64,000 nucleotides of DNA. It comes from Leeuwenhoekiella parthenopeia (GTDB taxonomy: Bacteria > Bacteroidota > Bacteroidia > Flavobacteriales > Flavobacteriaceae). Positions 1 to 64,000 of this stretch are shown one piece after another. The stretch's first letter is position 1, and each line of letters starts with the position of its first letter. Made by a program: the position numbers and the translations under genes. The DNA is taken from the NCBI RefSeq assembly GCF_020782115.1, contig NZ_JAJGMW010000010.1, forward strand, positions 82,357 through 146,356. The letters are read 5' to 3'. Below the pieces are notes generated by a model that was not told where the DNA came from, searched no databases, and worked only from the letters and a program-made list of their open reading frames with translations.

Positions 1-1160
1 ACTTCTCCTACAAGATAAAGACCTTCAAACTTTTTAGACTCATAAGTTCTAAAATCAACTTCCTTAAGATCAACCCCTCCGGCTGTCACAAATTCTTCTT
101 TAAACGTACTTTTTCCGCTTACGCGAAAAATCCCGGAACACAATTGCTCAGAGAGGGCTGAAATTTCAGCTGAAGTAAGATCGGCCCATTTTTGCGTTTC
201 CGAAATACCTGCAGCTGTCATCAATCGTTGCCAAAGACGTTTAGGCAAATTAAATGGAGTGTATTTAAACAAGTTTTGCTTTGCAAGTTTCAGGCGATAG
301 CGGTTTAACAAATCAAAAACCTGTTGCTTTGAAAAATCGGGCAGCCAGTTAATTTTAATCTTAAATTCATAATTTAAATTTTTAAGGCTACGCGCGCCCC
401 AGGCAGAAAGCTTCAAAATACCGGGACCACTAAGCCCCCAGTGTGTGACAAGAACAGGACCCCGGGCACCTTCCTTACCTACGGCAGAATTTTCTATATC
501 CAAATACTTTTCATCCAAATCAAGTAGAGAAACAACCGCATCTGTACTTAGTCCGGCAAGATCTTTTATACGTGTATCCGTTATATTAAACGTAAATAAG
601 GAAGGAACCTGAGGTACAATATCAAAACCCATAACGCCAAGCATTTGAAGTATTTTAGGATTGCTTCCGGTAGCCACGATTACGACCCGCGCCTCAAAAG
701 ATTGATTTTTTGTCGTTACCCTCCATAACAGGCCCTGCTTTTCGATTTTTAAAACAGTGGCCTTTTTAAAAATAGCAATACCCAATTGCTCAGCCTGATT
801 CAGAAAACAATCAATTACAGTTTGTGAGCTGTTAGATACCGGAAAAACGCGTCCGTCATCTTCAATCTTAAGATCAACTCCAAGATTTTCAAACCATTGC
901 ATCGTATCTCCCGTCATAAAAGAATGAAAGGGTCCTAACAGTTCGCGCTTGCCCCGCGGATAATATTCGGTAAGGGGTTTCGGCTCAAAAACTGCGTGGG
1001 TGAGGTTACAGCGCCCTCCTCCGGAGATCCGCACTTTTTCTAAAACTTCGGCACCGCGTTCTAAAATGGCAACAGATAAATCGGGGCTTAATTGGGAACA
1101 ATTAATTGCGGAAAAAAAACCTGCCGCTCCTCCTCCAAGTACAAGTACATCAACTTTCAT
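1..1160 (-). CDS. BaiN/HI0933-family FAD flavoprotein (3' end beyond window)
   Basis: Reading leftward from the ATG at 1158-1160 the frame stays open to the window edge, giving at least 386 residues. The N-terminus MKVDVLVLGGGAAGFFSAIN is a Rossmann GxGxxG FAD-binding motif, and SGGGRCNLTH about 45 residues in is the signature of the HI0933/YhiN (BaiN) group of flavoproteins. A later segment (GVMGFDIVPQVPSLFTFNI) also fits the family. Members are cytosolic FAD proteins of poorly defined role, some annotated as reductases. The family call is firm, the substrate unknown. The gene is truncated by the window edge, not by mutation as far as can be seen. Confidence 0.85.
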   Translation of the reverse strand, partial: MKVDVLVLGGGAAGFFSAINCSQLSPDLSVAILERGAEVLEKVRISGGGRCNLTHAVFEPKPLTEYYPRGKRELLGPFHSFMTGDTMQWFENLGVDLKIEDDGRVFPVSNSSQTVIDCFLNQAEQLGIAIFKKATVLKIEKQGLLWRVTTKNQSFEARVVIVATGSNPKILQMLGVMGFDIVPQVPSLFTFNITDTRIKDLAGLSTDAVVSLLDLDEKYLDIENSAVGKEGARGPVLVTHWGLSGPGILKLSAWGARSLKNLNYEFKIKINWLPDFSKQQVFDLLNRYRLKLAKQNLFKYTPFNLPKRLWQRLMTAAGISETQKWADLTSAEISALSEQLCSGIFRVSGKSTFKEEFVTAGGVDLKEVDFRTYESKKFEGLYLVGE

Positions 1161-1641
1161 AATGCAAATATAGTCTGCTAAAAACGAATGTAAGTTTTAC
1201 ATTAAAACAGAAAAATACTTAATCGATTTAGGCTCTTTATCTATAAAGGTTTCTTGATTTTCTAAATGCTCAAAAATCGCAAATCTGACGTTTTATGCTT
1301 TTTGTTAGCGTCCGATTTATCATTTTAAGTCGAAAATTCATAAAATTTAACATTTTTAAGATAAAAATATTAGCCTTTTTGAAGCTTGAAGACCAACACG
1401 GTCATTTTCAACCTATTCCAAAAAGCTTTGAATTTTTGATAAAATTATGAGTATATTTTATCAACTTATTAATTTATCAATAAAAAAATGTCGATAAACG
1501 TATAATTTACATTTTTCATTACGATATCGATTTCGTTACTTAAACGTTGTAGTGCCCATTTTTAAATAATTATTTATATAAATTTGATCACCAAGAAACA
1601 CTTTTGGAAAACCAAATAATTCAATTAAAAATTTCAAACTT
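1161..1641 (+). promoter_or_regulatory. susC upstream region with a LacI-type operator at 1217-1231
   Basis: This 481-base AT-rich gap holds no credible ORF. At 1217-1231 lies ACTTAATCGATTTAG, a CG-centred near-palindrome. It is the reverse complement of 15 of the 16 bases of the site in the lacI/GH32 divergent promoter (23445-23460). LacI-family regulators bind such CG-centred palindromes, so I infer that the regulator encoded at 22335-23378 also acts here. A second CG-centred stretch (gatatcgatttc) lies near 1523-1534. I could not place a -7/-33 promoter with confidence. Confidence 0.6.
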
Positions 1642-4600
1642 ATGAAGCATGTAATACTTAGAGGTATGTTGTTTTTAGCTTCGCTTTTACTGGCAGGTAT
1701 GGCGAATGCACAAACAGTATCCGGGACAGTATCGGAGCCTAACGGCCCATTACCAGGTGCTAACGTCCTTGTTAAGGGAACCACCAATGGTACTACAACA
1801 GATTTTGACGGTAACTATACTTTAAATAATGTTCCCTCAAATGCAACACTTGTTTTCAGTTATGTAGGTTTTGCACAGCAGGAAGTTGCTGTTAACGGAA
1901 GATCTACCGTAAATGTAACACTAGAAGAAGATGCTGCGGCACTTGAGGAAGTGGTGGTAATTGGTTACGGTACTACGACCGTACGTGATGCAACCGGTTC
2001 TGTTTCTTCGGTCACCGCAGAAGAGTTTAATCAGGGTGCTATCGCATCTCCGGAACAACTTATTCAAGGTAAAACTGCGGGGGTCAACATTTCTCAAAAT
2101 AGTGGTGAGCCAGGAGCTGGTAATAATATTCGTATCCGTGGTTCCAACTCTATTCGCTCGAACAACAATCCTCTTTTCGTAGTGGATGGTATTCCACTTT
2201 CCGGTGAGTCAACAACACCATCAGGAGGTGATATCATCAATGGTGCTAATGCTACAAGAAACCCGTTAAACTTTATCAACCCTAACGATATCGAGAGCAT
2301 TTCTATCTTAAAGGATGCTTCTGCTACAGCAATCTACGGTTCTCGTGGTGCTAATGGGGTTGTAATTGTAACCACAAAAAGCGGTCGCGGTGCACAGGGA
2401 GGTGTGTTCGAATTTTCTTCAAACATGAGTTTTTCTGCTCCTGCTCAAAACTATGACTTATTTAATGCTCAACAATTCCTTGCAAATACTGAAGAGTTAA
2501 GAGGGCAGGATATTGCTAATGATTTGGACTTTGGTTTTAATACAGATTGGCAGGATTATATAACCCGTTCAACAATATCTACAAACAACAACCTATCTTA
2601 TTCGAATAACTACAACTCAGGTAATATACGTGCAACCGTAAGTTATGGTAATATAGAAGGGGTTATCCAAAACTCTTCTCAAGAGCGTATCACTACGCGT
2701 CTTAACGCCAATCAGCGTTTCTTTGATGATAAATTAAGTTTTGCGTTGCAGGCATCGTATTCACGTGTAAATGATGAAGCACCACCTATCAGTGGGCAGG
2801 GTGGAGCCAGTGGTAACCTTATTGGTGCTGCTTACTCAGCTAACCCTACCTGGCCGGCTGACCCTGAGTTCTTTTTTGCGGGAAACCTTTTGAACCCCGC
2901 AAACTATTTGAACAACTACAATGCAAATACAAATACCAACAGGTATCTAATCAATTTATCTACAGAATATAAATTTACTGATGCCATTACCGGTAAAGTA
3001 AGTTTAGGTTATGATAACTCAGACGCTGAGGCACAAGCTTCGGTATCTCCGAACATCAATAACTTTAACCGTGTAACTGATAATGGGCAGGCATCTTTCA
3101 ATACACTGGAGAACACCAGCAAATTATTAGAAGCAACCCTTCGTTATGCTAAAGAATTTGACAATTTCAAAATTGATGCACTTGCAGGGTATTCATTTCA
3201 GGATTTCAGACGTCAGGGATTCAATGCGCAAGGTTATGGTTCTCCTGTAACAAATCTGTTAGATATGCAGGATGCTCTTAGAGGTGCTGTAAGTGATCTT
3301 CGCGGAAGAATCAATGTACCTTATCAACAATTTGGTTATGACAGTAATGGTGCTAATTCATTCTTAAATTCTCTTGTACCTTTTGACGACAGCGGTGTAT
3401 TACCATCTTTTACCGGAGTTTATGAAACTCTTTGGTTAGACACTTTTGATAACACAGACGAATTACAATCCTATTTTGCTCGATTACAGTTTACATTTTC
3501 TGAAAAATATCTACTTACAGCCACAATGAGAGCTGATGGTTCTTCTCGTTTTGGAGAAAACAATAAATATGGATATTTCCCTTCTGCTGCATTCGCTTGG
3601 CAATTGGGTGATGAAGATTTTATAGGCGATGCATTCTCAACCCTTAAATTAAGAGTTGGTGCAGGTTCTACCGGTAACCAGGAAGGTTTAGGTTATGCTC
3701 AGTATTTAAACAGACAGCGCTTTGGAGGTCCTGGTATTACTGATGATGGTACTGTTAACAGACCAGGTCTCGAAACTGTTGCGGTACAAAACCCTGATCT
3801 TAAATGGGAATCAACAATAGACCTAAACTTTGGTATTGATTTTGGATTTAATAATGACCGTTTTAATGGATCACTTGACCTTTATCGCAAAGCCACAAGA
3901 GACTTACTTTTTAGATCACCAGCTCCTGCTCCTGCATTTGATCCGTTCCGATTTGTTAACCTTGAAGATGGAGAAGTAATAAATAAAGGTGTGGAATTAG
4001 CTCTTAACTACGATCTTATACAGACTGAAGATGTAAACTTCTCAGCTTCTTTCAATATTTCTTACAACCATAACGAGGTAACGGGATTAAATGGTGCTGT
4101 TGCAAATTTTGGTGAAGTAAATGGACCTGGTCTTACCGGGGCGTTTGTTCAAAGACTTGGTGAAGGCAGATCCTTATTCTCCTACTATATGGCTGAATAT
4201 GCAGAAGATGCTAGTGGTAATCCTGATTTCTCTGCAGATGACAAAGTTTTTGTTGGCAAAGATGCATTACCAGACTGGAACACCGGTTTGTCTCTTAACC
4301 TGAGCGTTAAAAACTGGGATTTTTCTACGTTCTTTACCGGTCAGTTCGGTTTTTATGTGTACAACAACACTGCAAACGCATTCTTAAACAGACCTACATT
4401 CTTAACTTCAAGAAACAGTACATCTGATGGTTTGGCTTTGGTTTCACAGGAAGTTTCTACTCTCTATTTAGAGAACGGAGATTTTGTACGACTTCAAAAC
4501 GCTTCTGTAGGTTACAACATTCCTATGCGTGAGGGCTCTGCAATTCAATCGATGCGCGTAAATGTAACTGGTCAAAACTTATTACTGATCACGGGGTATA

Positions 4601-4728
4601 GTGGTTTGGATCCTGAAGTTTCCTCTTCAACCGGTGACTTTGGTAGTGGTATTCCTAGTGCAGGTATTGACTATACGTCATTCCCAAGACCTACTACAGT
4701 TACAGTTGGCTTAAATGCAAGATTTTAA
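1642..4728 (+). CDS. SusC/RagA-family TonB-dependent outer-membrane transporter
   Basis: The 1028-residue protein has a Sec signal peptide (MKHVILRGMLFLASLLLAGMANAQ). It continues with a carboxypeptidase-regulatory-like beta-sandwich (about residues 25-95), a TonB-box-like EEVVVIGYGT near 103-112, a plug domain with IRIRGSNSIRSNNNPLFVVDGIPL-type residues around 160-185, and a C-terminal beta-barrel ending in ...VGLNARF. Length and order are standard for SusC-type transporters, which import oligosaccharides or peptides with a SusD lipoprotein using TonB energy. susD follows directly. The LacI-type operator upstream and the saccharide genes at 19-27 kb suggest a glycan substrate, possibly a fructan or gluco-oligosaccharide. 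That substrate is inference. Confidence 0.95.
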   Translation: MKHVILRGMLFLASLLLAGMANAQTVSGTVSEPNGPLPGANVLVKGTTNGTTTDFDGNYTLNNVPSNATLVFSYVGFAQQEVAVNGRSTVNVTLEEDAAALEEVVVIGYGTTTVRDATGSVSSVTAEEFNQGAIASPEQLIQGKTAGVNISQNSGEPGAGNNIRIRGSNSIRSNNNPLFVVDGIPLSGESTTPSGGDIINGANATRNPLNFINPNDIESISILKDASATAIYGSRGANGVVIVTTKSGRGAQGGVFEFSSNMSFSAPAQNYDLFNAQQFLANTEELRGQDIANDLDFGFNTDWQDYITRSTISTNNNLSYSNNYNSGNIRATVSYGNIEGVIQNSSQERITTRLNANQRFFDDKLSFALQASYSRVNDEAPPISGQGGASGNLIGAAYSANPTWPADPEFFFAGNLLNPANYLNNYNANTNTNRYLINLSTEYKFTDAITGKVSLGYDNSDAEAQASVSPNINNFNRVTDNGQASFNTLENTSKLLEATLRYAKEFDNFKIDALAGYSFQDFRRQGFNAQGYGSPVTNLLDMQDALRGAVSDLRGRINVPYQQFGYDSNGANSFLNSLVPFDDSGVLPSFTGVYETLWLDTFDNTDELQSYFARLQFTFSEKYLLTATMRADGSSRFGENNKYGYFPSAAFAWQLGDEDFIGDAFSTLKLRVGAGSTGNQEGLGYAQYLNRQRFGGPGITDDGTVNRPGLETVAVQNPDLKWESTIDLNFGIDFGFNNDRFNGSLDLYRKATRDLLFRSPAPAPAFDPFRFVNLEDGEVINKGVELALNYDLIQTEDVNFSASFNISYNHNEVTGLNGAVANFGEVNGPGLTGAFVQRLGEGRSLFSYYMAEYAEDASGNPDFSADDKVFVGKDALPDWNTGLSLNLSVKNWDFSTFFTGQFGFYVYNNTANAFLNRPTFLTSRNSTSDGLALVSQEVSTLYLENGDFVRLQNASVGYNIPMREGSAIQSMRVNVTGQNLLLITGYSGLDPEVSSSTGDFGSGIPSAGIDYTSFPRPTTVTVGLNARF

Positions 4729-4747
4729 TCTTAAAAAAATTGATAAA

Positions 4748-6370
4748 ATGAAAAGACTAAACAAATTTAAATTGGTTTTTCTCAGTGTCCTAACGGTTAC
4801 AGCTTTTAGTGCCTGTACCGATCTAGAAATTGAGGAGACAGATTCAATACTTACTGACGGTTTTACTGGTATTCCTACAGCTGAGGAAGCGGCTAGTACC
4901 GTTAGTGGTATGTACAATAATATTAGAGGATATGTTGGTGATCAGGCAAACCTGTATGCTCTTAGTGAAGTTACTACCGATGCTCAATTAGTACCTACCC
5001 GAGGATCTGACTGGGGGGATAACGGAATCTGGAGGCAGCTTCACCAGCACACCTGGACTGCAGACCATCAATATATCAGAACCGTATTCGATCAGTGGAA
5101 CGAGTTGCAATTGACCGCAAGTACAGTACTTGACGAACGCTCTGCTTCTTCATCTGACTCAAGGGCACAAGCCTCTTTCTTAAGAGCTTTAGGTATGTTT
5201 GTGATATTAGATAATTTCGGTCAGGTTCCGTACAGAGATACCACAGCCGATCCACGTGAAAATCCCGAAGTTCTTACCGGTGCAGATGCAGTAGCTTTTA
5301 TCGCTTCTGATTTACAAAATGCTATTTCAGGCTTACCGAGTTCTTCTGCAGGAGACGACAACCCACGCGCAACACAAGCAGCGGCTCGTTATCTATTGGC
5401 TAAACTTCATTTGAATAGACATATATATGAAGGAACAGGAAGTCCTGCTGCTTCAGATATGAATGAAGTGATTTCTTTAGTTGAAGAAATTGAAGAAGAT
5501 GGATACGCATTGCACGATGGCTACTTTGAACTATTTGAGCCTACAGCTGATACTGAAACCATCTGGTATATCAACACCTCTACCGGTAACCGTATCTGGA
5601 ATACGCTGCACTATAACTTCACCCACCCTGATAACACAGGTGGTGGTTGGAATGGTTTTGCCACACTTGCTGAATATTACGATCTTTTTGAAGGTCCCGC
5701 TAACAGTAACAACCCAGGTGAAGGACAGGAAGAGCGCAGAGGTTATGTGGCACAACGTGGTGTAGCTTTTACTGGACAGGAATTTATGACTGACGCTGAT
5801 AACGATGGCTTTGCTGATGCTTCAAACGTTGGTTATGGATTCTTAATTGGCCAGCAATACGCCCTAAATGGAGCTCCTCTTACAGATAGAGGTAATGTGC
5901 CCTTACAATTTAAACGTGATTTTGTTGACGCCAGTACCGGCCAACCTAGTCTTGTAGAAAACGGCGAGCAAACGGGGATTCGTGTAATTAAATACAACCC
6001 GAGAAACGGTGCCTTTAGAGAGCACGAAATTTTCTTCCGTTATTCTGATGCTTATTTGATGAAAATTGAGGCCATTCACAATGGTGGAACCAGTTCAGAT
6101 AATGCATTAACTCTTATGAATGCGTTGAGAACATTAAGAGATGCAACCCCTTTAACAAGTTTAACCGATCAGGATATTATTGATGAAAGAGGTCGTGAAT
6201 TATACACTGAATTTTGGAGACGTAATGACTTAATTCGTTTTGGTCAATACACCAAAGACTGGGCGTTTAAAGATCCTTCTGCAGTAGGTAATACAGACAA
6301 GAATTTGTTCCCAATACCTAACACTCAGGTTATTCTCAACCCTAATTTAGTTCAAAACCCGGGCTACTAA
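4748..6370 (+). CDS. SusD/RagB-family outer-membrane nutrient-binding lipoprotein
   Basis: Encodes 540 residues starting at the ATG at 4748. The in-frame upstream ATG at 4715 overlaps the end of susC and would precede the signal peptide. MKRLNKFKLVFLSVLTVTAFSAC is a lipoprotein signal with the lipidated Cys at residue 23. The rest has the TPR-rich SusD pattern (YNNIRGYVGDQANLYALSE, SFLRALGMFVILDNFGQVPY) and the family's typical C-terminal ending FPIPNTQVILNPNLVQNPGY. SusD caps the SusC barrel at the cell surface and binds substrate. The 19-base gap from susC marks one operon, and a stem-loop terminator follows at 6397. Confidence 0.95.
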   Translation: MKRLNKFKLVFLSVLTVTAFSACTDLEIEETDSILTDGFTGIPTAEEAASTVSGMYNNIRGYVGDQANLYALSEVTTDAQLVPTRGSDWGDNGIWRQLHQHTWTADHQYIRTVFDQWNELQLTASTVLDERSASSSDSRAQASFLRALGMFVILDNFGQVPYRDTTADPRENPEVLTGADAVAFIASDLQNAISGLPSSSAGDDNPRATQAAARYLLAKLHLNRHIYEGTGSPAASDMNEVISLVEEIEEDGYALHDGYFELFEPTADTETIWYINTSTGNRIWNTLHYNFTHPDNTGGGWNGFATLAEYYDLFEGPANSNNPGEGQEERRGYVAQRGVAFTGQEFMTDADNDGFADASNVGYGFLIGQQYALNGAPLTDRGNVPLQFKRDFVDASTGQPSLVENGEQTGIRVIKYNPRNGAFREHEIFFRYSDAYLMKIEAIHNGGTSSDNALTLMNALRTLRDATPLTSLTDQDIIDERGRELYTEFWRRNDLIRFGQYTKDWAFKDPSAVGNTDKNLFPIPNTQVILNPNLVQNPGY

Positions 6371-6396
6371 TTTCTAGAATTTGCCAAATATGAAAA

Positions 6397-6426
6397 GAGG
6401 GTCATTTTTTAAATGATCCTCTTTTT
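6397..6426 (+). terminator. Rho-independent terminator after susD
   Basis: GAGGGTCATT pairs with AATGATCCTC (one G-T wobble) around a short T/A loop and is followed by TTTTT. It lies 26 bases past the susD stop, separating susCD from the VCBS genes downstream. Confidence 0.75.
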
Positions 6427-6549
6427 AAATTTAAGAACGCACGTATTTAGAGTAGCAAACACATTTAAAGAATACGTATTAAGTCACTCCAGCCTTTTAA
6501 AATTGGGCACATTGTGCCTATATTTCCCCAAATTTTAGAACAAGTCTTC

Positions 6550-9500
6550 ATGTCCCGAAGTTGTCTTTATTTATTAATTGCTCTGTTGCTAGTAGCATCC
6601 TGTACGAAACAAAGCCGAGAGTCTGTTATGCTGACGGCTCTTGAAGATACCGGCATTGATTTTAGCAATGACCTGACCACTACAACGCAACTCAACATTC
6701 TCAATTACCTGTACTTCTACAATGGCGCCGGTACCGCAATTGCAGATTTTAATAATGACGGACTGCAAGACATTTACTTTACCGGAAATCTGGTTAACGA
6801 TAAGCTCTATCTCAATCAGGGCAACTTAAAATTTAAAGACATCAGCAAAGAAGCCGGAATAACAAATACCGATTGGAATACCGGTGTTACCTCAGTCGAC
6901 ATAAATGCAGACGGCCTTCTTGATATTTATGTGTGTACGGTAAGTGGACATCTGGATCTTCAAGGTCGCAACAAACTGTATGTCAATCAGGGCGTAAAAA
7001 ACGGAGTTCCTACCTTCAAAGAAGCTGCCGCAGATTACGGTCTCGACTATGCGGGGCTTTCAACTCAAGCTGCTTTTTTTGACTACGATCTGGACGGTGA
7101 TCTCGATATGTACCTGCTCAACCACTCGGTTCATCCCAATTCAAACTACGGCCGGGCAGCAATACGCACGGTTTCAGACAGCCTGCGCGGCGATAAACTC
7201 TTCCAAAACAACAACGGCTATTTTACAGATGTTACTTCTGCCGCCGGGATTTTAAGCAGCAAAATAGGCTACGGCCTTGGGGTTTCGGTATCTGATTTAA
7301 ACAATGACAACTACCCGGATCTCTATATTGCCAATGACTTCTTTGAAAACGACTACGTTTATCTCAACAATCAGGATGGAAGCTTTACAGAGGTAAATAC
7401 TTCCGAGGATTTGTTAGGACACACATCCCACTTTTCAATGGGAAGCGCCATTGCAGACCTCAATAACGATAGTCATCCCGATATTTTGAGCCTTGATATG
7501 CTACCCGAAGATCTCGAAGTATTGAAAGCTTCAGGTACCGAATACACTTACCCCATCTATCAAAATCAATTGCGCAACGGTTACGATTATCAGTTTATGC
7601 AAAATGCGTTGCAACTCAATCTGAGCAACAACCGCTTTGCCGAAACCGCCTTTCAAAGCGGTATCGCCGCAACCGAATGGTCATGGAGTCCGCTGGCGGC
7701 TGATTTTGACAACGACGGCTTTAAAGATTTATACATTGCCAACGGGATTCTGGGCGCAACCAATGATATGGACTTCGTGAGTTTTATCTCAAACGAATCT
7801 ATTCAGAAGCGATTGGGCAAAAACATGTCTGAAGCCGAACTCGAATTCATCAAGCAATTACCCCAAACCTATGTGCCCAATTACGCCTACAAAAACAACG
7901 CTGACGGCAGCTTTACCGATGTAACCCAGAGCTGGACCGCAAACATTCCCTCGTTTAGCAACGGAGCTTCGTATGCCGATCTGGATAATGATGGCGACCT
8001 CGATATAGTGGTGAATAACATCAACGCGAAAGCTTTTATCCTGGAGAATAAAACCACAAACCCCGGGATTCAGATTCAGTTTAAGGGAGAAAAAGAAAAC
8101 ACCTTCGGAATCGGCACAAAACTCACCACCTTCTCTGGCGATACCATTCAGTTTTTTGAGAATTATACCACAACCGGTTTTATGTCTGCCGTACCGCCTT
8201 CGGTAGTAATCGGTTTGGGTAAAGCTTCCAAAATTGACTCACTTCAGGTCCTTTGGCCTTCTGGGAAAACCCAGTCTTTGAAAAACATCAAAACCGGTTT
8301 GGTTTTAGAAGAAAAAAATGCTCAGGTAAAACCCCTGACAAGAACTTTGATAAAGCCCGAAATCAACTGGATTCAGGATTCTCTGAACCTCAATTTCACG
8401 CATAAAGACGGTTCTTCCATCGAATTTAGCCGCGATCCGCTCGTGCCTTACGCCGGTACTAATACGGGTCCGCAAATTGAAAGGGCCGATTTTAACCAGG
8501 ACGGATTGGATGACCTTATCATTCTCGGTGCCAAAGCTCAAAAAACGTCACTTTTCCTTCAAAATAAAGACGGAAGCTTAACCGAGTCTTTTTTACCCGA
8601 AGCCGATGACGATGCCATCAACGAAGATACTGCGGTCGCGATTTTTGATGCAGACGGAAACGGCACTCCCGACATTGTCATCGCCAGCGGTGGCAACGAG
8701 TTCACTCAGGGAAAAGCACTTACTCCCCGCCTCTACCTCAACACAAACGGAAGCTTTCAGAAGTCGGAAAACGCATTTGAAGGTATTAATCTTAATGCAT
8801 CTCAGATTAAGGCGGTAGATCTCAATGGGGATGGAAGTCTCGATCTTTCGATTACAGCTGATTTGGTTCCGCAGGAATTTGGCGCCACACCACAACAGTA
8901 CCTGTTGAAAAACGACGGCTCCGGTAATTTTACAGATATTACCTCAAGCTATGCTCCTGAATTTGAAAGCATCGGCAACGTAAAAGACATCATTTGGGCA
9001 GACCTCGATCAAAATGGTTATCCCGACGCTATCGTATGCGGCCATTGGATGCCGATTTCCATCTTTACTAATGACGGAAAGCAATTAAAACCGGTGGATT
9101 CGGAAAGTTTGCACTACACAAACGGACTTTGGAACAGCCTTCAGGTGGCCGATTTTGACGGAGACGGAGACTTAGATATCGTTGCCGGAAACTGGGGCCT
9201 GAATACCCGCCTTAATGCTTCGGTTGAAGAGCCGCTGAACCTGTACCGTTTCGATTTTGACGCTAACGGAAAAATTGATCCGGTGACTACTTATTTTTAT
9301 AAAGGAACCGAAACGGTTTTGGCTACTAAAGACGAACTCGTAAAACAGCTGCCCTATCTCAACAAACGTTTTCTGAGTTATAAAGCTTTCGCGAAAGCGA
9401 GCATTACCGATTTACTTTCCGCAGAGAAACTGAAAAAAGCCGAAAAAAAACAGGTATTTACTCTCGCAAGTACGTATTTTGAAAACACCGGTAATTTCAG

Positions 9501-9831
9501 TTTTAAAGCACATCAGCTTCCTTTTATGGCTCAAATTACCAGCGTGAAAAACATCGTGGCTTACGATTTTAATGAAGACGGACGTGAAGATCTGCTTTTG
9601 CTTGGCAACGATAGTGAAATCAGCACCCAACTGGGCAGACTCGACGCTTCTCACGGTGTATTTTTACTCAATAAAGGCACAACATTTGAGTACGCAGATG
9701 CACCGAAAATTAACATTACCGGAGCGGTGCGCAGCAGTGCATTTTTTAATTTAAACAGCGAACCCTATCTTATTTTGGGGCGCAACAACGACAAACCTAT
9801 TTTTATAAAAAAGCCCAAAATGGGCTTGTAA
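6550..9831 (+). CDS. VCBS/FG-GAP-repeat lipoprotein with ASPIC/UnbV domain (copy 1)
   Basis: 1093 residues from the ATG at 6550; a GTG in frame at 6514 would precede the signal. MSRSCLYLLIALLLVASC is a lipoprotein signal. Repeated DxNxDGxxD motifs (for example DFNNDGLQDIYFTGN, DLDGDLDMYLLNH, DLDNDGDLDIVVNN) are VCBS/FG-GAP beta-propeller blades with calcium-binding loops. A mid-protein ASPIC/UnbV segment (VVIGLGKASKIDSLQVLWPS) is followed by further blades. It is probably surface-exposed; the molecular role of these proteins is unknown. It is the first of three similar genes after susCD, an arrangement I recall as recurrent in marine Bacteroidota, suggesting a part in handling the imported substrate. 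Confidence 0.85.
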   Translation: MSRSCLYLLIALLLVASCTKQSRESVMLTALEDTGIDFSNDLTTTTQLNILNYLYFYNGAGTAIADFNNDGLQDIYFTGNLVNDKLYLNQGNLKFKDISKEAGITNTDWNTGVTSVDINADGLLDIYVCTVSGHLDLQGRNKLYVNQGVKNGVPTFKEAAADYGLDYAGLSTQAAFFDYDLDGDLDMYLLNHSVHPNSNYGRAAIRTVSDSLRGDKLFQNNNGYFTDVTSAAGILSSKIGYGLGVSVSDLNNDNYPDLYIANDFFENDYVYLNNQDGSFTEVNTSEDLLGHTSHFSMGSAIADLNNDSHPDILSLDMLPEDLEVLKASGTEYTYPIYQNQLRNGYDYQFMQNALQLNLSNNRFAETAFQSGIAATEWSWSPLAADFDNDGFKDLYIANGILGATNDMDFVSFISNESIQKRLGKNMSEAELEFIKQLPQTYVPNYAYKNNADGSFTDVTQSWTANIPSFSNGASYADLDNDGDLDIVVNNINAKAFILENKTTNPGIQIQFKGEKENTFGIGTKLTTFSGDTIQFFENYTTTGFMSAVPPSVVIGLGKASKIDSLQVLWPSGKTQSLKNIKTGLVLEEKNAQVKPLTRTLIKPEINWIQDSLNLNFTHKDGSSIEFSRDPLVPYAGTNTGPQIERADFNQDGLDDLIILGAKAQKTSLFLQNKDGSLTESFLPEADDDAINEDTAVAIFDADGNGTPDIVIASGGNEFTQGKALTPRLYLNTNGSFQKSENAFEGINLNASQIKAVDLNGDGSLDLSITADLVPQEFGATPQQYLLKNDGSGNFTDITSSYAPEFESIGNVKDIIWADLDQNGYPDAIVCGHWMPISIFTNDGKQLKPVDSESLHYTNGLWNSLQVADFDGDGDLDIVAGNWGLNTRLNASVEEPLNLYRFDFDANGKIDPVTTYFYKGTETVLATKDELVKQLPYLNKRFLSYKAFAKASITDLLSAEKLKKAEKKQVFTLASTYFENTGNFSFKAHQLPFMAQITSVKNIVAYDFNEDGREDLLLLGNDSEISTQLGRLDASHGVFLLNKGTTFEYADAPKINITGAVRSSAFFNLNSEPYLILGRNNDKPIFIKKPKMGL

Positions 9832-9891
9832 TAATTAATATCCGAAAACCTGATTATAGCATAGCGCACCTGTGCTTAAAAAATATAATTG

Positions 9892-12800
9892 ATGAAAAAT
9901 GTGTTTATGAATAGCTTAAAGCAAATTACCTTTTTCGGCTTATGCCTTCTTTTTGCAGCCTGCGGCAAAGACAGTTCAGAAACCCAGGAAACCGGGCCTC
10001 AGGAACCCAAACTTTTTAGTCTTTTGGGGCCTGAAACCACAGGTATCGATTTTGTAAATGCCATCCAGAACGAAAAAGATTTCAATATTTTCAAATACCG
10101 CAATTTCTACAACGGCGGTGGCGTGGCTATTGGCGATATCAATAACGATGGACTTGCAGACATCTATTTGACTGCCAATATGGGCCAAAACAAACTCTAC
10201 CTCAACAAGGGCGATTTCAAGTTTGAAGACATTACCGAAAAAGCCGGTTTAGCTGGTGATAAACCCTGGTCTACCGGTGTGGTGATGGCCGATGTAAATG
10301 CAGACGGCCTGCTTGATATTTACGTCAGCAACGCAGGGAATATGGAAGGCGACAACCACGATAACGACCTGTACATCAACAACGGCGACCTTACTTTTAC
10401 CGAAAAAGCAGAACAATACAATCTTGCAAAAACCGGCTTCTCCACTCAAGCAAGCTTTTTTGACTACGATAAAGACGGCGATCTCGACGTGTATATCCTA
10501 AACAACAGCAACGTGCCTGTAAGTGGTTTGGGCTATGCCGAGCAACGCGATACCCGTGCTGAAAACTGGGAAAATGTACCCGATATTTTTAAAGGTGTGG
10601 GCGATCTCTTGATGCGTAACGACGGAGACACCTTTACCGATGTGAGCGAGGAAGCAGGCATTTACGGCAGTCTTATTGGCTTTGGCCTGGGCGTGATGGT
10701 CACAGACATCAACAACGACCTCTGGCCCGACATCTACATTTCAAACGACTTTTACGAGCGCGATTACCTGTACATCAACCAGCAGGATGGTACGTTTAGC
10801 GAAGAGATTAAAGACTGGACCTCGCACCTTTCGCTTTCGGCGATGGGCGTTGACATCTCAGACGTCAACAACGATGGCTTGCAGGATATTTTTATCACCG
10901 ATATGCTTCCCGAGCCGGAAGAGCGTGTAAAATCGGTGATGGAGTTTGACAGCTACAATGTGTACAAACTCAAGCAGAGCAAAGACTTTTACCAACAGTT
11001 CATTCAGAATACGCTACAGATCAACAACGGTAACGGCAGTTTTTCAGAAACCGCTTATTACAGTGGCGTTGATGCGACCGACTGGAGCTGGGCGGGCTTG
11101 CTAGTTGACCTGGACAATGACGGCTACCGCGATATTTACGTCACAAACGGTATCAATCACGATCTGACTGACCTGGATTTCGTTGATTTTTTCGCCAACG
11201 AAATCATTCAAAATATGGCTTTAACCGGCAAACGCCAGGCTATTGATTCTATCATCAATAAAATGCCGAAAAAACCTTTGGTGAATGCGGTTTACCGAAA
11301 CAAAAAAGACCTGAAATTTGAAAATGCAGCCACGCTCTGGGGACTTGACCAGCCGGGTATGTCAAACGGTTCGGCCTACGGGGACCTTGATAATGACGGC
11401 GATCTGGATCTGGTGGTTAATAATGTGAATATGCAGGCTTTTGTGTACCGCAATGAGGCCGAAGAGCAAACCCAAAAGCGCTACCTCAACATCAGCCTTA
11501 AAGGCGGCGAGAAAAATCCGTTTGCCGTGGGTGCTTCGGTACGACTGTATTTTGACAATCAGCAGATTTATCAGGAATTGTATCCCGTGCGCGGTTTTCA
11601 GTCTTCTATGGATTATGAGATGACTATAGGTCTGGGGCAAACGCAAAAGCTCGACTCGCTACGCGTACTTTGGCCTAATGACAAAACCCAATTGCTGACT
11701 GATGTTGCCACCAATCAAACCCTAAACCTTAGTCAGGCAGAAGCCACCGAAACTTTTATTCCGCGCAAGCAAAACACAGGGCCCCAGTTACTCACGGAGC
11801 TTAGCAATGGCAGTCTCAAAGCCAATCCGGAGAACGCCTACAACGACTTTGATTATGAAGGTTTGATCGCCAAAAAACTTTCGCAGGAGGGTCCGGCTCT
11901 TGCCGTGGGCGATGTTAATGGAGATGGAAACGACGATGTATTTGTGGGTGCCCCTAGCGGAAGCGTGGCTACACTCTATCTGCATTCCGGTGACGGAAAA
12001 CTGACTCCTAAAAATCAGGCCGTTTTTACGACTGACGACTATTTCGAAGATACCGCCGCTGCGCTTTTTGACGCAGACGGTGACGGAGACCTCGATTTAT
12101 TGGTAGCTTCGGGCGGAAACGAGGTAGATAAAAAAGAACTTTTCCGACCGCGATTATACCTCAACGACGGCAAAGGGAATTTCACCAAATCACCTAACGA
12201 ACTGCCTTCGGCCTTTCAGAATATGAGCGTGGTAGCACCAAATGATTTTGACGGCGATGGCGATATGGATGTGTTTATTGGTTCCCGAAGTGTGGTGGGC
12301 GTTTACGGGGTTGATCCGCAGCAGTTGTTTTTAGAAAATACCGGCAACGGCATTTTTGTAGATGCGACTGAGCGTCTGGCTTACGATCTCAAAGATGCCG
12401 GAATGGTCACCGATGCGCTTTGGCTTGATATTGATGGCAACGGTTTTGACGATTTGATCACTGTTTCCGAATGGGGCACGCCACACATTTACCGCAATTC
12501 GGGCCGCAGACTTTCCGAAAAGGAAAGCAATCTGAGCGATAAAACAGGCTGGTGGAATACGCTTGCGGCAACCGATATTGACAACGACGGCGACATGGAT
12601 CTGGTTTTGGGTAACGAGGGCGAAAACCTGCATTACCTGCCCACGGTCGAAAACCCGATGGTGATGTACATCAACGATTTTGACAACAACGGCACCATCG
12701 AGCAGATCACCACAATGCGTAAAAAAGGAAAGGATTATCCGCTGCATCAGAAGAAAGAGATCACGGCGCAAATGACTTCGCTTAAAAAGCAAAACCTGAA

Positions 12801-13257
12801 AGCTTCAGACTACGCAAGCCGTTTTATTGACGAGATCGTTTCACCCGAGAGCCTTAAAAACGCGATCAAAAAGGAAGTGAGTTACTCCCAATCAGTGATC
12901 GCGATTAATGACGGCAAGGGGAATTTCAGCTTTAAAGCCCTGCCTTACCAGACGCAATTGTCCTGCGTGTGTGATATTTTGGCCACAGATCTAAATAAAG
13001 ATGGCCTTGCAGACCTTATTATGGCGGGCAACAATTTTGAATTTAAACCGCAATATTCGCAATTGGATGCCAACTATGGTAACGTTTTGCTCAACACGGG
13101 CGGCGATAATTTTGACTGGCAGAATTACAGCAAAAGCGGATTTTTTGTAAAAGATGAAGTGAAGCAACTGGCGACCTTTAGCGATAAAAACGGAAACACC
13201 TTTGTCATAGCTGCCATAAACGATAAAAAACCGAAGATTTTTGAACTCAATAACTAA
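9892..13257 (+). CDS. VCBS/FG-GAP-repeat lipoprotein with ASPIC/UnbV domain (copy 2)
   Basis: 1121 residues from the ATG at 9892. MKNVFMNSLKQITFFGLCLLFAAC is a lipoprotein signal. Domain order matches copy 1: calcium-loop blades (DINNDGLADIYLTAN, DKDGDLDVYILNN), an ASPIC/UnbV segment (MTIGLGQTQKLDSLRVLWPN), then more blades. The paralogue begins 60 bases after copy 1 and overlaps copy 3 by 17 bases, so copies 2 and 3 are probably translationally coupled. The three copies are clearly diverged at residue level, which argues for an old tandem duplication with distinct roles. No catalytic motif is visible. Confidence 0.85.
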   Translation: MKNVFMNSLKQITFFGLCLLFAACGKDSSETQETGPQEPKLFSLLGPETTGIDFVNAIQNEKDFNIFKYRNFYNGGGVAIGDINNDGLADIYLTANMGQNKLYLNKGDFKFEDITEKAGLAGDKPWSTGVVMADVNADGLLDIYVSNAGNMEGDNHDNDLYINNGDLTFTEKAEQYNLAKTGFSTQASFFDYDKDGDLDVYILNNSNVPVSGLGYAEQRDTRAENWENVPDIFKGVGDLLMRNDGDTFTDVSEEAGIYGSLIGFGLGVMVTDINNDLWPDIYISNDFYERDYLYINQQDGTFSEEIKDWTSHLSLSAMGVDISDVNNDGLQDIFITDMLPEPEERVKSVMEFDSYNVYKLKQSKDFYQQFIQNTLQINNGNGSFSETAYYSGVDATDWSWAGLLVDLDNDGYRDIYVTNGINHDLTDLDFVDFFANEIIQNMALTGKRQAIDSIINKMPKKPLVNAVYRNKKDLKFENAATLWGLDQPGMSNGSAYGDLDNDGDLDLVVNNVNMQAFVYRNEAEEQTQKRYLNISLKGGEKNPFAVGASVRLYFDNQQIYQELYPVRGFQSSMDYEMTIGLGQTQKLDSLRVLWPNDKTQLLTDVATNQTLNLSQAEATETFIPRKQNTGPQLLTELSNGSLKANPENAYNDFDYEGLIAKKLSQEGPALAVGDVNGDGNDDVFVGAPSGSVATLYLHSGDGKLTPKNQAVFTTDDYFEDTAAALFDADGDGDLDLLVASGGNEVDKKELFRPRLYLNDGKGNFTKSPNELPSAFQNMSVVAPNDFDGDGDMDVFIGSRSVVGVYGVDPQQLFLENTGNGIFVDATERLAYDLKDAGMVTDALWLDIDGNGFDDLITVSEWGTPHIYRNSGRRLSEKESNLSDKTGWWNTLAATDIDNDGDMDLVLGNEGENLHYLPTVENPMVMYINDFDNNGTIEQITTMRKKGKDYPLHQKKEITAQMTSLKKQNLKASDYASRFIDEIVSPESLKNAIKKEVSYSQSVIAINDGKGNFSFKALPYQTQLSCVCDILATDLNKDGLADLIMAGNNFEFKPQYSQLDANYGNVLLNTGGDNFDWQNYSKSGFFVKDEVKQLATFSDKNGNTFVIAAINDKKPKIFELNN

Positions 13258-16200
13258 AATAAGCCTGCTGGCCCTGCTTGGGATGCTTAGCTACTCGTGC
13301 TCAGATAAGCCCAAGTTGTTTACCAATCCCGATACGCAAAAGGCCGGTATCAGCTTTCAGAATACACTGACCGCCAACGAGGACATGAACATCCTCGACT
13401 ACCTCTATTTCTACAACGGGGGCGGACTCGCGATAGGCGACATCAACAACGATGGATTACCGGATATTTATTTCTCAGGAAATCAGGTAAAAAACCAGTT
13501 GTACCTCAACAAGGGCAATTTGCAATTTGAAGACATAACCAAAACCGCCGGTGTGGCCGGAAACAGCGACTGGAATACCGGAGCAGTGATGGGCGATGTT
13601 AACGGTGACGGCTTTCTGGATATTTACGTGTGCGCCGTGGTAGGCCTCAACGGTCTGGATGGCTACAACGAACTGTTTATCAACAACGGCGACGGCACCT
13701 TTACCGAAAGCGCTGCGCAATACGGCCTGGACCTTGACACCTTCTCCTCTTCTGCTGCTTTTTTAGACTACGATCTGGATGGCGATCTGGATATGTACAT
13801 TCTCAATCACGCGGTGCATACGCAGAGTTCTTTTGGCAAAGCCGAATTGCGCTACGAGCGAAATCCGCAAACCGGAGACCGCCTGATGCGCAACGACGAT
13901 GGGCATTTTACAGACGTGAGCGAAGAAGCCGGTATTTACGGCGGAATCAATTCGTATGGCCTGGGCATCGCGGTGTCTGATTTTAACCTGGACGGCTTTC
14001 CCGATTTGTACATTGGTAACGATTTTCACGAGGATGATTACTATTACATCAACAACGGCGACGGTACTTTTACCGAAGATTTAAAAGGCCATTTTGGGCA
14101 TACCAGCAGGTTTTCTATGGGAAGCGATGTGGCTGATCTCAATCACGACGGCTGGCCCGATTTGATTTCGCTTGATATGTTGCCGCAGGATGAAAACGTA
14201 CTCAAGTCAACGGAAGGCGATGACAACATTCAAACACAGCGTTTGCGCACAGACCGCTACGGCTATCATTATCAGTTTACCCGCAATATGCTGTTTATAA
14301 ACCGTGAGGGTGGCGATTATCAGGAAACCGCATTATTAAGTGGGGTTGCTGCGACCGACTGGAGCTGGAGTGCGCTTTTTGGCGATTACAATCAGGATAT
14401 GCAGCAGGATTTGTTTATCTCAAACGGAATCCCCAAAAGACCTAACGATCTGGATTACATCAAGTTTGTTTCGAGCGATCAGATTCAGAATAAAATAAAC
14501 AACACGGCACTGATAGATCAAAAAGCCCTGGAGCTTATGCCCGGCGGCGTTACCCGCAACTATGTTTATGAGGGCAGTGAAGACCTTCAGTTTAAAGACC
14601 GAAGTGAAACCTGGATCGCAAACGACACGCTCGTGTCGGGCGCTACAGCTTATGCTGACCTCGACAATGATGGAGATCTTGATTTGGTCACTAATAACAT
14701 CAACACCGCTCCTACCCTTTATATCAATCAGACCAACGACAAAGCCAGTTATCTTAAAATCTATTTGAAGTCGGCTTCGCGAAATGATTTTGCGCTGGGC
14801 GCGAAAGTCTATGCCTACGCAAAGGGTGTACAGCAATTTAAAGAACTGTATCCGGTACGCGGTTTTCAGGCATCGTCTGAGCCGGTGATTCATTTTGGCT
14901 TTGCAAACCAAAAACAGGTAGATTCGATACGTATTATTTGGCCAGATCGTACGAGCCAGATGCTAACCAATATTGCTACAAATCAGACGTTGCAGGTCAA
15001 ACAGGAAAACACTTCGCCCTTTGACTATGCTGCACTTAGACCGAAGCGACAACTGCTTTTCAAACCGGTAACCGACTCGCTGGGTCTTGATTTTGTGCAT
15101 CGCGAGGATGCCTATTCTGATTTTGACCGCGAGAAATTAATTCCCTATCTGGTGGGAGATCGCGGACCTGCTGTGGCTCAGGGCGACTTAAACGGCGACG
15201 GCAAAACCGATTTGTTCTTTGGCGGCTCTAAGTATATTTCCAGCAAAATCTATCTCCAAAGCGATTCAACTTTTGTAGAAACGAAATATCCAGGAATCCA
15301 AAACGATTCGATTAACGAAGAAGTGGTTGCTGTGATTGCCGATTTCAACAACGATGGTAAAAACGATTTGATGACCGGTACCGGCGGAGGTGATTTTTAC
15401 AACCGCTCGAAACCCTTGCTTGATGTGTTGTATCTTAACGAGGGAGCTAGTTTTAAAGCTTCGGCCCTGCCGGAATTGTTTGAAAACACTTCGGTTTTAG
15501 CGACCTACGATTACGACGGCGACGGCGATCTTGACGTATTTGCGGGTTCACAGAGCGTCACGGCAAGTTTTGGGAAGTTGCCTTCCTCCTATTTGCTCGA
15601 AAACAATCAGGGTACTTTTCGCGTAGCGCAGGAATTCAAAGAACTGGGTATGGTCACGGCTGCGGTTTGGGATGATTTTGACGCAGACGGCAAAGCCGAT
15701 TTGATCGCGGTGGGCGAGTGGATGGCGCCAACCTTTCTAAAAAACGAAGGCACCAAACTCAAACGGGTTTCTAAAACCGAAAAAGACCTCGAAGGGCTTT
15801 GGCAAAGCATCATTCCGTTTGATATAGATGATGATGGTGATACCGATTATATTGTGGGAAATTGGGGCGAAAACAGCAAGTTTCAGGCTTCGGCAGCATC
15901 GCCTATGAAAATGTACTACAGCGATTTTGACACTAACGGGCAAACTGAAACCATCGTAACCACAGCAAAAGACGGTAAATACTATCCGCTTATGGGTCTC
16001 GATGCGCTGGCGTCACAGGTGGTAAGCCTCCGTAAAAAGTATCAAAGTTACCGGGATTTTGCAGGTCAGAGCATCGAGGAAATTCTTAGCGCCGAACAGT
16101 TAAAGAATTCCAAAATTTTAAACGTAAGCACCCTGAAAACCGGATACTTACAAAATAATGGAAATTCATTTGATTTTGTACCTTTAGCGCGCGATTTACA

Positions 16201-16489
16201 GGTTGCTCCTGTTATGGCTTTTTGCCTGTTTGACTTTGATGGCGATGGTAAGGAAGAGGTGCTCGCAGGTGGAAATTATTTTGGCGTACAACCCTTTCAC
16301 GGAAGGCTCGACAGTTTTACGGGGGCTTTAATTAACAGTGAAAGCAACATCATTTCGGGTGAAAAACTCGGGTTAAAGTTTGCCGGGAAGTCCATACGTG
16401 ATTTGTCTGTAATTCGTTTAAACGGGAAAGCTTATTTGATGGCAACTGTAAATGACGCGCCTGTTCAGCTTTATGCTTTACAACCCTGA
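13241..16489 (+). CDS. VCBS/FG-GAP-repeat lipoprotein with ASPIC/UnbV domain (copy 3)
   Basis: 1082 residues. The start is taken as TTG at 13241, inside the end of copy 2, because the lipoprotein signal (NSITKISLLALLGMLSYSC) needs these residues and the next ATG would cut it. Motifs repeat copies 1 and 2: DINNDGLPDIYFSGN, DLDGDLDMYILNHAV and an ASPIC segment VIHFGFANQKQVDSIRIIWPD. The non-ATG start with overlap suggests expression coupled to copy 2. Function unknown; presumably exported and lipid-anchored. Confidence 0.8.
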   Translation: MNSITKISLLALLGMLSYSCSDKPKLFTNPDTQKAGISFQNTLTANEDMNILDYLYFYNGGGLAIGDINNDGLPDIYFSGNQVKNQLYLNKGNLQFEDITKTAGVAGNSDWNTGAVMGDVNGDGFLDIYVCAVVGLNGLDGYNELFINNGDGTFTESAAQYGLDLDTFSSSAAFLDYDLDGDLDMYILNHAVHTQSSFGKAELRYERNPQTGDRLMRNDDGHFTDVSEEAGIYGGINSYGLGIAVSDFNLDGFPDLYIGNDFHEDDYYYINNGDGTFTEDLKGHFGHTSRFSMGSDVADLNHDGWPDLISLDMLPQDENVLKSTEGDDNIQTQRLRTDRYGYHYQFTRNMLFINREGGDYQETALLSGVAATDWSWSALFGDYNQDMQQDLFISNGIPKRPNDLDYIKFVSSDQIQNKINNTALIDQKALELMPGGVTRNYVYEGSEDLQFKDRSETWIANDTLVSGATAYADLDNDGDLDLVTNNINTAPTLYINQTNDKASYLKIYLKSASRNDFALGAKVYAYAKGVQQFKELYPVRGFQASSEPVIHFGFANQKQVDSIRIIWPDRTSQMLTNIATNQTLQVKQENTSPFDYAALRPKRQLLFKPVTDSLGLDFVHREDAYSDFDREKLIPYLVGDRGPAVAQGDLNGDGKTDLFFGGSKYISSKIYLQSDSTFVETKYPGIQNDSINEEVVAVIADFNNDGKNDLMTGTGGGDFYNRSKPLLDVLYLNEGASFKASALPELFENTSVLATYDYDGDGDLDVFAGSQSVTASFGKLPSSYLLENNQGTFRVAQEFKELGMVTAAVWDDFDADGKADLIAVGEWMAPTFLKNEGTKLKRVSKTEKDLEGLWQSIIPFDIDDDGDTDYIVGNWGENSKFQASAASPMKMYYSDFDTNGQTETIVTTAKDGKYYPLMGLDALASQVVSLRKKYQSYRDFAGQSIEEILSAEQLKNSKILNVSTLKTGYLQNNGNSFDFVPLARDLQVAPVMAFCLFDFDGDGKEEVLAGGNYFGVQPFHGRLDSFTGALINSESNIISGEKLGLKFAGKSIRDLSVIRLNGKAYLMATVNDAPVQLYALQP

Positions 16490-16514
16490 TTTTAGAAACA
16501 AGAAGTTTAGAATT

Positions 16515-17870
16515 ATGTTTAAGAATATTTCAATCCTGACTTTCAGTATATGTGTTTTTATCTCGTGTAACACCGAGCAGAAGCCTCTTAGCGTTACGCC
16601 CGATGACTACAACAATGCCGTAGATAAAGTTACCGAGGTTATTATTCACGATATTTTTTCACCTCCGGTGGCGAGTCGTATTTATGCCTATTCCAATATT
16701 GCGGCCTATGAAGTTTTGGCCCAAAACCATCCCGAGTATAATTCGCTGGCCGGTAAATTAAATGGTCTGGGCGAAACGCCAAAGGCTGAAAATCCTGCTG
16801 TAAACTATGACGTAGCGGCTTTGATCGCACAAATGGAGATGGCTAAAAGCCTTATTTTTAGTGAAGATCGAATCACCGAGGTTCGCGACAGTCTGTATAA
16901 AACCTGGGAAGATCAAAACGCTGACGAACTCGCGGCGTCAAAAGCATACGGACTTCAGGTTGCCGACCACATCAAAAGCTGGATGGATGGCGACAATTAC
17001 AAACAAACCCGTACGATGCCCAAATTTTCGGTAAATGCTGATAATCCTTCACGCTGGCAACCCACTCCTCCTGCTTATATGGACGGGATTGAACCACACT
17101 GGATGAAGATTCGTCCTTTTGTGCTCGACTCGGCTTCACAGTTTAAGCCTCTGCCTCCACCGGCCTTTTCGATGGAAGAAGGCAGCGAGTTCCACAAGCA
17201 ATTGATGGAAGTCTATAACGTACGCAACGAGATGACGGCTAAGGGTGATGACTCTGAGGAAGCGCAAATCGCAAAATTCTGGGATTGTAACCCTTATGTG
17301 TCAACCCACAAAGGCCATCTGATGTTTGCAACCAAAAAAATCACTCCGGGCGGGCACTGGATTGGGATTGTAAAGATCGCTACCAAAAAGAACAATGCAG
17401 ACCTGATGGAAACGGTTTATGCGTATACCAAAACTTCAATCGCCCTGTTTGATGGCTTTATCAGCTGCTGGGATGAAAAATACCGCAGTAACCTCATTCG
17501 TCCGGAGACCCTGATCAACCAATATATCGATGACAGCTGGGCGCCGGTATTACAAACCCCGCCATTTCCTGAATACAGCAGCGGTCATTCGGTAGTTTCC
17601 GGTGCTGCCTCAGAAGTACTTACCGAAATTTATGGGGATAATTTTCAGTTTGATGACGACACGGAGACCGCTTATGGCTTACCGGTGCGCAGCTTTACTT
17701 CATTTAGAGCAGCATCATCAGAAGCTGCTTTAAGCAGATTATATGGTGGTATTCATTACCGTGCGGCCATAGAGGAAGGCTTAAAACAAGGTCGCCAGCT
17801 GGGGCAGCATATCGTTAATAACCTCCACATGAAAAACGACGGCGAAGCCCTTTCGCACAGCGGAAACTAG
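16515..17870 (+). CDS. Vanadium-dependent haloperoxidase/PAP2-family lipoprotein
   Basis: 451 residues from the ATG at 16515, with lipoprotein signal MFKNISILTFSICVFISC. The three vanadate/phosphate-binding motifs are intact: K-x6-RP (KYRSNLIRP), a PSGH-like motif (EYSSGHS) and SR-x5-H (SRLYGGIH). PAP2-fold enzymes include vanadium haloperoxidases, which oxidise halides with peroxide, and acid phosphatases, and sequence alone does not separate them. It closes the susCD-VCBS run at a 25-base spacing and is probably exported together with the VCBS proteins. Confidence 0.85.
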   Translation: MFKNISILTFSICVFISCNTEQKPLSVTPDDYNNAVDKVTEVIIHDIFSPPVASRIYAYSNIAAYEVLAQNHPEYNSLAGKLNGLGETPKAENPAVNYDVAALIAQMEMAKSLIFSEDRITEVRDSLYKTWEDQNADELAASKAYGLQVADHIKSWMDGDNYKQTRTMPKFSVNADNPSRWQPTPPAYMDGIEPHWMKIRPFVLDSASQFKPLPPPAFSMEEGSEFHKQLMEVYNVRNEMTAKGDDSEEAQIAKFWDCNPYVSTHKGHLMFATKKITPGGHWIGIVKIATKKNNADLMETVYAYTKTSIALFDGFISCWDEKYRSNLIRPETLINQYIDDSWAPVLQTPPFPEYSSGHSVVSGAASEVLTEIYGDNFQFDDDTETAYGLPVRSFTSFRAASSEAALSRLYGGIHYRAAIEEGLKQGRQLGQHIVNNLHMKNDGEALSHSGN

Positions 17871-17922
17871 ATCTTTTCAATTTATTAAATACTAAATCAC
17901 ACCCCGATTTAAATTAGAATCT

Positions 17923-18837
17923 ATGATCAAGAAAATTGGTTTTGTAGTGGCTACCCTGCTCTTTGTTGCACTCGCCTGGTATCTTTTTGTAAAACCCAGT
18001 GATTACATCATCAATTTCAAAGTAAAAACCACGCCGGGTACGGTTGTTCAGTCTGTAAAAAGCTGGAATAGCAATTTAACGGCGAGTACAATTACCGAGC
18101 AGCACGGAACTTCGGCTATTGTTCAGAAAAGGCAGTTTGGAGATTCTACGGTTACCTATACCTATCACGCTTATGCCCTTAACGATTCAATTACCAAGGT
18201 AAGTGTAGGTATCAAAGATGCAGAGCACAGCCTAAAAAACCGGCTAACGGTGCCTTTTGCCAATACACTTTTTAAGGAGCGTAGTACCGCAAATGTGATG
18301 GAGTTTTTTGAGACGCTGAATGAACACCTCAAGCAAATAAAAATCGAAATAACGGGCATTGAGAAAACACCTTCAACCTATTGCGCCTACATTCCGCTTA
18401 AAAGTATGCAGGAAGCCAAAGCGCTGGGAATGATGCGTAATTACGGGTATATAGGCGATGTGTTGGCACGTAATAATGTAGAAATGAACGGACCTCCATT
18501 TGTAGAGGTAACTGAGTGGAATCAGGAAACAGACAGCATCTCATACAACTTTTGCTTCCCAATTATACGCTCCGAAAATTTACCTATAACAGACGGAATC
18601 AAATACAAACGCCTGTTTGAAAAAGAAGCAATTCACGCAGTATATAATGGAAATTATATCACTTCAGACCGCGCCTGGTACGCTTTATTAGCTTACGCAA
18701 AGCAAAATAATATCGAAGTTGATGCCAAGCCTTTAGAGGTTTTTTTTAACAACCCAAATATGGGAGGCAATGAGCTGGAATGGAAAGCAGACATTTATAT
18801 GCCACTAAAGCAGGAAAGTCCGGTGAAGATAAACTAA
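17923..18837 (+). CDS. Membrane-anchored protein with GyrI-like effector-binding domain
   Basis: 304 residues. One N-terminal transmembrane helix (IGFVVATLLFVALAWYLFV) is followed by a SRPBCC-like region. The C-terminal half (about residues 145-300) resembles GyrI/AraC-type effector-binding domains, with ending pieces such as AIHAVYNGNYITSDRAWYALL and ADIYMPLK. No DNA-binding region is present, so it is not a classical regulator. Family function is unknown. It starts 52 bases after the haloperoxidase gene and converges on the next gene with a 4-base overlap. Confidence 0.65.
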   Translation: MIKKIGFVVATLLFVALAWYLFVKPSDYIINFKVKTTPGTVVQSVKSWNSNLTASTITEQHGTSAIVQKRQFGDSTVTYTYHAYALNDSITKVSVGIKDAEHSLKNRLTVPFANTLFKERSTANVMEFFETLNEHLKQIKIEITGIEKTPSTYCAYIPLKSMQEAKALGMMRNYGYIGDVLARNNVEMNGPPFVEVTEWNQETDSISYNFCFPIIRSENLPITDGIKYKRLFEKEAIHAVYNGNYITSDRAWYALLAYAKQNNIEVDAKPLEVFFNNPNMGGNELEWKADIYMPLKQESPVKIN

Positions 18838-19301
18838 CGGGTGAAATCTAACTGTCGGTTTTCTGCGGCAGCTTTTTTGTCTAACCGGGTGCCTAAAATA
18901 GTGCCCGCAACCATTCCTAAGGGTAATCCCACCCCTAAGAGAGCTATATTTCCTACAAGCAAACCTATTATGATGCCTATAGGCATTCCAAATGCCGAAA
19001 GCCCAACGACCATCCATAACCTACGGTAATGATTTTTTGCTACCAGATTTTCATTTTTTTCAAGAAATATCAATAGGTCTGACTTAGCTTTTACCAGTTG
19101 CTTTTTAAAGCGTTTTTCATTTTTGAACTCCATATTAACACGCTCAATTTCAGTATTGATATATGCTACAGTTTCCGGCTTGAGTTGCTCTGATTCAAGA
19201 GATTTTATAAGGTTTTGAAAACTTTCCAGATGAAACTTTAGCCAAGAATTATCTAACCTGGATTCAGAAACCTTGATAAGAGAGAATGTATTTCGTTTCA
19301 T
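18834..19301 (-). CDS. Small two-helix membrane protein, unknown function
   Basis: 155 residues. The first ~85 are charged and helical (possible coiled coil). Two hydrophobic glycine-rich helices follow (WMVVGLSAFGMPIGIIIGLL and IALLGVGLPLGMVAGTILGT), then a basic tail. I do not recognise a characterised family. It is convergent with the GyrI-like gene and is separated from the GH65 operon by a strong terminator at 19310-19342, so it is likely transcribed on its own. Confidence 0.65.
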   Translation of the reverse strand: MKRNTFSLIKVSESRLDNSWLKFHLESFQNLIKSLESEQLKPETVAYINTEIERVNMEFKNEKRFKKQLVKAKSDLLIFLEKNENLVAKNHYRRLWMVVGLSAFGMPIGIIIGLLVGNIALLGVGLPLGMVAGTILGTRLDKKAAAENRQLDFTR

Positions 19302-19309
19302 AGTAAAAA

Positions 19310-19342
19310 AATACTCCTAATAACTTACGTATTAGGAGTATT
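19310..19342 (-). terminator. Terminator of the lacI-pgmB-GH65 operon
   Basis: A perfect 13-bp inverted repeat (AATACTCCTAATA / TATTAGGAGTATT) around a 7-base loop, followed on the minus strand by a run of seven T. It lies just downstream of the GH65 stop. Confidence 0.85.
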
Positions 19343-19365
19343 TGGTTTTATTCATTTTCTAAAGA

Positions 19366-21672
19366 CTAAACCTCAACTGAGCTGCCCGCTTTCACAGTCA
19401 CCCCTTTTCCGTGTATCAAAAGATTAAGGTCGTCGCCTTCGTTGAGCGTAAAAACGGTTTTATTTTTACCCACGGCTACTTTCAAGATTTGATCTCTATA
19501 ATTCAGTTTAAAGGAAAATCCATCCCAGGCATCCGGCATTTTAGGATCAAATGACAGGGTATTGTCTTTAATACGCATTCCGCCAAAACCTTCTACCACA
19601 CTCATCCAGGTACCGGCCATACTCGTGATGTGCAAGCCTTCGTGAACTTCTTTGTTATAATCATCCAGATCCAGACGTGAGGTACGCAGGTAAAACGCAT
19701 AAGCCTGATCCATCTGCCCCAGTTTTGCAGCCTGTATGGCATGTACACAAGGGCTTAGGGAAGATTCATGTACCGTAAACGGCTCATAAAAGTCAAAATG
19801 TTTCTTCAATTGCTCCTCGCTGAAATCGTCTTCAAACACATAAAACGCCTGCAAAGTATCGGCCTGTTTGATGTAAGGTGAACGTAGAATACGGTCCCAA
19901 CTCCATTTCTGGTTAATGGGTCGCTCTGATTTTGGCAAATCGGCCACAGTAACCAATTCTTTATCTAAGAAGCCGTCCTGCTGCAGGTATACGCCCTTCT
20001 CTTCTGAATAAGGCAGATACATTTTTTCGGCAACTTCAGCCCAGGTTTTTAATTCTTCGTCTTTTAATTCGGTTTGACCCACAATACGCTTGTAATCTGA
20101 CCCGAATTCTTTTGCTACATTTTTACAATGCTCAACAGCGTATTCCAGACACCATTTAGCCAGATAATTGGTATAAAAGTTATTGTTTACGTTGTTTTCG
20201 TATTCATTGGGACCGGTCACACCAAGAATTACATAGTTTTCTTTTTGAGCAGACCAGGTGGCGCGTTGTTTCCAGAAACGGGCAACGCCTATCATCACTT
20301 CAAGTCCTTTCTCAGGAATGTAGCTGTAATCACCGGTATACTTCACGTAATCGCGAATGGCAAAAATCATCGCACCATTACGGTGTATTTCTTCAAACGT
20401 AATTTCCCACTCATTATGGCATTCTTCGCCGTTCATAGTTACCATGGGGTACAAGGCTGCTCCATCTTTAAAACCAAGCTTAGCGGCGTTCTCAATCGCT
20501 TTAGTCAAATGATTGTAACGATAGGTCAGGAGGCTGCGGGCAACATCCTGATTTTTGGTCGCCATATAAAAGTGCAGACAGTAAGCTTCGGTATCCCAAT
20601 AGGTAGAACCTCCGTATTTCTCACCGGTAAAGCCTTTTGGCCCAATATTTAAACGGGAATCTTTACCCAGATACGTTTGGTTGAGATGAAAAATATTGAA
20701 ACGGATACCTTGCTGAGCACGTACGTCACCTTCTATCACGATATCAGCCATTGACCAGATTTCTGCCCAGTCTTCTTTTTGTTTTGCCAACAAATTATCA
20801 AAACCGGCATCTAGAGCCGTGTCAAGAACCTTTTGAGCTGCCTGTTTCAGCTCGTTTTGATCGTGGTTGAAAGAGGTAATATATCCGGCATATTTTTGAA
20901 TGCCAAAAGTCTCGCCTTCGCGAATATCGGTCTCGTAAACGTGACCAATGTAGGTATCGCTTTTATTTGTACTAAGGGTAAGTGAAATCTCTTTACCATC
21001 TACGGTAAAGGTATTGGCCATCGCTGTACACACGTAGAAAAAGGTTTTCATCGTATGCGCGGTGATGTAGGCTTTGTTACCATCTTCCTCAACACTCAGA
21101 GTATTCCAGAATTTATCGTCCCAGTTGGTGTCTTCGTTGGTGATTCCGCTATCCAGATAAGGTTCATAACTGATGCTAACGTCTTTGTTGAGCGGGGTTA
21201 CCTCATAATGTATCGCTCCGATCTCATCGTGCGCCAGGCTCAGAAAACGTTTAGACTCAACTTTAAGCTTTACGCCATTTTGCAGTTCTGCTTCAAAACT
21301 GCGGCCCAGCCAGCCTTCTTTCATATTGAGCTCTCTGCGGAAATTAGAAACACGTTTAGCGGTGTTCAAATCCAGAGATTCGCCATCAACTTTCACCTTA
21401 ATGCCTATCCAGCTGGGTGCATTAAGCACTTTTGCAAAATACTCGGGATAACCGTTTTTCCACCAGCCTACACGGGTTTTATCGGGATAGTAAACTCCGC
21501 CAATGTAGCTTCCCTGAAAGGTTTTGCCGCTGTATTCTTCTTCAAAATTGGCACGCTGTCCCATAGCACCGTTACCGATACTGAACAAACTCTCTGATGA
21601 TTTTACGCGATCTTTCTCAAACCCTTCTTCAATAATGGCCCAGGGTGCTGGCACTATATAATCCTGATTCAT
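19366..21672 (-). CDS. Glycoside hydrolase family 65 disaccharide phosphorylase (maltose phosphorylase-like)
   Basis: 768 residues, typical of GH65. The N-terminus (SLFSIGNGAMGQRANFEEEY) and the catalytic region GVTGPNEYENNVNNNFYTNY, carrying the general-acid Glu, are family hallmarks. GH65 inverting phosphorylases cleave alpha-linked glucose disaccharides with phosphate to beta-glucose-1-phosphate. The adjacent beta-phosphoglucomutase gene, 4 bases upstream, fits exactly this product and rules strongly for a phosphorylase over a hydrolase. Whether the substrate is maltose, trehalose, kojibiose or nigerose cannot be decided here. No signal peptide, so cytosolic. Confidence 0.9.
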   Translation of the reverse strand: MNQDYIVPAPWAIIEEGFEKDRVKSSESLFSIGNGAMGQRANFEEEYSGKTFQGSYIGGVYYPDKTRVGWWKNGYPEYFAKVLNAPSWIGIKVKVDGESLDLNTAKRVSNFRRELNMKEGWLGRSFEAELQNGVKLKVESKRFLSLAHDEIGAIHYEVTPLNKDVSISYEPYLDSGITNEDTNWDDKFWNTLSVEEDGNKAYITAHTMKTFFYVCTAMANTFTVDGKEISLTLSTNKSDTYIGHVYETDIREGETFGIQKYAGYITSFNHDQNELKQAAQKVLDTALDAGFDNLLAKQKEDWAEIWSMADIVIEGDVRAQQGIRFNIFHLNQTYLGKDSRLNIGPKGFTGEKYGGSTYWDTEAYCLHFYMATKNQDVARSLLTYRYNHLTKAIENAAKLGFKDGAALYPMVTMNGEECHNEWEITFEEIHRNGAMIFAIRDYVKYTGDYSYIPEKGLEVMIGVARFWKQRATWSAQKENYVILGVTGPNEYENNVNNNFYTNYLAKWCLEYAVEHCKNVAKEFGSDYKRIVGQTELKDEELKTWAEVAEKMYLPYSEEKGVYLQQDGFLDKELVTVADLPKSERPINQKWSWDRILRSPYIKQADTLQAFYVFEDDFSEEQLKKHFDFYEPFTVHESSLSPCVHAIQAAKLGQMDQAYAFYLRTSRLDLDDYNKEVHEGLHITSMAGTWMSVVEGFGGMRIKDNTLSFDPKMPDAWDGFSFKLNYRDQILKVAVGKNKTVFTLNEGDDLNLLIHGKGVTVKAGSSVEV

Positions 21673-21676
21673 ACTA

Positions 21677-22333
21677 TTAAGCGTTGATTAGTTGGTCTAG
21701 AAATGTACTATTTATTTCTGTAAAGTCTCTAAAGTTATGATCTGCTTCGTGCAAAATACCGGGATCACCTATACCTATACTCACCATATCTACCGAGTTA
21801 GCGGCCTGAATTCCGGCAATAGAATCTTCAAAAACGATTGCATCGCTATAGCTTACGCCAAGCTCATCTGCTCCAATGGTAAACACTTCCGGATCAGGTT
21901 TTGCTTTCTGAACATGATTACCATCTACAATGGTGTCAAACATATCAAACAAACCCACCCGTTTTAAAATAGGCTGCGCGTTTTTGCTGGCAGAACCCAG
22001 AGCCATCGGGATGTTCTTAGACTTCAAATAATTGAGTGTTTTCAATACGCCCGGCAGTATATCTGCATCGGTCATTTTCTCAATATAGCTCAGGTATTCT
22101 TCATTTTTAGAAACCAGCCATTTGTCTTTTTGGTCCTGCGTGGCATTAATATCCCCAATTTCTAAAAGAATATCTAATGAACGTACCCGGCTTACACCTT
22201 TAAATTGTTCGTTTTGCTCTTCGGTAAACTCAAAGCCCAGCTCATTTGCCAGACTTTTCCAGGCCAGGTAATGAAAACCTGCGGTGTCTACGATTACCCC
22301 ATCGAGGTCAAAAATAAATCCTTTTTTTGCCAT
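21677..22333 (-). CDS. pgmB: Beta-phosphoglucomutase
   Basis: 218 residues, HAD superfamily. Motif I FDLDGVIVDTAGFHYLAW has the nucleophile and acid/base Asp pair. LGSASKNA is motif II, and the VFEDSIAGIQAA segment is typical of beta-PGM. It converts beta-glucose-1-phosphate to glucose-6-phosphate. Placed between lacI (1 base away) and the GH65 phosphorylase (4 bases away), it completes a phosphorolytic disaccharide pathway. Confidence 0.92.
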   Translation of the reverse strand: MAKKGFIFDLDGVIVDTAGFHYLAWKSLANELGFEFTEEQNEQFKGVSRVRSLDILLEIGDINATQDQKDKWLVSKNEEYLSYIEKMTDADILPGVLKTLNYLKSKNIPMALGSASKNAQPILKRVGLFDMFDTIVDGNHVQKAKPDPEVFTIGADELGVSYSDAIVFEDSIAGIQAANSVDMVSIGIGDPGILHEADHNFRDFTEINSTFLDQLINA

Positions 22334-22334
22334 T

Positions 22335-23378
22335 TTATCTCAGGAGTTTTCGGGTTGATTCGCGTTCAATAAGACTGGTTTCGATATACGTGGTTCCGTA
22401 TTCTTCGGTCTCATCCTCAGGACGTTCGAGCTTATTAATAAGTATAGAAGCTGCCTTGCGTCCCATTTCCTCACCATGCTGACTCACGGCTGTGATACTG
22501 GGTACCATGTGCTCTGAAAGTTCACCATCTGTAAAACAAACAATAGAAATATCGTCAGGAATACTCTTGCCTGACTGAGCAATTACCCGTGCCGCGTAAA
22601 CGGCAAAAAGTTCATTAACGGTAAACAAGCCATCCAAATCGTTGTTCAGGATAAACTCTTTGATACGCTTTTTAGAACCTTCGCCCAAATCGTCAATATT
22701 ATCCAGTTTTAAGATGCGGTTTTCATCTACTTCAATACCAAAATCATCATGTGCATCCAGGTAACCTTCGGTACGCAGGCGTCCTACGCTCACGTAATCT
22801 TCGCTGGTGATAATTCCTATTTTACGGCAACCGGAGCGTATTAAGTGGCTTACGCCTTTTTTGGCCCCCTGTGTATCATTTATAAGTACACGATCACAGG
22901 CAATACCTTCTACCACACGGTCAAACATCACCACGGGCATCCCCTGCTCAATGACTTCATTTAAATGATGATAATCTTCTTTTTGCATGGTTTCCTTTGA
23001 TACCGAAAGAATAAAACCATCTGTACTGCCATTTGCCAAAAGCTCCATATTAAGAACTTCCTTATCGAAATCGTTATTGGAAAGGCAAATAATAACATTG
23101 TAATTATTCTCACGCGCTTCAGCCTCAATACCGCGTATTACCGTGGTAAAAAAGTGATGCACAATCTGAGGAATGATAACACCGATGGTATTGGTCTTAC
23201 GGTTTTTAAGACTCAAGGCAATGTTGTTCGGCTTATAATTGTAAAGCTTTGCATAAGCTTTGATTTTCTCGCGGGTTTCTTCGCTGATTTCGGGGCTATC
23301 TCTCAGCGCTTTAGACACTGTAGAGATGGAAACATCCATCTCTTTAGCGATTGATTTAAGGGTTAATTTCCTTTTCAT
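22335..23378 (-). CDS. LacI-family transcriptional regulator of the sugar locus
   Basis: 347 residues. The N-terminal HTH and hinge region (LKSIAKEMDVSISTVSKALR) is canonical LacI/GalR, followed by a periplasmic-binding-like sugar-sensing domain (TIGVIIPQIVHHFFTTVIRG). It heads the lacI-pgmB-GH65 operon and diverges from GH32-MFS-fructokinase, so it probably represses both and is relieved by a sugar or sugar phosphate. A CG-centred operator lies in the shared promoter, with a near-identical site before susC. Confidence 0.92.
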   Translation of the reverse strand: MKRKLTLKSIAKEMDVSISTVSKALRDSPEISEETREKIKAYAKLYNYKPNNIALSLKNRKTNTIGVIIPQIVHHFFTTVIRGIEAEARENNYNVIICLSNNDFDKEVLNMELLANGSTDGFILSVSKETMQKEDYHHLNEVIEQGMPVVMFDRVVEGIACDRVLINDTQGAKKGVSHLIRSGCRKIGIITSEDYVSVGRLRTEGYLDAHDDFGIEVDENRILKLDNIDDLGEGSKKRIKEFILNNDLDGLFTVNELFAVYAARVIAQSGKSIPDDISIVCFTDGELSEHMVPSITAVSQHGEEMGRKAASILINKLERPEDETEEYGTTYIETSLIERESTRKLLR

Positions 23379-23444
23379 GGGTATTCTAGTATAATTCTGT
23401 AGGTTTACGTATAATTTTATCCATTACGCGTGCAAATTTAACCA

Positions 23445-23460
23445 ACTAAATCGATTAAGT
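23445..23460. promoter_or_regulatory. LacI-type operator in the divergent sugar promoter
   Basis: ACTAAATCGATTAAGT is a 16-base CG-centred palindrome with one mismatched position pair. It sits between lacI (start 23378) and the GH32 gene. A copy in the opposite orientation with one base changed is at 1217-1231 upstream of susC. Binding by the adjacent LacI protein is inferred. Confidence 0.65.
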
Positions 23461-23512
23461 TTACTTGAATTATGCTAACTTTCGATGCTATTTTAATCAA
23501 ACAATGTTGATT

Positions 23513-25072
23513 ATGTTCAAAAATCTAGGCATAACCTGCGCATTACTGTCTCTATTCTGGTCCTGTAAAACAGACCCGTCTCAAAATTTAAACCCTAAAG
23601 ATACAGCAGATATGTTATATCACGAAAATTTTCGTCCAAAATACCACTTTAGCCCAAAATCACACTGGATGAACGACCCAAACGGGCTGGTTTATCACAA
23701 GGGCACCTATCATTTATATTATCAGTTTTACCCCGATTCGACCGTATGGGGACCCATGCACTGGGGTCACGCAACCAGTGATAATCTCAGAGACTGGAAA
23801 CACCAGCCCATTGCGCTTGAGCCGGATTCGCTGGGATATATCTTTTCGGGCAGTGCGGTGATTGATCATCAAAACACTTCCGGTTTTGGGACTGAAGAAA
23901 ACCCGCCGCTGGTTGCCATGTTCACCTATCACGAGCCTAACGGTGCGCAGGCCAAAACAAACGATTACCAGTATCAGGGAATCGCCTACAGCCTCGATAA
24001 CGGCAAAACCTTTACCAAATATGAAGGCAATCCCGTAGTACCCAATACCGAAGGTTTTATCGACTTCAGAGATCCTAAAGTATTTTGGCACGAAGCTTCC
24101 CAAAAATGGATTTTAATACTGGTGGCGGGTGACCGCGCTTTATTTTACAATTCAGAAAATCTTAAAGACTGGAATTATTTGAGCGAATTTGGAAAAGACA
24201 CCGGCGCTCATGGCGGCGTCTGGGAATGTCCTGATCTCTTTCCGCTGAAAGTCGCAGAGACCGGCGAGACCAAATGGGTATTACTCATCAGCATCAATCC
24301 GGGTGCACCAAACAGCGGCTCGGGAACGCAATACTTTGTGGGCGAATTTGACGGTGAACACTTTACCACTTCACAAACCGAAGAGCTTTGGATTGATCTG
24401 GGACGTGATAATTACGCCGGAATTACCTACAACAACCTGCCCGGGGAGGATCGCATCTTTATAGGCTGGATGAGCAACTGGGAATACGGCCAGCAGGTAC
24501 CTACCGAAAAATGGCGCAGCGCGATGACGCTTCCGCGAAAGCTGAACTTGCATAACAACAACGGGTATTTTTTAAGCAACTTCCCGGTTGCTGCGATAAC
24601 TGACCAATTAGAAAAGCAAAAACCCGAAACGATAAAGGAAGACGGAATCCTTCATTTTAAAAATCCTAAACTCAATCAAGCCGAAATTTCTTTTAGTCTG
24701 CCATCACCCGTGACTGACTTTGAAATTATGCTGAGCAATGATGACGGGGAGCGTTTAAGCATTAGCTATAACGCTGCGCAAAACACGTATAGTCTTGACC
24801 GTTCCCTAAGCGGACTCACCGATTTTGCCGATAGTTTTGCCAAACCCGTTATGAAAGCCCCGGCCCGGTTCACAGCGGGGGATTCCGTACCTTTTTCGAT
24901 CTTTTTGGATACCTCATCCATAGAATTTTTTGCCGATGGTGGAGCAAATGCACTCACAGCCGTATTTTTCCCTAAAAAACCCTATACCCATTTTCAATTG
25001 AAGACCGACGCCCCGGTTTCTGAACTGAGCCTGACCCCTATCCCGTCAATCTGGAATACCGAAAACCAATAA
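23513..25072 (+). CDS. Glycoside hydrolase family 32 beta-fructosidase (levanase/invertase-like) lipoprotein
   Basis: 519 residues from the ATG at 23513 (an ATG at 23504 is also possible). MFKNLGITCALLSLFWSC is a lipoprotein signal. The three GH32 catalytic motifs are present: WMNDPNG (nucleophile Asp), FRDPKVF, and WECPDLF (acid/base Glu), followed by a C-terminal beta-sandwich. It releases fructose from sucrose, inulin or levan outside the cytoplasm. The following transporter and fructokinase genes fit uptake and phosphorylation of the released fructose. Confidence 0.92.
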   Translation: MFKNLGITCALLSLFWSCKTDPSQNLNPKDTADMLYHENFRPKYHFSPKSHWMNDPNGLVYHKGTYHLYYQFYPDSTVWGPMHWGHATSDNLRDWKHQPIALEPDSLGYIFSGSAVIDHQNTSGFGTEENPPLVAMFTYHEPNGAQAKTNDYQYQGIAYSLDNGKTFTKYEGNPVVPNTEGFIDFRDPKVFWHEASQKWILILVAGDRALFYNSENLKDWNYLSEFGKDTGAHGGVWECPDLFPLKVAETGETKWVLLISINPGAPNSGSGTQYFVGEFDGEHFTTSQTEELWIDLGRDNYAGITYNNLPGEDRIFIGWMSNWEYGQQVPTEKWRSAMTLPRKLNLHNNNGYFLSNFPVAAITDQLEKQKPETIKEDGILHFKNPKLNQAEISFSLPSPVTDFEIMLSNDDGERLSISYNAAQNTYSLDRSLSGLTDFADSFAKPVMKAPARFTAGDSVPFSIFLDTSSIEFFADGGANALTAVFFPKKPYTHFQLKTDAPVSELSLTPIPSIWNTENQ

Positions 25073-25093
25073 AAAAACACAACCTAATTTATT

Positions 25094-26431
25094 ATGAAAG
25101 CAGTACAAAAATGGTCAATAACCGTAGCGCTTGCCGGATTTCTCTTCGGTTTTGATACCGTAGTAATTTCGGGAGCTAACTTACCGGTACGCGAACTCTG
25201 GAATTTATCGCCCTGGTTTCATGGACTCTTTATCATGTCTATGGCGCTTTGGGGTACGGTTCTAGGCTCACTCACCGGCGGCATACCCTGTGATCGTTTT
25301 GGACGCAAAAAAACCCTGTTCTGGATTGGGGTGCTGTATTTTGTATCTGCGATAGGTTCGGCTTTATCGCCAGATCCTTATCTGTTCTCGTTCTTCCGGT
25401 TTATTGGCGGGGTGGGCGTAGGCGCTTCTTCGGTAGCAGCACCTACCTATATTTCTGAAATTTCAACAGCCTCAAACCGTGGTAAACTGGTGGCGTTGTA
25501 CCAATTCAATATTGTTTTTGGGATCCTGATCGCGTTTTTCTCCAATTATCTGCTTGAAGGTTTTCAGGGTGCAAACGACTGGCGCTGGATGCTCGGCGTA
25601 GAAGGCATTCCTGCTATTCTTTATGTAATACTGGTTTTGAGCGTGCCTGAAAGTCCGCGCTGGCTTTTACATAAAAAGAAAGACGAAAAATCAGCTTTTG
25701 AAATTCTCAACCGGGTGTACCCAAAAGCGGAAGTACAGCAAAAAATTGACGCTATTAAAACCGAACTTGCCAAAACTTCAGACGAGGTCACCTTGTTTAC
25801 CAAACGCTATAAAAAACCGCTCATTCTGGCATTTTTGATCGCCTTTTTCAATCAGATTTCGGGTATCAATTTCATTTTATATTATGCTCCTGAAATTTTG
25901 GTAAAAGCCGGTTTAGCGACTGAAGATTCGTTGTTCAACTCGATCTCCATAGGTTTTGTGAACCTGATTTTCACCTTTGTGGGTGTGGGTCTGATTGACA
26001 AACTGGGCCGCAGAACCCTGATGTACATCGGTTCGCTGGGTTACATTATAAGCCTTTCGACTGTAGCCTGGTGTTTTTACGCTTCGGCAAGCCCTACCTT
26101 GCTGCTCGCGTTTATTTTGGTGTTCATTGCCTCGCACGCTGTGGGACAGGGCGCCGTGATCTGGGTTTTTATTTCTGAAATTTTCCCGAACAAAGTACGT
26201 GCCTACGGGCAATCCTGGGGAACCGGAACCCACTGGGTTTTCGCAGCCTTAATAACCTTACTCACCCCTGTATTTTTAGACGGTGACGACGGCATCTTTA
26301 AAGACAATCCCTGGCCTATTTTTGCGTTTTTTGCCTTTATGATGGTGCTGCAATTGCTGTTCACTAAATTCATGATGCCTGAAACCAAAGGTATTTCGCT
26401 CGAAGAGCTGGAAGAAAAACTATTAAAGTAA
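25094..26431 (+). CDS. MFS sugar porter family transporter
   Basis: 445 residues with 12 predicted transmembrane helices. Sugar-porter signatures are visible: GGIPCDRFGRKKT after helix 2, PESPRWLL before the central loop, NQISGINFILYYAP in helix 7, LIDKLGRRTLM, and PETKGISLEELE at the C-terminus. It is a proton- or facilitated-type monosaccharide importer of the inner membrane. Given GH32 21 bases upstream and a fructokinase downstream, fructose is the likely substrate (inference). Confidence 0.9.
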   Translation: MKAVQKWSITVALAGFLFGFDTVVISGANLPVRELWNLSPWFHGLFIMSMALWGTVLGSLTGGIPCDRFGRKKTLFWIGVLYFVSAIGSALSPDPYLFSFFRFIGGVGVGASSVAAPTYISEISTASNRGKLVALYQFNIVFGILIAFFSNYLLEGFQGANDWRWMLGVEGIPAILYVILVLSVPESPRWLLHKKKDEKSAFEILNRVYPKAEVQQKIDAIKTELAKTSDEVTLFTKRYKKPLILAFLIAFFNQISGINFILYYAPEILVKAGLATEDSLFNSISIGFVNLIFTFVGVGLIDKLGRRTLMYIGSLGYIISLSTVAWCFYASASPTLLLAFILVFIASHAVGQGAVIWVFISEIFPNKVRAYGQSWGTGTHWVFAALITLLTPVFLDGDDGIFKDNPWPIFAFFAFMMVLQLLFTKFMMPETKGISLEELEEKLLK

Positions 26432-26479
26432 ATCACTCTAAATCAAACTAACTAGTAAGATCTGTAAACCCGTAATGCT

Positions 26480-27373
26480 ATGAAAGACTCCTTAAAAGCA
26501 GTAAGCTATGGTGAAATCCTTTGGGATGTATTTCCTGACGGAAAAAAACTGGGCGGTGCCCCGCTTAATCTTTGTCTTCGCCTAAAAAGTCTTGGAGTTT
26601 CCACAACCATGATCAGCCGTCTGGGAACCGATGCTCTGGCTGAAGAAACCCGGGCTAAACTAGATGTGCTTGATTTAAACCAAAGCCTCATTCAGGAGGA
26701 CGATGAACTCGAAACCGGGCAGGTACTGGTTACACTTGACGATTCCGGTAGTGCTTCTTACGAGATTAAAGAGCCCGTTGCCTGGGATGCTATTTCCATC
26801 TCTAACGAAAACATGAAAGCGGTCTCTCATGCCGATTTGTTTGTGTTTGGCTCTCTGGCAGCCCGGTGTGAAACGTCACGTGCAACTTTAAAAGAACTGC
26901 TTCCGCAAAGTAAATATGCCGTTTTTGATGTAAACCTTCGGGCACCGCACTATAAAATGGAGCATTTGGTGCAGTTTATGAAACAGGCGCAAATGGTTAA
27001 AATGAATGACGAGGAACTGGAGATACTTGCGGAGCATTTCGGTATAAAAAGCGGTGCTATTGAAGATCAACTGGCTCAGTTAAGCAAAGAAACCAACACT
27101 TCACTGATCTGCGTCACGCTGGGGAAAGCGGGCGCTGTACTCTACAAAGACGGAAAATTATACTCACATCCCGGTTATCCCACCACTGTGGTTGATACCG
27201 TTGGGGCGGGAGATTCGTTTTTGGGCGGACTGCTTTACCAACTTTTTAAAGAAGAATCGGAACCCGAATATGCGCTGGGCTTTGCCTGTGCTTTGGGGGC
27301 TATGGTCGCCGGTAAAAAAGGTGCCAACCCCAAAATCACCAAAGACGAGATTTTAGATAAGATGGAGGAATAA
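26480..27373 (+). CDS. PfkB-family fructokinase
   Basis: 297 residues. The N-terminal sugar-site region (GEILWDVFPDGKKLGGAPLN) and the C-terminal PfkB signature VDTVGAGDSFLGG, with the catalytic Asp, are intact. It phosphorylates fructose to fructose-6-phosphate with ATP in the cytosol. Last gene of the GH32-MFS-kinase operon, with a bidirectional terminator after it. Confidence 0.9.
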   Translation: MKDSLKAVSYGEILWDVFPDGKKLGGAPLNLCLRLKSLGVSTTMISRLGTDALAEETRAKLDVLDLNQSLIQEDDELETGQVLVTLDDSGSASYEIKEPVAWDAISISNENMKAVSHADLFVFGSLAARCETSRATLKELLPQSKYAVFDVNLRAPHYKMEHLVQFMKQAQMVKMNDEELEILAEHFGIKSGAIEDQLAQLSKETNTSLICVTLGKAGAVLYKDGKLYSHPGYPTTVVDTVGAGDSFLGGLLYQLFKEESEPEYALGFACALGAMVAGKKGANPKITKDEILDKMEE

Positions 27374-27390
27374 TTCAAGGTTCAAAACTT

Positions 27391-27433
27391 AAGATTCAAG
27401 GTTCAGATTTGAAATTTTGAACCTTTGAATCTT
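27391..27433. terminator. Bidirectional terminator between convergent genes
   Basis: AAGATTCAAGGTTCA pairs with TGAACCTTTGAATCTT (one bulged base), with A/T-rich flanks on both sides. It fills the gap between the fructokinase gene and the convergent decarboxylase gene. Confidence 0.7.
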
Positions 27434-27438
27434 GAACT

Positions 27439-28869
27439 TTAAATTTTTTCCGCAACGGCTTCACACAAATCAATGGTCTCTTTGACGTGATCAAAGGTAG
27501 TACGCGGATTTATCAAACACATACGCAATACGATTTGTCCATTTAGAATCGTGGTTACCAGCATCGCCTCACGCGATTGTACTACCGCTTCCGATATTTT
27601 TGAATTGAGCTTATCGAGTTCAGCTTCAGAATATTTTTTATCAATAGGATTGTACCTAAAATTGATGATCGCAAGCGTTGATGGCGAGACTACTTCCCAT
27701 TTTTTGCTCTTACGTAAAAGACTTTCGGTCGCATCACAAAGTTTAAAATTGTAATCTATGGCTTCGCGAAAAGCTTTCAGTCCAAAAGTTTTGATACTCA
27801 TGTAAAATTTAAGCGCCCGGAATCTGCGCGTAAGTTGGATGCCGTGATCGTAAAAATTGATTTCAGAACTGTTTCCTTCTACATCTTTAAGATATTCGGG
27901 CTTTTCGGTAAACGTACCGCTCAGCCATTTGTGATTGCGCACCAGTAAACAGCCCATCTCATAGGGCTGGTAAAACCACTTGTGCGGATCAACGGTTAAG
28001 GAATCGGCTTTATCAACACCTTTCAGCAATTGTTTTCCGTCTTTCGCCAAAATAGCCGCTCCGCCATAAGCCCCGTCAATGTGAAACCAAAGATCTTCGG
28101 CCTTTGCGATTTCAGAAAGTTCGGTGAGCTGATCAACCGTTCCCGTATTGGTCGTCCCGGCTGAAGCCAACAGGCAAAAAGGTTTCCAGCCTTCCAATCG
28201 GTCTTTATTAATCGCGTTTTTAAGCTTGTTAATGGCAAATTTAAACTCCATATCGGTTGGGATGATGCGTATTTGCTCTTTGGTAAAACCCATCACCCGT
28301 ATCGCTTTTACATTAGAGGAATGCGCCTGATCTGAAAGATAGATAACCGCTTTCGAAAAATCATCGCCGCATTTTACATTACGGGCGGTAACCAAAGCCG
28401 TGAGGTTGGCCATAGAACCTCCGCTGGTAAAAATACCGCCACCCCGCTTTTTAGGGAAGCCATACAGATTAAGCAGCCAGTTGATGGTAATGATCTCCAG
28501 TTCGGCAGCTGCCGGAGAAGCAGCCCAGCCTCCTGAAAAGACATTAAAACCGGTCGCCAGGGTATCGGCCAAAACACTTACAAAATTGCTGGGTCCCGGG
28601 ACAAAGGAGAAAAACTTGGGATGGCTCAAGAGATTGATATGCGGAATCACTTTTTCCATCACGCCCTGCATCACCGTTTCAAAAGAAGTAGCCTCTTCGG
28701 GTGCGTTTTCGGTTAACAGCTCATCCATCTCGGCTCTGCTGGCCACAGCCACAGGTTTTTTAGATTCCTGCCCCGCGTGATGGGCGACTAAGGCATCTAC
28801 CACCTTATAGCCATATTCACGCATTTGAGCTTCGGTCAACTCCAAACGAGCCTCTGTTTTTGCTTTCAT
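27439..28869 (-). CDS. PLP-dependent group II decarboxylase (aromatic-amino-acid/diaminobutyrate type)
   Basis: 476 residues. HIDGAYGG contains the Asp that contacts the PLP ring, and SLTVDPHKW carries the Schiff-base Lys. FTSGGSMANLTALVTARN is the phosphate-binding region. These define group II decarboxylases (L-DOPA/tryptophan, glutamate, 2,4-diaminobutyrate, aspartate). The substrate cannot be fixed from sequence. It stands alone on the minus strand, convergent with the sugar operon. Confidence 0.88.
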   Translation of the reverse strand: MKAKTEARLELTEAQMREYGYKVVDALVAHHAGQESKKPVAVASRAEMDELLTENAPEEATSFETVMQGVMEKVIPHINLLSHPKFFSFVPGPSNFVSVLADTLATGFNVFSGGWAASPAAAELEIITINWLLNLYGFPKKRGGGIFTSGGSMANLTALVTARNVKCGDDFSKAVIYLSDQAHSSNVKAIRVMGFTKEQIRIIPTDMEFKFAINKLKNAINKDRLEGWKPFCLLASAGTTNTGTVDQLTELSEIAKAEDLWFHIDGAYGGAAILAKDGKQLLKGVDKADSLTVDPHKWFYQPYEMGCLLVRNHKWLSGTFTEKPEYLKDVEGNSSEINFYDHGIQLTRRFRALKFYMSIKTFGLKAFREAIDYNFKLCDATESLLRKSKKWEVVSPSTLAIINFRYNPIDKKYSEAELDKLNSKISEAVVQSREAMLVTTILNGQIVLRMCLINPRTTFDHVKETIDLCEAVAEKI

Positions 28870-29038
28870 CTTTCGGTTTTTGGCAAAATTAAGTTTTTAA
28901 AATACCATAGCGCAATGCTCAACACCAGTAGTCATTTCATTTAACGCTTTAAAACCAAATTTTAGAATACTTTAAGACCCAAATCTCAACAGAATTTAGA
29001 TTTGCAATACCTTTGCGCATATTCTTAATGTTTGGGAT

Positions 29039-30805
29039 TTGAACGACACTTCAGCAAAATCTAAGTTCCTCAAAACGATTTACCGTACAGCTTTTATACT
29101 GAGCCTGATTGGTGTTTTTGCTTTTATCATCGACTTTGGTTACGAACAGTCTTCAACCATACAGCGGGCGCTCAATGCTTTTTACCTGATTATTCTGTTT
29201 ATTGGTATTGGGGCCACACTTACGCGGTATTTTGCCGAACACATCAAACGCAGCAGGCAGGTGGTCTTGTTTGATTATGCCAGTATTGCTGTTACCATCT
29301 ACATCATTGCCATACATTTTCTGGGCCAGGAAGCTAACCGGCATCTCGATTTCCTATACAACGACAACTGGATCAAAGTAGCGATTTTACTCACGTTTAT
29401 ACGGGAATTTGCCGAGCAAAAAGTTTCCTATAAAAAAAGTGCGCTAAACCCGGCTCAGCTCTTTATTGTAAGCTTTTTGGGAATCATTGTACTGGGTGCA
29501 TTTTTACTGATGCTTCCCAATGCTACCTACGAGGGAATCAGTTTTCTGGATGCCTTGTTTACCTCAACCAGTGCCGTTTGCGTAACCGGTTTGATTGTGG
29601 TAGATACCGGAAGCTATTTTACAGCCTTTGGTCAAAATATCATCGTTTTTCTTATTCAGCTTGGCGGACTGGGCATTCTTACTTTTGCCAGTTACTTCAG
29701 CTACTTTTTTAAAGGCGTTTCTTCCTTTGAGAATCAGGTGATGCTGAGTGATATGAACAATTCCAAGAAAATTGGCGAGGTTTTTTCAACGCTGAAACGC
29801 ATTCTGGCCATTACTTTTTCTATCGAAATTGTAGGCGCATTTCTCATTTTTTTAAGCCTAAAGGCGAAAGTGCTTCCCGAATTGGGTGACCGCATCGCTT
29901 TTTCTATTTTCCACTCGGTTTCCGCTTTTTGCAACGCCGGGTTTTCAACCTTATCAAACGGTATTTACGACATCAACTACCGCTATAACTACGGCTTGCA
30001 GCTCACGTTAATCGCGCTGTTTGTCTTTGGCGGACTCGGTTTCCCCATTGTGATCAACGTTTTGCGGTATTTGAAATATAAAATCATCAAACCCCTTTCA
30101 GACCGGGATCACGAGATTGTTTACAAGCCATGGTTGCTTAGTCTAAGCAGTCGCATAACGCTTATAACCACCAGCAGTCTTTTGCTTATCGGTACCGTTT
30201 TGGTCTACATCAACGAATACTCCAACACGCTTGCAGAGCACAACGGTTTTGGGAAAGTGGTAACTGCGCTATTTGGTGCCGCGACCCCGCGTACAGCAGG
30301 TTTCAATACGGTAGATATGAATCAGCTTCACTTTTCTACCCTGATGCTTATCTTTTTATTGATGTGGGTGGGAGCCTCACCCGCTTCAACCGGAGGGGGT
30401 ATTAAAACCAGCACCTTTGCCATCGCGACTCTTAACTTTTTCAGCCTTGCTAAAGGAAAAACCCGCATCGAGGTGTACCGCCGCGAGATTGCAGAAATTT
30501 CGGTACGCCGGGCGTTTGCTATTATTTCGCTTTCTTTGGTTGTCATCGGGTTTGCGGTGATCGCGATTTCGAGTTTCGATTCCCAAAAAACGCTGCTCAG
30601 CATTGCTTTTGAATGCTTTTCGGCTTACAGTACGGTAGGACTCAGTCTGGGTATTACTTCAAGTCTTTCGGCAGCAAGCAAAGGAGTGATTATTGCGGTT
30701 ATGTTTATAGGAAGAGTAAGTATGCTTACCCTGATGATCGCATTATTTAGAAAAGTAAAACAACAGGCATACCGCTATCCTACCGAAGAAATTTTAATCA
30801 ATTAA
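29039..30805 (+). CDS. KtrB/TrkH-type K+ transporter, membrane subunit
   Basis: 588 residues from a TTG at 29039; the nearby ATG at 29028 runs into a stop at once. About 150 N-terminal residues with extra helices precede the four M1-P-M2 repeats (LLMLPNATYEGISFLDALFTSTSAVCVTGL and similar). The selectivity-loop pieces TSAVCVTGL, AFCNAGFSTL, ATPRTAGFNTV and AYSTVGLSLG are recognisable. It moves K+ across the inner membrane, gated by the KtrA ring encoded 11 bases downstream. Confidence 0.88.
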   Translation: MNDTSAKSKFLKTIYRTAFILSLIGVFAFIIDFGYEQSSTIQRALNAFYLIILFIGIGATLTRYFAEHIKRSRQVVLFDYASIAVTIYIIAIHFLGQEANRHLDFLYNDNWIKVAILLTFIREFAEQKVSYKKSALNPAQLFIVSFLGIIVLGAFLLMLPNATYEGISFLDALFTSTSAVCVTGLIVVDTGSYFTAFGQNIIVFLIQLGGLGILTFASYFSYFFKGVSSFENQVMLSDMNNSKKIGEVFSTLKRILAITFSIEIVGAFLIFLSLKAKVLPELGDRIAFSIFHSVSAFCNAGFSTLSNGIYDINYRYNYGLQLTLIALFVFGGLGFPIVINVLRYLKYKIIKPLSDRDHEIVYKPWLLSLSSRITLITTSSLLLIGTVLVYINEYSNTLAEHNGFGKVVTALFGAATPRTAGFNTVDMNQLHFSTLMLIFLLMWVGASPASTGGGIKTSTFAIATLNFFSLAKGKTRIEVYRREIAEISVRRAFAIISLSLVVIGFAVIAISSFDSQKTLLSIAFECFSAYSTVGLSLGITSSLSAASKGVIIAVMFIGRVSMLTLMIALFRKVKQQAYRYPTEEILIN

Positions 30806-30816
30806 GACATTCGTTT

Positions 30817-31503
30817 ATGAAATACATCATTATAGGACTTGGTAGTTTTGGAGCCTCTTTGGCCGAAAAACTCACAGCACAGGGCAATGAAGTTATAGGT
30901 ATTGACATCAATATGCAGAAGGTAGAGGCGATGAAAGAAAAAATATCCCATACCATTTGCCTCGATGCGACAGACGAACATACCGTAAACGGATTGCCTC
31001 TTAAAGATACCGACATTGTAATTGTGGCGATTGGCGAAAATCAGGGAACCAATGTAATGGTAAGTGCCCTGCTCAAAAACCTGAAAGTGAAAAAACTCAT
31101 CAGCCGGGCCGTAAACAACCTGCACGAAAATGTACTGAATGCCATTGGGGTTGATGAAATCGTGCACCCGGAGCAGGAAAGTGCCGAGCGCTGGGCCAAA
31201 AAGTTATGTATGCACGGCGTGGTAGACTCGTTTGAGCTAAATGATTATTTCAGTATTGTTGAAGTAAAACTGCCCAGAAAGTATGAGAATAAGACGGTTG
31301 AAGATGTTCAATTTAGAGAACGTTATAACCTGCTGGTACTTACCACGCTCAAAAATGCGCAGGTTGATACCAATGTAGGCAAAACCAAAACCATCGTAGA
31401 TGTGCAAAGTGTTGCCACGCCTCATCTGCTGCTCGAAAAAGACGATATTTTAGTCTTGTACGGGTCTAATAAGGATATTAAAAAATTCATAAGCGCCTCT
31501 TAG
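30817..31503 (+). CDS. KtrA/TrkA-type regulatory subunit of K+ uptake (RCK domains)
   Basis: 228 residues. The Rossmann start MKYIIIGLGSFGASLAEKL binds a nucleotide, and the region to about residue 140 is an RCK-N domain. The C-terminal part (KTIVDVQSVATPHLLLEKDDILVLYG) is RCK-C. It forms the cytosolic gating ring of the KtrB protein encoded just upstream. It ends one base before the convergent barrel-protein gene. Confidence 0.9.
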   Translation: MKYIIIGLGSFGASLAEKLTAQGNEVIGIDINMQKVEAMKEKISHTICLDATDEHTVNGLPLKDTDIVIVAIGENQGTNVMVSALLKNLKVKKLISRAVNNLHENVLNAIGVDEIVHPEQESAERWAKKLCMHGVVDSFELNDYFSIVEVKLPRKYENKTVEDVQFRERYNLLVLTTLKNAQVDTNVGKTKTIVDVQSVATPHLLLEKDDILVLYGSNKDIKKFISAS

Positions 31504-31504
31504 A

Positions 31505-32284
31505 TTAAAACAAGGTTACAGCCACTTCAATCGCACCGTATTCCTGCTCGGGATTCCACATCGCTGTTGCGGCAAAGGGTAAGCTGAATTTCTTAAGCAC
31601 CATAACTTCTTTGGTATAAATTACTCCAAGATTGGTCACATTGGGTTTGTCCCCATAGAAATGAGACGCGCTTTTAAACGAGAATGCACCACCCGCAAAC
31701 GCACTGATTGACCAGTACCTCTTCTGAATGAGTTTATAGCTGGCCTCTACGTAATTGGAAAAAGCATTCCGTAGGTTTCCGGAATCTGTTACATAAATAT
31801 CCCTACCCTGAACGATGGTACTCCACGAAAGTTTGAGCGGTACAGACTTAAACTGATAACCCAGGGTTACATCTATAAAATGAGAGGTAGTGCTTCGATC
31901 GTAGTCAAAAATGTCTGCATCAGGAAAATCACTGGAATTGTTAATATCCCAGACCGAAAGTGAAAAACCCCGATACGAGTACGACGCATAATAATCAAAC
32001 TCGGTATAGTATCCGGTCACACCTGCACCACCCCATAAGCCTGCTTTAAAACGACCGTCTTTTGACGTATAGTTGAGATCGACATCAACTACAGGCGCAT
32101 CGGTTACCCGCAGACCTTTCCATAAATGCATGGTTTTTACCCGGACGTTAAAGTCAAAAGCCTGCTGTTCCTGAGCCGTTGAATCTGCGATTTCCAGTTG
32201 AGATGAGCGTACGTCTTCCTGAGCCTCCAGCTGCTGGAATGCCATAAAGCACACCAGCGCGAGGGCTGTGTTTAAAAATTTCAT
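31505..32284 (-). CDS. Putative outer-membrane beta-barrel protein of the glycerol operon
   Basis: 259 residues with signal peptide MKFLNTALALVCFMAFQQLEAQ. The body is built of alternating amphipathic strands rich in Tyr/Phe/Trp (YYASYSYRGFSLSVWDI, HFIDVTLGYQF, LSWSTI) and ends in a terminal aromatic (EVAVTLF), as outer-membrane barrels do. No family recognised. It follows glpF by 18 bases, so a porin-like role for glycerol or glycerophosphodiesters is plausible but unproven. Confidence 0.6.
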   Translation of the reverse strand: MKFLNTALALVCFMAFQQLEAQEDVRSSQLEIADSTAQEQQAFDFNVRVKTMHLWKGLRVTDAPVVDVDLNYTSKDGRFKAGLWGGAGVTGYYTEFDYYASYSYRGFSLSVWDINNSSDFPDADIFDYDRSTTSHFIDVTLGYQFKSVPLKLSWSTIVQGRDIYVTDSGNLRNAFSNYVEASYKLIQKRYWSISAFAGGAFSFKSASHFYGDKPNVTNLGVIYTKEVMVLKKFSLPFAATAMWNPEQEYGAIEVAVTLF

Positions 32285-32302
32285 AATGGTGTTTTCGATT
32301 AT

Positions 32303-33061
32303 TTAATTTAAAGCGAGGTAAAGCAGGGCCGCCAGGACGGCACCTATTATGGGGCCTAAAAGAGGAATCCAGGCATAACTCCAGCCGCTGTCTGTTTTGC
32401 CTTTAATGGGCAATAATGCGTGTACAATACGAGGTCCCAAATCCCGTGCGGGATTGATCGCATATCCTGTAGTTCCTCCTAAAGAGAGACCTATTCCCCA
32501 TACGACAAAGGCTACCGGGATGGCTCCTATAGAACCCAATCCCACTTTTGTCCCTGTACCATCGTTAATTTCGGCACCAGAGAAATAGAAAACACAAAAT
32601 ATAAGTACGAAAGTACCAATGATCTCACTGATGATGTTTCTAAAGTTATTGGGGATTGCGGGATCTGTACAGAATACAGCGCGCTTAAGCCCCGCATCTT
32701 CGGTGGCGTCAAAATGGTCTTTATACATCAGGTAAACCAATGCAGACCCGATCATGGCTCCTATAAATTCTGCAGCGATATAAGCAGGAACATCTTCCCA
32801 CGGAAAGAGCCCTCCAATTGCTAACCCCAGAGTAACTGCCGGATTTAAATGTGCCCCGCTGTAAGGCCCGGCAACCACCACGCCTACAAAAACAGCAAGG
32901 CCCCAGGCCGTGGTAATTGTCATCCAGCCACCGCCGTGTCCTTTGGTTTTACTTAAAATATCGTTTGCAACAATTCCTCCTCCTAAAAGAATGAGTAAGC
33001 CTGTGCCAATAATTTCTGCTACGAAAGGTGTCATAAACTCGGGTATTATAGGGTTGTCCAA
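32303..33061 (-). CDS. glpF: Glycerol uptake facilitator (MIP/aquaglyceroporin)
   Basis: 252 residues with six helices and both pore motifs: NPA in [10 protein letters not shown] and NPA in [12 protein letters not shown]. The Asp directly after the second NPAR is typical of glycerol-conducting members rather than strict aquaporins. It overlaps the 3' end of glpK by 16 bases, marking a tight operon. It passes glycerol across the inner membrane for phosphorylation by GlpK. Confidence 0.93.
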
Positions 33062-34539
33062 TATTCTAACGCCTTAATTGCGCGATACCATCCTTTAATA
33101 CCTTCCTCGACAGCAGACCTGTCTTTCTCCGGGTTGAAACGTTTTTCTTCCTGCCACATTTCTTCAATTTCTTCCTGGCTTTTCCAGAATCCCACTGCGA
33201 GTCCTGCAAGATAGGCCGCACCTAATGCAGTGGTTTCTGTAATTTTAGGTCGTATGGTAATAGAGTCTAAAACATCTGCCTGAAACTGCATCAGGGTATC
33301 GTTGATAGAAGCACCACCGTCAACGCGCAATTCTTTAATTTCTATATCCGAATCGGCGTGCATGGCTTTAAGAATGTCCATCGTCTGGTAAGCGATTGCC
33401 TCAATAGAAGCTCTGGCAATGTGCGCGTCTGTTGTGCCGCGGGTAATCCCAAAGATGGTTCCTTTTCCTTTTTGGTTCCAATAGGGCGCTCCCAATCCCG
33501 CAAATGCCGGAATAAAATAAACGCCATCTGTAGAATCTACCGAAGCCGCTAATTTTTCGACGTGATTCGATTTTTTAATAATCCCAAGACCATCACGCAA
33601 CCACTGTACAACCGCCCCTCCAATGAAAATACTTCCTTCCAGAGCATATTCGGTTTTACCGTTAATACGCCATGCAACTGTTGTAAGCAGGTTATTTTTA
33701 GATAAGATAGGCTTGTCACCAATATTCATAAGCATAAAGCAACCGGTGCCGTAGGTGCTTTTTACCATACCTTTTTTGGTACACATCTGACCAAAAAGAG
33801 CGGCCATCTGGTCTCCTGCGATACCTGCAATTGGGATTTTGGAAGCAAACACCGTAGTTTTTGTATGACCGTATATTTCACTGGAATCCTTCACCTCGGG
33901 AAGCATGCTTTTTGGGATATCAAAAAGTTCGAGAAGTTCATCATCCCAGTCCATCGTATTGATGTTATACAACAAAGTTCTACACGCATTGGTAACGTCT
34001 GTAACGTGCAATTCACCTTTGGTGAAATTCCAAATCAACCAGGTATCAATGGTTCCCAGAACCAGATCTCCGGCTTCCGCTTTTTCGCGGGCACCTTCTA
34101 CATTATCCAGAATCCATTTTACTTTGGTTCCCGAAAAATAAGAATCAATTACCAGCCCTGTTTTCTCCTGGATCATTTCGGCTTTGCCGCTTTCCTTCAG
34201 TTCATCGCAATAATCTGCTGTACGTTTATCCTGCCATACAATCGCATTATAAATCGCTTTGCCGGTGTTTCGGTCCCAAACTACCACCGTTTCCCGCTGA
34301 TTGGTAATCCCAATCCCGGCTATATTTTTTCCATTTAAACCTTCAGAAACCGTTGCTTCTGCGGCTACCCCTGCCTGTGTGGACCAAATTTCCTGAGGAT
34401 CGTGTTCTACCCAGCCCGGTTTCGGGAAATACTGTTTAAACTCCTTTTGAGCAATTGAAACAATGCTTCCGCTTTTATCGAAAACGATTGCGCGAGAACT
34501 TGTAGTTCCCTGATCTAAGGCTAAAATATACTGGTCCAT
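33046..34539 (-). CDS. glpK: Glycerol kinase
   Basis: 497 residues, the standard length. FGGY kinase motifs include the N-terminal [24 protein letters not shown] and the C-terminal ATP site [15 protein letters not shown]. It converts glycerol to sn-glycerol-3-phosphate. Gene order on the minus strand is glpD, glpK, glpF, barrel protein. A palindromic repeat lies between glpD and glpK. Confidence 0.95.
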
Positions 34540-34561
34540 TTAATTAGGTTTTTAGGTTAAA

Positions 34562-34691
34562 GAGGCTGTCTAAAAAGTCTTAGCAACTTGAGTTTTCAGA
34601 TTTAACCTGTCGAAACTGATTCTGACAATCAGTAAGTTGAATATATTTCGACAAGCTCAACTTGACATGGCCTTACTTTTTAGACAACCTC
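34562..34691. repeat. Palindromic intergenic repeat between glpD and glpK
   Basis: The outer arms GAGGCTGTCTAAAAAGT and ACTTTTTAGACAACCTC pair with one mismatch over about 17 bp. Inner pieces (TGTCGAAA / TTTCGACA) can extend the fold, and the TTTCGACAAGCTCAACTTGACA-like core resembles repeats I recall as dispersed in many Bacteroidota genomes. No ORF. It could act as an intra-operon attenuator or RNA stabiliser, or be a REP/MITE-like mobile repeat. Confidence 0.6.
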
Positions 34692-34706
34692 ATATATTGG
34701 TTTTAT

Positions 34707-36302
34707 TTATGCGGTTACGGTATTGCTTTCAATACAATAGTGGTTGGCCAATTTTGTGAATTTATCTACCTGTTCTATCCTCCAGGCTTCGTCACGATTT
34801 AATTCTTTGGCTAAAATCTGTGCTACTTCCGGGGTCATATCTATTGCTGCGTGAGCATCTAAAAACAAGGCTCTTACCCGTCTCGCCAACACATCATCTA
34901 CCGTACGGGCCATCTCATATCGGGCTGCCCAAACCACCTCTGCTTTTAGAAATGGCAATCTTGGGTGTAATTTTTCACCGAGTGAGGCATCTTCTTTAAT
35001 CAGATCTGCGATACCTTTTTGATCTGTACCGTAAATGTATTTGTGATCGTTGCGGTCTTCCGTGGGTTTTGCTCCGTGAATTTTTAAATCTTTGGTCCTG
35101 CAGGGTTGCTTCGGAAGTCTTTTTAAAGAAATTGCTTTGTCTATAGTGTCTTGAGCCATCCGTCTGTAGGTCGTCCACTTACCACCTGTGATGGTTAGCA
35201 ATCCTGATTCTGAAACGATTACTTTATGACTACGCGAGATTTCTTTGGTCTTTTCTGAAGAATCTTTTGGCGCTGCCAGCGGGCGTAATCCGGCATAGAT
35301 ACTACGTACATCTGCACGCGTTACTTTTTTATCCAGATAATTATTGAAGGTTTGCAGAATGAATTCAATCTCCTGTTCCTGAGCCTGAGGTTCCAGACTG
35401 TGATCATCCAGATTGGTATCTGTCGTACCTACGATTACTTTATCGTGCCAGGGGACAGCAAATAATACCCTGCCGTCGTCTGTCTTAGGAATCATTATGG
35501 CATCTTCGCCGGGCAAAAAGGATTTATCAAAAACCAGATGCACACCCTGACTGGGAACAATAGATTTACGTGCATCTTTATTCTGCATTTTTAAAATTTC
35601 ATCAGAAAATACTCCGGTTGCGTTAATAACCAGATTGGCGTCAAATGAATAACTGGTATTCGTCTCGGCATCGAGGGCCTCTACTCCGGTGATTTTTCCG
35701 GAAGTATCCTGGGCTAAATCTGTAACCTTAAAATGATTGAGCAAGGTTGCCCCCTGTTCTATAGCGGTTTGTGCAAGGTTCACTGCCAGTCTGGAATCAT
35801 CAAACTGACCATCTTTATAAACCACACCACCGTATAAACCTTTCTGGCGCAGCGTAGAGAGTCGCTCAACCGTATTGGTTTTATTGATGTGGGTAGATTT
35901 ACCCAAACTTAATTTTCCGGCTAAAAAATCATAAGCCTTTAAACCAATTGTGTAATAAATACCTTCCCACCAGCGGTAGTTAGGAATCACAAAACTTTGA
36001 TTTTTAACCAAATGCGGTGCGTTTTTCTCAAGCAAACCACGTTCGTGCAGCGCTTCGCGTACCAGATCAATATTTCCCTGAGCCAGGTAACGCACCCCAC
36101 CGTGCACTAATTTTGTACTACGGCTCGAAGTACCCTTGGCGTAGTCTACCTGTTCCAGCAATAAGGTTTTATAGCCACGGGTTGCGCTGTCAACAGCAAC
36201 ACCAAGTCCACTGGCACCACCACCTATTACAATTACATCCCATTTTTTTACGCCGGGAAGCTGACTGATAAGTTGCTCTCTATTAAAAATATTGGTTTTC
36301 AT
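34707..36302 (-). CDS. glpD: Glycerol-3-phosphate dehydrogenase (FAD)
   Basis: 531 residues. The FAD-binding N-terminus (DVIVIGGGASGLGVAVDSAT), the family segment TSSRSTKLVHGGVRYL, and TGGKWTTYRRMAQD near residue 380 identify GlpD. The C-terminal DAO-C domain is present. It oxidises glycerol-3-phosphate to dihydroxyacetone phosphate, passing electrons to the quinone pool at the membrane. It diverges from the DeoR regulator across a promoter with repeated TTTCGTT boxes. Confidence 0.94.
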   Translation of the reverse strand: MKTNIFNREQLISQLPGVKKWDVIVIGGGASGLGVAVDSATRGYKTLLLEQVDYAKGTSSRSTKLVHGGVRYLAQGNIDLVREALHERGLLEKNAPHLVKNQSFVIPNYRWWEGIYYTIGLKAYDFLAGKLSLGKSTHINKTNTVERLSTLRQKGLYGGVVYKDGQFDDSRLAVNLAQTAIEQGATLLNHFKVTDLAQDTSGKITGVEALDAETNTSYSFDANLVINATGVFSDEILKMQNKDARKSIVPSQGVHLVFDKSFLPGEDAIMIPKTDDGRVLFAVPWHDKVIVGTTDTNLDDHSLEPQAQEQEIEFILQTFNNYLDKKVTRADVRSIYAGLRPLAAPKDSSEKTKEISRSHKVIVSESGLLTITGGKWTTYRRMAQDTIDKAISLKRLPKQPCRTKDLKIHGAKPTEDRNDHKYIYGTDQKGIADLIKEDASLGEKLHPRLPFLKAEVVWAARYEMARTVDDVLARRVRALFLDAHAAIDMTPEVAQILAKELNRDEAWRIEQVDKFTKLANHYCIESNTVTA

Positions 36303-36362
36303 TTGGTTTTCAAGTATTACTAATTACACACAAACTTATAAAAAATGAAATTAAACGATTAT

Positions 36363-36421
36363 AAACGAAAGTTAAATTTTCGTTTAAATTTAAATTACAC
36401 GTATTTCGATTAAAAACGAAA
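36363..36421. promoter_or_regulatory. GlpR/DeoR-type operator boxes in the glpD/regulator intergenic region
   Basis: AAACGAAA (36363-36370) is inverted against TTTCGTTT (36378-36385) with a 7-base spacer. A second pair, TTTCG (36404-36408) and AACGAAA (36415-36421), follows. DeoR-family regulators such as GlpR bind repeated TTTCGTT-type boxes, and these lie between the two divergent starts. Binding is inferred. Confidence 0.65.
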
Positions 36422-36506
36422 CTAAAAGAAACTTAGTTTTTAATCCGATACGAACCGCTTATATTTGTGATGCTTAACTAAAATTTTACGCGCGCCCTTC
36501 AGCACT

Positions 36507-37259
36507 ATGGAAAGACATCAGAAAATACTCGATCAATTAAAGACCGAAAAGCATATTAAAGTTACTACGCTTTGCGAACGATTAAATGTTTCTGCCGTAA
36601 CCATACGAAAGGACCTGAAATTATTAGAAGATAAAGGATTGCTTTTTCGCACGCACGGAGGAGCTTCATTAGAAAATCCCTACATAAATGAACGGGATAT
36701 TACCGAAAAGGCCGCAATCTCTGCCACCGAAAAATCCCTAATTGCAGATATGGCCGCAACCCGTATTCAGGAAAACGATTCGATTATCATTGCCAGTGGT
36801 ACAACCGTGCAACAGCTTGCAAAAGTCATTGTACCCAAAGGAAAACTGAATATCATCACCTCTTCACTTCAGGTGACGATTGAGCTGCTCAATCACCGGG
36901 ATATCGATATCATACAGCTGGGTGGAAACATAAGACACCGCTCTGCCTCGGTTACCGGACACTATGCAGAACACATCTTAAATCACATCTCTTCCAACCA
37001 ATTATTTATGGGAGTTGATGGGATAGATCTCGATTTTGGCTGTACCACAACAAATATTGAAGAAGCCATTCTCAATCAAAAAATGATGCAGGCAGCACAA
37101 AAAACCATAATTCTGGCCGATTCAAGTAAATTTGGAAAACGCAGTCTCGCTAAAATTTGCAACCTGGATGAGATAGACGAGATCATTACAGATAAAGATC
37201 TTTCCGAAAACCTGGCAGACCGCATCCAGGAGCTGGGAATAAAATTAACTCTGGTATAA
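36507..37259 (+). CDS. DeoR-family transcriptional regulator, probable glycerol regulator
   Basis: 250 residues. The N-terminal HTH (HIKVTTLCERLNVSAVTIRK) and the DLKLLEDKGLLFRTHGGA signature define DeoR. The C-terminal DeoRC sensor domain (ASGTTVQQLAKVI, ILADSSKFGKRSLAKI) binds a sugar phosphate. Divergent from glpD and flanked by matching boxes, it is probably a GlpR-like repressor responding to glycerol-3-phosphate. Confidence 0.9.
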   Translation: MERHQKILDQLKTEKHIKVTTLCERLNVSAVTIRKDLKLLEDKGLLFRTHGGASLENPYINERDITEKAAISATEKSLIADMAATRIQENDSIIIASGTTVQQLAKVIVPKGKLNIITSSLQVTIELLNHRDIDIIQLGGNIRHRSASVTGHYAEHILNHISSNQLFMGVDGIDLDFGCTTTNIEEAILNQKMMQAAQKTIILADSSKFGKRSLAKICNLDEIDEIITDKDLSENLADRIQELGIKLTLV

Positions 37260-37724
37260 ATAGCTATTCCCCGGAAGCAAGGCTCAAATCCGGTATTTAA
37301 ACAAGGTATTTCATTGAGGTTTCGGCAGGTATTCTATCAGGAACATTGAATTCCCCATCTGGTCTGAGCTCTCCGCGGGATTCAAAAAAAGCACGCAATT
37401 ACAGCATTTATTTGGGTTTGTACCAAAAGTTTACGTTTCAAAAACCGGCCCTTGACGCCTGTTTAGAAGCAACAATACTTTTTTCAAAATCCCTTAAAAC
37501 CAACTCGCCAAAGAAGTTCTCACAAGACCGCTTACCCGGCTTTTCCTGTCCTGAAACAACTTTATCAGCTAGTTCTGCTCCAAATATCTCATGAAGCAGG
37601 GGCGAAATCCCAAAGCAAAAGCCCGACTGGTATCAAACTGAAGAAGCCCTCCATTTTTGATCTCATGGGCGCTTGCTAAAATTATAAACGTTTTTAGTAC
37701 ATTTATAAAAACTAAAACAGAATT
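37260..37724 (-). pseudogene. Gene-free gap with a possible decayed coding remnant
   Basis: No intact gene fits this 465-base gap. On the minus strand, two short frames read like neighbouring pieces of one protein. One contains LLQFDTSRAFALGFRPCFM. The other, in a shifted frame, contains ELADKVVSGQEKPGKR and SCENFFGELVLRDFEKS. That pattern would fit a frameshifted remnant, but I do not recognise the family. The plus-strand ORF at 37346-37594 looks like a shadow. Promoter signals for the GH43 gene should lie at its right end. Confidence 0.25.
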
Positions 37725-38783
37725 ATGCTTCCTTTTACTTCAATTTACCGCAAAGCATTTATGCTAGCTGCAGGTATCCTGACATTTACCTCTTGTGCAA
37801 CCGCTCAAACAAAGGCTGTAGCTTCAGCCAACACCGCTGATAACTGCGAAGAACTGCCTTATATAAACCCCATCGTTCCGCAACGCGCAGACCCTTTTGT
37901 TTACAAAGACAGTGATGGCACTTATTATTTTATCGCTACGGCACCGGAGTATGATCGTATCGAAATCAGAAAATCAAACACCCTAAATGGTTTGGGTACG
38001 GCAGAGCCGAAAGTAATCTGGACCAAGCACGAAACCGGTAAAATGGGCGCTCACATTTGGGCTCCTGAGCTTCATAAAATAGATGGTAAATGGTATGTCT
38101 ATTTTGCGGCAGGCGAAGTAGAAGATGTATGGAAGATACGCATGTTTGCGCTTTCTACAGATGCGGCAGATCCTACCGAAGGAACCTGGAAAGAAGAAGG
38201 CCAGATGACCACCGAACAGGATTCATTCTCTTTAGACGCCACTCCGTTTGAACATAAGGGGAAACGTTATTTAATTTGGGCACAGGCCAAAAGTCCTTAT
38301 GAAGGCACTTCACTCGTTTTAGCTGAGATGGACTCCCCTACCAGCATTACCGGAAAAGAGCTCATCATCACTTATCCCAAATACGACTGGGAGCTTAAAG
38401 GCTACAAGGTAAATGAGGGACCGGCGGTACTCAAACACGCTGATAAAATTTTTATTACGTATTCTGCCAGTGCTACAGATGCCAACTACGCATTAGGTCT
38501 GCTCTGGGTCGATGTAGATTCAGATTTGATGAACCCCGAATCCTGGAATAAATCTGAAACTCCCGTTTTTTATACCAATGCTGAAGTACGGCGTTTTGGC
38601 CCCGGCCATAATTCCTTCACAAAATCTGAAGACGGCAAGAATGATGTACTAATCTACCATGCCCGGGTTTATGAGCAGGTGCGCGGCAACTCCCTTTATG
38701 ATTTTAACCGCCATGCCCGCGCCCGGATCATCGAATGGGATGAGAACGGATTCCCAAATTTCAGACAGGCAGAGCGGGATTAA
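37725..38783 (+). CDS. Glycoside hydrolase family 43 lipoprotein
   Basis: 352 residues with lipoprotein-type signal ending LTFTSC. The five-bladed propeller start QRADPFVYKDSDGTYYFIAT carries the catalytic-base Asp. WAPELHKIDGKWYVYFAAG and KVNEGPAVLKH (general-acid Glu) are GH43 features. GH43 enzymes cleave arabinan, xylan or related side chains; which one is unclear. It is a lone CDS at the surface or periplasm, with no neighbouring polysaccharide locus. Confidence 0.88.
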   Translation: MLPFTSIYRKAFMLAAGILTFTSCATAQTKAVASANTADNCEELPYINPIVPQRADPFVYKDSDGTYYFIATAPEYDRIEIRKSNTLNGLGTAEPKVIWTKHETGKMGAHIWAPELHKIDGKWYVYFAAGEVEDVWKIRMFALSTDAADPTEGTWKEEGQMTTEQDSFSLDATPFEHKGKRYLIWAQAKSPYEGTSLVLAEMDSPTSITGKELIITYPKYDWELKGYKVNEGPAVLKHADKIFITYSASATDANYALGLLWVDVDSDLMNPESWNKSETPVFYTNAEVRRFGPGHNSFTKSEDGKNDVLIYHARVYEQVRGNSLYDFNRHARARIIEWDENGFPNFRQAERD

Positions 38784-38858
38784 TAGCTCAAAATAAACCT
38801 CTGGAAAACCGAGGGCTTTATTTCCTATTTTTGGATTATACCTAAATTTTCGTTCTCG

Positions 38859-40031
38859 ATGACACGATTATATTGCTTCATAAGCTGTTTATTTCTAAGC
38901 ATTAGCGCTGTAGCCCAGGATCAGGTTTCGGCCCAAATTATTAAGGAGCGCGACTCGCTATTACTCAACCTAAACAAGCAATTGGAAGAAAACGCAGTAA
39001 AGCTAAAAATGCTGCAAAATGAATTTTCTGATCTGAATCCTAACCGGGGCAGTCAGCGATTAGAACGCTTAGACAGTATTATTTCAAAGCAGGAAAATCG
39101 CATCAGCCTGCTTGAAAATTCCAGAAAGATTCAGCTTAAATTAAACGGGCAACTCGCGTTTACCGAGTTGATGAGCATTCAGCGGGATATTAAGCCCAGC
39201 AACCTGTTGCTTTCTTCTCAGGATTTTTTCAGCAAAATCGCGGCGATAAATAACCCTACTCAATACAAGGCCTACACCGAATGGTTTAAAGAATACGAGG
39301 AGTGGTATGAGCGAAAAAAAGGCAAAGACAATTGGCTCGACCTCATCAACAACAGTCTCAATATTCTCAACACGCCTGCCAGCCAGGTACCTTTATATGG
39401 GTCACTGTACCAAAGCTTTTCTACCGGAATTTCTTCAGCGATTGACCTGGTAGGCGGTGCCGGCAAGGATTTGCGTGACAAAACCCCCGTCATGCTTCAG
39501 GTTTTGAATACCGCAAGCCAGTTTAGCCAGCAACAGAGTATTATAGATAATGAATGGCAGAGCATCAATGAGGAACTCAATAAACTGGAGGATGAATACC
39601 AGCGTTTACTTCAGGAACAGTCTAATTATTACGGTATTGAATCAGGCAGGCTTAAACAATATCAAAACGCGACTCTTGACAGTGAACGGGAAACCCTTAA
39701 AAATGACTTTAGAAAAGTTATCAGTGCCAAAATCACCCAAAAGGAGCTTGAGCACCGTCAGGAATGGCTAACGGAAGTGGAACGTTTTATGGTAAAAACC
39801 CAGTCGCTTCGCCAGCGATTTGGACAATTAACCCTGCGTATGAAGAGCAATATTTCAAAATACCGGGAACTGATCAAACTCTTTTCTCAAAATACCGTTT
39901 TTGCTGAAGAATTTCGCAGTAAATTAACAGGGCTTCAGAGCAGTATCGATCAGGTGGATTCCAATTTTAATGCAGTTTTCAATCCTTCAAAATATATCGA
40001 AGACTCAGAAGTCATGTATATCACGCAATAA
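38859..40031 (+). CDS. Exported coiled-coil protein, unknown function
   Basis: 390 residues with signal peptide MTRLYCFISCLFLSISAVAQ. Long heptad-rich segments (about residues 25-95 and 235-345) predict coiled coils. A middle stretch is less helical (SLYQSFSTGISSAIDLVGGAG). I recognise no family. It begins 75 bases after GH43 and ends 18 bases before the dienelactone hydrolase gene, but no functional link is evident. Confidence 0.6.
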   Translation: MTRLYCFISCLFLSISAVAQDQVSAQIIKERDSLLLNLNKQLEENAVKLKMLQNEFSDLNPNRGSQRLERLDSIISKQENRISLLENSRKIQLKLNGQLAFTELMSIQRDIKPSNLLLSSQDFFSKIAAINNPTQYKAYTEWFKEYEEWYERKKGKDNWLDLINNSLNILNTPASQVPLYGSLYQSFSTGISSAIDLVGGAGKDLRDKTPVMLQVLNTASQFSQQQSIIDNEWQSINEELNKLEDEYQRLLQEQSNYYGIESGRLKQYQNATLDSERETLKNDFRKVISAKITQKELEHRQEWLTEVERFMVKTQSLRQRFGQLTLRMKSNISKYRELIKLFSQNTVFAEEFRSKLTGLQSSIDQVDSNFNAVFNPSKYIEDSEVMYITQ

Positions 40032-40049
40032 GTCGTAAAAAATAGCGCT

Positions 40050-40934
40050 ATGAAAAAGCTTAAAAAAGAAGATATCAGTCAGGAAGTTTTCAATCTTTAT
40101 GATGCCTATGCGCATAACAAACTCGAACGCCGGGAGTTTGTTGAAAAGCTTTCGCTATTTGCTGCAGGAAGTGTTACCGTGCCTGCTTTGCTGAGTTTCC
40201 TGATGCCCGATTATAAGAATACGATGTTGGTTGACCCCAATCATCCCGATCTGGAGTCAGACTACATGACCTATAATTCTCCCAAAGGAGGCGGTGAAAT
40301 CAAAGCTTTACTTTCAAAACCTAAAAATGCTACAGAAAAACTAGGCGGCATTGTGGTGGTCCACGAAAATCGCGGACTCAACCCGTATATCGAAGACACA
40401 GCCCGACAGGCAGCGCTTGCAGGCTTTATCACCATCGCACCCGATGCCCTTACTCCGCTGGGCGGCTATCCCGGTAATGATGACGAAGGACGCGAGATGC
40501 AGCGCAAGCGGGATAGTAAAGAAATGCTGGAAGATTTTATAGCCGCGTTTGAATACCTCAAAGCGCATCCCGACTGTAACGGCAAAGTAGGTGTTGTGGG
40601 CTTTTGCTTTGGCGGCTCGATCTCCAATATGATGGCGGTTAAAGTTCCTGATCTTGCAGCTTCAGTGCCCTTTTACGGCGGGCAGCCGAGCGAAGATATA
40701 GACCAGATACAAGCTCCGCTTTTGCTGCAATACGCCGGTCTTGACGAGCGTATAAATGCCGGCTGGCCTGCTTACGAAGCCAAGCTGAAAGAATTCAGTA
40801 AAGAGTACGGGATGTTTATGTACCCGGATGTCAATCACGGCTTTCACAATACCACGACACCACGCTATGACAAAGAAGCTGCCGAGTTGGCCTGGGAGCG
40901 TACAATTGCTTTTTTTAAAGAGCATTTGGAATAG
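40050..40934 (+). CDS. Dienelactone hydrolase family protein
   Basis: 294 residues. GVVGFCFGGSISNMMA is the nucleophile elbow with Cys (G-x-C-x-G-G) as in dienelactone hydrolases. YAGLDERINAGWP supplies the Asp and DVNHGFHN the His. An N-terminal segment with RREFVEKLSLFAAGSVTVPALLSFL resembles a membrane anchor or weak TAT-type signal. It is an alpha/beta hydrolase of unknown substrate; in the absence of aromatic-degradation neighbours the classical reaction is uncertain. Confidence 0.85.
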   Translation: MKKLKKEDISQEVFNLYDAYAHNKLERREFVEKLSLFAAGSVTVPALLSFLMPDYKNTMLVDPNHPDLESDYMTYNSPKGGGEIKALLSKPKNATEKLGGIVVVHENRGLNPYIEDTARQAALAGFITIAPDALTPLGGYPGNDDEGREMQRKRDSKEMLEDFIAAFEYLKAHPDCNGKVGVVGFCFGGSISNMMAVKVPDLAASVPFYGGQPSEDIDQIQAPLLLQYAGLDERINAGWPAYEAKLKEFSKEYGMFMYPDVNHGFHNTTTPRYDKEAAELAWERTIAFFKEHLE

Positions 40935-41536
40935 GAAGAACTCCGATTTTATTTGATTACAGACGAGAAAAGATACTCTTAAAATTAGTCAGTATTCAAT
41001 TGGAAGTCTGAGCCCGAAGTAGACTATTGGGATATCAACATCTTAAACCTTCAGCTATTGCTATACGTTTATAGAAAGTTTAAAATTGCTTTCTTATCTA
41101 AATTATTTACAGATTCATTTCCGAGTTAAAACAAAATTGGAAACGGAAATCTTTCGCCTCTATATCTTTAGGCAAATTAAAGACCTGCGAAATTTATTCA
41201 TTTAGCTAAATACAGCACGGAGTTTGGCACCTAAATAAAGACGCTAAAGGATACAATGCTATTTCAAACAGGGGCCCAATCAAAATCGAAAATACCTCGG
41301 GAAAAATTTTAAAAGAACAAACCCGGAAACCTTTATAAAAAGTATCCGGGTTGCTTCTAAAATAATCAAAAATCCCTTTTTCAGTAAAACATAAACTTAG
41401 TAACAGCTGATTGTCTGGAATTGATAATAGCTTATGGAACACTATTTATTTCTGTCTCTTTCAGCCAGCCACATAATAACTAGAGCCTTATCCTCTGCCC
41501 ACCAAACAGATCTATGCTAAAGTTTACAAATCAACC
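40935..41536. other. Gene-free interval, nothing identified
   Basis: About 600 bases of AT-rich sequence between the dienelactone hydrolase gene and the convergent DUF2490 gene. Small frames here (for example 41206-41442 minus) lack a ribosome site and family features. No RNA gene, strong hairpin or repeat was recognised. Confidence 0.4.
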
Positions 41537-42238
41537 CTAAAACGTGTGATGCATGCTAAACTGCAGCTGCCCCTTTTGCCAGTTTACTGTAGTCTGCTCC
41601 ATCCAACCTATCTGAAAGCGAATACTGTCCCTAAAGGCATATCCCAAACCTAGATAAGTACGATTACGATCAAAAAATTGCACATTTCGGTCTAAACCGA
41701 TGTTACGCTCACCATTGATAAAAATTTCATTGTAAAAAGCAAAGTAAGGAGTTCCCTGGTCAAGCTTAGTTCCCTCAAAGGGAATGTTTACAAATAAGTT
41801 AAAGCGGTATCTCGTCCTAAGATCTTCATCCTCAACAAAACGTTGTTCGTAACGAAAGCGATGTGTAACTAAGAGTCTTTTTAATACAACCTGTCCAAAA
41901 AGTGCCTCTTGATAAATTCTGCTTTCTGAAATTGGCGCATCCCGATCCTGACCGTACTGCCCGGTTGTAATATGTGCATATCCCAGAGTGAATTTTACCC
42001 CTGACTCTTTTGGCTCATAGGTGATTCCGCTTCTAAGCAATAGTTGTTCGCGGTCACCAAGGCCTCTCCAATCGCGATATTGGTAATCACCCTGAAAACC
42101 TAAACCAGATTCTCCGATAGTGGTATTCCAAAAATACATATACCACGCACCGAGTTGATTTTCATCTATACCCTGTGCCTGAGAATTTTGAATGAAGCCA
42201 AGACACAAACCTAATAAAACAACATACTGTCTCATCAA
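41537..42238 (-). CDS. DUF2490 family outer-membrane protein
   Basis: 233 residues with signal peptide (QYVVLLGLCLGFIQNSQAQG). GAWYMYFWNTTIGESGLGFQ and following strands fit DUF2490 beta-barrels, ending in aromatic HHTF. The role of the family is unknown. It starts 8 bases after the carbonic anhydrase stop, so the two are probably cotranscribed. Confidence 0.75.
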   Translation of the reverse strand: MMRQYVVLLGLCLGFIQNSQAQGIDENQLGAWYMYFWNTTIGESGLGFQGDYQYRDWRGLGDREQLLLRSGITYEPKESGVKFTLGYAHITTGQYGQDRDAPISESRIYQEALFGQVVLKRLLVTHRFRYEQRFVEDEDLRTRYRFNLFVNIPFEGTKLDQGTPYFAFYNEIFINGERNIGLDRNVQFFDRNRTYLGLGYAFRDSIRFQIGWMEQTTVNWQKGQLQFSMHHTF

Positions 42239-42246
42239 AACTATCG

Positions 42247-42999
42247 TTAGTTAGAATTCCTAAATTTCGGAAGACTTGTTATGGTTTCTTCAATGAACTC
42301 AACTTTGCCAGACTGCATATTATAGACAGCACCAACAATTAGTAGCTCACCTGAATCGAATTTACGACTTAAAAGTGGTTCCAAATTTCTCAGCATTTCT
42401 ACCTGAACGAGAACATTTTCACGAACTGCCAGTTCCAGTTTAGTCTCATCAGAATTAGTGCTCTGCTTGGCCTTTAAAGATGCCGGTTTGATGGCGTTGA
42501 TGAGCGTAACAATATGTCCCGGTGGATTTTCCGGTAATTTCATAGCTGCATCTACTGCGCCGCAGCTTTGATGACCCAATACGACAATCAATTTTGTATT
42601 TAATGCTGCTGCTGCATACTCAATGGTACCAAAGGAAGCTTCTGCCATAACCTGGCCGGCAGTACGCGTGATAAAAAGGTCTCCTACACCCTGATCAAAA
42701 ATAATTTCATTTGGAACACGACTATCGGCACAACCGATGATAACCGCAAAAGGTTTTTGCCCCAACTCTGCATTTTTAAGGTCTTGTTCCGTTTGTCTGG
42801 GATTAATACTCTTGTTTTCAGAAAATCGCTTATTACCATAAATTAATTTTTTGAGACCGTAGTATGGATCGGCATACGCGGTATCACGATCGGCAAAATA
42901 CATGCCTTTTTCCAGCTGAAGAAGCTGATCTACTTTTTCCGATTGACCAAAAGTTAATGTAGTCATCAGGAGGATCGAAAAACAAAGCAATTTTTTCAT
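42247..42999 (-). CDS. Exported beta-class carbonic anhydrase
   Basis: 250 residues from the ATG at 42999; a longer frame to 43071 would bury the signal peptide MKKLLCFSILLMTTLTFGQ. Zinc ligands are present as C-A-D-S-R (GCADSRVPNEIIFDQG) and H-x2-C (GHQSCGAV). It interconverts CO2 and bicarbonate, here apparently in the periplasm. A paired direct repeat at 43077-43107 upstream may be a regulator site. Confidence 0.9.
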   Translation of the reverse strand: MKKLLCFSILLMTTLTFGQSEKVDQLLQLEKGMYFADRDTAYADPYYGLKKLIYGNKRFSENKSINPRQTEQDLKNAELGQKPFAVIIGCADSRVPNEIIFDQGVGDLFITRTAGQVMAEASFGTIEYAAAALNTKLIVVLGHQSCGAVDAAMKLPENPPGHIVTLINAIKPASLKAKQSTNSDETKLELAVRENVLVQVEMLRNLEPLLSRKFDSGELLIVGAVYNMQSGKVEFIEETITSLPKFRNSN

Positions 43000-43076
43000 A
43001 ATGTTTAACTTTTTTACGTTTGATAAAGCAAAAATAACCGGCTTAAAGTCAACAATAACAGCGCTTAACAAATATT

Positions 43077-43107
43077 TAGTAGTATTACTATCATAAATAG
43101 TAGTATT
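43077..43107 (-). promoter_or_regulatory. Direct repeat upstream of carbonic anhydrase
   Basis: TAGTAGTATT occurs twice, at 43077-43086 and 43098-43107, 21 bases apart (two helical turns), about 80-110 bases upstream of the carbonic anhydrase start. This spacing is typical of tandem activator sites. The regulator is unknown. The rest of the 43000-43583 gap shows only the terminator at 43379. Confidence 0.45.
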
Positions 43108-43378
43108 GCCTTTAATATTGTGTGCCTTGCTTCCCTTTAAAAAGCGAAAAAGCTGAAACGTTATCTTTTGAGCCTATCGTAAAAATTAATTAATGTAATT
43201 ACCCAGCCTGAATTAGCTATGACCGATTTCGTATCAGTTTTAATATTTGAGTTGCACTAAAAACACTCTTATTCGGCTATTAAAACTCTAAATAAGGACC
43301 AACTTCTGTTTCAAAATGCTTTTGATAATTCTTAAATGCCTGACTCCAGATCTTGTAATTTTTAACTGCAATAAAAAA

Positions 43379-43400
43379 AGCCGACTCCTAAAAGTCGGCT
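43379..43400 (-). terminator. Terminator downstream of trkA
   Basis: AGCCGACT pairs with AGTCGGCT around a 6-base loop. On the minus strand it is followed by a run of T (seven A on the plus strand at 43373-43379), so it suits the trk operon, although it lies about 190 bases past the trkA stop. Confidence 0.7.
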
Positions 43401-43583
43401 ATTCGATTTTTTGCTTTAGTTGAAAAAAATTGAGCTTAACGATTTTGATCCGCCCCCCCTATCCCAAAATCCCTGATGCTGGTTTATGTAAGCGCAAATG
43501 CTTCAAAACACTTGACTAGCTCCTCCGATAATCGTTCTTAAACAGGCGTACCGGCAGTCTCAATTCGTTATCTCAATTTTGAT

Positions 43584-44246
43584 TTATGCGCCAAATACTT
43601 TAGATATTGAAGCAATCTGATTTTTACGGGATAAAACCACCACAATATCATTTACGAAAATTCGGGTCTCCCCTTCCGGAATGATAATCTGATTGTTCCT
43701 TTTAATAAGGTTAATCAGCGTATCTGCCGGCAAAATTTTCTCCCGATTAAGGTCTTTGATTAATTTGTTTGCAACGGAAGACTGGTGCTCAACGATAATT
43801 TCCAAAAGCTCAAAACCATCTCCTAAATCGAGAAATTCTTTTACGTTAGGACCTTGCACTGCTCTGTACAAATACCTTCCGTTTAAACGATGCGGGCTCT
43901 CAACCGTATCAATCCCCAACTGTTCAAAAACCGGCAAAAGGTCATCATTGTTCACCGAGCTTACGAGGCGTTTAATTCCCAGATCTTTGGCAAGAAGTAT
44001 AACCAGAGCATTTACAGCATCATCGTGAGTTGTTACAATAATGGCATCGGCCTGCTCAGCTTTTGCCTCTTTTAAGATTTCGCATCGTGTGGCATCACCG
44101 TGAATGACCACACAGTCAAAATTTGTAGCTACCCGGTTGGCTACTTCCTTATCCTTTTCAATCACATAAACATCCTGACGGTCGTTTATGGCGGCTTCGA
44201 TGATGTGCTTTCCGGTTCTGCCAGAACCTACAATAATAATATGCAT
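43584..44246 (-). CDS. trkA: TrkA-type NAD-binding K+ uptake regulator
   Basis: 220 residues. [20 protein letters not shown] is the Rossmann nucleotide-binding start of an RCK-N domain, and a TrkA-C segment ([25 protein letters not shown]) closes the protein. It is half the length of E. coli TrkA (one RCK-N/RCK-C unit), as common outside enterobacteria. It lies 23 bases after trkH and gates it. Confidence 0.88.
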
Positions 44247-44269
44247 AGCTGTAGTTTTTTAGATTAAGA

Positions 44270-45832
44270 TTATAGTTTTCGCGCTTTGGTTCCGTAAAAG
44301 AGTATTCTAACGAGCACCAGCACCGGGATGATTTCGATTCTGCCGGCCCACATTTGCAGGATGTAAACGGTTTCCAATACCGGCGACATGGAAGGATCTG
44401 ATATTCCGGTAGAAAGGCCTACCGTTCCCTGTGCAGACGCAGCTTCAAACAAGGCATCAGCCAGGGTAAAATCGCTATTCATAAAATAAACCGTTAGCAT
44501 AGTTGAGCTAACGACAAACAATAAATAGATCAACGTGAAAATTCCTGCCCGGGCCAGCTCCTGATTCATCTCTGCAGGCATCATATACCGGTTGTTAAAT
44601 TTTACGCTTTTGATGGTGTTTTCAGACAGGAAAATCTTGTTGATGTGCCAGCGCAGGCCTTTCTGTAATAATAAAGCCCGAATGATTTTAATCCCGCCAA
44701 CTGTCCCCCCTGCAGATCCACCCACGAACATTGCTGCTGAAACGATAAAAAGTATAGAGAGATCGCTCCAATCGCCTATTGATGCCGTTTGCCAGCCGGT
44801 CGTAGATAACGCGCTTATAAATTGAAAGACTCCTTCTCTGAAAGGCGCCGCAGCTGTACCGGATTGCATCAGTAACAGTGATAATACAACACCTCCCGCT
44901 ACTGAGGCTATGAGTATTGCACGTGTTTGAACGTCTTGCCATACTTCACTCATTTTTTTCAGAATAATAAAACGGTATAAAAAGGGAATTGAAAGTCCGC
45001 CCAGCAGCATCGGAAGCAAAAAAAGCATTTCCATTTGCTGCGAATTATAACCCGCAATACTGTCATCAAGAGTGCTAAATCCTCCTGTAGATTGCCCGGC
45101 CATCGCGTGGTTGATGGCATCAAAAAGATTTTCAGTTATGGGATAATCGGGCAAAATAAAATAAGTCCCCAGAGCGATGTAAAAAAACATGAGTATGGTA
45201 ACGATGAAATAAACCTTCCAGATAGATCGCGCCGTCTCAATTACATTTGTTTTTAACTTGGTTCCACTTGCTTCAGAACCATAGAGCAGAATGGCAGACT
45301 GCCCGGGAATATGTTTAAACACCGCCAAAGCCATCACGATAAAACCGGCGCCACCCACCCATTGCGAAAAAGAGCGGTAAAAAAGAATCGCCTTACCTAC
45401 CGAGGGCTCATGATAAGCCATGGTTAAACCTGTGGTTGTAAATGCACTGGTACTTTCAAAAATACAGTGCAGGATGTTTTTAAAATTGAGCAAACTCGAT
45501 TCGGTATACGCGGCTCCGGCAGGGATAAATTGCTCCATTATATCTGTAGGAGTAACATGTGCTATGACATAATAGGGCAAGGCTCCCATAATGATAATAC
45601 TAAGCCAGCCCAATGCCGCAATTATTAGGGATTGCTGGTATTTTGGTTCCTGAGCTTCGCTTAGTAGCTTATAAATTAAATACCCAAGACCCGAAGTGAA
45701 AATTCCGGAAGTAGCAAACCCGAGAAGCGAATACCATTCTTTATAAACAACAGCTACAAGACAGGGGGCAAGCATAACAATCCCCAGGATAATAAGAAGG
45801 CTCGAGATTTGTTTGACAATTGTTTTATACAT
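44270..45832 (-). CDS. trkH: TrkH-family K+ transporter membrane subunit
   Basis: 520 residues with four M1-P-M2 repeats. Selectivity-loop pieces STSAFTTTGLTM, AMAGQSTGGFSTL, ALSTTGWQTA and AQGTVGLSTGI are visible. It is a second, separate Trk/Ktr system besides the KtrAB pair at 29-31.5 kb. It overlaps the small upstream gene by 8 bases and is followed by trkA. Confidence 0.9.
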   Translation of the reverse strand: MYKTIVKQISSLLIILGIVMLAPCLVAVVYKEWYSLLGFATSGIFTSGLGYLIYKLLSEAQEPKYQQSLIIAALGWLSIIIMGALPYYVIAHVTPTDIMEQFIPAGAAYTESSLLNFKNILHCIFESTSAFTTTGLTMAYHEPSVGKAILFYRSFSQWVGGAGFIVMALAVFKHIPGQSAILLYGSEASGTKLKTNVIETARSIWKVYFIVTILMFFYIALGTYFILPDYPITENLFDAINHAMAGQSTGGFSTLDDSIAGYNSQQMEMLFLLPMLLGGLSIPFLYRFIILKKMSEVWQDVQTRAILIASVAGGVVLSLLLMQSGTAAAPFREGVFQFISALSTTGWQTASIGDWSDLSILFIVSAAMFVGGSAGGTVGGIKIIRALLLQKGLRWHINKIFLSENTIKSVKFNNRYMMPAEMNQELARAGIFTLIYLLFVVSSTMLTVYFMNSDFTLADALFEAASAQGTVGLSTGISDPSMSPVLETVYILQMWAGRIEIIPVLVLVRILFYGTKARKL

Positions 45833-46136
45833 GGGAATTCAGTTTAATACCAGATTGATTTACTAAAGTTTCTATTTGAAGTAATATGCTGTTGAGCTCT
45901 TCAAAAATTTCCAGATTTTGCCTTGTGGTCTTTACACAATCCCGGAGCGCAATCAGGTTCTCCCAAAAATCAGGTTCCCGGTCAGATCTGAGGGCTTCTG
46001 CCATTAAACCTTTCAATTGTGCATCAACCTGCTCCACACTAAACCCGGACACTGAAAGCTTTGCTTTAAGCAGATTGTCTAGAGCTCGCATTTGAAATAA
46101 AACAGCGACCAGTACATTTGCTTCTGATTGTACCAT
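45825..46136 (-). CDS. Small helical protein upstream of trkH, unknown function
   Basis: 103 residues, all helical by composition (ALDNLLKAKLSVSGFSVEQV, LEIFEELNSILLQIETLVNQ). It overlaps trkH by 8 bases, which supports a real, coupled gene. No family recognised. It may be a regulator of the Trk system or just its operon leader; nothing in the sequence decides. Confidence 0.55.
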   Translation of the reverse strand: MVQSEANVLVAVLFQMRALDNLLKAKLSVSGFSVEQVDAQLKGLMAEALRSDREPDFWENLIALRDCVKTTRQNLEIFEELNSILLQIETLVNQSGIKLNSHV

Positions 46137-46343
46137 CCTAATGAAATTTAAAAGGTGAGACAGAGGCGTCCTACCCTAAATCAAGAAGTACGGTTTTTAA
46201 GGATAAACGCTATGTGTAAATCATAACACACAGCTTCTTCAACTCCTCAAACGACCTTAGCTTCTAAGACTTTACAAAGTTGAAGCGAAAAGAATATGTA
46301 TAAAATCAAAGAAGTGGCAGATGGTATAAAGATTTTATAAAGA

Positions 46344-47027
46344 CTATTGAAAACGATAGCCTACGCCACTTTCGGTAATGAGGTGTTGGGGATTATTTGG
46401 GTTTTCTTCTATTTTCTTCCGCAGCGATCCTACAAACACCCGCAGGTATTGTGTTTCGGTTTGATAGCCATAGCCCCAAACTTCTTTCAGGATATATTGA
46501 TGCGTCAAAACCTTACTTTCATTTTTAGCAAAAAGTGCCAGTAAGGTATATTCGGTGGCCGTGAGTTTTACGATTTCGTTCTTGCGCTTTACAACCCGTG
46601 CCACAAGATCAATCTCCAGTTCATTTGCTGTAATTACCGATGCGTTAACCGCGGTCTGACTTCTGCGAATGGCAGCTCTAATGCGTGCCAGAAGTTCACC
46701 GGTTCTAAATGGTTTGGTGAGATAATCTGTCGCCCCGGCATCTAAAGCAGACACGATATCTTTTTCGTTATCAAGAACAGAGAGTATGATAATAGGCTTG
46801 CCGTACCATTGACGTAGTTCCAGCAAAACCTCATGACCACTCTTATCGGGCAGTCCTATATCCAGAATGATCAGATCAGGAGGATGATTTGCAGCCATCA
46901 GAACACCTTCTCTGGCAGTAGCTGCCTGTACCACTTTATAGTCGTTGCTTTCCAGATTAATCTGAAGCAATTTGCGAATCTGTGGTTCATCATCAATAAT
47001 GAGAATCTCAGCTTTATTCATATTCAA
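46344..47027 (-). CDS. KdpE-like OmpR-family response regulator
   Basis: 227 residues. The receiver domain has the phospho-Asp in LIILDIGLPDKSG and Lys in YLTKPFRTGEL. The C-terminal winged helix (VVKLTATEYTLLALFAKN) is of OmpR/PhoB type. Overall sequence is closest to KdpE. It overlaps the kinase gene by 14 bases. No kdpFABC genes are in the window; the nearest candidate target is the trk operon 200 bases away (inference). Confidence 0.85.
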   Translation of the reverse strand: MNMNKAEILIIDDEPQIRKLLQINLESNDYKVVQAATAREGVLMAANHPPDLIILDIGLPDKSGHEVLLELRQWYGKPIIILSVLDNEKDIVSALDAGATDYLTKPFRTGELLARIRAAIRRSQTAVNASVITANELEIDLVARVVKRKNEIVKLTATEYTLLALFAKNESKVLTHQYILKEVWGYGYQTETQYLRVFVGSLRKKIEENPNNPQHLITESGVGYRFQ

Positions 47028-48087
47028 AATCTTTTATCGCAACTGTTTTAGATGGAATTTTTACTGTAAAAAGGGCACCGCCTGTTTTCTTATTTTCTAA
47101 CGAAATACTTCCGGCCAAAGCTTCGGTAAATCCTTTGGCGATAGACAGGCCAAGCCCGGTACCTCCGGTAGCCTGATTGTTAAGCTTATAAAATTTATCA
47201 AATGCAAAAGCAATACTTTCTTTAGGAAAACCGATGCCATTATCTGAAACGCGAATTTCCAATAGCTGACCTTCAAGTCGTACATCTATCAAAACTGTGG
47301 TATGCTCAGGAGTATGCTGCAAGGCGTTATAAACAAGGTTTTGAAGAATGGTCTCCAAAAAACCCCCATCGGTCCAGACTAAATCTAAATTTTTCTGAGG
47401 GGTGAAAACCAACTGATGTTTTGTGGCCTGTTCCTGATTTTGCTGAAGCACATTAAAAATAGACTCATTTACATCGCACCAGTCAAAGGAAGGCTTGAGA
47501 ATACCTGCCTCCAGCCGACTCATATTTAACAGATTATCAACCTGCCTGTTTAGCCGGGCACCTGCAATCGAAATTTCATTATACAACTCCTGCTTATGCG
47601 TTTCAGAAATCCTGGCATTACCATCCTGAATGGTATCAATAGAGCCAATTATCGTTGCAATAGGAGTTCTTAACTCGTGAGAGAGAGAATTTAAAAGGAT
47701 GTTATATAAATTGATGGTTTTGGTTTTCTCCGCTTCATCTCTACGTTTACTGTTATAATCTCTTATTTTATAAGTAAGCACTGTATTTACCAAAGCCAGA
47801 ATTAAATACATAAAAAACATCAGCACATCTTCGGTACTAACTATTTTAAAGGTGTAAAGTGGAGAGATAAAAAAGAAATTGAGCAGTATCGCGCTCAATA
47901 AGGCGGTAAGAAGAACCGGTAAAATATCAAAAAGCATAGCGCTTATCGAGACGACAAGCAAATAGATTAAAGCCGCGCCCTGGTAGCCTATGTACTTCAG
48001 AGAGAGTTGAGAAGTCAAGGTTGCTAAGGCGATGAGCAAGCCACTTATCAAATACTGATTGGATTTTCTATAGATCAACGCAGACAT
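47014..48087 (-). CDS. KdpD-like sensor histidine kinase lacking the N-terminal KdpD domain
   Basis: 357 residues: four transmembrane helices of DUF4118/KdpD type in the first ~110 residues, a phospho-acceptor box (LNSLSHELRTPIATIIGSID) and a HATPase domain with N (NLVYNALQH), G1 (VSDNGIGFP) and G2 (GTGLGLSIAK) boxes. Full KdpD has an extra ~390-residue KdpD/USP N-terminus that is absent here. It is cotranscribed with the KdpE-like regulator. Confidence 0.85.
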   Translation of the reverse strand: MSALIYRKSNQYLISGLLIALATLTSQLSLKYIGYQGAALIYLLVVSISAMLFDILPVLLTALLSAILLNFFFISPLYTFKIVSTEDVLMFFMYLILALVNTVLTYKIRDYNSKRRDEAEKTKTINLYNILLNSLSHELRTPIATIIGSIDTIQDGNARISETHKQELYNEISIAGARLNRQVDNLLNMSRLEAGILKPSFDWCDVNESIFNVLQQNQEQATKHQLVFTPQKNLDLVWTDGGFLETILQNLVYNALQHTPEHTTVLIDVRLEGQLLEIRVSDNGIGFPKESIAFAFDKFYKLNNQATGGTGLGLSIAKGFTEALAGSISLENKKTGGALFTVKIPSKTVAIKDFEYE

Positions 48088-48282
48088 GAAATTTCTGTTT
48101 CTACGAAAATACCCTAGATTCTATAAAGATTTTGTAAAAATTGATGACTGGTTGTTATTTGAAGAGAAGGGTATGTCTATAAGGTGAAAAACTTCCTCTG
48201 GCATCAATCAGGATATGCCAAACCATCCAGACTCGACTCTCAACTATGTTTCCGCTAATTCAAAATTCCGGAAACAAAAAAA

Positions 48283-48302
48283 CCTCTGACTTTCGTCAGA
48301 GG
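48283..48302 (-). terminator. Terminator of the tRNA-Leu gene (minus strand)
   Basis: CCTCTGAC and GTCAGAGG pair perfectly around TTTC, with A-run on the left, giving a T-run on the minus strand. It lies 12 bases beyond the tRNA 3' end, the natural position of the original tRNA terminator, now separated from the 5' half of the tRNA by the island. Confidence 0.8.
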
Positions 48303-48313
48303 TATTTTCTTTG

Positions 48314-48363
48314 TACAGGCGGAGAGACTCGAACTCTCACACCTTGCGGCACTAGATCCTAAG
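48314..48363 (-). tRNA. 3' fragment of tRNA-Leu (anticodon TAG); island attachment site
   Basis: On the minus strand the sequence reads anticodon loop CTTAGGA, stem TCTAG, a Leu-type long variable arm (TGCCGCAAGGTGT), T-arm GAGAGTTCGAGTCTCTC and acceptor CGCCTGT plus discriminator A. The half before the anticodon loop is missing: upstream bases do not pair with the stem, and there is no D-arm. Such a break at the anticodon loop, with an integrase gene 165 bases away, marks an integration junction. The full tRNA should be reconstituted at the island's other end, outside this window. Confidence 0.85.
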
Positions 48364-48527
48364 TTGCCCCTAAAACCCTTTAAAAAACACTTAATCATTT
48401 GAAATATAATTAGTTACATAATATTTGCTATTTTCTGTAATCATCTGATATCAAGGCATTTCAATTTTTGTTGTACCTATGTTGTACCAAATTTTAAGTA
48501 CCTTTATTAGGTATTTAAATCTTCAGT

Positions 48528-49742
48528 ATGAATTCCAAAGCAGCCATAACGCTACGTAAAAAGGCAAATCAAAAAGGAGAATTTCCACTAGCCATTCGCA
48601 TAACCAAGAACCGAAAATCTAGTTACATCTATTTGGGTCATCATATTGACTTGAAATATTGGGATTCAAAAAAATGCTGTGTGAAAACAGCCCATCCAAA
48701 TGCCACGCGTTTAAACAACCTTTTACTGATTAAACTTACGGAGATCAATAAATATTTAATCGACCTTCAATCCGAAAACAAAGACTTTACACCTCTCCAA
48801 ATCAAAAACGATATCGCTTTTATAAAAAGCAACAAAAACTTCTTTGATTTTGCTAATGATCATCAGGAAGAGATCGTTAACACCAGGCAGTTTTCGAGGG
48901 TTGCAGTTGATAAGGCTTATAAAAATCATATAGCCAATTTTGCGAAAACCGAGGATCTCCCCTTTCAGGATATAAATGAGGACTTTCTTAAAAATCTTAT
49001 GATCTATCTTAAGAAAACACCTAAGCTGTCAGATCGTACGATTGCCAATGTTTTAGTATATATACGCCTAATTTTCAACAAGGCCATTCGTAAAGGAATG
49101 ATAGACCGTAAATTCTATCCGTTTGGCGCCGGAAAAATCAAAATCAAATTTCCGGAATCTCATAAGGTGGGCTTATCCGTAAAGGAAATACAAAATTTGG
49201 AGAAACTGGAAGGCTTGACCCAGAAAGAAGTGCACGCAAAAAACGTATGGCTGTTTAGTTTCTATTTAGCCGGTATCCGTGTTGGGGATGTCTTAAAAGT
49301 ACGGTGGAGTGATATCTACGACAACCGTATTCATTACACCATGAATAAAAACTCAAAACTGGTCTCTTTGGAACTACCCGAAAAAGTAAAGCCCATTTTA
49401 AACTGTTATCTGGCAGATAAAAGAAGCCCTGGTGATTATGTATTCCCCGAATTAAAAGAAATTGATAGTGCGGACGATAAAGCCATTTACGCCAGGTCTA
49501 AGGTCGCCAACAAGCACCTCAATAAACAACTTAAAACCATTGCAGAAAAGGCAGGCTTTACCAAGAAACTTACGATGCACATCTCTCGACACAGTTTTGG
49601 CAATATCGCAGGAGATAAAATCCCGGTTCAAATGCTACAGCAGTTATACAGACATTCCTCGGTAACTACTACGATGATGTATCAATCCTATTTTGCAAGT
49701 GCCACTACCGATAAAGCTTTAAATAGTGTGGTTAACTTTTAG
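48528..49742 (+). CDS. Tyrosine recombinase (island integrase)
   Basis: 404 residues. An Arm-type N-terminus (AITLRKKANQKGEFPLAIRI), a SAM-like core-binding domain (about 105-210) and a catalytic domain are present with Arg251 (LAGIRVGDV), His351-x2-Arg354 (HISRHSFG), His376 (YRHSSV) and Tyr385. This is the Bacteroidota phage-integrase/conjugative-transposon type. Its position directly inside the tRNA-Leu junction indicates that it integrated the island running right from 48.3 kb. Confidence 0.92.
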   Translation: MNSKAAITLRKKANQKGEFPLAIRITKNRKSSYIYLGHHIDLKYWDSKKCCVKTAHPNATRLNNLLLIKLTEINKYLIDLQSENKDFTPLQIKNDIAFIKSNKNFFDFANDHQEEIVNTRQFSRVAVDKAYKNHIANFAKTEDLPFQDINEDFLKNLMIYLKKTPKLSDRTIANVLVYIRLIFNKAIRKGMIDRKFYPFGAGKIKIKFPESHKVGLSVKEIQNLEKLEGLTQKEVHAKNVWLFSFYLAGIRVGDVLKVRWSDIYDNRIHYTMNKNSKLVSLELPEKVKPILNCYLADKRSPGDYVFPELKEIDSADDKAIYARSKVANKHLNKQLKTIAEKAGFTKKLTMHISRHSFGNIAGDKIPVQMLQQLYRHSSVTTTMMYQSYFASATTDKALNSVVNF

Positions 49743-49942
49743 TTATAGTTATTCAAAATTTTCAATAAACAACTGTTCTTTTTTGCGAAAAACTTACCAA
49801 CGACCATCTAAAATTACCCACCCCAAAACAAACTAATACCATAGTAGGCTGACCGACAACCAACCTCTTCAGTCAACACGGCATTCACGCTAGGTCATAC
49901 CGACCGCACGAACGCTAGTTATTTCCCACCGTTTTTTCCGCT

Positions 49943-50188
49943 CTATAAATTCAATTCCCCTTTTTCCAAATCTTCCAATTCCAAATAATCATTTATTCTA
50001 TCTAAAGATGAATCCACTTTATTGATCATTTCCTTGGTCGCTTGGAAATGAGATCGAATCTCGCTTTTAGTTAATTTATTCTCAAGAAAGTCCAGTCTTC
50101 TTAAGATATGTAATTGAGAAGCAAAAATATATTCTAACATATCCCTATCGGATGCCTCTTTAATAGATTTTAATTTCCTTAGTTTCAT
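49943..50188 (-). CDS. Small coiled-coil hypothetical protein
   Basis: 81 residues from the ATG at 50188 (MKLRKLKSIKEASDRDMLEY), strongly helical, with possible coiled coil in the second half (EMINKVDSSLDRINDYLELE). No family recognised. It stands alone between the integrase and the membrane-protein gene. The 200 bases before it (49743-49942) hold nothing clear. Confidence 0.5.
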   Translation of the reverse strand: MKLRKLKSIKEASDRDMLEYIFASQLHILRRLDFLENKLTKSEIRSHFQATKEMINKVDSSLDRINDYLELEDLEKGELNL

Positions 50189-50336
50189 AATATGTTTTTT
50201 ATAGTACAAATCTATCGAAAAGTTATTTTCTATTGATTTTTATTATTTATGGTTTTTCACAATGTTATTAACCAAACAAACACAAAATAGCTTTTTATGG
50301 TTACACAAACTTCAATATTCCTTAATTGAACTGTTC

Positions 50337-50861
50337 TTAGCTCCTCCTTGCGAATTCTTCTATTCCGGTTAATGAATACGATGGAATAAGCGGAAGATGA
50401 GCTCGGCCTTTTGAACTTGCTAATTGTAAAATTCCCGCAATATAATATTGGCATATATCGAACATTCCCTCATCCGAGTTTGTGCTGATTTTTGAGGTAA
50501 GTTCAAAAGCGAAATTTCTACTCACTCTTTTTTTTAAATTTGAGGATATAATTTTGAGGATTATAGAACCTACAATTAATCCTAATCCGATTTTCCAGTT
50601 AAAAAATATTGTAACCAATCCTGCGATGATCAGCAATATAGACAAGCCTCTAAAAGTCCGATATCTTGTGTATTTTGACTCCTGTAATTTATTCGCAAGC
50701 ATATTGGGTGAAGCAATAATTATTATTTTTTCTGAACGTATAGAGTTGATAAATTCATGATAATTTTCGTAAAAATCTTCTGTACAATGTTCGGCTTGTG
50801 AGTTTAGTTTTCCAAATTTTTCTTCGAGTTTGAGTGTTAGTTCGGCTAAGGTTGGTTTCAT
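50337..50861 (-). CDS. Two-helix membrane protein of the island, unknown function
   Basis: 174 residues: a ~75-residue charged N-terminal region, two adjacent transmembrane helices (LSILLIIAGLVTIFFNW, IGLGLIVGSIILKII) and a soluble tail. No family recognised. A cassette-like repeat lies about 45 bases upstream of its start. The architecture (soluble sensor plus TM pair) occurs in defence effectors, but nothing further supports that here. Confidence 0.55.
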   Translation of the reverse strand: MKPTLAELTLKLEEKFGKLNSQAEHCTEDFYENYHEFINSIRSEKIIIIASPNMLANKLQESKYTRYRTFRGLSILLIIAGLVTIFFNWKIGLGLIVGSIILKIISSNLKKRVSRNFAFELTSKISTNSDEGMFDICQYYIAGILQLASSKGRAHLPLIPSYSLTGIEEFARRS

Positions 50862-50904
50862 TTTTGTTCAAGTTTGGTTTTGTTATTTTGGTTTTCAAAT
50901 GATG

Positions 50905-50950
50905 GGTAACGGCTCGTCTATGAGTAGTTGCGTGGTTTAGCACTTAACTG
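50905..50950 (+). repeat. Cassette-boundary-like repeat, copy a
   Basis: Begins GGTAACGG, continues with TATGAGTAGTTGCGTGGTTT and ends AGCACTTAACT. It resembles copy b at 52037-52077 (GGTAACA..., TATAAGTGTAGTGCGGGATA, AGCACTTTACT). The two copies bracket the HNH gene, one just upstream of each minus-strand gene start. Confidence 0.5.
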
Positions 50951-50972
50951 TGAAAGTACACACCAAACCGAA

Positions 50973-50988
50973 TCCCGAAGCTTCGGGA
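50973..50988. repeat. Perfect short palindrome
   Basis: TCCCGAAGCTTCGGGA is a 16-base perfect palindrome between the HNH gene and the membrane-protein gene. It lacks a good T-run, so terminator function is uncertain. Confidence 0.5.
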
Positions 50989-51052
50989 CGCGAGGATTTT
51001 TAGAAATAGAAGAGAACAAGCAATTACTTATCGCCATATTTGTGAGCAGTTT

Positions 51053-52012
51053 TTAATTTCGGTTATTCATATAATTTAATAATAAATGTACCGATTCTAA
51101 ACTTGTCAAATAATTATCGTCAAATGACATCATTTCTACAGAAAACTTTTTTTCTTTTTCAAATCTATTCTTAAGTTCTAAAATTGTTCTTTCAATTTTC
51201 GCCCCTGAAAGCGGAAGGACAACTCCAAATAATCTATGACTTAATTTTGTTGAAAGTCTAAATAGAGCAAAAATGGATTCCATATTATTTTCTGTTAAAA
51301 AAGGAACGCCAATCCTCTCTTCTGGAAAAGGTCCTTTAAACCAACAATCCAGAGGATAAATATCAGATTCAGGATTCAATAGTTGCTCTCTAATTCTGTC
51401 ATATTCTTTATCGAATATAAATGCGTATCCAAATCTTTCAAACATCAGAAGGTAAGCATTCTTGATTATTGCTATTTGTAATTTTTTGGAATCCACTCTC
51501 GTAGGGTTTGGTTCCCAATATGGCTCTTTAACTCCTTTACCCTTTATGATGTTAATATACTTTTCGAGTGTTTCCGGATTATTGTTTTTCTCGGATAAAT
51601 GCGCTTTAGTAATGCCATTTTCCTCAACAATTATTTTTCCATTCACAGTTACATTTAAAGTGAATTTTCCTTTCATTTCCGCTCCTGAAATTCGCTCGTG
51701 AAAGTCCATCTCCTTTAATCTTTCTGTCAAATGCCAATCAATATCTTTACCCATTCTATTATTGCATCTTTCGCAGGTTAATAAAATTTGAGAGCCTCCT
51801 AATGATTTAGGTGGCGCATCCTCAAGACTCAATGGATTTTCGACTTCTTGATTTAAGTCTTCTTTTGTGAACTTATCAAGGCAAATAGGGCAGATGTAAT
51901 CTCCTTTTTCAATTTCAATTTCTTTTGGCAATATTCCATTCTCTTCAAGAAAATAGAGGTTCTCGGAAAATTTGTTAAAGAGGAATTCTCTCTTTTTATC
52001 GCCTTTGCTCAT
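51053..52012 (-). CDS. HNH-endonuclease-like zinc protein
   Basis: 319 residues from the ATG at 52012; a GTG at 52033 is also in frame. Cys41-x2-Cys44 (YICPICLDKF) and Cys80-x2-Cys83 (LLTCERCNNRMG) form a treble-clef zinc site around LSLEDAPPKSLGG. That core is an HNH-like motif in which the usual EH pair reads ED, as I recall for a branch of these proteins. The C-terminal ~200 residues match nothing known to me. Flanked by cassette-like repeats in a defence-rich island; a nucleic-acid-cleaving role is likely but not shown. Confidence 0.65.
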   Translation of the reverse strand: MSKGDKKREFLFNKFSENLYFLEENGILPKEIEIEKGDYICPICLDKFTKEDLNQEVENPLSLEDAPPKSLGGSQILLTCERCNNRMGKDIDWHLTERLKEMDFHERISGAEMKGKFTLNVTVNGKIIVEENGITKAHLSEKNNNPETLEKYINIIKGKGVKEPYWEPNPTRVDSKKLQIAIIKNAYLLMFERFGYAFIFDKEYDRIREQLLNPESDIYPLDCWFKGPFPEERIGVPFLTENNMESIFALFRLSTKLSHRLFGVVLPLSGAKIERTILELKNRFEKEKKFSVEMMSFDDNYLTSLESVHLLLNYMNNRN

Positions 52013-52036
52013 AAGTTGGTATAAATTGATCACTAC

Positions 52037-52166
52037 GGTAACATATAAGTGTAGTGCGGGATAAGAAGCACTTTACTTTCGGTTTCCCACTATTTTTGTT
52101 TGTATTCAATTCCTTTAAATTTAGCACTTTAGCCCGCATTACGTTTATACAATGTTCTATGTTGGC
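52037..52166. repeat. Cassette-boundary-like repeats b and c in inverted orientation
   Basis: Copy b (52037-52077, plus strand) and copy c (52124-52166, read on minus) share TATAA(A)GTA-TGCGGG-TAA-GC/GTGC features and face each other across about 45 bases. Copy b is just upstream of the HNH start. Copy c directly abuts the truncated coding tail at 52157. The arrangement suggests a recombination junction. Confidence 0.45.
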
Positions 52167-52310
52167 TTTATTCCGTTCAGTTTGTCAATCAGTGTTGCAA
52201 AGCCATACTCTTTTTCAATTTTTGGTTGCAGCGTTGGCTTGTGCGAATTGTAAATGCGTATGCCTTTAAGTGCTGGCTTTTCTTCAATGGTTTTTTATAA
52301 CTATTCTTGT
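52157..52310 (-). pseudogene. C-terminal remnant of an unidentified protein
   Basis: A minus-strand frame without ATG ends at a TAG at 52157-52159 and reads ...EEKPALKGIRIYNSHKP, then TLQPKIEKEYGFATLIDKLN, then GIKPT. It has normal protein composition and ends at repeat copy c, like the tail of a gene whose front was replaced when the DUF262 operon arrived. The family is not recognised. Confidence 0.35.
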
Positions 52311-52338
52311 TTAAATTTTGGTTATGTAAATTTCTGAT

Positions 52339-54582
52339 TCATTTCTTTTGAAGTATTGAATTAATGTAGTCAACCAATTTTACAACCCTGTCTTCTGTAT
52401 CCAATCCTTTTGCATTTTGCTCTATATAAAGTATGCCTTCTTCATCAATCACTTCGTAAGCTATAAGCTCATCATAAATTGGGTTTTTAACTCCTTCTGC
52501 ATTTTGGTTCTCAAAAAGGAAATGATTGCTGGCTATATTGACACTTATGGTGTTTTTCTTGATTTTCATAAAAAGTAGGTCGTTGTAATCACCAAGAATT
52601 AGCTTTTTGCTCTTTACCTGCCGATTTACTTCATAAAAAAACGGACACCAGTTAAAACCGTTGAATTGCTTCTGACGCATCTTATTAAATACATAATAGT
52701 CAAACGAATAGTAATAACCTCTGGAACATTCCCAGCGAAATGAAGGGTATTTGATAAAATAATATTTCCAATCCTTAGGCTTTGCTTCGTAAGATTCAAG
52801 CACTGTGTTAATGTGTTCTTTAATATCTGTGTTAGGTTTTTCTGCTAAGAAGTCTAAGCACTTCATCAGTACTGGTCGAGTATGTGAAAAAATATCTTTC
52901 TTCTTTCCGTAACCTGGTGTCGTGAAAAACTTTCTAATGACCTTTTTATTTGAGGAAAGAATATTGTACCAGCCTTCTTTTCTTTCTCCATTACCGCTAT
53001 CGTGTTGGGTGTAATCACCAAAACAGAGTAAGAAGTTAGCTCTATTAGAGAAGTCTTGAATTAGTACATCTTCATCGAAGTATTTTAAGAACTGAGAAGC
53101 TCTATGCTCTGCATTGTCGTCAAATTCAAATATGGATATATTTCCTCTAAAAATGTCGCTATCCTCTAAACGGTAAAAAGTATCAAGAGCTTCTTGGGTT
53201 TGGTAAAACGCTTCTTTCTCTTTTTCCTCTTGTATTTGGTCGGTTTTAAATCTCTTTAGGGCATCAAAATCAAAACTCAATAAGAAGGTTTCTAATTCTG
53301 TGATGCTTTCTACCAAGGTTTCTCTACGTAATTCAAATTCTGAATTTACAACAAGATTCCTTACAATTCTTAGTTTCCTCTCAAAGTCCTCTGTTTGATG
53401 AATGTTTTGGAATAAATAGCTATGCAATAACAGTTGCTCTGGTAAGCTAAAACCTCTATCCTTATCAAAATACAGTAAACAGCGAACTAATAAGTTATTC
53501 ACTTGGTGAGGGAAAAATAATCTTGTTTTATCCTTATGAAAACTAGCTTTATCGAAATAAAAAGTATTTCTCCAAAAATCAGGATTTGTCTCATTGCTAA
53601 TTACCAAGTTATCTAATATTGAAAAGAGTTCTTTTACATTATCTATGTTGCCGTAGATGTTTTTTAGCTCTTTAGATGATTCTACAGTATCAGAGTATGG
53701 TATATCGTTTTTAAGACCAATAACGTAGGTAATGAAGTTGAAGAGGTTTAAGAAGCTATTGTCTACTAATAAGGCAATATCTTTCACATTCTTAGCTTCC
53801 TCTGTTTCTAAGAGTAGATTCCAAATACAATCAAACCAATCTTGGTCTATTTGCTTTTCAAATTTTTGCTTTAGTTCTTCATCTGTAATAATCTCAGAAA
53901 AGTTTGCTTTGAAGTATTCAAACTCTGTAAGAGGTTTACCTCTTGAGTTCATTTTGATGTATAAATCATCCGATAACTTGAACTCACTTAATACCAGCTG
54001 ATACATTTCAAAAGGACAGTTTTCGCCTTTTAGAACTTGCCAAATATCTTCCAAACCATAATCATCATATCGAAATTCAATATCATCTAACACGACAAGC
54101 ATCGCTTGAATGCTTGGGTCAAAATCCCAAGTTTCAAAGTACCAAGACTGGTTTTTAATTTCGTCTGAAATACAGCTACTTGTGAATTGAGGGTTAAAAG
54201 CAATAAGTTTTTTACAAAATATGGTGGTACTGTGCCTTGTCTCGTAAACAAAGTTTTGAAGCGCCTCTTTTTCCTCTTTAGGTACACTTTCCTTTGATGT
54301 TACAAACCAATATAACAACCACAATACAGTAAGCCGTTGTTGCCCATCAATAGGTGAGAAGATTGGTTTATCACCTTGTGTTTTATTACCGTAGATAAAG
54401 TCTAACTCTAAATTTTTATGGGTGACTTTTTCTTTATTTTTAATAATTGTATCAAAAATGGCATCTAAGAAATCTCTTCTTATTTTACTGGTGTTTTTAT
54501 CTGTTCTGCCTTGGGCAAAATCTCGTTGAATGATTGGTATTTCAACTTTATCGGCAAGTATGTTTGTGAATTTAAGCTTCAT
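52339..54582 (-). CDS. DUF262 (GmrS/ParB-like) protein, second of the pair
   Basis: 747 residues. The N-terminal DUF262 domain has IPIIQRDFAQGRT and the signature DGQQRLT at 79-85, a ParB/Srx-like NTP-binding motif as in GmrSD type IV restriction enzymes. The long C-terminal part includes KPKDWKYYFIKYPSFRWE but no HNH motif that I can see. It overlaps the preceding DUF262 gene by 11 bases, so both are coupled. Such pairs are typical of phage-defence loci acting on modified DNA; here the activity is inferred. Confidence 0.8.
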   Translation of the reverse strand: MKLKFTNILADKVEIPIIQRDFAQGRTDKNTSKIRRDFLDAIFDTIIKNKEKVTHKNLELDFIYGNKTQGDKPIFSPIDGQQRLTVLWLLYWFVTSKESVPKEEKEALQNFVYETRHSTTIFCKKLIAFNPQFTSSCISDEIKNQSWYFETWDFDPSIQAMLVVLDDIEFRYDDYGLEDIWQVLKGENCPFEMYQLVLSEFKLSDDLYIKMNSRGKPLTEFEYFKANFSEIITDEELKQKFEKQIDQDWFDCIWNLLLETEEAKNVKDIALLVDNSFLNLFNFITYVIGLKNDIPYSDTVESSKELKNIYGNIDNVKELFSILDNLVISNETNPDFWRNTFYFDKASFHKDKTRLFFPHQVNNLLVRCLLYFDKDRGFSLPEQLLLHSYLFQNIHQTEDFERKLRIVRNLVVNSEFELRRETLVESITELETFLLSFDFDALKRFKTDQIQEEKEKEAFYQTQEALDTFYRLEDSDIFRGNISIFEFDDNAEHRASQFLKYFDEDVLIQDFSNRANFLLCFGDYTQHDSGNGERKEGWYNILSSNKKVIRKFFTTPGYGKKKDIFSHTRPVLMKCLDFLAEKPNTDIKEHINTVLESYEAKPKDWKYYFIKYPSFRWECSRGYYYSFDYYVFNKMRQKQFNGFNWCPFFYEVNRQVKSKKLILGDYNDLLFMKIKKNTISVNIASNHFLFENQNAEGVKNPIYDELIAYEVIDEEGILYIEQNAKGLDTEDRVVKLVDYINSILQKK

Positions 54583-56407
54583 TGAGTACTGGTGTTTTGT
54601 TTAAATAATGGTTTAAGCACTCGCCAATTTCTTCTAAGTGGTTTTCTCTTTCCACTTTTGTCCAGATAGATGATTGAGCATAAGATTCTTTTTGATAATA
54701 GTTTAGAAATACCCTCTTGGTAGCAATAGGAATAAATGCTCCTTTCTTATCCATCTCTATAACTTTTCTTCGCTTTATTTCGAAAATGGAATTACTCAAT
54801 GAGATATTTTCTGTTAGCCCTAAGAGAGCTAAGTTTTTAATATTGTGTAGATAAAGATTTTCATCTTCATCATCTTTTGGAAGTATCTCTATTATTGAAG
54901 CACTTAAATCCTGAAACTGAGCATAGGTGTATTTTTCTCTATCAATAGTTTTGGCTTTCTCAATGATTTCAGCTGCCTTTTTAGTGTTGGTAGTTATCGA
55001 GGGAAGCACGTTTAAGTGCATATCTAACCAAGAGAACCATTGCTCCCTTTTGTTCTCATTAATACCTATGATATTTTGAGCGTGAATGTGCTCTAAACTC
55101 TTATTAATGTTTTTGTAGATTTCAAAAGGGAAGAAATCGTTGTTGTTATTATTCTTTCTCGTAAGCTCCGTATTTACCAATAATAGAATTTCTATCAGCT
55201 TTTTGTGGTCGTTACGGTTGTCATAGCTTAAATCATCCCAATCATTAGGAATACTCTCTGCTATTAAACGGTTTATTTCTTGCTCAAAAAGGTCTTTATC
55301 ATTTTCTTTTTTGAGTTGGATAATATCCATAATGTTAGTGCCGATGGCAATGAGATAACCTACCTTGTGATAGTAATTTTTATGGGTGTACCAGTAACTT
55401 AATGAGCGGTAAATTTCTTCTATACTTAACCACTTTTCCCAAAGAGATTCTGCATTCTCTTTATCATCAAAGAAGTGAATGAAGCTGTATAGATTGTCTT
55501 TGCTACTATCTTTTTTCTGAGTAGCTATATCGAACAAGTATTCTATTTTGGAAGCATAACTATCCATCTTCTTATTGGATATGAATGCCCAGAATTTAGG
55601 GTTGTTGAGGTGGTTTTCAATCTCATCCCATAACTGTATTAGTTGGGTACGTCTTTTTACCTTTTCTTGCTCTCCAAACTCTTTGAAGCTTTCTTGATTT
55701 ACAAACTTTGCCTTGATTAGTTCTGCACTATTCAATGGAATTTTACCTCTATTAAGACGGGTAAATAGTTCTTCACTTTTTTGTGTATTATCATTTATTT
55801 CGTACCAAATAATCTGTGTACTCCATTCAGGCATAATGGTAGCACCATCTTCATCTTTCTTTACACTTGGTAGTAGTGTATCTAAAAAGTTGTTTTTATC
55901 AGAACGCCCTTCAATCTTACCACTATTTTCAAACCAATCTTTAACAGTGTCATAGGCTTTACTTAGATAATACAAATCGGGCTTAGTGAGATTACTTTCT
56001 GTTTGATTTAAGAATTGGCGTGTTTCTGGACGAGTTTGGTATTCTATAGTATAGATGTCCTCTTTATATTCATCACTGAATTTATCTATCCGTAAGTGTT
56101 CTATACGCAAATAAGTTAGGATTCTGTGAATGGTGGTTAATCGCTGCTGTCCATCAATTAACTCATAACCATCAATGGTATCTCCATTTTCTGAAAGCCA
56201 CGTTTTTTTACGTACCACTATGGGTTGAAGGCAGTAAAAGGAATTGACCTTAGCAGGGTCTTGCCTGTATTCCCAAATATCATTGAGCAATTGGCTAACA
56301 TTGTGGCTGGTCCATCTGTAACCACGTTGGTAATCGGGTATGTAAAAATGAAGCCCCAATAACTCGGTGATTGTTTTTAGTATGATTTGGTTTTCCTGTT
56401 TATTCAT
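54572..56407 (-). CDS. DUF262 protein with degenerate DUF1524-like C-terminus, first of the pair
   Basis: 611 residues. FYIPDYQRGYRW and DGQQRLTT (85-92) mark the DUF262 domain. Near the C-terminus, NIKNLALLGLTENISLSNSI followed by FEIKRRK resembles the tail of the DUF1524/HNH module (GNLTLL...N...FxxKR), but the upstream EHIxP catalytic motif is not found, so nuclease activity may be lost. Its start overlaps a small ORF by 8 bases, and it is coupled to the second DUF262 gene. Confidence 0.8.
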   Translation of the reverse strand: MNKQENQIILKTITELLGLHFYIPDYQRGYRWTSHNVSQLLNDIWEYRQDPAKVNSFYCLQPIVVRKKTWLSENGDTIDGYELIDGQQRLTTIHRILTYLRIEHLRIDKFSDEYKEDIYTIEYQTRPETRQFLNQTESNLTKPDLYYLSKAYDTVKDWFENSGKIEGRSDKNNFLDTLLPSVKKDEDGATIMPEWSTQIIWYEINDNTQKSEELFTRLNRGKIPLNSAELIKAKFVNQESFKEFGEQEKVKRRTQLIQLWDEIENHLNNPKFWAFISNKKMDSYASKIEYLFDIATQKKDSSKDNLYSFIHFFDDKENAESLWEKWLSIEEIYRSLSYWYTHKNYYHKVGYLIAIGTNIMDIIQLKKENDKDLFEQEINRLIAESIPNDWDDLSYDNRNDHKKLIEILLLVNTELTRKNNNNNDFFPFEIYKNINKSLEHIHAQNIIGINENKREQWFSWLDMHLNVLPSITTNTKKAAEIIEKAKTIDREKYTYAQFQDLSASIIEILPKDDEDENLYLHNIKNLALLGLTENISLSNSIFEIKRRKVIEMDKKGAFIPIATKRVFLNYYQKESYAQSSIWTKVERENHLEEIGECLNHYLNKTPVLNEA

Positions 56408-56645
56408 TCAATTTTTTTGACATTTTTGCCTTGGGTAAAAAGCAATGTTTGCGATAGCACTCTTTGCTTTTGCGGGTTTGGTTTAGCTGGCAGAGAACGT
56501 GATTGTATATGAGCTGTGGCGTGTCTCGGCACAGACCTTTCCTGATAAAAAATGGCTTTGGAAGATCTGCAGAATTTTCCAAGTAAGTACAGACCAAGCC
56601 GTAGTATTTATTCCATAAAGTTGTAGTGAGTAAATCTCCACCCAT
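56400..56645 (-). CDS. Possible small Cys-rich protein between HEPN and DUF262 genes
   Basis: 81 residues with five Cys. It overlaps the HEPN gene end by 38 bases and the DUF262 start by 8 (ATGAATAA arrangement), which would couple the operon. However, its composition is odd and no family fits. It may be a translated spacer or a fused remnant rather than a true gene. Confidence 0.3.
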   Translation of the reverse strand: MGGDLLTTTLWNKYYGLVCTYLENSADLPKPFFIRKGLCRDTPQLIYNHVLCQLNQTRKSKECYRKHCFLPKAKMSKKLNE

Positions 56646-57549
56646 TTATTTTTGCCCCAGTTCTTTTTTGATATGCTAAATATTTTTGCACTAATGGTTT
56701 TCCTAATCGACTATTCAAAATATTCCAAACAGATTTAGCTAAATCTTGGGATTCTTCAATTCCGTTTCGGACAAATAATTCTCTAACTAATAATCCAGCA
56801 TCTTCATTTTGAATGACACTTTCCATAATTATTTTATCTACTTTTTTCGCTAATTCGATAGCTATGTAAGGAAGTTTGATAATATCAGCATCTGTCATAT
56901 TTAAGGGTGCTCCAACTGAAGTAAATCTTTCATTCCAAACTCTAGAAAGATCATCAGAAGTTTCTCTTCCATTATGAATTATTGCGTTTCTGACATAAGT
57001 CCATTTATTCCAATCTTCTACAAGCCCATCACTAGGGTCATTTAATTGATATTTAAGCATACTCTCTAAACGCTTAACCATCATTAAATGCGATTTATTT
57101 CTAATATATTTTTGAGTTACTTTTTCAGCGAACCATTCTCTCACATTATCATTTTCCATTTCATCAGCTATTTCTTTTGCTTCAAATGGCATTCCAGACT
57201 CTCCGATTAAAGTAGGTTGTAAATACATCATTCGTTTCACGATGTTAAAAAGATAAACTTCAAAAACTGTAATGAAATTAACTATTGAATTTTCTCTGGT
57301 AATTTGTAAAACGCTGTTATGATTTTCTAAATATGTTTTTGGTGGTAAATCAATACTTGTAAAAGGTATTTTATTATCTCCTGGATATAATGTGATTCTT
57401 GCAGGTAAATCAATTTCTGGGATTGTTTTCCACCATCTTTCAGAATAAATCAAAGAGGTATTTATTTGCCAATAATTTCGGATTTCCGCTTCAATTGATT
57501 TATAGAAGTGTTGAAGTGCTAATGATTTTCCGTAATTTTTCTTTGCCAT
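56608..57549 (-). CDS. HEPN-like protein of the DUF262 operon
   Basis: 313 residues, helical. Residues 187-192 read RNAIIH within WTYVRNAIIHNGRE, the R-x4-H motif with a polar residue after Arg that marks HEPN ribonuclease domains. The preceding helices (VNFITVFEVYLFNIVKRMMY) fit the HEPN fold seen in RiboL-PSP/MAE_28990-type proteins. HEPN enzymes cleave RNA as toxins or abortive-infection effectors. As first gene of the run ahead of two DUF262 genes, it is a likely effector of a defence operon (inference). Confidence 0.65.
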   Translation of the reverse strand: MAKKNYGKSLALQHFYKSIEAEIRNYWQINTSLIYSERWWKTIPEIDLPARITLYPGDNKIPFTSIDLPPKTYLENHNSVLQITRENSIVNFITVFEVYLFNIVKRMMYLQPTLIGESGMPFEAKEIADEMENDNVREWFAEKVTQKYIRNKSHLMMVKRLESMLKYQLNDPSDGLVEDWNKWTYVRNAIIHNGRETSDDLSRVWNERFTSVGAPLNMTDADIIKLPYIAIELAKKVDKIIMESVIQNEDAGLLVRELFVRNGIEESQDLAKSVWNILNSRLGKPLVQKYLAYQKRTGAKINGWRFTHYNFME

Positions 57550-57991
57550 ATGGTTGTTTCTTGTATTTGCCCTAACGTATTATATCAACACCAAACATAC
57601 ACCTCCCCTTAAAATTTACTGGATATCAACATTTTAAAGTGATGTTTATAAAAATAGCTAATCATTTTAAAAGTATTTTACAGAATCCCGTAATTCTCCA
57701 AAAAATGTATAGCTATAACAGGATTTATTTACTAATCTGTATAGCTAATTTAGGACGGGTCATCCCTAGGCAAAGCCTACTCAAAGCCTAGGATAGAGTA
57801 TGAAGAGTGTATGAAAACGCCTTTGGAAAAGTGGAAAATTAAGATTTCCTTAACTTTTAACTATATGCTCTGGGAAAAAGTACTTATTTAGAGTAATCAT
57901 TCAAGAGGATAATTTTAGGAAATAGAGTTCATCTCTTTGAAAGAATGCTTGGATTAAGCTAGAGGTTAGTTTAGGAAATTTGGCCTGTTTC
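57550..57991. other. Gene-free interval, nothing identified
   Basis: About 440 AT-rich bases between the HEPN gene start and the XRE gene end. It should contain the HEPN-DUF262 promoter at the left. TAACGTATTATATCAACACC near 57573 loosely resembles the cassette-boundary repeats. No RNA or ORF is supported. Confidence 0.35.
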
Positions 57992-58228
57992 TCAGATCAT
58001 CAGATCAGGAAATTTATCTTCAACAAGTTTAAAAAATTCAGACAATTTTATTTGTCGAGCATCACAAATTTTTTTTAGAGTCTCAACAGGAATACGGTAC
58101 TCTTTTTCGTCAAGTATTCTTCTAACAATTTTCTCGTCAATGTTATGATTCAGTGCAAAATCACGATTTGATTTAGCATCCTCTATCCATTCTGAGATGG
58201 CATTAGATATGAGAACGTTGATATTCAT
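57992..58228 (-). CDS. Small XRE-type HTH regulator
   Basis: 78 residues from the ATG at 58228 (a TTG at 58237 is in frame). SNRDFALNHNIDEKIVRRIL and VETLKKICDARQIKLSEFFK form a Cro/CI-type five-helix HTH. It is divergent from the RNA-sigma-dCas12f locus, with a perfect palindrome in the shared promoter, so it probably represses itself and perhaps that locus. Confidence 0.75.
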   Translation of the reverse strand: MNINVLISNAISEWIEDAKSNRDFALNHNIDEKIVRRILDEKEYRIPVETLKKICDARQIKLSEFFKLVEDKFPDLMI

Positions 58229-58257
58229 ACAGAACAAAGGAAGAATATCAATTAAAA

Positions 58258-58287
58258 TTTAATGCGGAAGAACTTCCGCATTAAATA
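58258..58287. promoter_or_regulatory. Perfect inverted repeat, probable XRE operator
   Basis: ATTTAATGCGGAAG and CTTCCGCATTAAAT are perfect 14-bp arms around AA, 30 bases upstream of the XRE start. No T-run follows, so an operator is more likely than a terminator. A promoter-like TTTG (58302) and TATATTG (58317) lie just right of it, directed towards the RNA candidate and sigma gene. Confidence 0.65.
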
Positions 58288-58369
58288 AAAGAATATTATA
58301 TTTGACTCATAATTATATATTTGCGAAACTTCTTAGCATAACATATTAGAAGCATTCGCTTTGAATCTC

Positions 58370-58475
58370 GAATCAAAAACTGGTAATTTTTAGCAACGAG
58401 AGGATAAGCAGGGATGCTCACGACCCGGGCGTGGGCTCTCGCTTATTGTTGCGCGGTATACCAGTACCTTGATTC
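58370..58475 (+). ncRNA. Structured RNA candidate upstream of the sigma/dCas12f genes
   Basis: Nested pairings: GAATCAA (58370-58376) with TTGATTC (58469-58475); CTGGTA (58380-58385) with TACCAG (58459-58464); GCAAC (58393-58397) with GTTGC (58448-58452); ATAAGC (58404-58409) with GCTTAT (58441-58446); GCTCACG (58416-58422) with CGTGGGC (58430-58436). No ORF explains it. GCGCGGTATA (58451-58460) can pair at 9 of 10 bases with UAUACAGCGC at the 3' end of some array scaffolds, so a tracr-like role is possible. Alternatives are a leader of the sigma mRNA or an unrelated mobile-element RNA. Confidence 0.5.
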
Positions 58476-58651
58476 AATAAGTTGAGACCTGCGCCTTTTT
58501 GTATTGGGCCTTTACTTCAGCTTTCAAAGCCTTTGTTTCCTTCCTAAAAAGTTTCTACAACCTCCCCCTACACCAGTTAGTAGTCCGCTTTTGCGGCCTA
58601 ATCAACAATACCCCTAAAACAGCATTTGTAGAACCAAAAACGGGTACGGTT

Positions 58652-59449
58652 ATGAAGCACTATCCCAGTGAAATCCATTTTGAGTCTTTTAAAGCGGGCT
58701 GCAGCCAGGCATTTAATGCCCTGTATAAACACTATTACCGGCCTATCTATTGGACGGGCAGAACCTTAATAAAAGATGTGTTTGTTGTGGAGACCCTGGT
58801 ACAGGATGCCTTTTTAAGGCTTTGGCACAAACGCGACGACATTGAGTCGCCCCAACATCTGGTTAATTTCCTATATGCGGTCATGAACAACGACTGTAAA
58901 TGGTTTTATGTACGACCGGGGAATCAGTTTCAGCGTAGTTTATATTCTTTTGATGATTACCCGAACTATCCCGACTACCGATGGGGCTATGATCCCGAAG
59001 AAGTAGATACGCATCTAAAAGAGCAGCAAAACAGGCAAAAAGACTATGAGCAGATCATCACCATCTTACCCCTGCTGGGTAATCAGTCCAAACGCCTTAT
59101 TGAACTGGCTTTGGAGCACGGCTTTAAATACAAAAGCATTTCGGAGCAGATGGGTATCAGCATTAAGGAAGCCAGCAACCTGATGAAGGATTCCATCGAG
59201 CAGATCAGAAACATCCTGCAACAGGGAGCTCTGGTGGTGAATACGAATTCGGCTTCGGAGAATGCCTCTCAACCTAAAGCGCTAACCGAGCAGGAAGCCC
59301 GGGTACTGGCCCTGCGCTGCGAGCAGCAGTATTCCTTTGCCCAGATTGCAAACGAACTCAAGCTTTCTCAAAAAGAAGTGCATCGTGCTTTTACCACGGC
59401 CTATCAGTTTCTACAGGAGCAACACGATAATCAATTACAATCTGCCTGA
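58652..59449 (+). CDS. ECF-like sigma factor paired with dCas12f
   Basis: 265 residues from the ATG at 58652; a TTG at 58499 would add a Phe-rich extension without family support. Residues 10-90 are sigma region 2 (SFKAGCSQAFNALYKHYYRP, TLVQDAFLRLWHKRDDI), like SusCD-linked ECF factors of Bacteroidota. Region 4 (about 135-190) has an HTH (YKSISEQMGISIKEASNLMK). Unusually, a second HTH-like module follows at 211-256 (LTEQEARVLALRCEQQYSFA, QIANELKLSQKEVHRAF). No anti-sigma gene is adjacent. Instead the dCas12f gene starts two bases after the stop, implying that the two products work together. Confidence 0.85.
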   Translation: MKHYPSEIHFESFKAGCSQAFNALYKHYYRPIYWTGRTLIKDVFVVETLVQDAFLRLWHKRDDIESPQHLVNFLYAVMNNDCKWFYVRPGNQFQRSLYSFDDYPNYPDYRWGYDPEEVDTHLKEQQNRQKDYEQIITILPLLGNQSKRLIELALEHGFKYKSISEQMGISIKEASNLMKDSIEQIRNILQQGALVVNTNSASENASQPKALTEQEARVLALRCEQQYSFAQIANELKLSQKEVHRAFTTAYQFLQEQHDNQLQSA

Positions 59450-59451
59450 TT

Positions 59452-60549
59452 ATGAAAACCAAAACCCTCAGCCTTACCCGTAAAATCCAACTCAATATAG
59501 ACCTGCCCGATTATGAGGAGCGTAAAGCCGCGATGGCAAAGCTTTACGACTGGCAATACTGCTGTTTTAAAGCTTCCAATATTATCGTAAGCCATCTCTA
59601 CGTGCAGGAAATGATCAAAGAGTTCTTCTACCTTACCGAGGACATTCAGTATAAGCTGGCAGATCAAAAAAAAGACGAAAATGGCATTCTAAACCGTTCG
59701 CGAATCAACACCACCTACCGGGTGATCTCAGACCGGTTTAAAGGTAAAATCCCCACCGAGATCTTATCGAGCCTTAACCGGAATCTGGAAAGCGCATTTA
59801 AAAAGAATGCACCGGAGTATTGGAGCGGGGAGCGCTCCCTTCAAAACTTCAAACGGGATAATGGCTTTCCCTTTGGTCCTTATAGCATGTATTGCTTTAA
59901 ATACGATGAAGAGCGCAATTGTTTTTGTTTCCGGCTCTTTAAAATTCCCTTTTGCACCTATCTGGGCCGGGACTTCTCCGATAAGCGGGTATTGTTGCAC
60001 CGGGTACTCAAAGGCGAAACCCGCTTACGTACCTCCCAGATCAAATTAAAAGACGGCAAGATCTTCTGGCTGGCGGTCTTTGACATCGAACAGGAACATT
60101 ATGTCTTAAAGCCTAATGTGGTGGCAGAGGCTTCCCTGTCTTTAGAATATCCCATCACGGTTAAACTGGGCAGCCACAGGCTCCATATCGGCACCAAAGA
60201 AGAGTTTTTATACCGCAGGCTGGCGATTCAGGCTGCGCGTAAACGGGCGATGGCCGGATCGGTGCATTCCCGGGGTGGTCACGGGCGCAAGCGCAAGCTT
60301 AAAGCCGTTGAAAAGTTTAAGAAGAAGGAAGCCAATTACGTGAATCAGCGTCTGCACGTGTACAGCCGGAAACTCATAGACTTTTGTGTCAAGCATCAGG
60401 CCGGCACCCTTATCCTGGTCAATCAGGAAGCCAAAATAGAAGCCGCACAGGAAAACGAGTTTGTACTCCGAAACTGGAATTACTACGAACTCATGACCAA
60501 AATCAAATACAAAGCAGAAAAAGCGGGGATTGAGCTGGTGGTAGGATAG
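59452..60549 (+). CDS. Nuclease-dead TnpB/Cas12f-family RNA-guided protein
   Basis: 365 residues. The bridge/RuvC core GRKRKLKAVEKFKKKEANYV, then NQRLHVYSRKLIDFCVKHQA, and the ending NWNYYELMTKIKYKAEKAGI are hallmark TnpB/Cas12f sequence. The RuvC-I position GIDLG reads TVKLG (Lys238 for Asp), and the RuvC-II Glu reads Val323 in GTLILVNQ. The protein stops at GIELVVG, before the usual Cys-x2-Cys zinc ribbon and RuvC-III Asp. DNA cutting should therefore be impossible, while guide-RNA binding may remain. The sigma gene is two bases upstream and six guide-like RNA units lie downstream. The family is firm; RNA-guided transcription is inferred from context. Confidence 0.85.
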   Translation: MKTKTLSLTRKIQLNIDLPDYEERKAAMAKLYDWQYCCFKASNIIVSHLYVQEMIKEFFYLTEDIQYKLADQKKDENGILNRSRINTTYRVISDRFKGKIPTEILSSLNRNLESAFKKNAPEYWSGERSLQNFKRDNGFPFGPYSMYCFKYDEERNCFCFRLFKIPFCTYLGRDFSDKRVLLHRVLKGETRLRTSQIKLKDGKIFWLAVFDIEQEHYVLKPNVVAEASLSLEYPITVKLGSHRLHIGTKEEFLYRRLAIQAARKRAMAGSVHSRGGHGRKRKLKAVEKFKKKEANYVNQRLHVYSRKLIDFCVKHQAGTLILVNQEAKIEAAQENEFVLRNWNYYELMTKIKYKAEKAGIELVVG

Positions 60550-60629
60550 TTCTTTGGTTTTAATCTGGAAGATAACTTTGAACTCAAAACTTTTGAACTC
60601 AAAACTTTTGAACTTTAAACTTAAATAGA

Positions 60630-60717
60630 GGGTGCCTGTACAACCACAAGGTGAGATTAATAATACTCACTAAGTGTCCTGAGACATATACAGCGCGTGA
60701 CATCTGACTTAAAAGAA
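60630..60717 (+). ncRNA. Guide-RNA-like unit 1
   Basis: Scaffold 60630-60697: stem GGGTG/CAACC (one mismatch), GTGAG/CTCAC with loop ATTAATAATA, GTGTC/GACAT with loop CTGA, then ATACAGCGCG. Candidate guide TGACATCTGACTTAAAAGAA follows. Confidence 0.65.
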
Positions 60718-60764
60718 AAAACTTGACTTTGAATCCGAAACATTGAATATTGAATTTATAAGGA

Positions 60765-60853
60765 GGATGCTTGTACATCCATAAGGTGAGATCACAGATA
60801 CTCACTAAGTGCAGTGGGCACATACAAAGCGCGGGCAAATCGTATAGTAATTC
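60765..60853 (+). ncRNA. Guide-RNA-like unit 2
   Basis: Scaffold 60765-60833: GGATG/CATCC, GTGAG/CTCAC with loop ATCACAGATA, GTGC/GCAC, then ATACAAAGCGCG. Candidate guide GGCAAATCGTATAGTAATTC. The first stem is GGATG/CATCC here against GGGTG/CACCC elsewhere, a compensatory change. Confidence 0.65.
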
Positions 60854-60906
60854 CTGACGTACGCCTTACATCTGAACTCATAACTCAAAACTTTGAACTA
60901 AATAAG

Positions 60907-60994
60907 CGGAGCCTGTACACCCATAAGGTGAGATCACAGATACTCACTGAATGTCGAAAGGCATATACAGCGCGTGACCATCCGCTTTAAAATG
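60907..60994 (+). ncRNA. Guide-RNA-like unit 3
   Basis: Scaffold 60907-60974: the first stem is weakened (CGGAG against CACCC), GTGAG/CTCAC is intact, and the third stem is ATGTC/GGCAT with a GAAA loop, then ATACAGCGCG. Candidate guide TGACCATCCGCTTTAAAATG, which resembles the guide of unit 1 in part. Confidence 0.6.
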
Positions 60995-61089
60995 AATATA
61001 GGCTGATGAAAGAAAAAATAAGGCCAGGTAAATTAACCGAATCTATATTGACTCTGAACTCCTGACTCAAAACTTTAAACTAAATAAGG

Positions 61090-61177
61090 GGGTGCTTGTA
61101 CATCCCTAAGGTGAGATTTACTAATACTCACTAAGTGCAACGGGCACATACAACGCGTGAGCTTACTTATTTAAAAC
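61090..61177 (+). ncRNA. Guide-RNA-like unit 4
   Basis: Scaffold 61090-61157: GGGTG/CATCC (wobble), GTGAG/CTCAC, GTGC/GCAC, then ATACAACGCG. Candidate guide TGAGCTTACTTATTTAAAAC. A GGCTATAGCC palindrome lies about 30 bases past the guide. Confidence 0.65.
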
Positions 61178-61258
61178 CGGATACGATGAGCTTATAGGTT
61201 TAAAGCTTTTGGCTATAGCCTTATGAATAAAAAACCTTGAATATGGAATTTGATTGGA

Positions 61259-61346
61259 GGGTGCTTGTACACCCATATAGTGAGGTCGAAGATACTCACT
61301 AAGTGCTACGGAGCATATACAACGCGAAGGTTCATTCTATTTCAAT
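61259..61346 (+). ncRNA. Guide-RNA-like unit 5
   Basis: Scaffold 61259-61326: perfect GGGTG/CACCC, GTGAG/CTCAC with loop GTCGAAGATA, GTGCT/AGCAT with loop ACGG, then ATACAACGCG. Candidate guide AAGGTTCATTCTATTTCAAT. Confidence 0.65.
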
Positions 61347-61402
61347 ACCCTACGGTATACGTACACGTTGCACTCCTAACTCTGGATTTAAACTTAATAA
61401 GA

Positions 61403-61490
61403 GGGTGCCTGTACACCCGGAAGGTGAGGTCATTAAACACTCACTAAATGCAAAAGCATATACAGCGGACGTGAGTGATTTACAAATTTT
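61403..61490 (+). ncRNA. Guide-RNA-like unit 6 (degenerate 3' end)
   Basis: Scaffold from 61403: perfect GGGTG/CACCC, GTGAG/CTCAC, ATGC/GCAT with loop AAAA, then ATACAGCGGACG, which departs from the GCGCG end of the others. Candidate guide GTGAGTGATTTACAAATTTT. It may be a decaying last unit, and it runs up to the end of the convergent bfmA-like gene. Confidence 0.5.
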
Positions 61491-61495
61491 AATAT

Positions 61496-61885
61496 CTAAA
61501 AATCCTTCCCATCCCAATCCTCAAAACGAGCATCATCCAGTTCATCTTCGCGCTTTACAACTAATGGCTTTTCCTCCTTCGGTTCTGTTTGGGTAAACAG
61601 CGCTTCGAGCATCGCCTGAGTAGGTTTGGTTTGACTTTTCTCGATGCTTTTAATTATTGCTATGATGGCATTGAAACGTTTATTGAGCTTCCGCTCCAGC
61701 GTTCTATGAGAGGGCCCCAGGCGTTCATCAGGTGAGATTTCGTTGATCTCAAAAAAGTCCATCATCGCCATTAACGTCATCGATTGGGACTTTGACAAAC
61801 GCTTGCAAAACACCCTAAATCTTTGGGCGACTGAAGCCTTGATTTTCAAGCCTTCAAACCCCTCTTTTTCATATCCTTTATCCAT
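61496..61885 (-). CDS. BfmA/BtgA-family mobilization protein
   Basis: 129 residues. LKIKASVAQRFRVFCKRLSK and SQSMTLMAMMDFFEINEISP followed by GPSHRTLERKLNKRFNAIIA match the small BfmA/BtgA-type proteins of Bacteroidota mobilizable elements, which assist relaxase-mediated transfer. No relaxase gene is in the window. It is the nearest gene downstream of the guide array (convergent). It supports the view that the island is, or was, mobilizable. Confidence 0.7.
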   Translation of the reverse strand: MDKGYEKEGFEGLKIKASVAQRFRVFCKRLSKSQSMTLMAMMDFFEINEISPDERLGPSHRTLERKLNKRFNAIIAIIKSIEKSQTKPTQAMLEALFTQTEPKEEKPLVVKREDELDDARFEDWDGKDF

Positions 61886-62682
61886 TTTTTCATAAAAAAT
61901 TAAGTGGTTTCACCGGGCGCAGCAGCTTTTTTCATAAAAAATCAGACGTCTACACTCAAATGCATCAAGCCTCACCCCTTTTAAAGGATTGTTAATCAGT
62001 TTTTTATATTGGAAAATGTATTCCGTAACCTCGCGCAGCGGGTTACCCTCTTGCTATACATTTTCCTTCGCTTCGCTCCCTAAAATGTTACTTTTTCTAC
62101 TCCAATTTAGATAAAAAAATTCCCATTAATTTTGATTGCAAATGCCTGTAAATTAAATGAGAAGCAAACCCATTTACTTATTATATCCGGAGCGTTTTTC
62201 TTACTGTACATATCAGCGCAGAACGCATCAACTACCGGGTATTTTAATATCAGGCCAACGAAAAATGCAATCCCAAATACAGTTCCATTTACTTCCCATA
62301 GCGCCATCACGTTTCCTTTTCGACCCTACCCTATTTAAAATTTAGCAAGGAAGAGCTTTTATAAAAAGTGCGACAGGGGAGCCTGGTTATGCAAAGCGGC
62401 TCCGGCTAAATTTTAGTTCTTAAACGAAAAGGAAACGGGTGCTGTGCAGGATGTTGAGCTACCGGTTTGAAGTTGATTAAAAGGTTTCTTGAATAAACGC
62501 AAACTTGAAGTCAGCAGGATCAGGCGAACGCAATCCTTTTTCGGATTGGGTTCAAGATTTTGGAATGAACCTCTTTTCCCGAAATGAAGCCTTTCGCGGA
62601 ATGGAGGGAAATGGGGTGAATTCCATTGTTTCTTCGAAGCATAAAATTTAATGGGTATATTTAGAATCTAGATTATTTATCA
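61886..62682. other. Gene-poor interval of the mobilization region
   Basis: Nearly 800 bases without a convincing gene. It contains the stem-loop at 62011-62066, a weak 67-residue minus frame at 62107-62310 with one hydrophobic helix (FGIAFFVGLILKYPVV) that could be a small membrane protein, and an ATCC-TTTTTC-GGAT hairpin near 62538. The direct repeat TTTTTTCATAAAAAAT occurs at about 61887 and 61931, just upstream of the bfmA-like start. Confidence 0.4.
62011..62066. other. Large stem-loop, candidate transfer origin
   Basis: GGAAAATGTA (62011-62020) pairs with TACATTTTCC (62057-62066). Inside it GTAACC (62025-62030) pairs with GGTTAC (62041-62046) around TCGCGCAGCG. There is no T-run, so it is not a simple terminator. 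Placed about 125 bases upstream of the bfmA-like start, it could be an oriT or nick-site hairpin (inference). Confidence 0.35.
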
Positions 62683-63876
62683 ATGAAGCTCAACTACCTA
62701 AGGCAATCTCCTAACCCAAATTACTTACCTCCTATAAGTTCAAATCATCAAGAATTACCTATTTCGGAAATGCCTTGGAAAGAATTCGAAAAACTCTGTC
62801 TAAGGATGGTTCAAGAGATAGATAAATTTTCAATTCAGGATTCTCAAATATTAGGAAGAGGAGGTCAGAAACAAGAGGGTATCGATATATATGCGGTTAC
62901 TAAAAAAGGAAACTATGAAGTTTATCAATGTAAAAGATATAAGAAACTATCAACTTCCAATATTGATAGATTAATTGCAGAATTTAAAATAGGTAAATGG
63001 TTTATTAAATCTAATTCATTTACGCTTTGTACAAGTGTATCTTTTGATGATATAAAGCTTCAAAATGAAATTGAGAAACATAGACTTGACCTAAAACAAC
63101 GAGGAGTTAATTTGAAAATATGGGATTCTTCTAAAATTAATTTAATGCTTAAGTCGCATCCAAAACTCGTTTTAGATTTTTTTGGACCAGTTTGGTTAAA
63201 CGCCTTTTGCGGAAAGCACGTTTATGATAAAATCACAAACTCAATAGATATAAATGATTTAAAAAAGTGTTTTAAAAAAGCTTCACTTTTCATAGAGCAG
63301 ACTCGGAATTATTTTGAAAATGTACCCTCAACACATATTATTAGGAAAGAATTTAAAACTATCACAAAATGGATTGAAGAAGATTTAGTTAATCCAAATA
63401 AAAACTTACTTGTTATTGAGGGGGTTAAAGGCATAGGTAAATCAGTAGTAATTAAAGATATATACAATTTTCTGAATAACGAAGGTTATTTGACATTAGG
63501 AATTAAAGCTGATAAATACTATGCCTCCACACCAAAAGAATTAGAGAATAAAATATTTGCCAATGAAGAGGTTACTTTAGAAAAAATTTTAAAACTTGTA
63601 AACTCACAAAACATAAAGCTGGTTGTTTTAATTGACCAAATAGATGCATTATCTCTTTCCTTATCATCAAACAGAGAATTCTTACACACATATAATAGAT
63701 TAATTAATGAGCTCCTTAATGAAAAGAATGTACGTATTATAATATCTTCTAGAAGTGAAGATTTAAAATACGATGCTGAACTAAGCAAGTATAAAAACAA
63801 CGATTTCCGAAACATTATCGTCTCCTTACTTAGTGTAGAAGATGTAAAAAAAGTATTGCTGACTTTTGATATATGA
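62683..63876 (+). CDS. Mrr-like nuclease/STAND-type NTPase, truncated by an IS element
   Basis: 397 residues. The N-terminus is an Mrr-type PD-(D/E)xK nuclease: WKEFEKLCLRMVQ, Asp68 in QEGIDIY, and Gln82-x-Lys84 in YQCKRYK. A P-loop ATPase follows with Walker A GVKGIGKS (247-254) and Walker B LVVLIDQIDAL (313-323). The frame ends at 63876, exactly where the IS3-like end begins, so the downstream sensor part, expected in Avs-like proteins of this layout, is missing or lies beyond the element. Probably an inactivated anti-phage gene. Confidence 0.75.
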   Translation: MKLNYLRQSPNPNYLPPISSNHQELPISEMPWKEFEKLCLRMVQEIDKFSIQDSQILGRGGQKQEGIDIYAVTKKGNYEVYQCKRYKKLSTSNIDRLIAEFKIGKWFIKSNSFTLCTSVSFDDIKLQNEIEKHRLDLKQRGVNLKIWDSSKINLMLKSHPKLVLDFFGPVWLNAFCGKHVYDKITNSIDINDLKKCFKKASLFIEQTRNYFENVPSTHIIRKEFKTITKWIEEDLVNPNKNLLVIEGVKGIGKSVVIKDIYNFLNNEGYLTLGIKADKYYASTPKELENKIFANEEVTLEKILKLVNSQNIKLVVLIDQIDALSLSLSSNREFLHTYNRLINELLNEKNVRIIISSRSEDLKYDAELSKYKNNDFRNIIVSLLSVEDVKKVLLTFDI

Positions 63877-64000
63877 GCATCCCCCAAAAATTAGGACAGT
63901 AATTTAAGTTCCAAAATAACTTTAAATTTACTGTTTTATGACACGAAGAAAATTCACACCCAAGTTCAAGACCAAAGTGGTTTTAGAAGCTCTCAAAGAG
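63874..64000 (+). mobile_element. Left end of an IS3-family insertion sequence
   Basis: TGAGCATCCCCCAAAAATTA followed by GGACAG is a typical IS3-group terminal repeat, starting inside the NTPase gene. A transposase OrfA frame starts 64 bases later. The right end and target duplication lie outside the window. Confidence 0.8.
63938..64000 (+). CDS. IS3-family transposase OrfA (5' end only)
   Basis: The 21 residues visible read MTRRKFTPKFKTKVVLEALK and E, the standard start of the HTH (transposase_8) OrfA of IS3-family elements. It runs off the window edge. Confidence 0.8.
   Translation, partial: MTRRKFTPKFKTKVVLEALKE

Follow-up and report, generated by a model that had tools for sequence, protein, structure and literature searches.

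A dCas12f-sigma locus with a six-unit guide array in Leeuwenhoekiella parthenopeia and a covarying structured element associated with susCD operons

The locus described here is probably an RNA-guided activator, the guides of which are predicted to lead a nuclease-dead Cas12f (dCas12f) and its sigma factor to a structured element lying before susCD operons and before the system's own sigma gene. Directly established are the genes, their homology to a solved pair of proteins, a covarying guide scaffold, a covarying element, the positions of these parts and a match between guides and element at the level of the family. New here is the susCD-associated element itself, which covaries, has no match in Rfam 15 and provides a concrete, testable target for a recently solved protein complex. 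According to reports from 2025, systems of the dCas12f-sigma kind make new transcripts at sites chosen by the guide, with a 5'-G beside the target. The window, i.e., the whole stretch of 64,000 nucleotides that was analysed, corresponds to C2:82357-146356 of the L. parthenopeia genome (G000; 4.42 Mb, 58 contigs).

The sigma factor and its nuclease-dead partner

Three parts lie in a row on the forward strand: the gene of an ECF-type sigma factor of 265 amino acids (58652-59449), the gene of a dCas12f of 365 amino acids (59452-60549) and a series of repeat units (60623-61490). The sigma frame stops at 59449 and the ATG of the dCas12f gene stands at 59452; by ORF coordinates, the gene order and the two-base spacing given in the preliminary description are exact. 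The sigma start at 58652 was picked via the alignment to chain 9n9q_C, a longer, TTG-started frame opening at 58499. Pfam recognises both sigma-70 regions 2 and 4 (Sigma70_r2, r4), and residues 10-265 of 265 align to 9n9q_C, 'RpoE' (E 3.2e-66), which upholds the initial reading as an ECF-like sigma gene. The dCas12f aligns over residues 4-365 of 365 to 9n9c_A, 'Nuclease-deactivated Cas12f' (E 1.2e-165), a chain that is also present in 9n9q. Because both proteins match the partners of 9n9c and 9n9q over nearly their full length, the locus is assigned, on sequence grounds, to the dCas12f-sigma kind already known, of which it is a case with a long guide array; the kinship with Cas12f-sigma pairs and the extended array had both been anticipated.

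The loss of RuvC residues, likewise claimed beforehand, is seen in the alignment to the Cas12f chain 9nzo_B: Ser228 stands at the Asp of VGVDLG and Val323 at the Glu of the second motif, and the alignment stops 92 residues short of the end of this 506-residue chain, the C-terminal part being absent. I take the changed Asp and Glu to be catalytic residues, and RuvC-III presumably lies in the missing C-terminal part. The effector is homologous to that of CRISPR-Cas12f (type V-F; PADLOC Cas12f, E 6.1e-54), but its active-site residues are changed, a nuclease-competent RuvC is lacking, and every unit of the array bears a full scaffold of its own. A protein search returned 964 relatives of the dCas12f at E <= 1e-3; the best 120 of them are 360-374 amino acids long and 64-96% identical, the closest among the matches listed being from Leeuwenhoekiella marinoflava (96%).

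A comparison with known dCas12f-sigma systems, which had been proposed as a check, agrees with this assignment. Besides the nearly full-length matches to the dCas12f-sigma(E) system (PDB 9n9c, 9n9m, 9n9o, 9n9q), the locus of Allomuricauda (Flagellimonas) taeanensis (L018), which I take to be the species of the solved complex, has the gene order of the window, yet with a single homologous guide unit; the guides of the window are of other sequence classes. The window also differs in having six units in a row, compared with one in 49 of 74 sources, and in having no susCD operon beside the locus. A literature search on the dCas12f-sigma system and on the structured element gave no primary paper among the matches listed.

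Guide units and their scaffold

The six structured units of the preliminary description were found in two ways, as repeats and by a covariance model (R2; E 1.8e-19 to 4.8e-14), directly downstream of the dCas12f gene, their encoding being read from the sequence. All on the forward strand, they are U1 (60623-60711; R2 60623-60698, E 8.3e-17; guide from 60695, GCGTGACATCTGACTTA), U2 (60758-60845; R2 60758-60832, E 1.8e-19; guide from 60829, GCGCGGGCAAATCGTAT), U3 (60900-60988; R2 60900-60975, E 4.8e-14; guide from 60972, GCGTGACCATCCGCTTT), U4 (61083-61171; R2 61083-61158, E 3.8e-19; guide from 61155, GCGTGAGCTTACTTATT), U5 (61252-61340; R2 61252-61327, E 2.2e-18; guide from 61324, GCGAAGGTTCATTCTAT) and U6 (61396-61483; R2 61396-61470, E 3.2e-18; guide from 61467, GGACGTGAGTGATTTAC).

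Since the training set included these six, independent support for the scaffold model comes from hits outside the window. Across 80 sources (79 related loci and the window), R2 finds 127 units, and scaffold homologues stand beside dCas12f in 79 of them; the locus sequence of the sole exception (L005) stops 17 bases past the matched gene. Nine of the 17 scaffold pairs are changed on both sides among the 127 units, a figure that none of 500 shuffles attained. The scaffold comprises three hairpins, mostly ending in CATATACAAC, and is followed by variable sequence; single-sequence folding of the six units is modest (z -0.57 to -3.15), and Rfam 15 has no match in the whole window, guide units included.

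Guides could be read from 115 of the 127 unit hits, in 74 sources; the remaining six sources, five of them with model hits, gave none. Single guides prevail (49 sources), two to six being present in the other 25, and the six of the window are the highest number there. By model hits, L. marinoflava (L002) also has six units, four of them consecutive and the other two some 7 kb distant. The commonest guide start is GCGTGGGCTCTCTTATT (16 of 95 units). The ends of the window's units had been called unique, and their 3' ends do differ, but four of the six guides begin GCGTG or GCGCG and are therefore not wholly unique.

A structured element before the sigma gene

A covarying element of about 144 nucleotides with nested helices precedes the sigma gene (58359-58502, forward strand); the preliminary description made no mention of it. 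Its covariance model (R1) gives strong hits upstream of sigma-dCas12f in 41 of 80 sources; another two hits are weak. The weak hits L024 and the second of L042 were left out of the pairing, guide-site and spacing analyses, and the weak candidates L197-L199 (E 0.8-8.6) were rejected as unrelated. In the element, 14 of 32 pairs are changed on both sides, and four of five covariation measures beat all 500 shuffles, the fifth being reached by nine of 500; a first, independent alignment of 26 sequences had 13 of 32 pairs compensated. No Rfam family reaches its gathering score against the element, around which the matches are weak and non-coincident.

In the 3' arm of the element's inner hairpin stands a guide-like site, GCGTGGGCTCTCGCTTATT (58429-58447, forward strand), with a G directly before it at 58428; the arm and the bases following it read GCGTGGGCTC..CTTATT, and the site is of the same sequence class as the relatives' commonest guide. 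That guide corresponds, in other words, to one strand of the element's inner hairpin, taken directly after G. The site strand can also pair with the 3' strand of the element, and does so better within its own element (mean score 7.91, compared with 7.14 +/- 0.07 between elements; none of 200 permutations of the 82 distinct elements reached this mean). Its two pairings, within the inner hairpin and with the 3' strand, would compete because the same bases are used. Between the site and the 3' strand's end there is a distance of 68 or 69 for 50 of 77 measurable elements, the count having missed five of the 82. A T run closes many copies, that of the window among them; as a general terminator the T run was dropped, several copies ending in CCCAACTTT without one. 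Promoter and terminator scans gave numbers near the shuffle level (10 vs 7.9 and 3 vs 4.3, respectively).

Occurrence of the element

In seven genomes the element is present in 16 copies, of which eight precede a sigma gene of the dCas12f-sigma kind, five have SusC in the fetched flank, one more has it about 2.1 kb away (in L. parthenopeia itself, on C1), and the two weakest have neither. Three elements belong to L. parthenopeia: that of the window operon (C2), that of a second sigma-dCas12f operon on C58, whose dCas12f is 61% identical to the window's and which has one guide unit, and that of the susCD operon on C1. SusC and SusD were confirmed by Pfam for C1 and for L164, and for C1 also by NCBIfam. 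SusC lies rather far from the element, at about 0.5-2.1 kb.

A follow-up test took 20 of the 38 dCas12f sources that had no element at the locus, and searched their 19 genomes in full: the element is present elsewhere in 17 of the 19, in 36 copies. Among the 30 copies that were fetched, SusC lies in the flank of 16, a sigma gene of the dCas12f-sigma kind in that of four, and ten have neither. Within the genus, the element occurs in 10 of 13 genomes.

In a sample of 120 genomes of the family, 24 carry the element and five carry dCas12f (E <= 1e-30); all five dCas12f genomes have the element, compared with 19 of the 115 others (Fisher P 2.2e-4). When the search for dCas12f was rerun at 1e-5 on 37 genomes, 19 with the element and 18 without, 18 of the 19 element-only genomes had no match, the remaining one having a remnant of 52 residues. 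Many genomes thus carry the element independently of dCas12f. Around its copies in 11 dCas12f-less genomes, 20 regions were inspected: 14 have SusC, 13 of these also SusD, and the six regions from one genome (G056) have neither at a convincing level. A search for guide units in the same 20 regions found no clear one (best E 0.13).

Guide-to-site matching

The 73 distinct guides were compared, over 12 ungapped bases, with 99 elements (82 distinct). Guides of the GCGTG type converge on a single place in the element, in most cases behind a G. At least 10 of 12 bases are matched by 43% of 49 guides, those starting GCG, GGC, GGA, GGG, GAC or GCA, as compared with 0.5% of shuffled guides, a control that drew on all guides. 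Unlike guide classes (the TTCATCT, AGGTTCAT and GACGTGAGTG types) match unlike element classes; guides of the TTCATCT type from L. blandensis (L006), for example, match elements of other Leeuwenhoekiella genomes (L242, L244). Some guides of relatives, e.g., TTGTGGGATATACGC and CCTTCCCTTAAAG, do not fit the element.

For the window, the best matches are 12 of 12 bases for U4, 11 for U5 and U6, 10 for U1 and U3, and 9 for U2. With bases 6-12 shuffled, an equal match is rare for U4, U5 and U6 (P 0.02-0.03) and frequent for U1 (0.33), U3 (0.18) and U2 (0.64). All six best sites are in other genomes: those of U5 (L246) and U6 (L243) are SusC-linked copies of the genus, those of U1 (L155) and U2 (L152) are SusC-linked copies of L. 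polynyae, that of U3 (L210) is SusC-linked too, and that of U4 is the self element of another dCas12f-sigma locus (L027).

The preliminary description had the guides select promoters, those of susC-like operons among them, and switch on several operons at once. At the family level the element indeed precedes SusC/SusD operons, but in L. parthenopeia itself the best guide-element match is 9 of 12 bases (reached by U4 on both self elements and by U6 on the susCD element of C1), and one susCD-linked copy was found in this genome. Nor is a preference for the own genome discernible in 24 genomes with both guides and fetched elements, elements with a fetched locus being those counted: own-genome matching gives 10.08 vs 9.95 +/- 0.17 for shuffled genomes (70 of 300 shuffles as high), and per guide 9.20 vs 9.06 +/- 0.15 (54 of 300).

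The proposed search of the guides against the host genome was done by sequence for U1, U3 and U4, U2, U5 and U6 being compared with elements only. In its own genome, U3 (20 nucleotides, up to three mismatches) matched itself only. Matches of U1 stayed near the control in three genomes (13 vs 12, 14 vs 15, 8 vs 12), and those of U4 exceeded it (19 vs 8, 25 vs 11, 21 vs 6); yet, out of 30 U4 matches with fetched context, 22 fall inside an ORF and five are guide units, one informative match being an element copy in L. marinoflava (L114). Finding own-genome targets by guide sequence was dropped on these grounds.

A proposed mechanism and its alternatives

In the activator reading, which I favour, the guides would bind the DNA of the element, and the sigma factor would then bring RNA polymerase, with transcription starting downstream. 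Most economically, an older leader element of susCD operons would serve dCas12f-sigma as its address, and the array of the window would add keys for several element classes. Recruitment of RNA polymerase by sigma and a downstream start are reportedly features of this protein family. Each guide of an array may serve a different element class; with one guide per class, one array could cover several susCD operons as well as self-control, the system's own operon being likewise predicted to stand under the element. It is quite possible, although short of probable, that the element is an address tag shared by the susCD operons of outer-membrane nutrient uptake, that its inner hairpin falls into classes for which arrays carry one key each, and that a single RNA-guided sigma complex governs susCD operons, in a set that changes, together with its own synthesis via a structure-switching leader. 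If so, these bacteria would use RNA guides to select which of many susCD nutrient receptors are expressed, and a new receptor operon could join the control by the addition of one guide.

The occurrence of the element in 19 of the 115 family genomes that lack a dCas12f match, and the lack of own-genome preference, with 9 of 12 bases at best in L. parthenopeia, would also suit an element that controls susCD operons independently, its likeness to guides being a trace of the guides' origin and the array being largely without targets in its own genome. This is unlikely, for guides of several dissimilar classes find their matches in elements of dissimilar classes, and all five dCas12f genomes have the element.

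The preferential pairing of the site strand with its own 3' strand and the T run at the end of many copies bring to mind an action on RNA, whereby a leader element switches between the inner hairpin and the 3'-end pairing, and guides pair in trans with its 3' part, altering folding or termination. Termination, however, is not general, as the copies ending in CCCAACTTT indicate; a G stands before most of the sites, as is reported for the DNA target of dCas12f-sigma; and both proteins have their homologues in a complex that includes a sigma factor and is bound to DNA (9n9c_A, 9n9q_C), all of which renders the proposal quite improbable. Repression is, in my estimate, the least probable of the alternatives: dCas12f would sit at the element and block transcription, and the sigma gene would have another role. 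Nuclease-dead relatives of TnpB, the TldR proteins, are known repressors according to PMC13418256, and the element does precede the genes that would be silenced, the system's own included. By the description given there, TldR resembles the window system in joining a nuclease-dead TnpB/Cas12f-type protein to a guide RNA, but the effector of the window has an adjoining sigma partner, and this partner matches the RpoE chain of 9n9q, an entry that also holds the dCas12f chain.

The neighbourhood of the element

A small HTH gene (57992-58237, reverse strand; Pfam HTH_26, E 2.8e-5) is divergent from the element of the window. A Pfam search with the small ORF beside the copy in L158 gave no match. 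Judging from the ORF lists, small HTH-like or unclassified ORFs occupy the same place beside several other copies of the element.

Guides and elements

Two conserved guide types, TTGTGGGATA(C/T)ACGC and CCTTCCCT(T/A)AAAGATTA, recur in two sets of loci: L018, L019, L021, L027, and L062, L065, L070 together with C58, the contig of the window's own genome (G000) that holds a second sigma-dCas12f operon. In the guide-to-element comparison neither type fits the structured element, and their targets must be other than the element. Guide units also lie at a distance from their dCas12f gene, namely at L021:20022-20096 (minus strand), G002:C18:92647 and G001:C3:571.

L. polynyae has a match to the guide GCGTGAGCTTGCTTATT (15 of 17 bases; L003:7016-7032, minus strand) immediately upstream of its self element and in opposite orientation to it.

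A single genome without dCas12f, G056, carries six copies of the element (L250-L255); small genes of about 110-120 aa follow several of them, and a convincing SusC follows the element in none of the six regions.

Genes neighbouring the sigma-dCas12f operons

Upstream of the sigma-dCas12f locus of the window, two large neighbouring genes (52339-56407, minus strand) encode products of 611 aa, with matches to the GmrSD_N and GmrSD_C domains, and of 747 aa, for which a PADLOC search returned no match; the region may be a defence island. On the other side, 3' of the guide array, a protein with Mrr_cat and AAA domain matches is encoded at 62683-63876 (plus strand). As for the second sigma-dCas12f operon of this genome, a gene for a Cas9-like protein of 1449 aa (Pfam HNH_4 and RuvC_III) is found about 1.4 kb away (L157, G000 C58:142000-155000; 288-4637 of that locus, minus strand).
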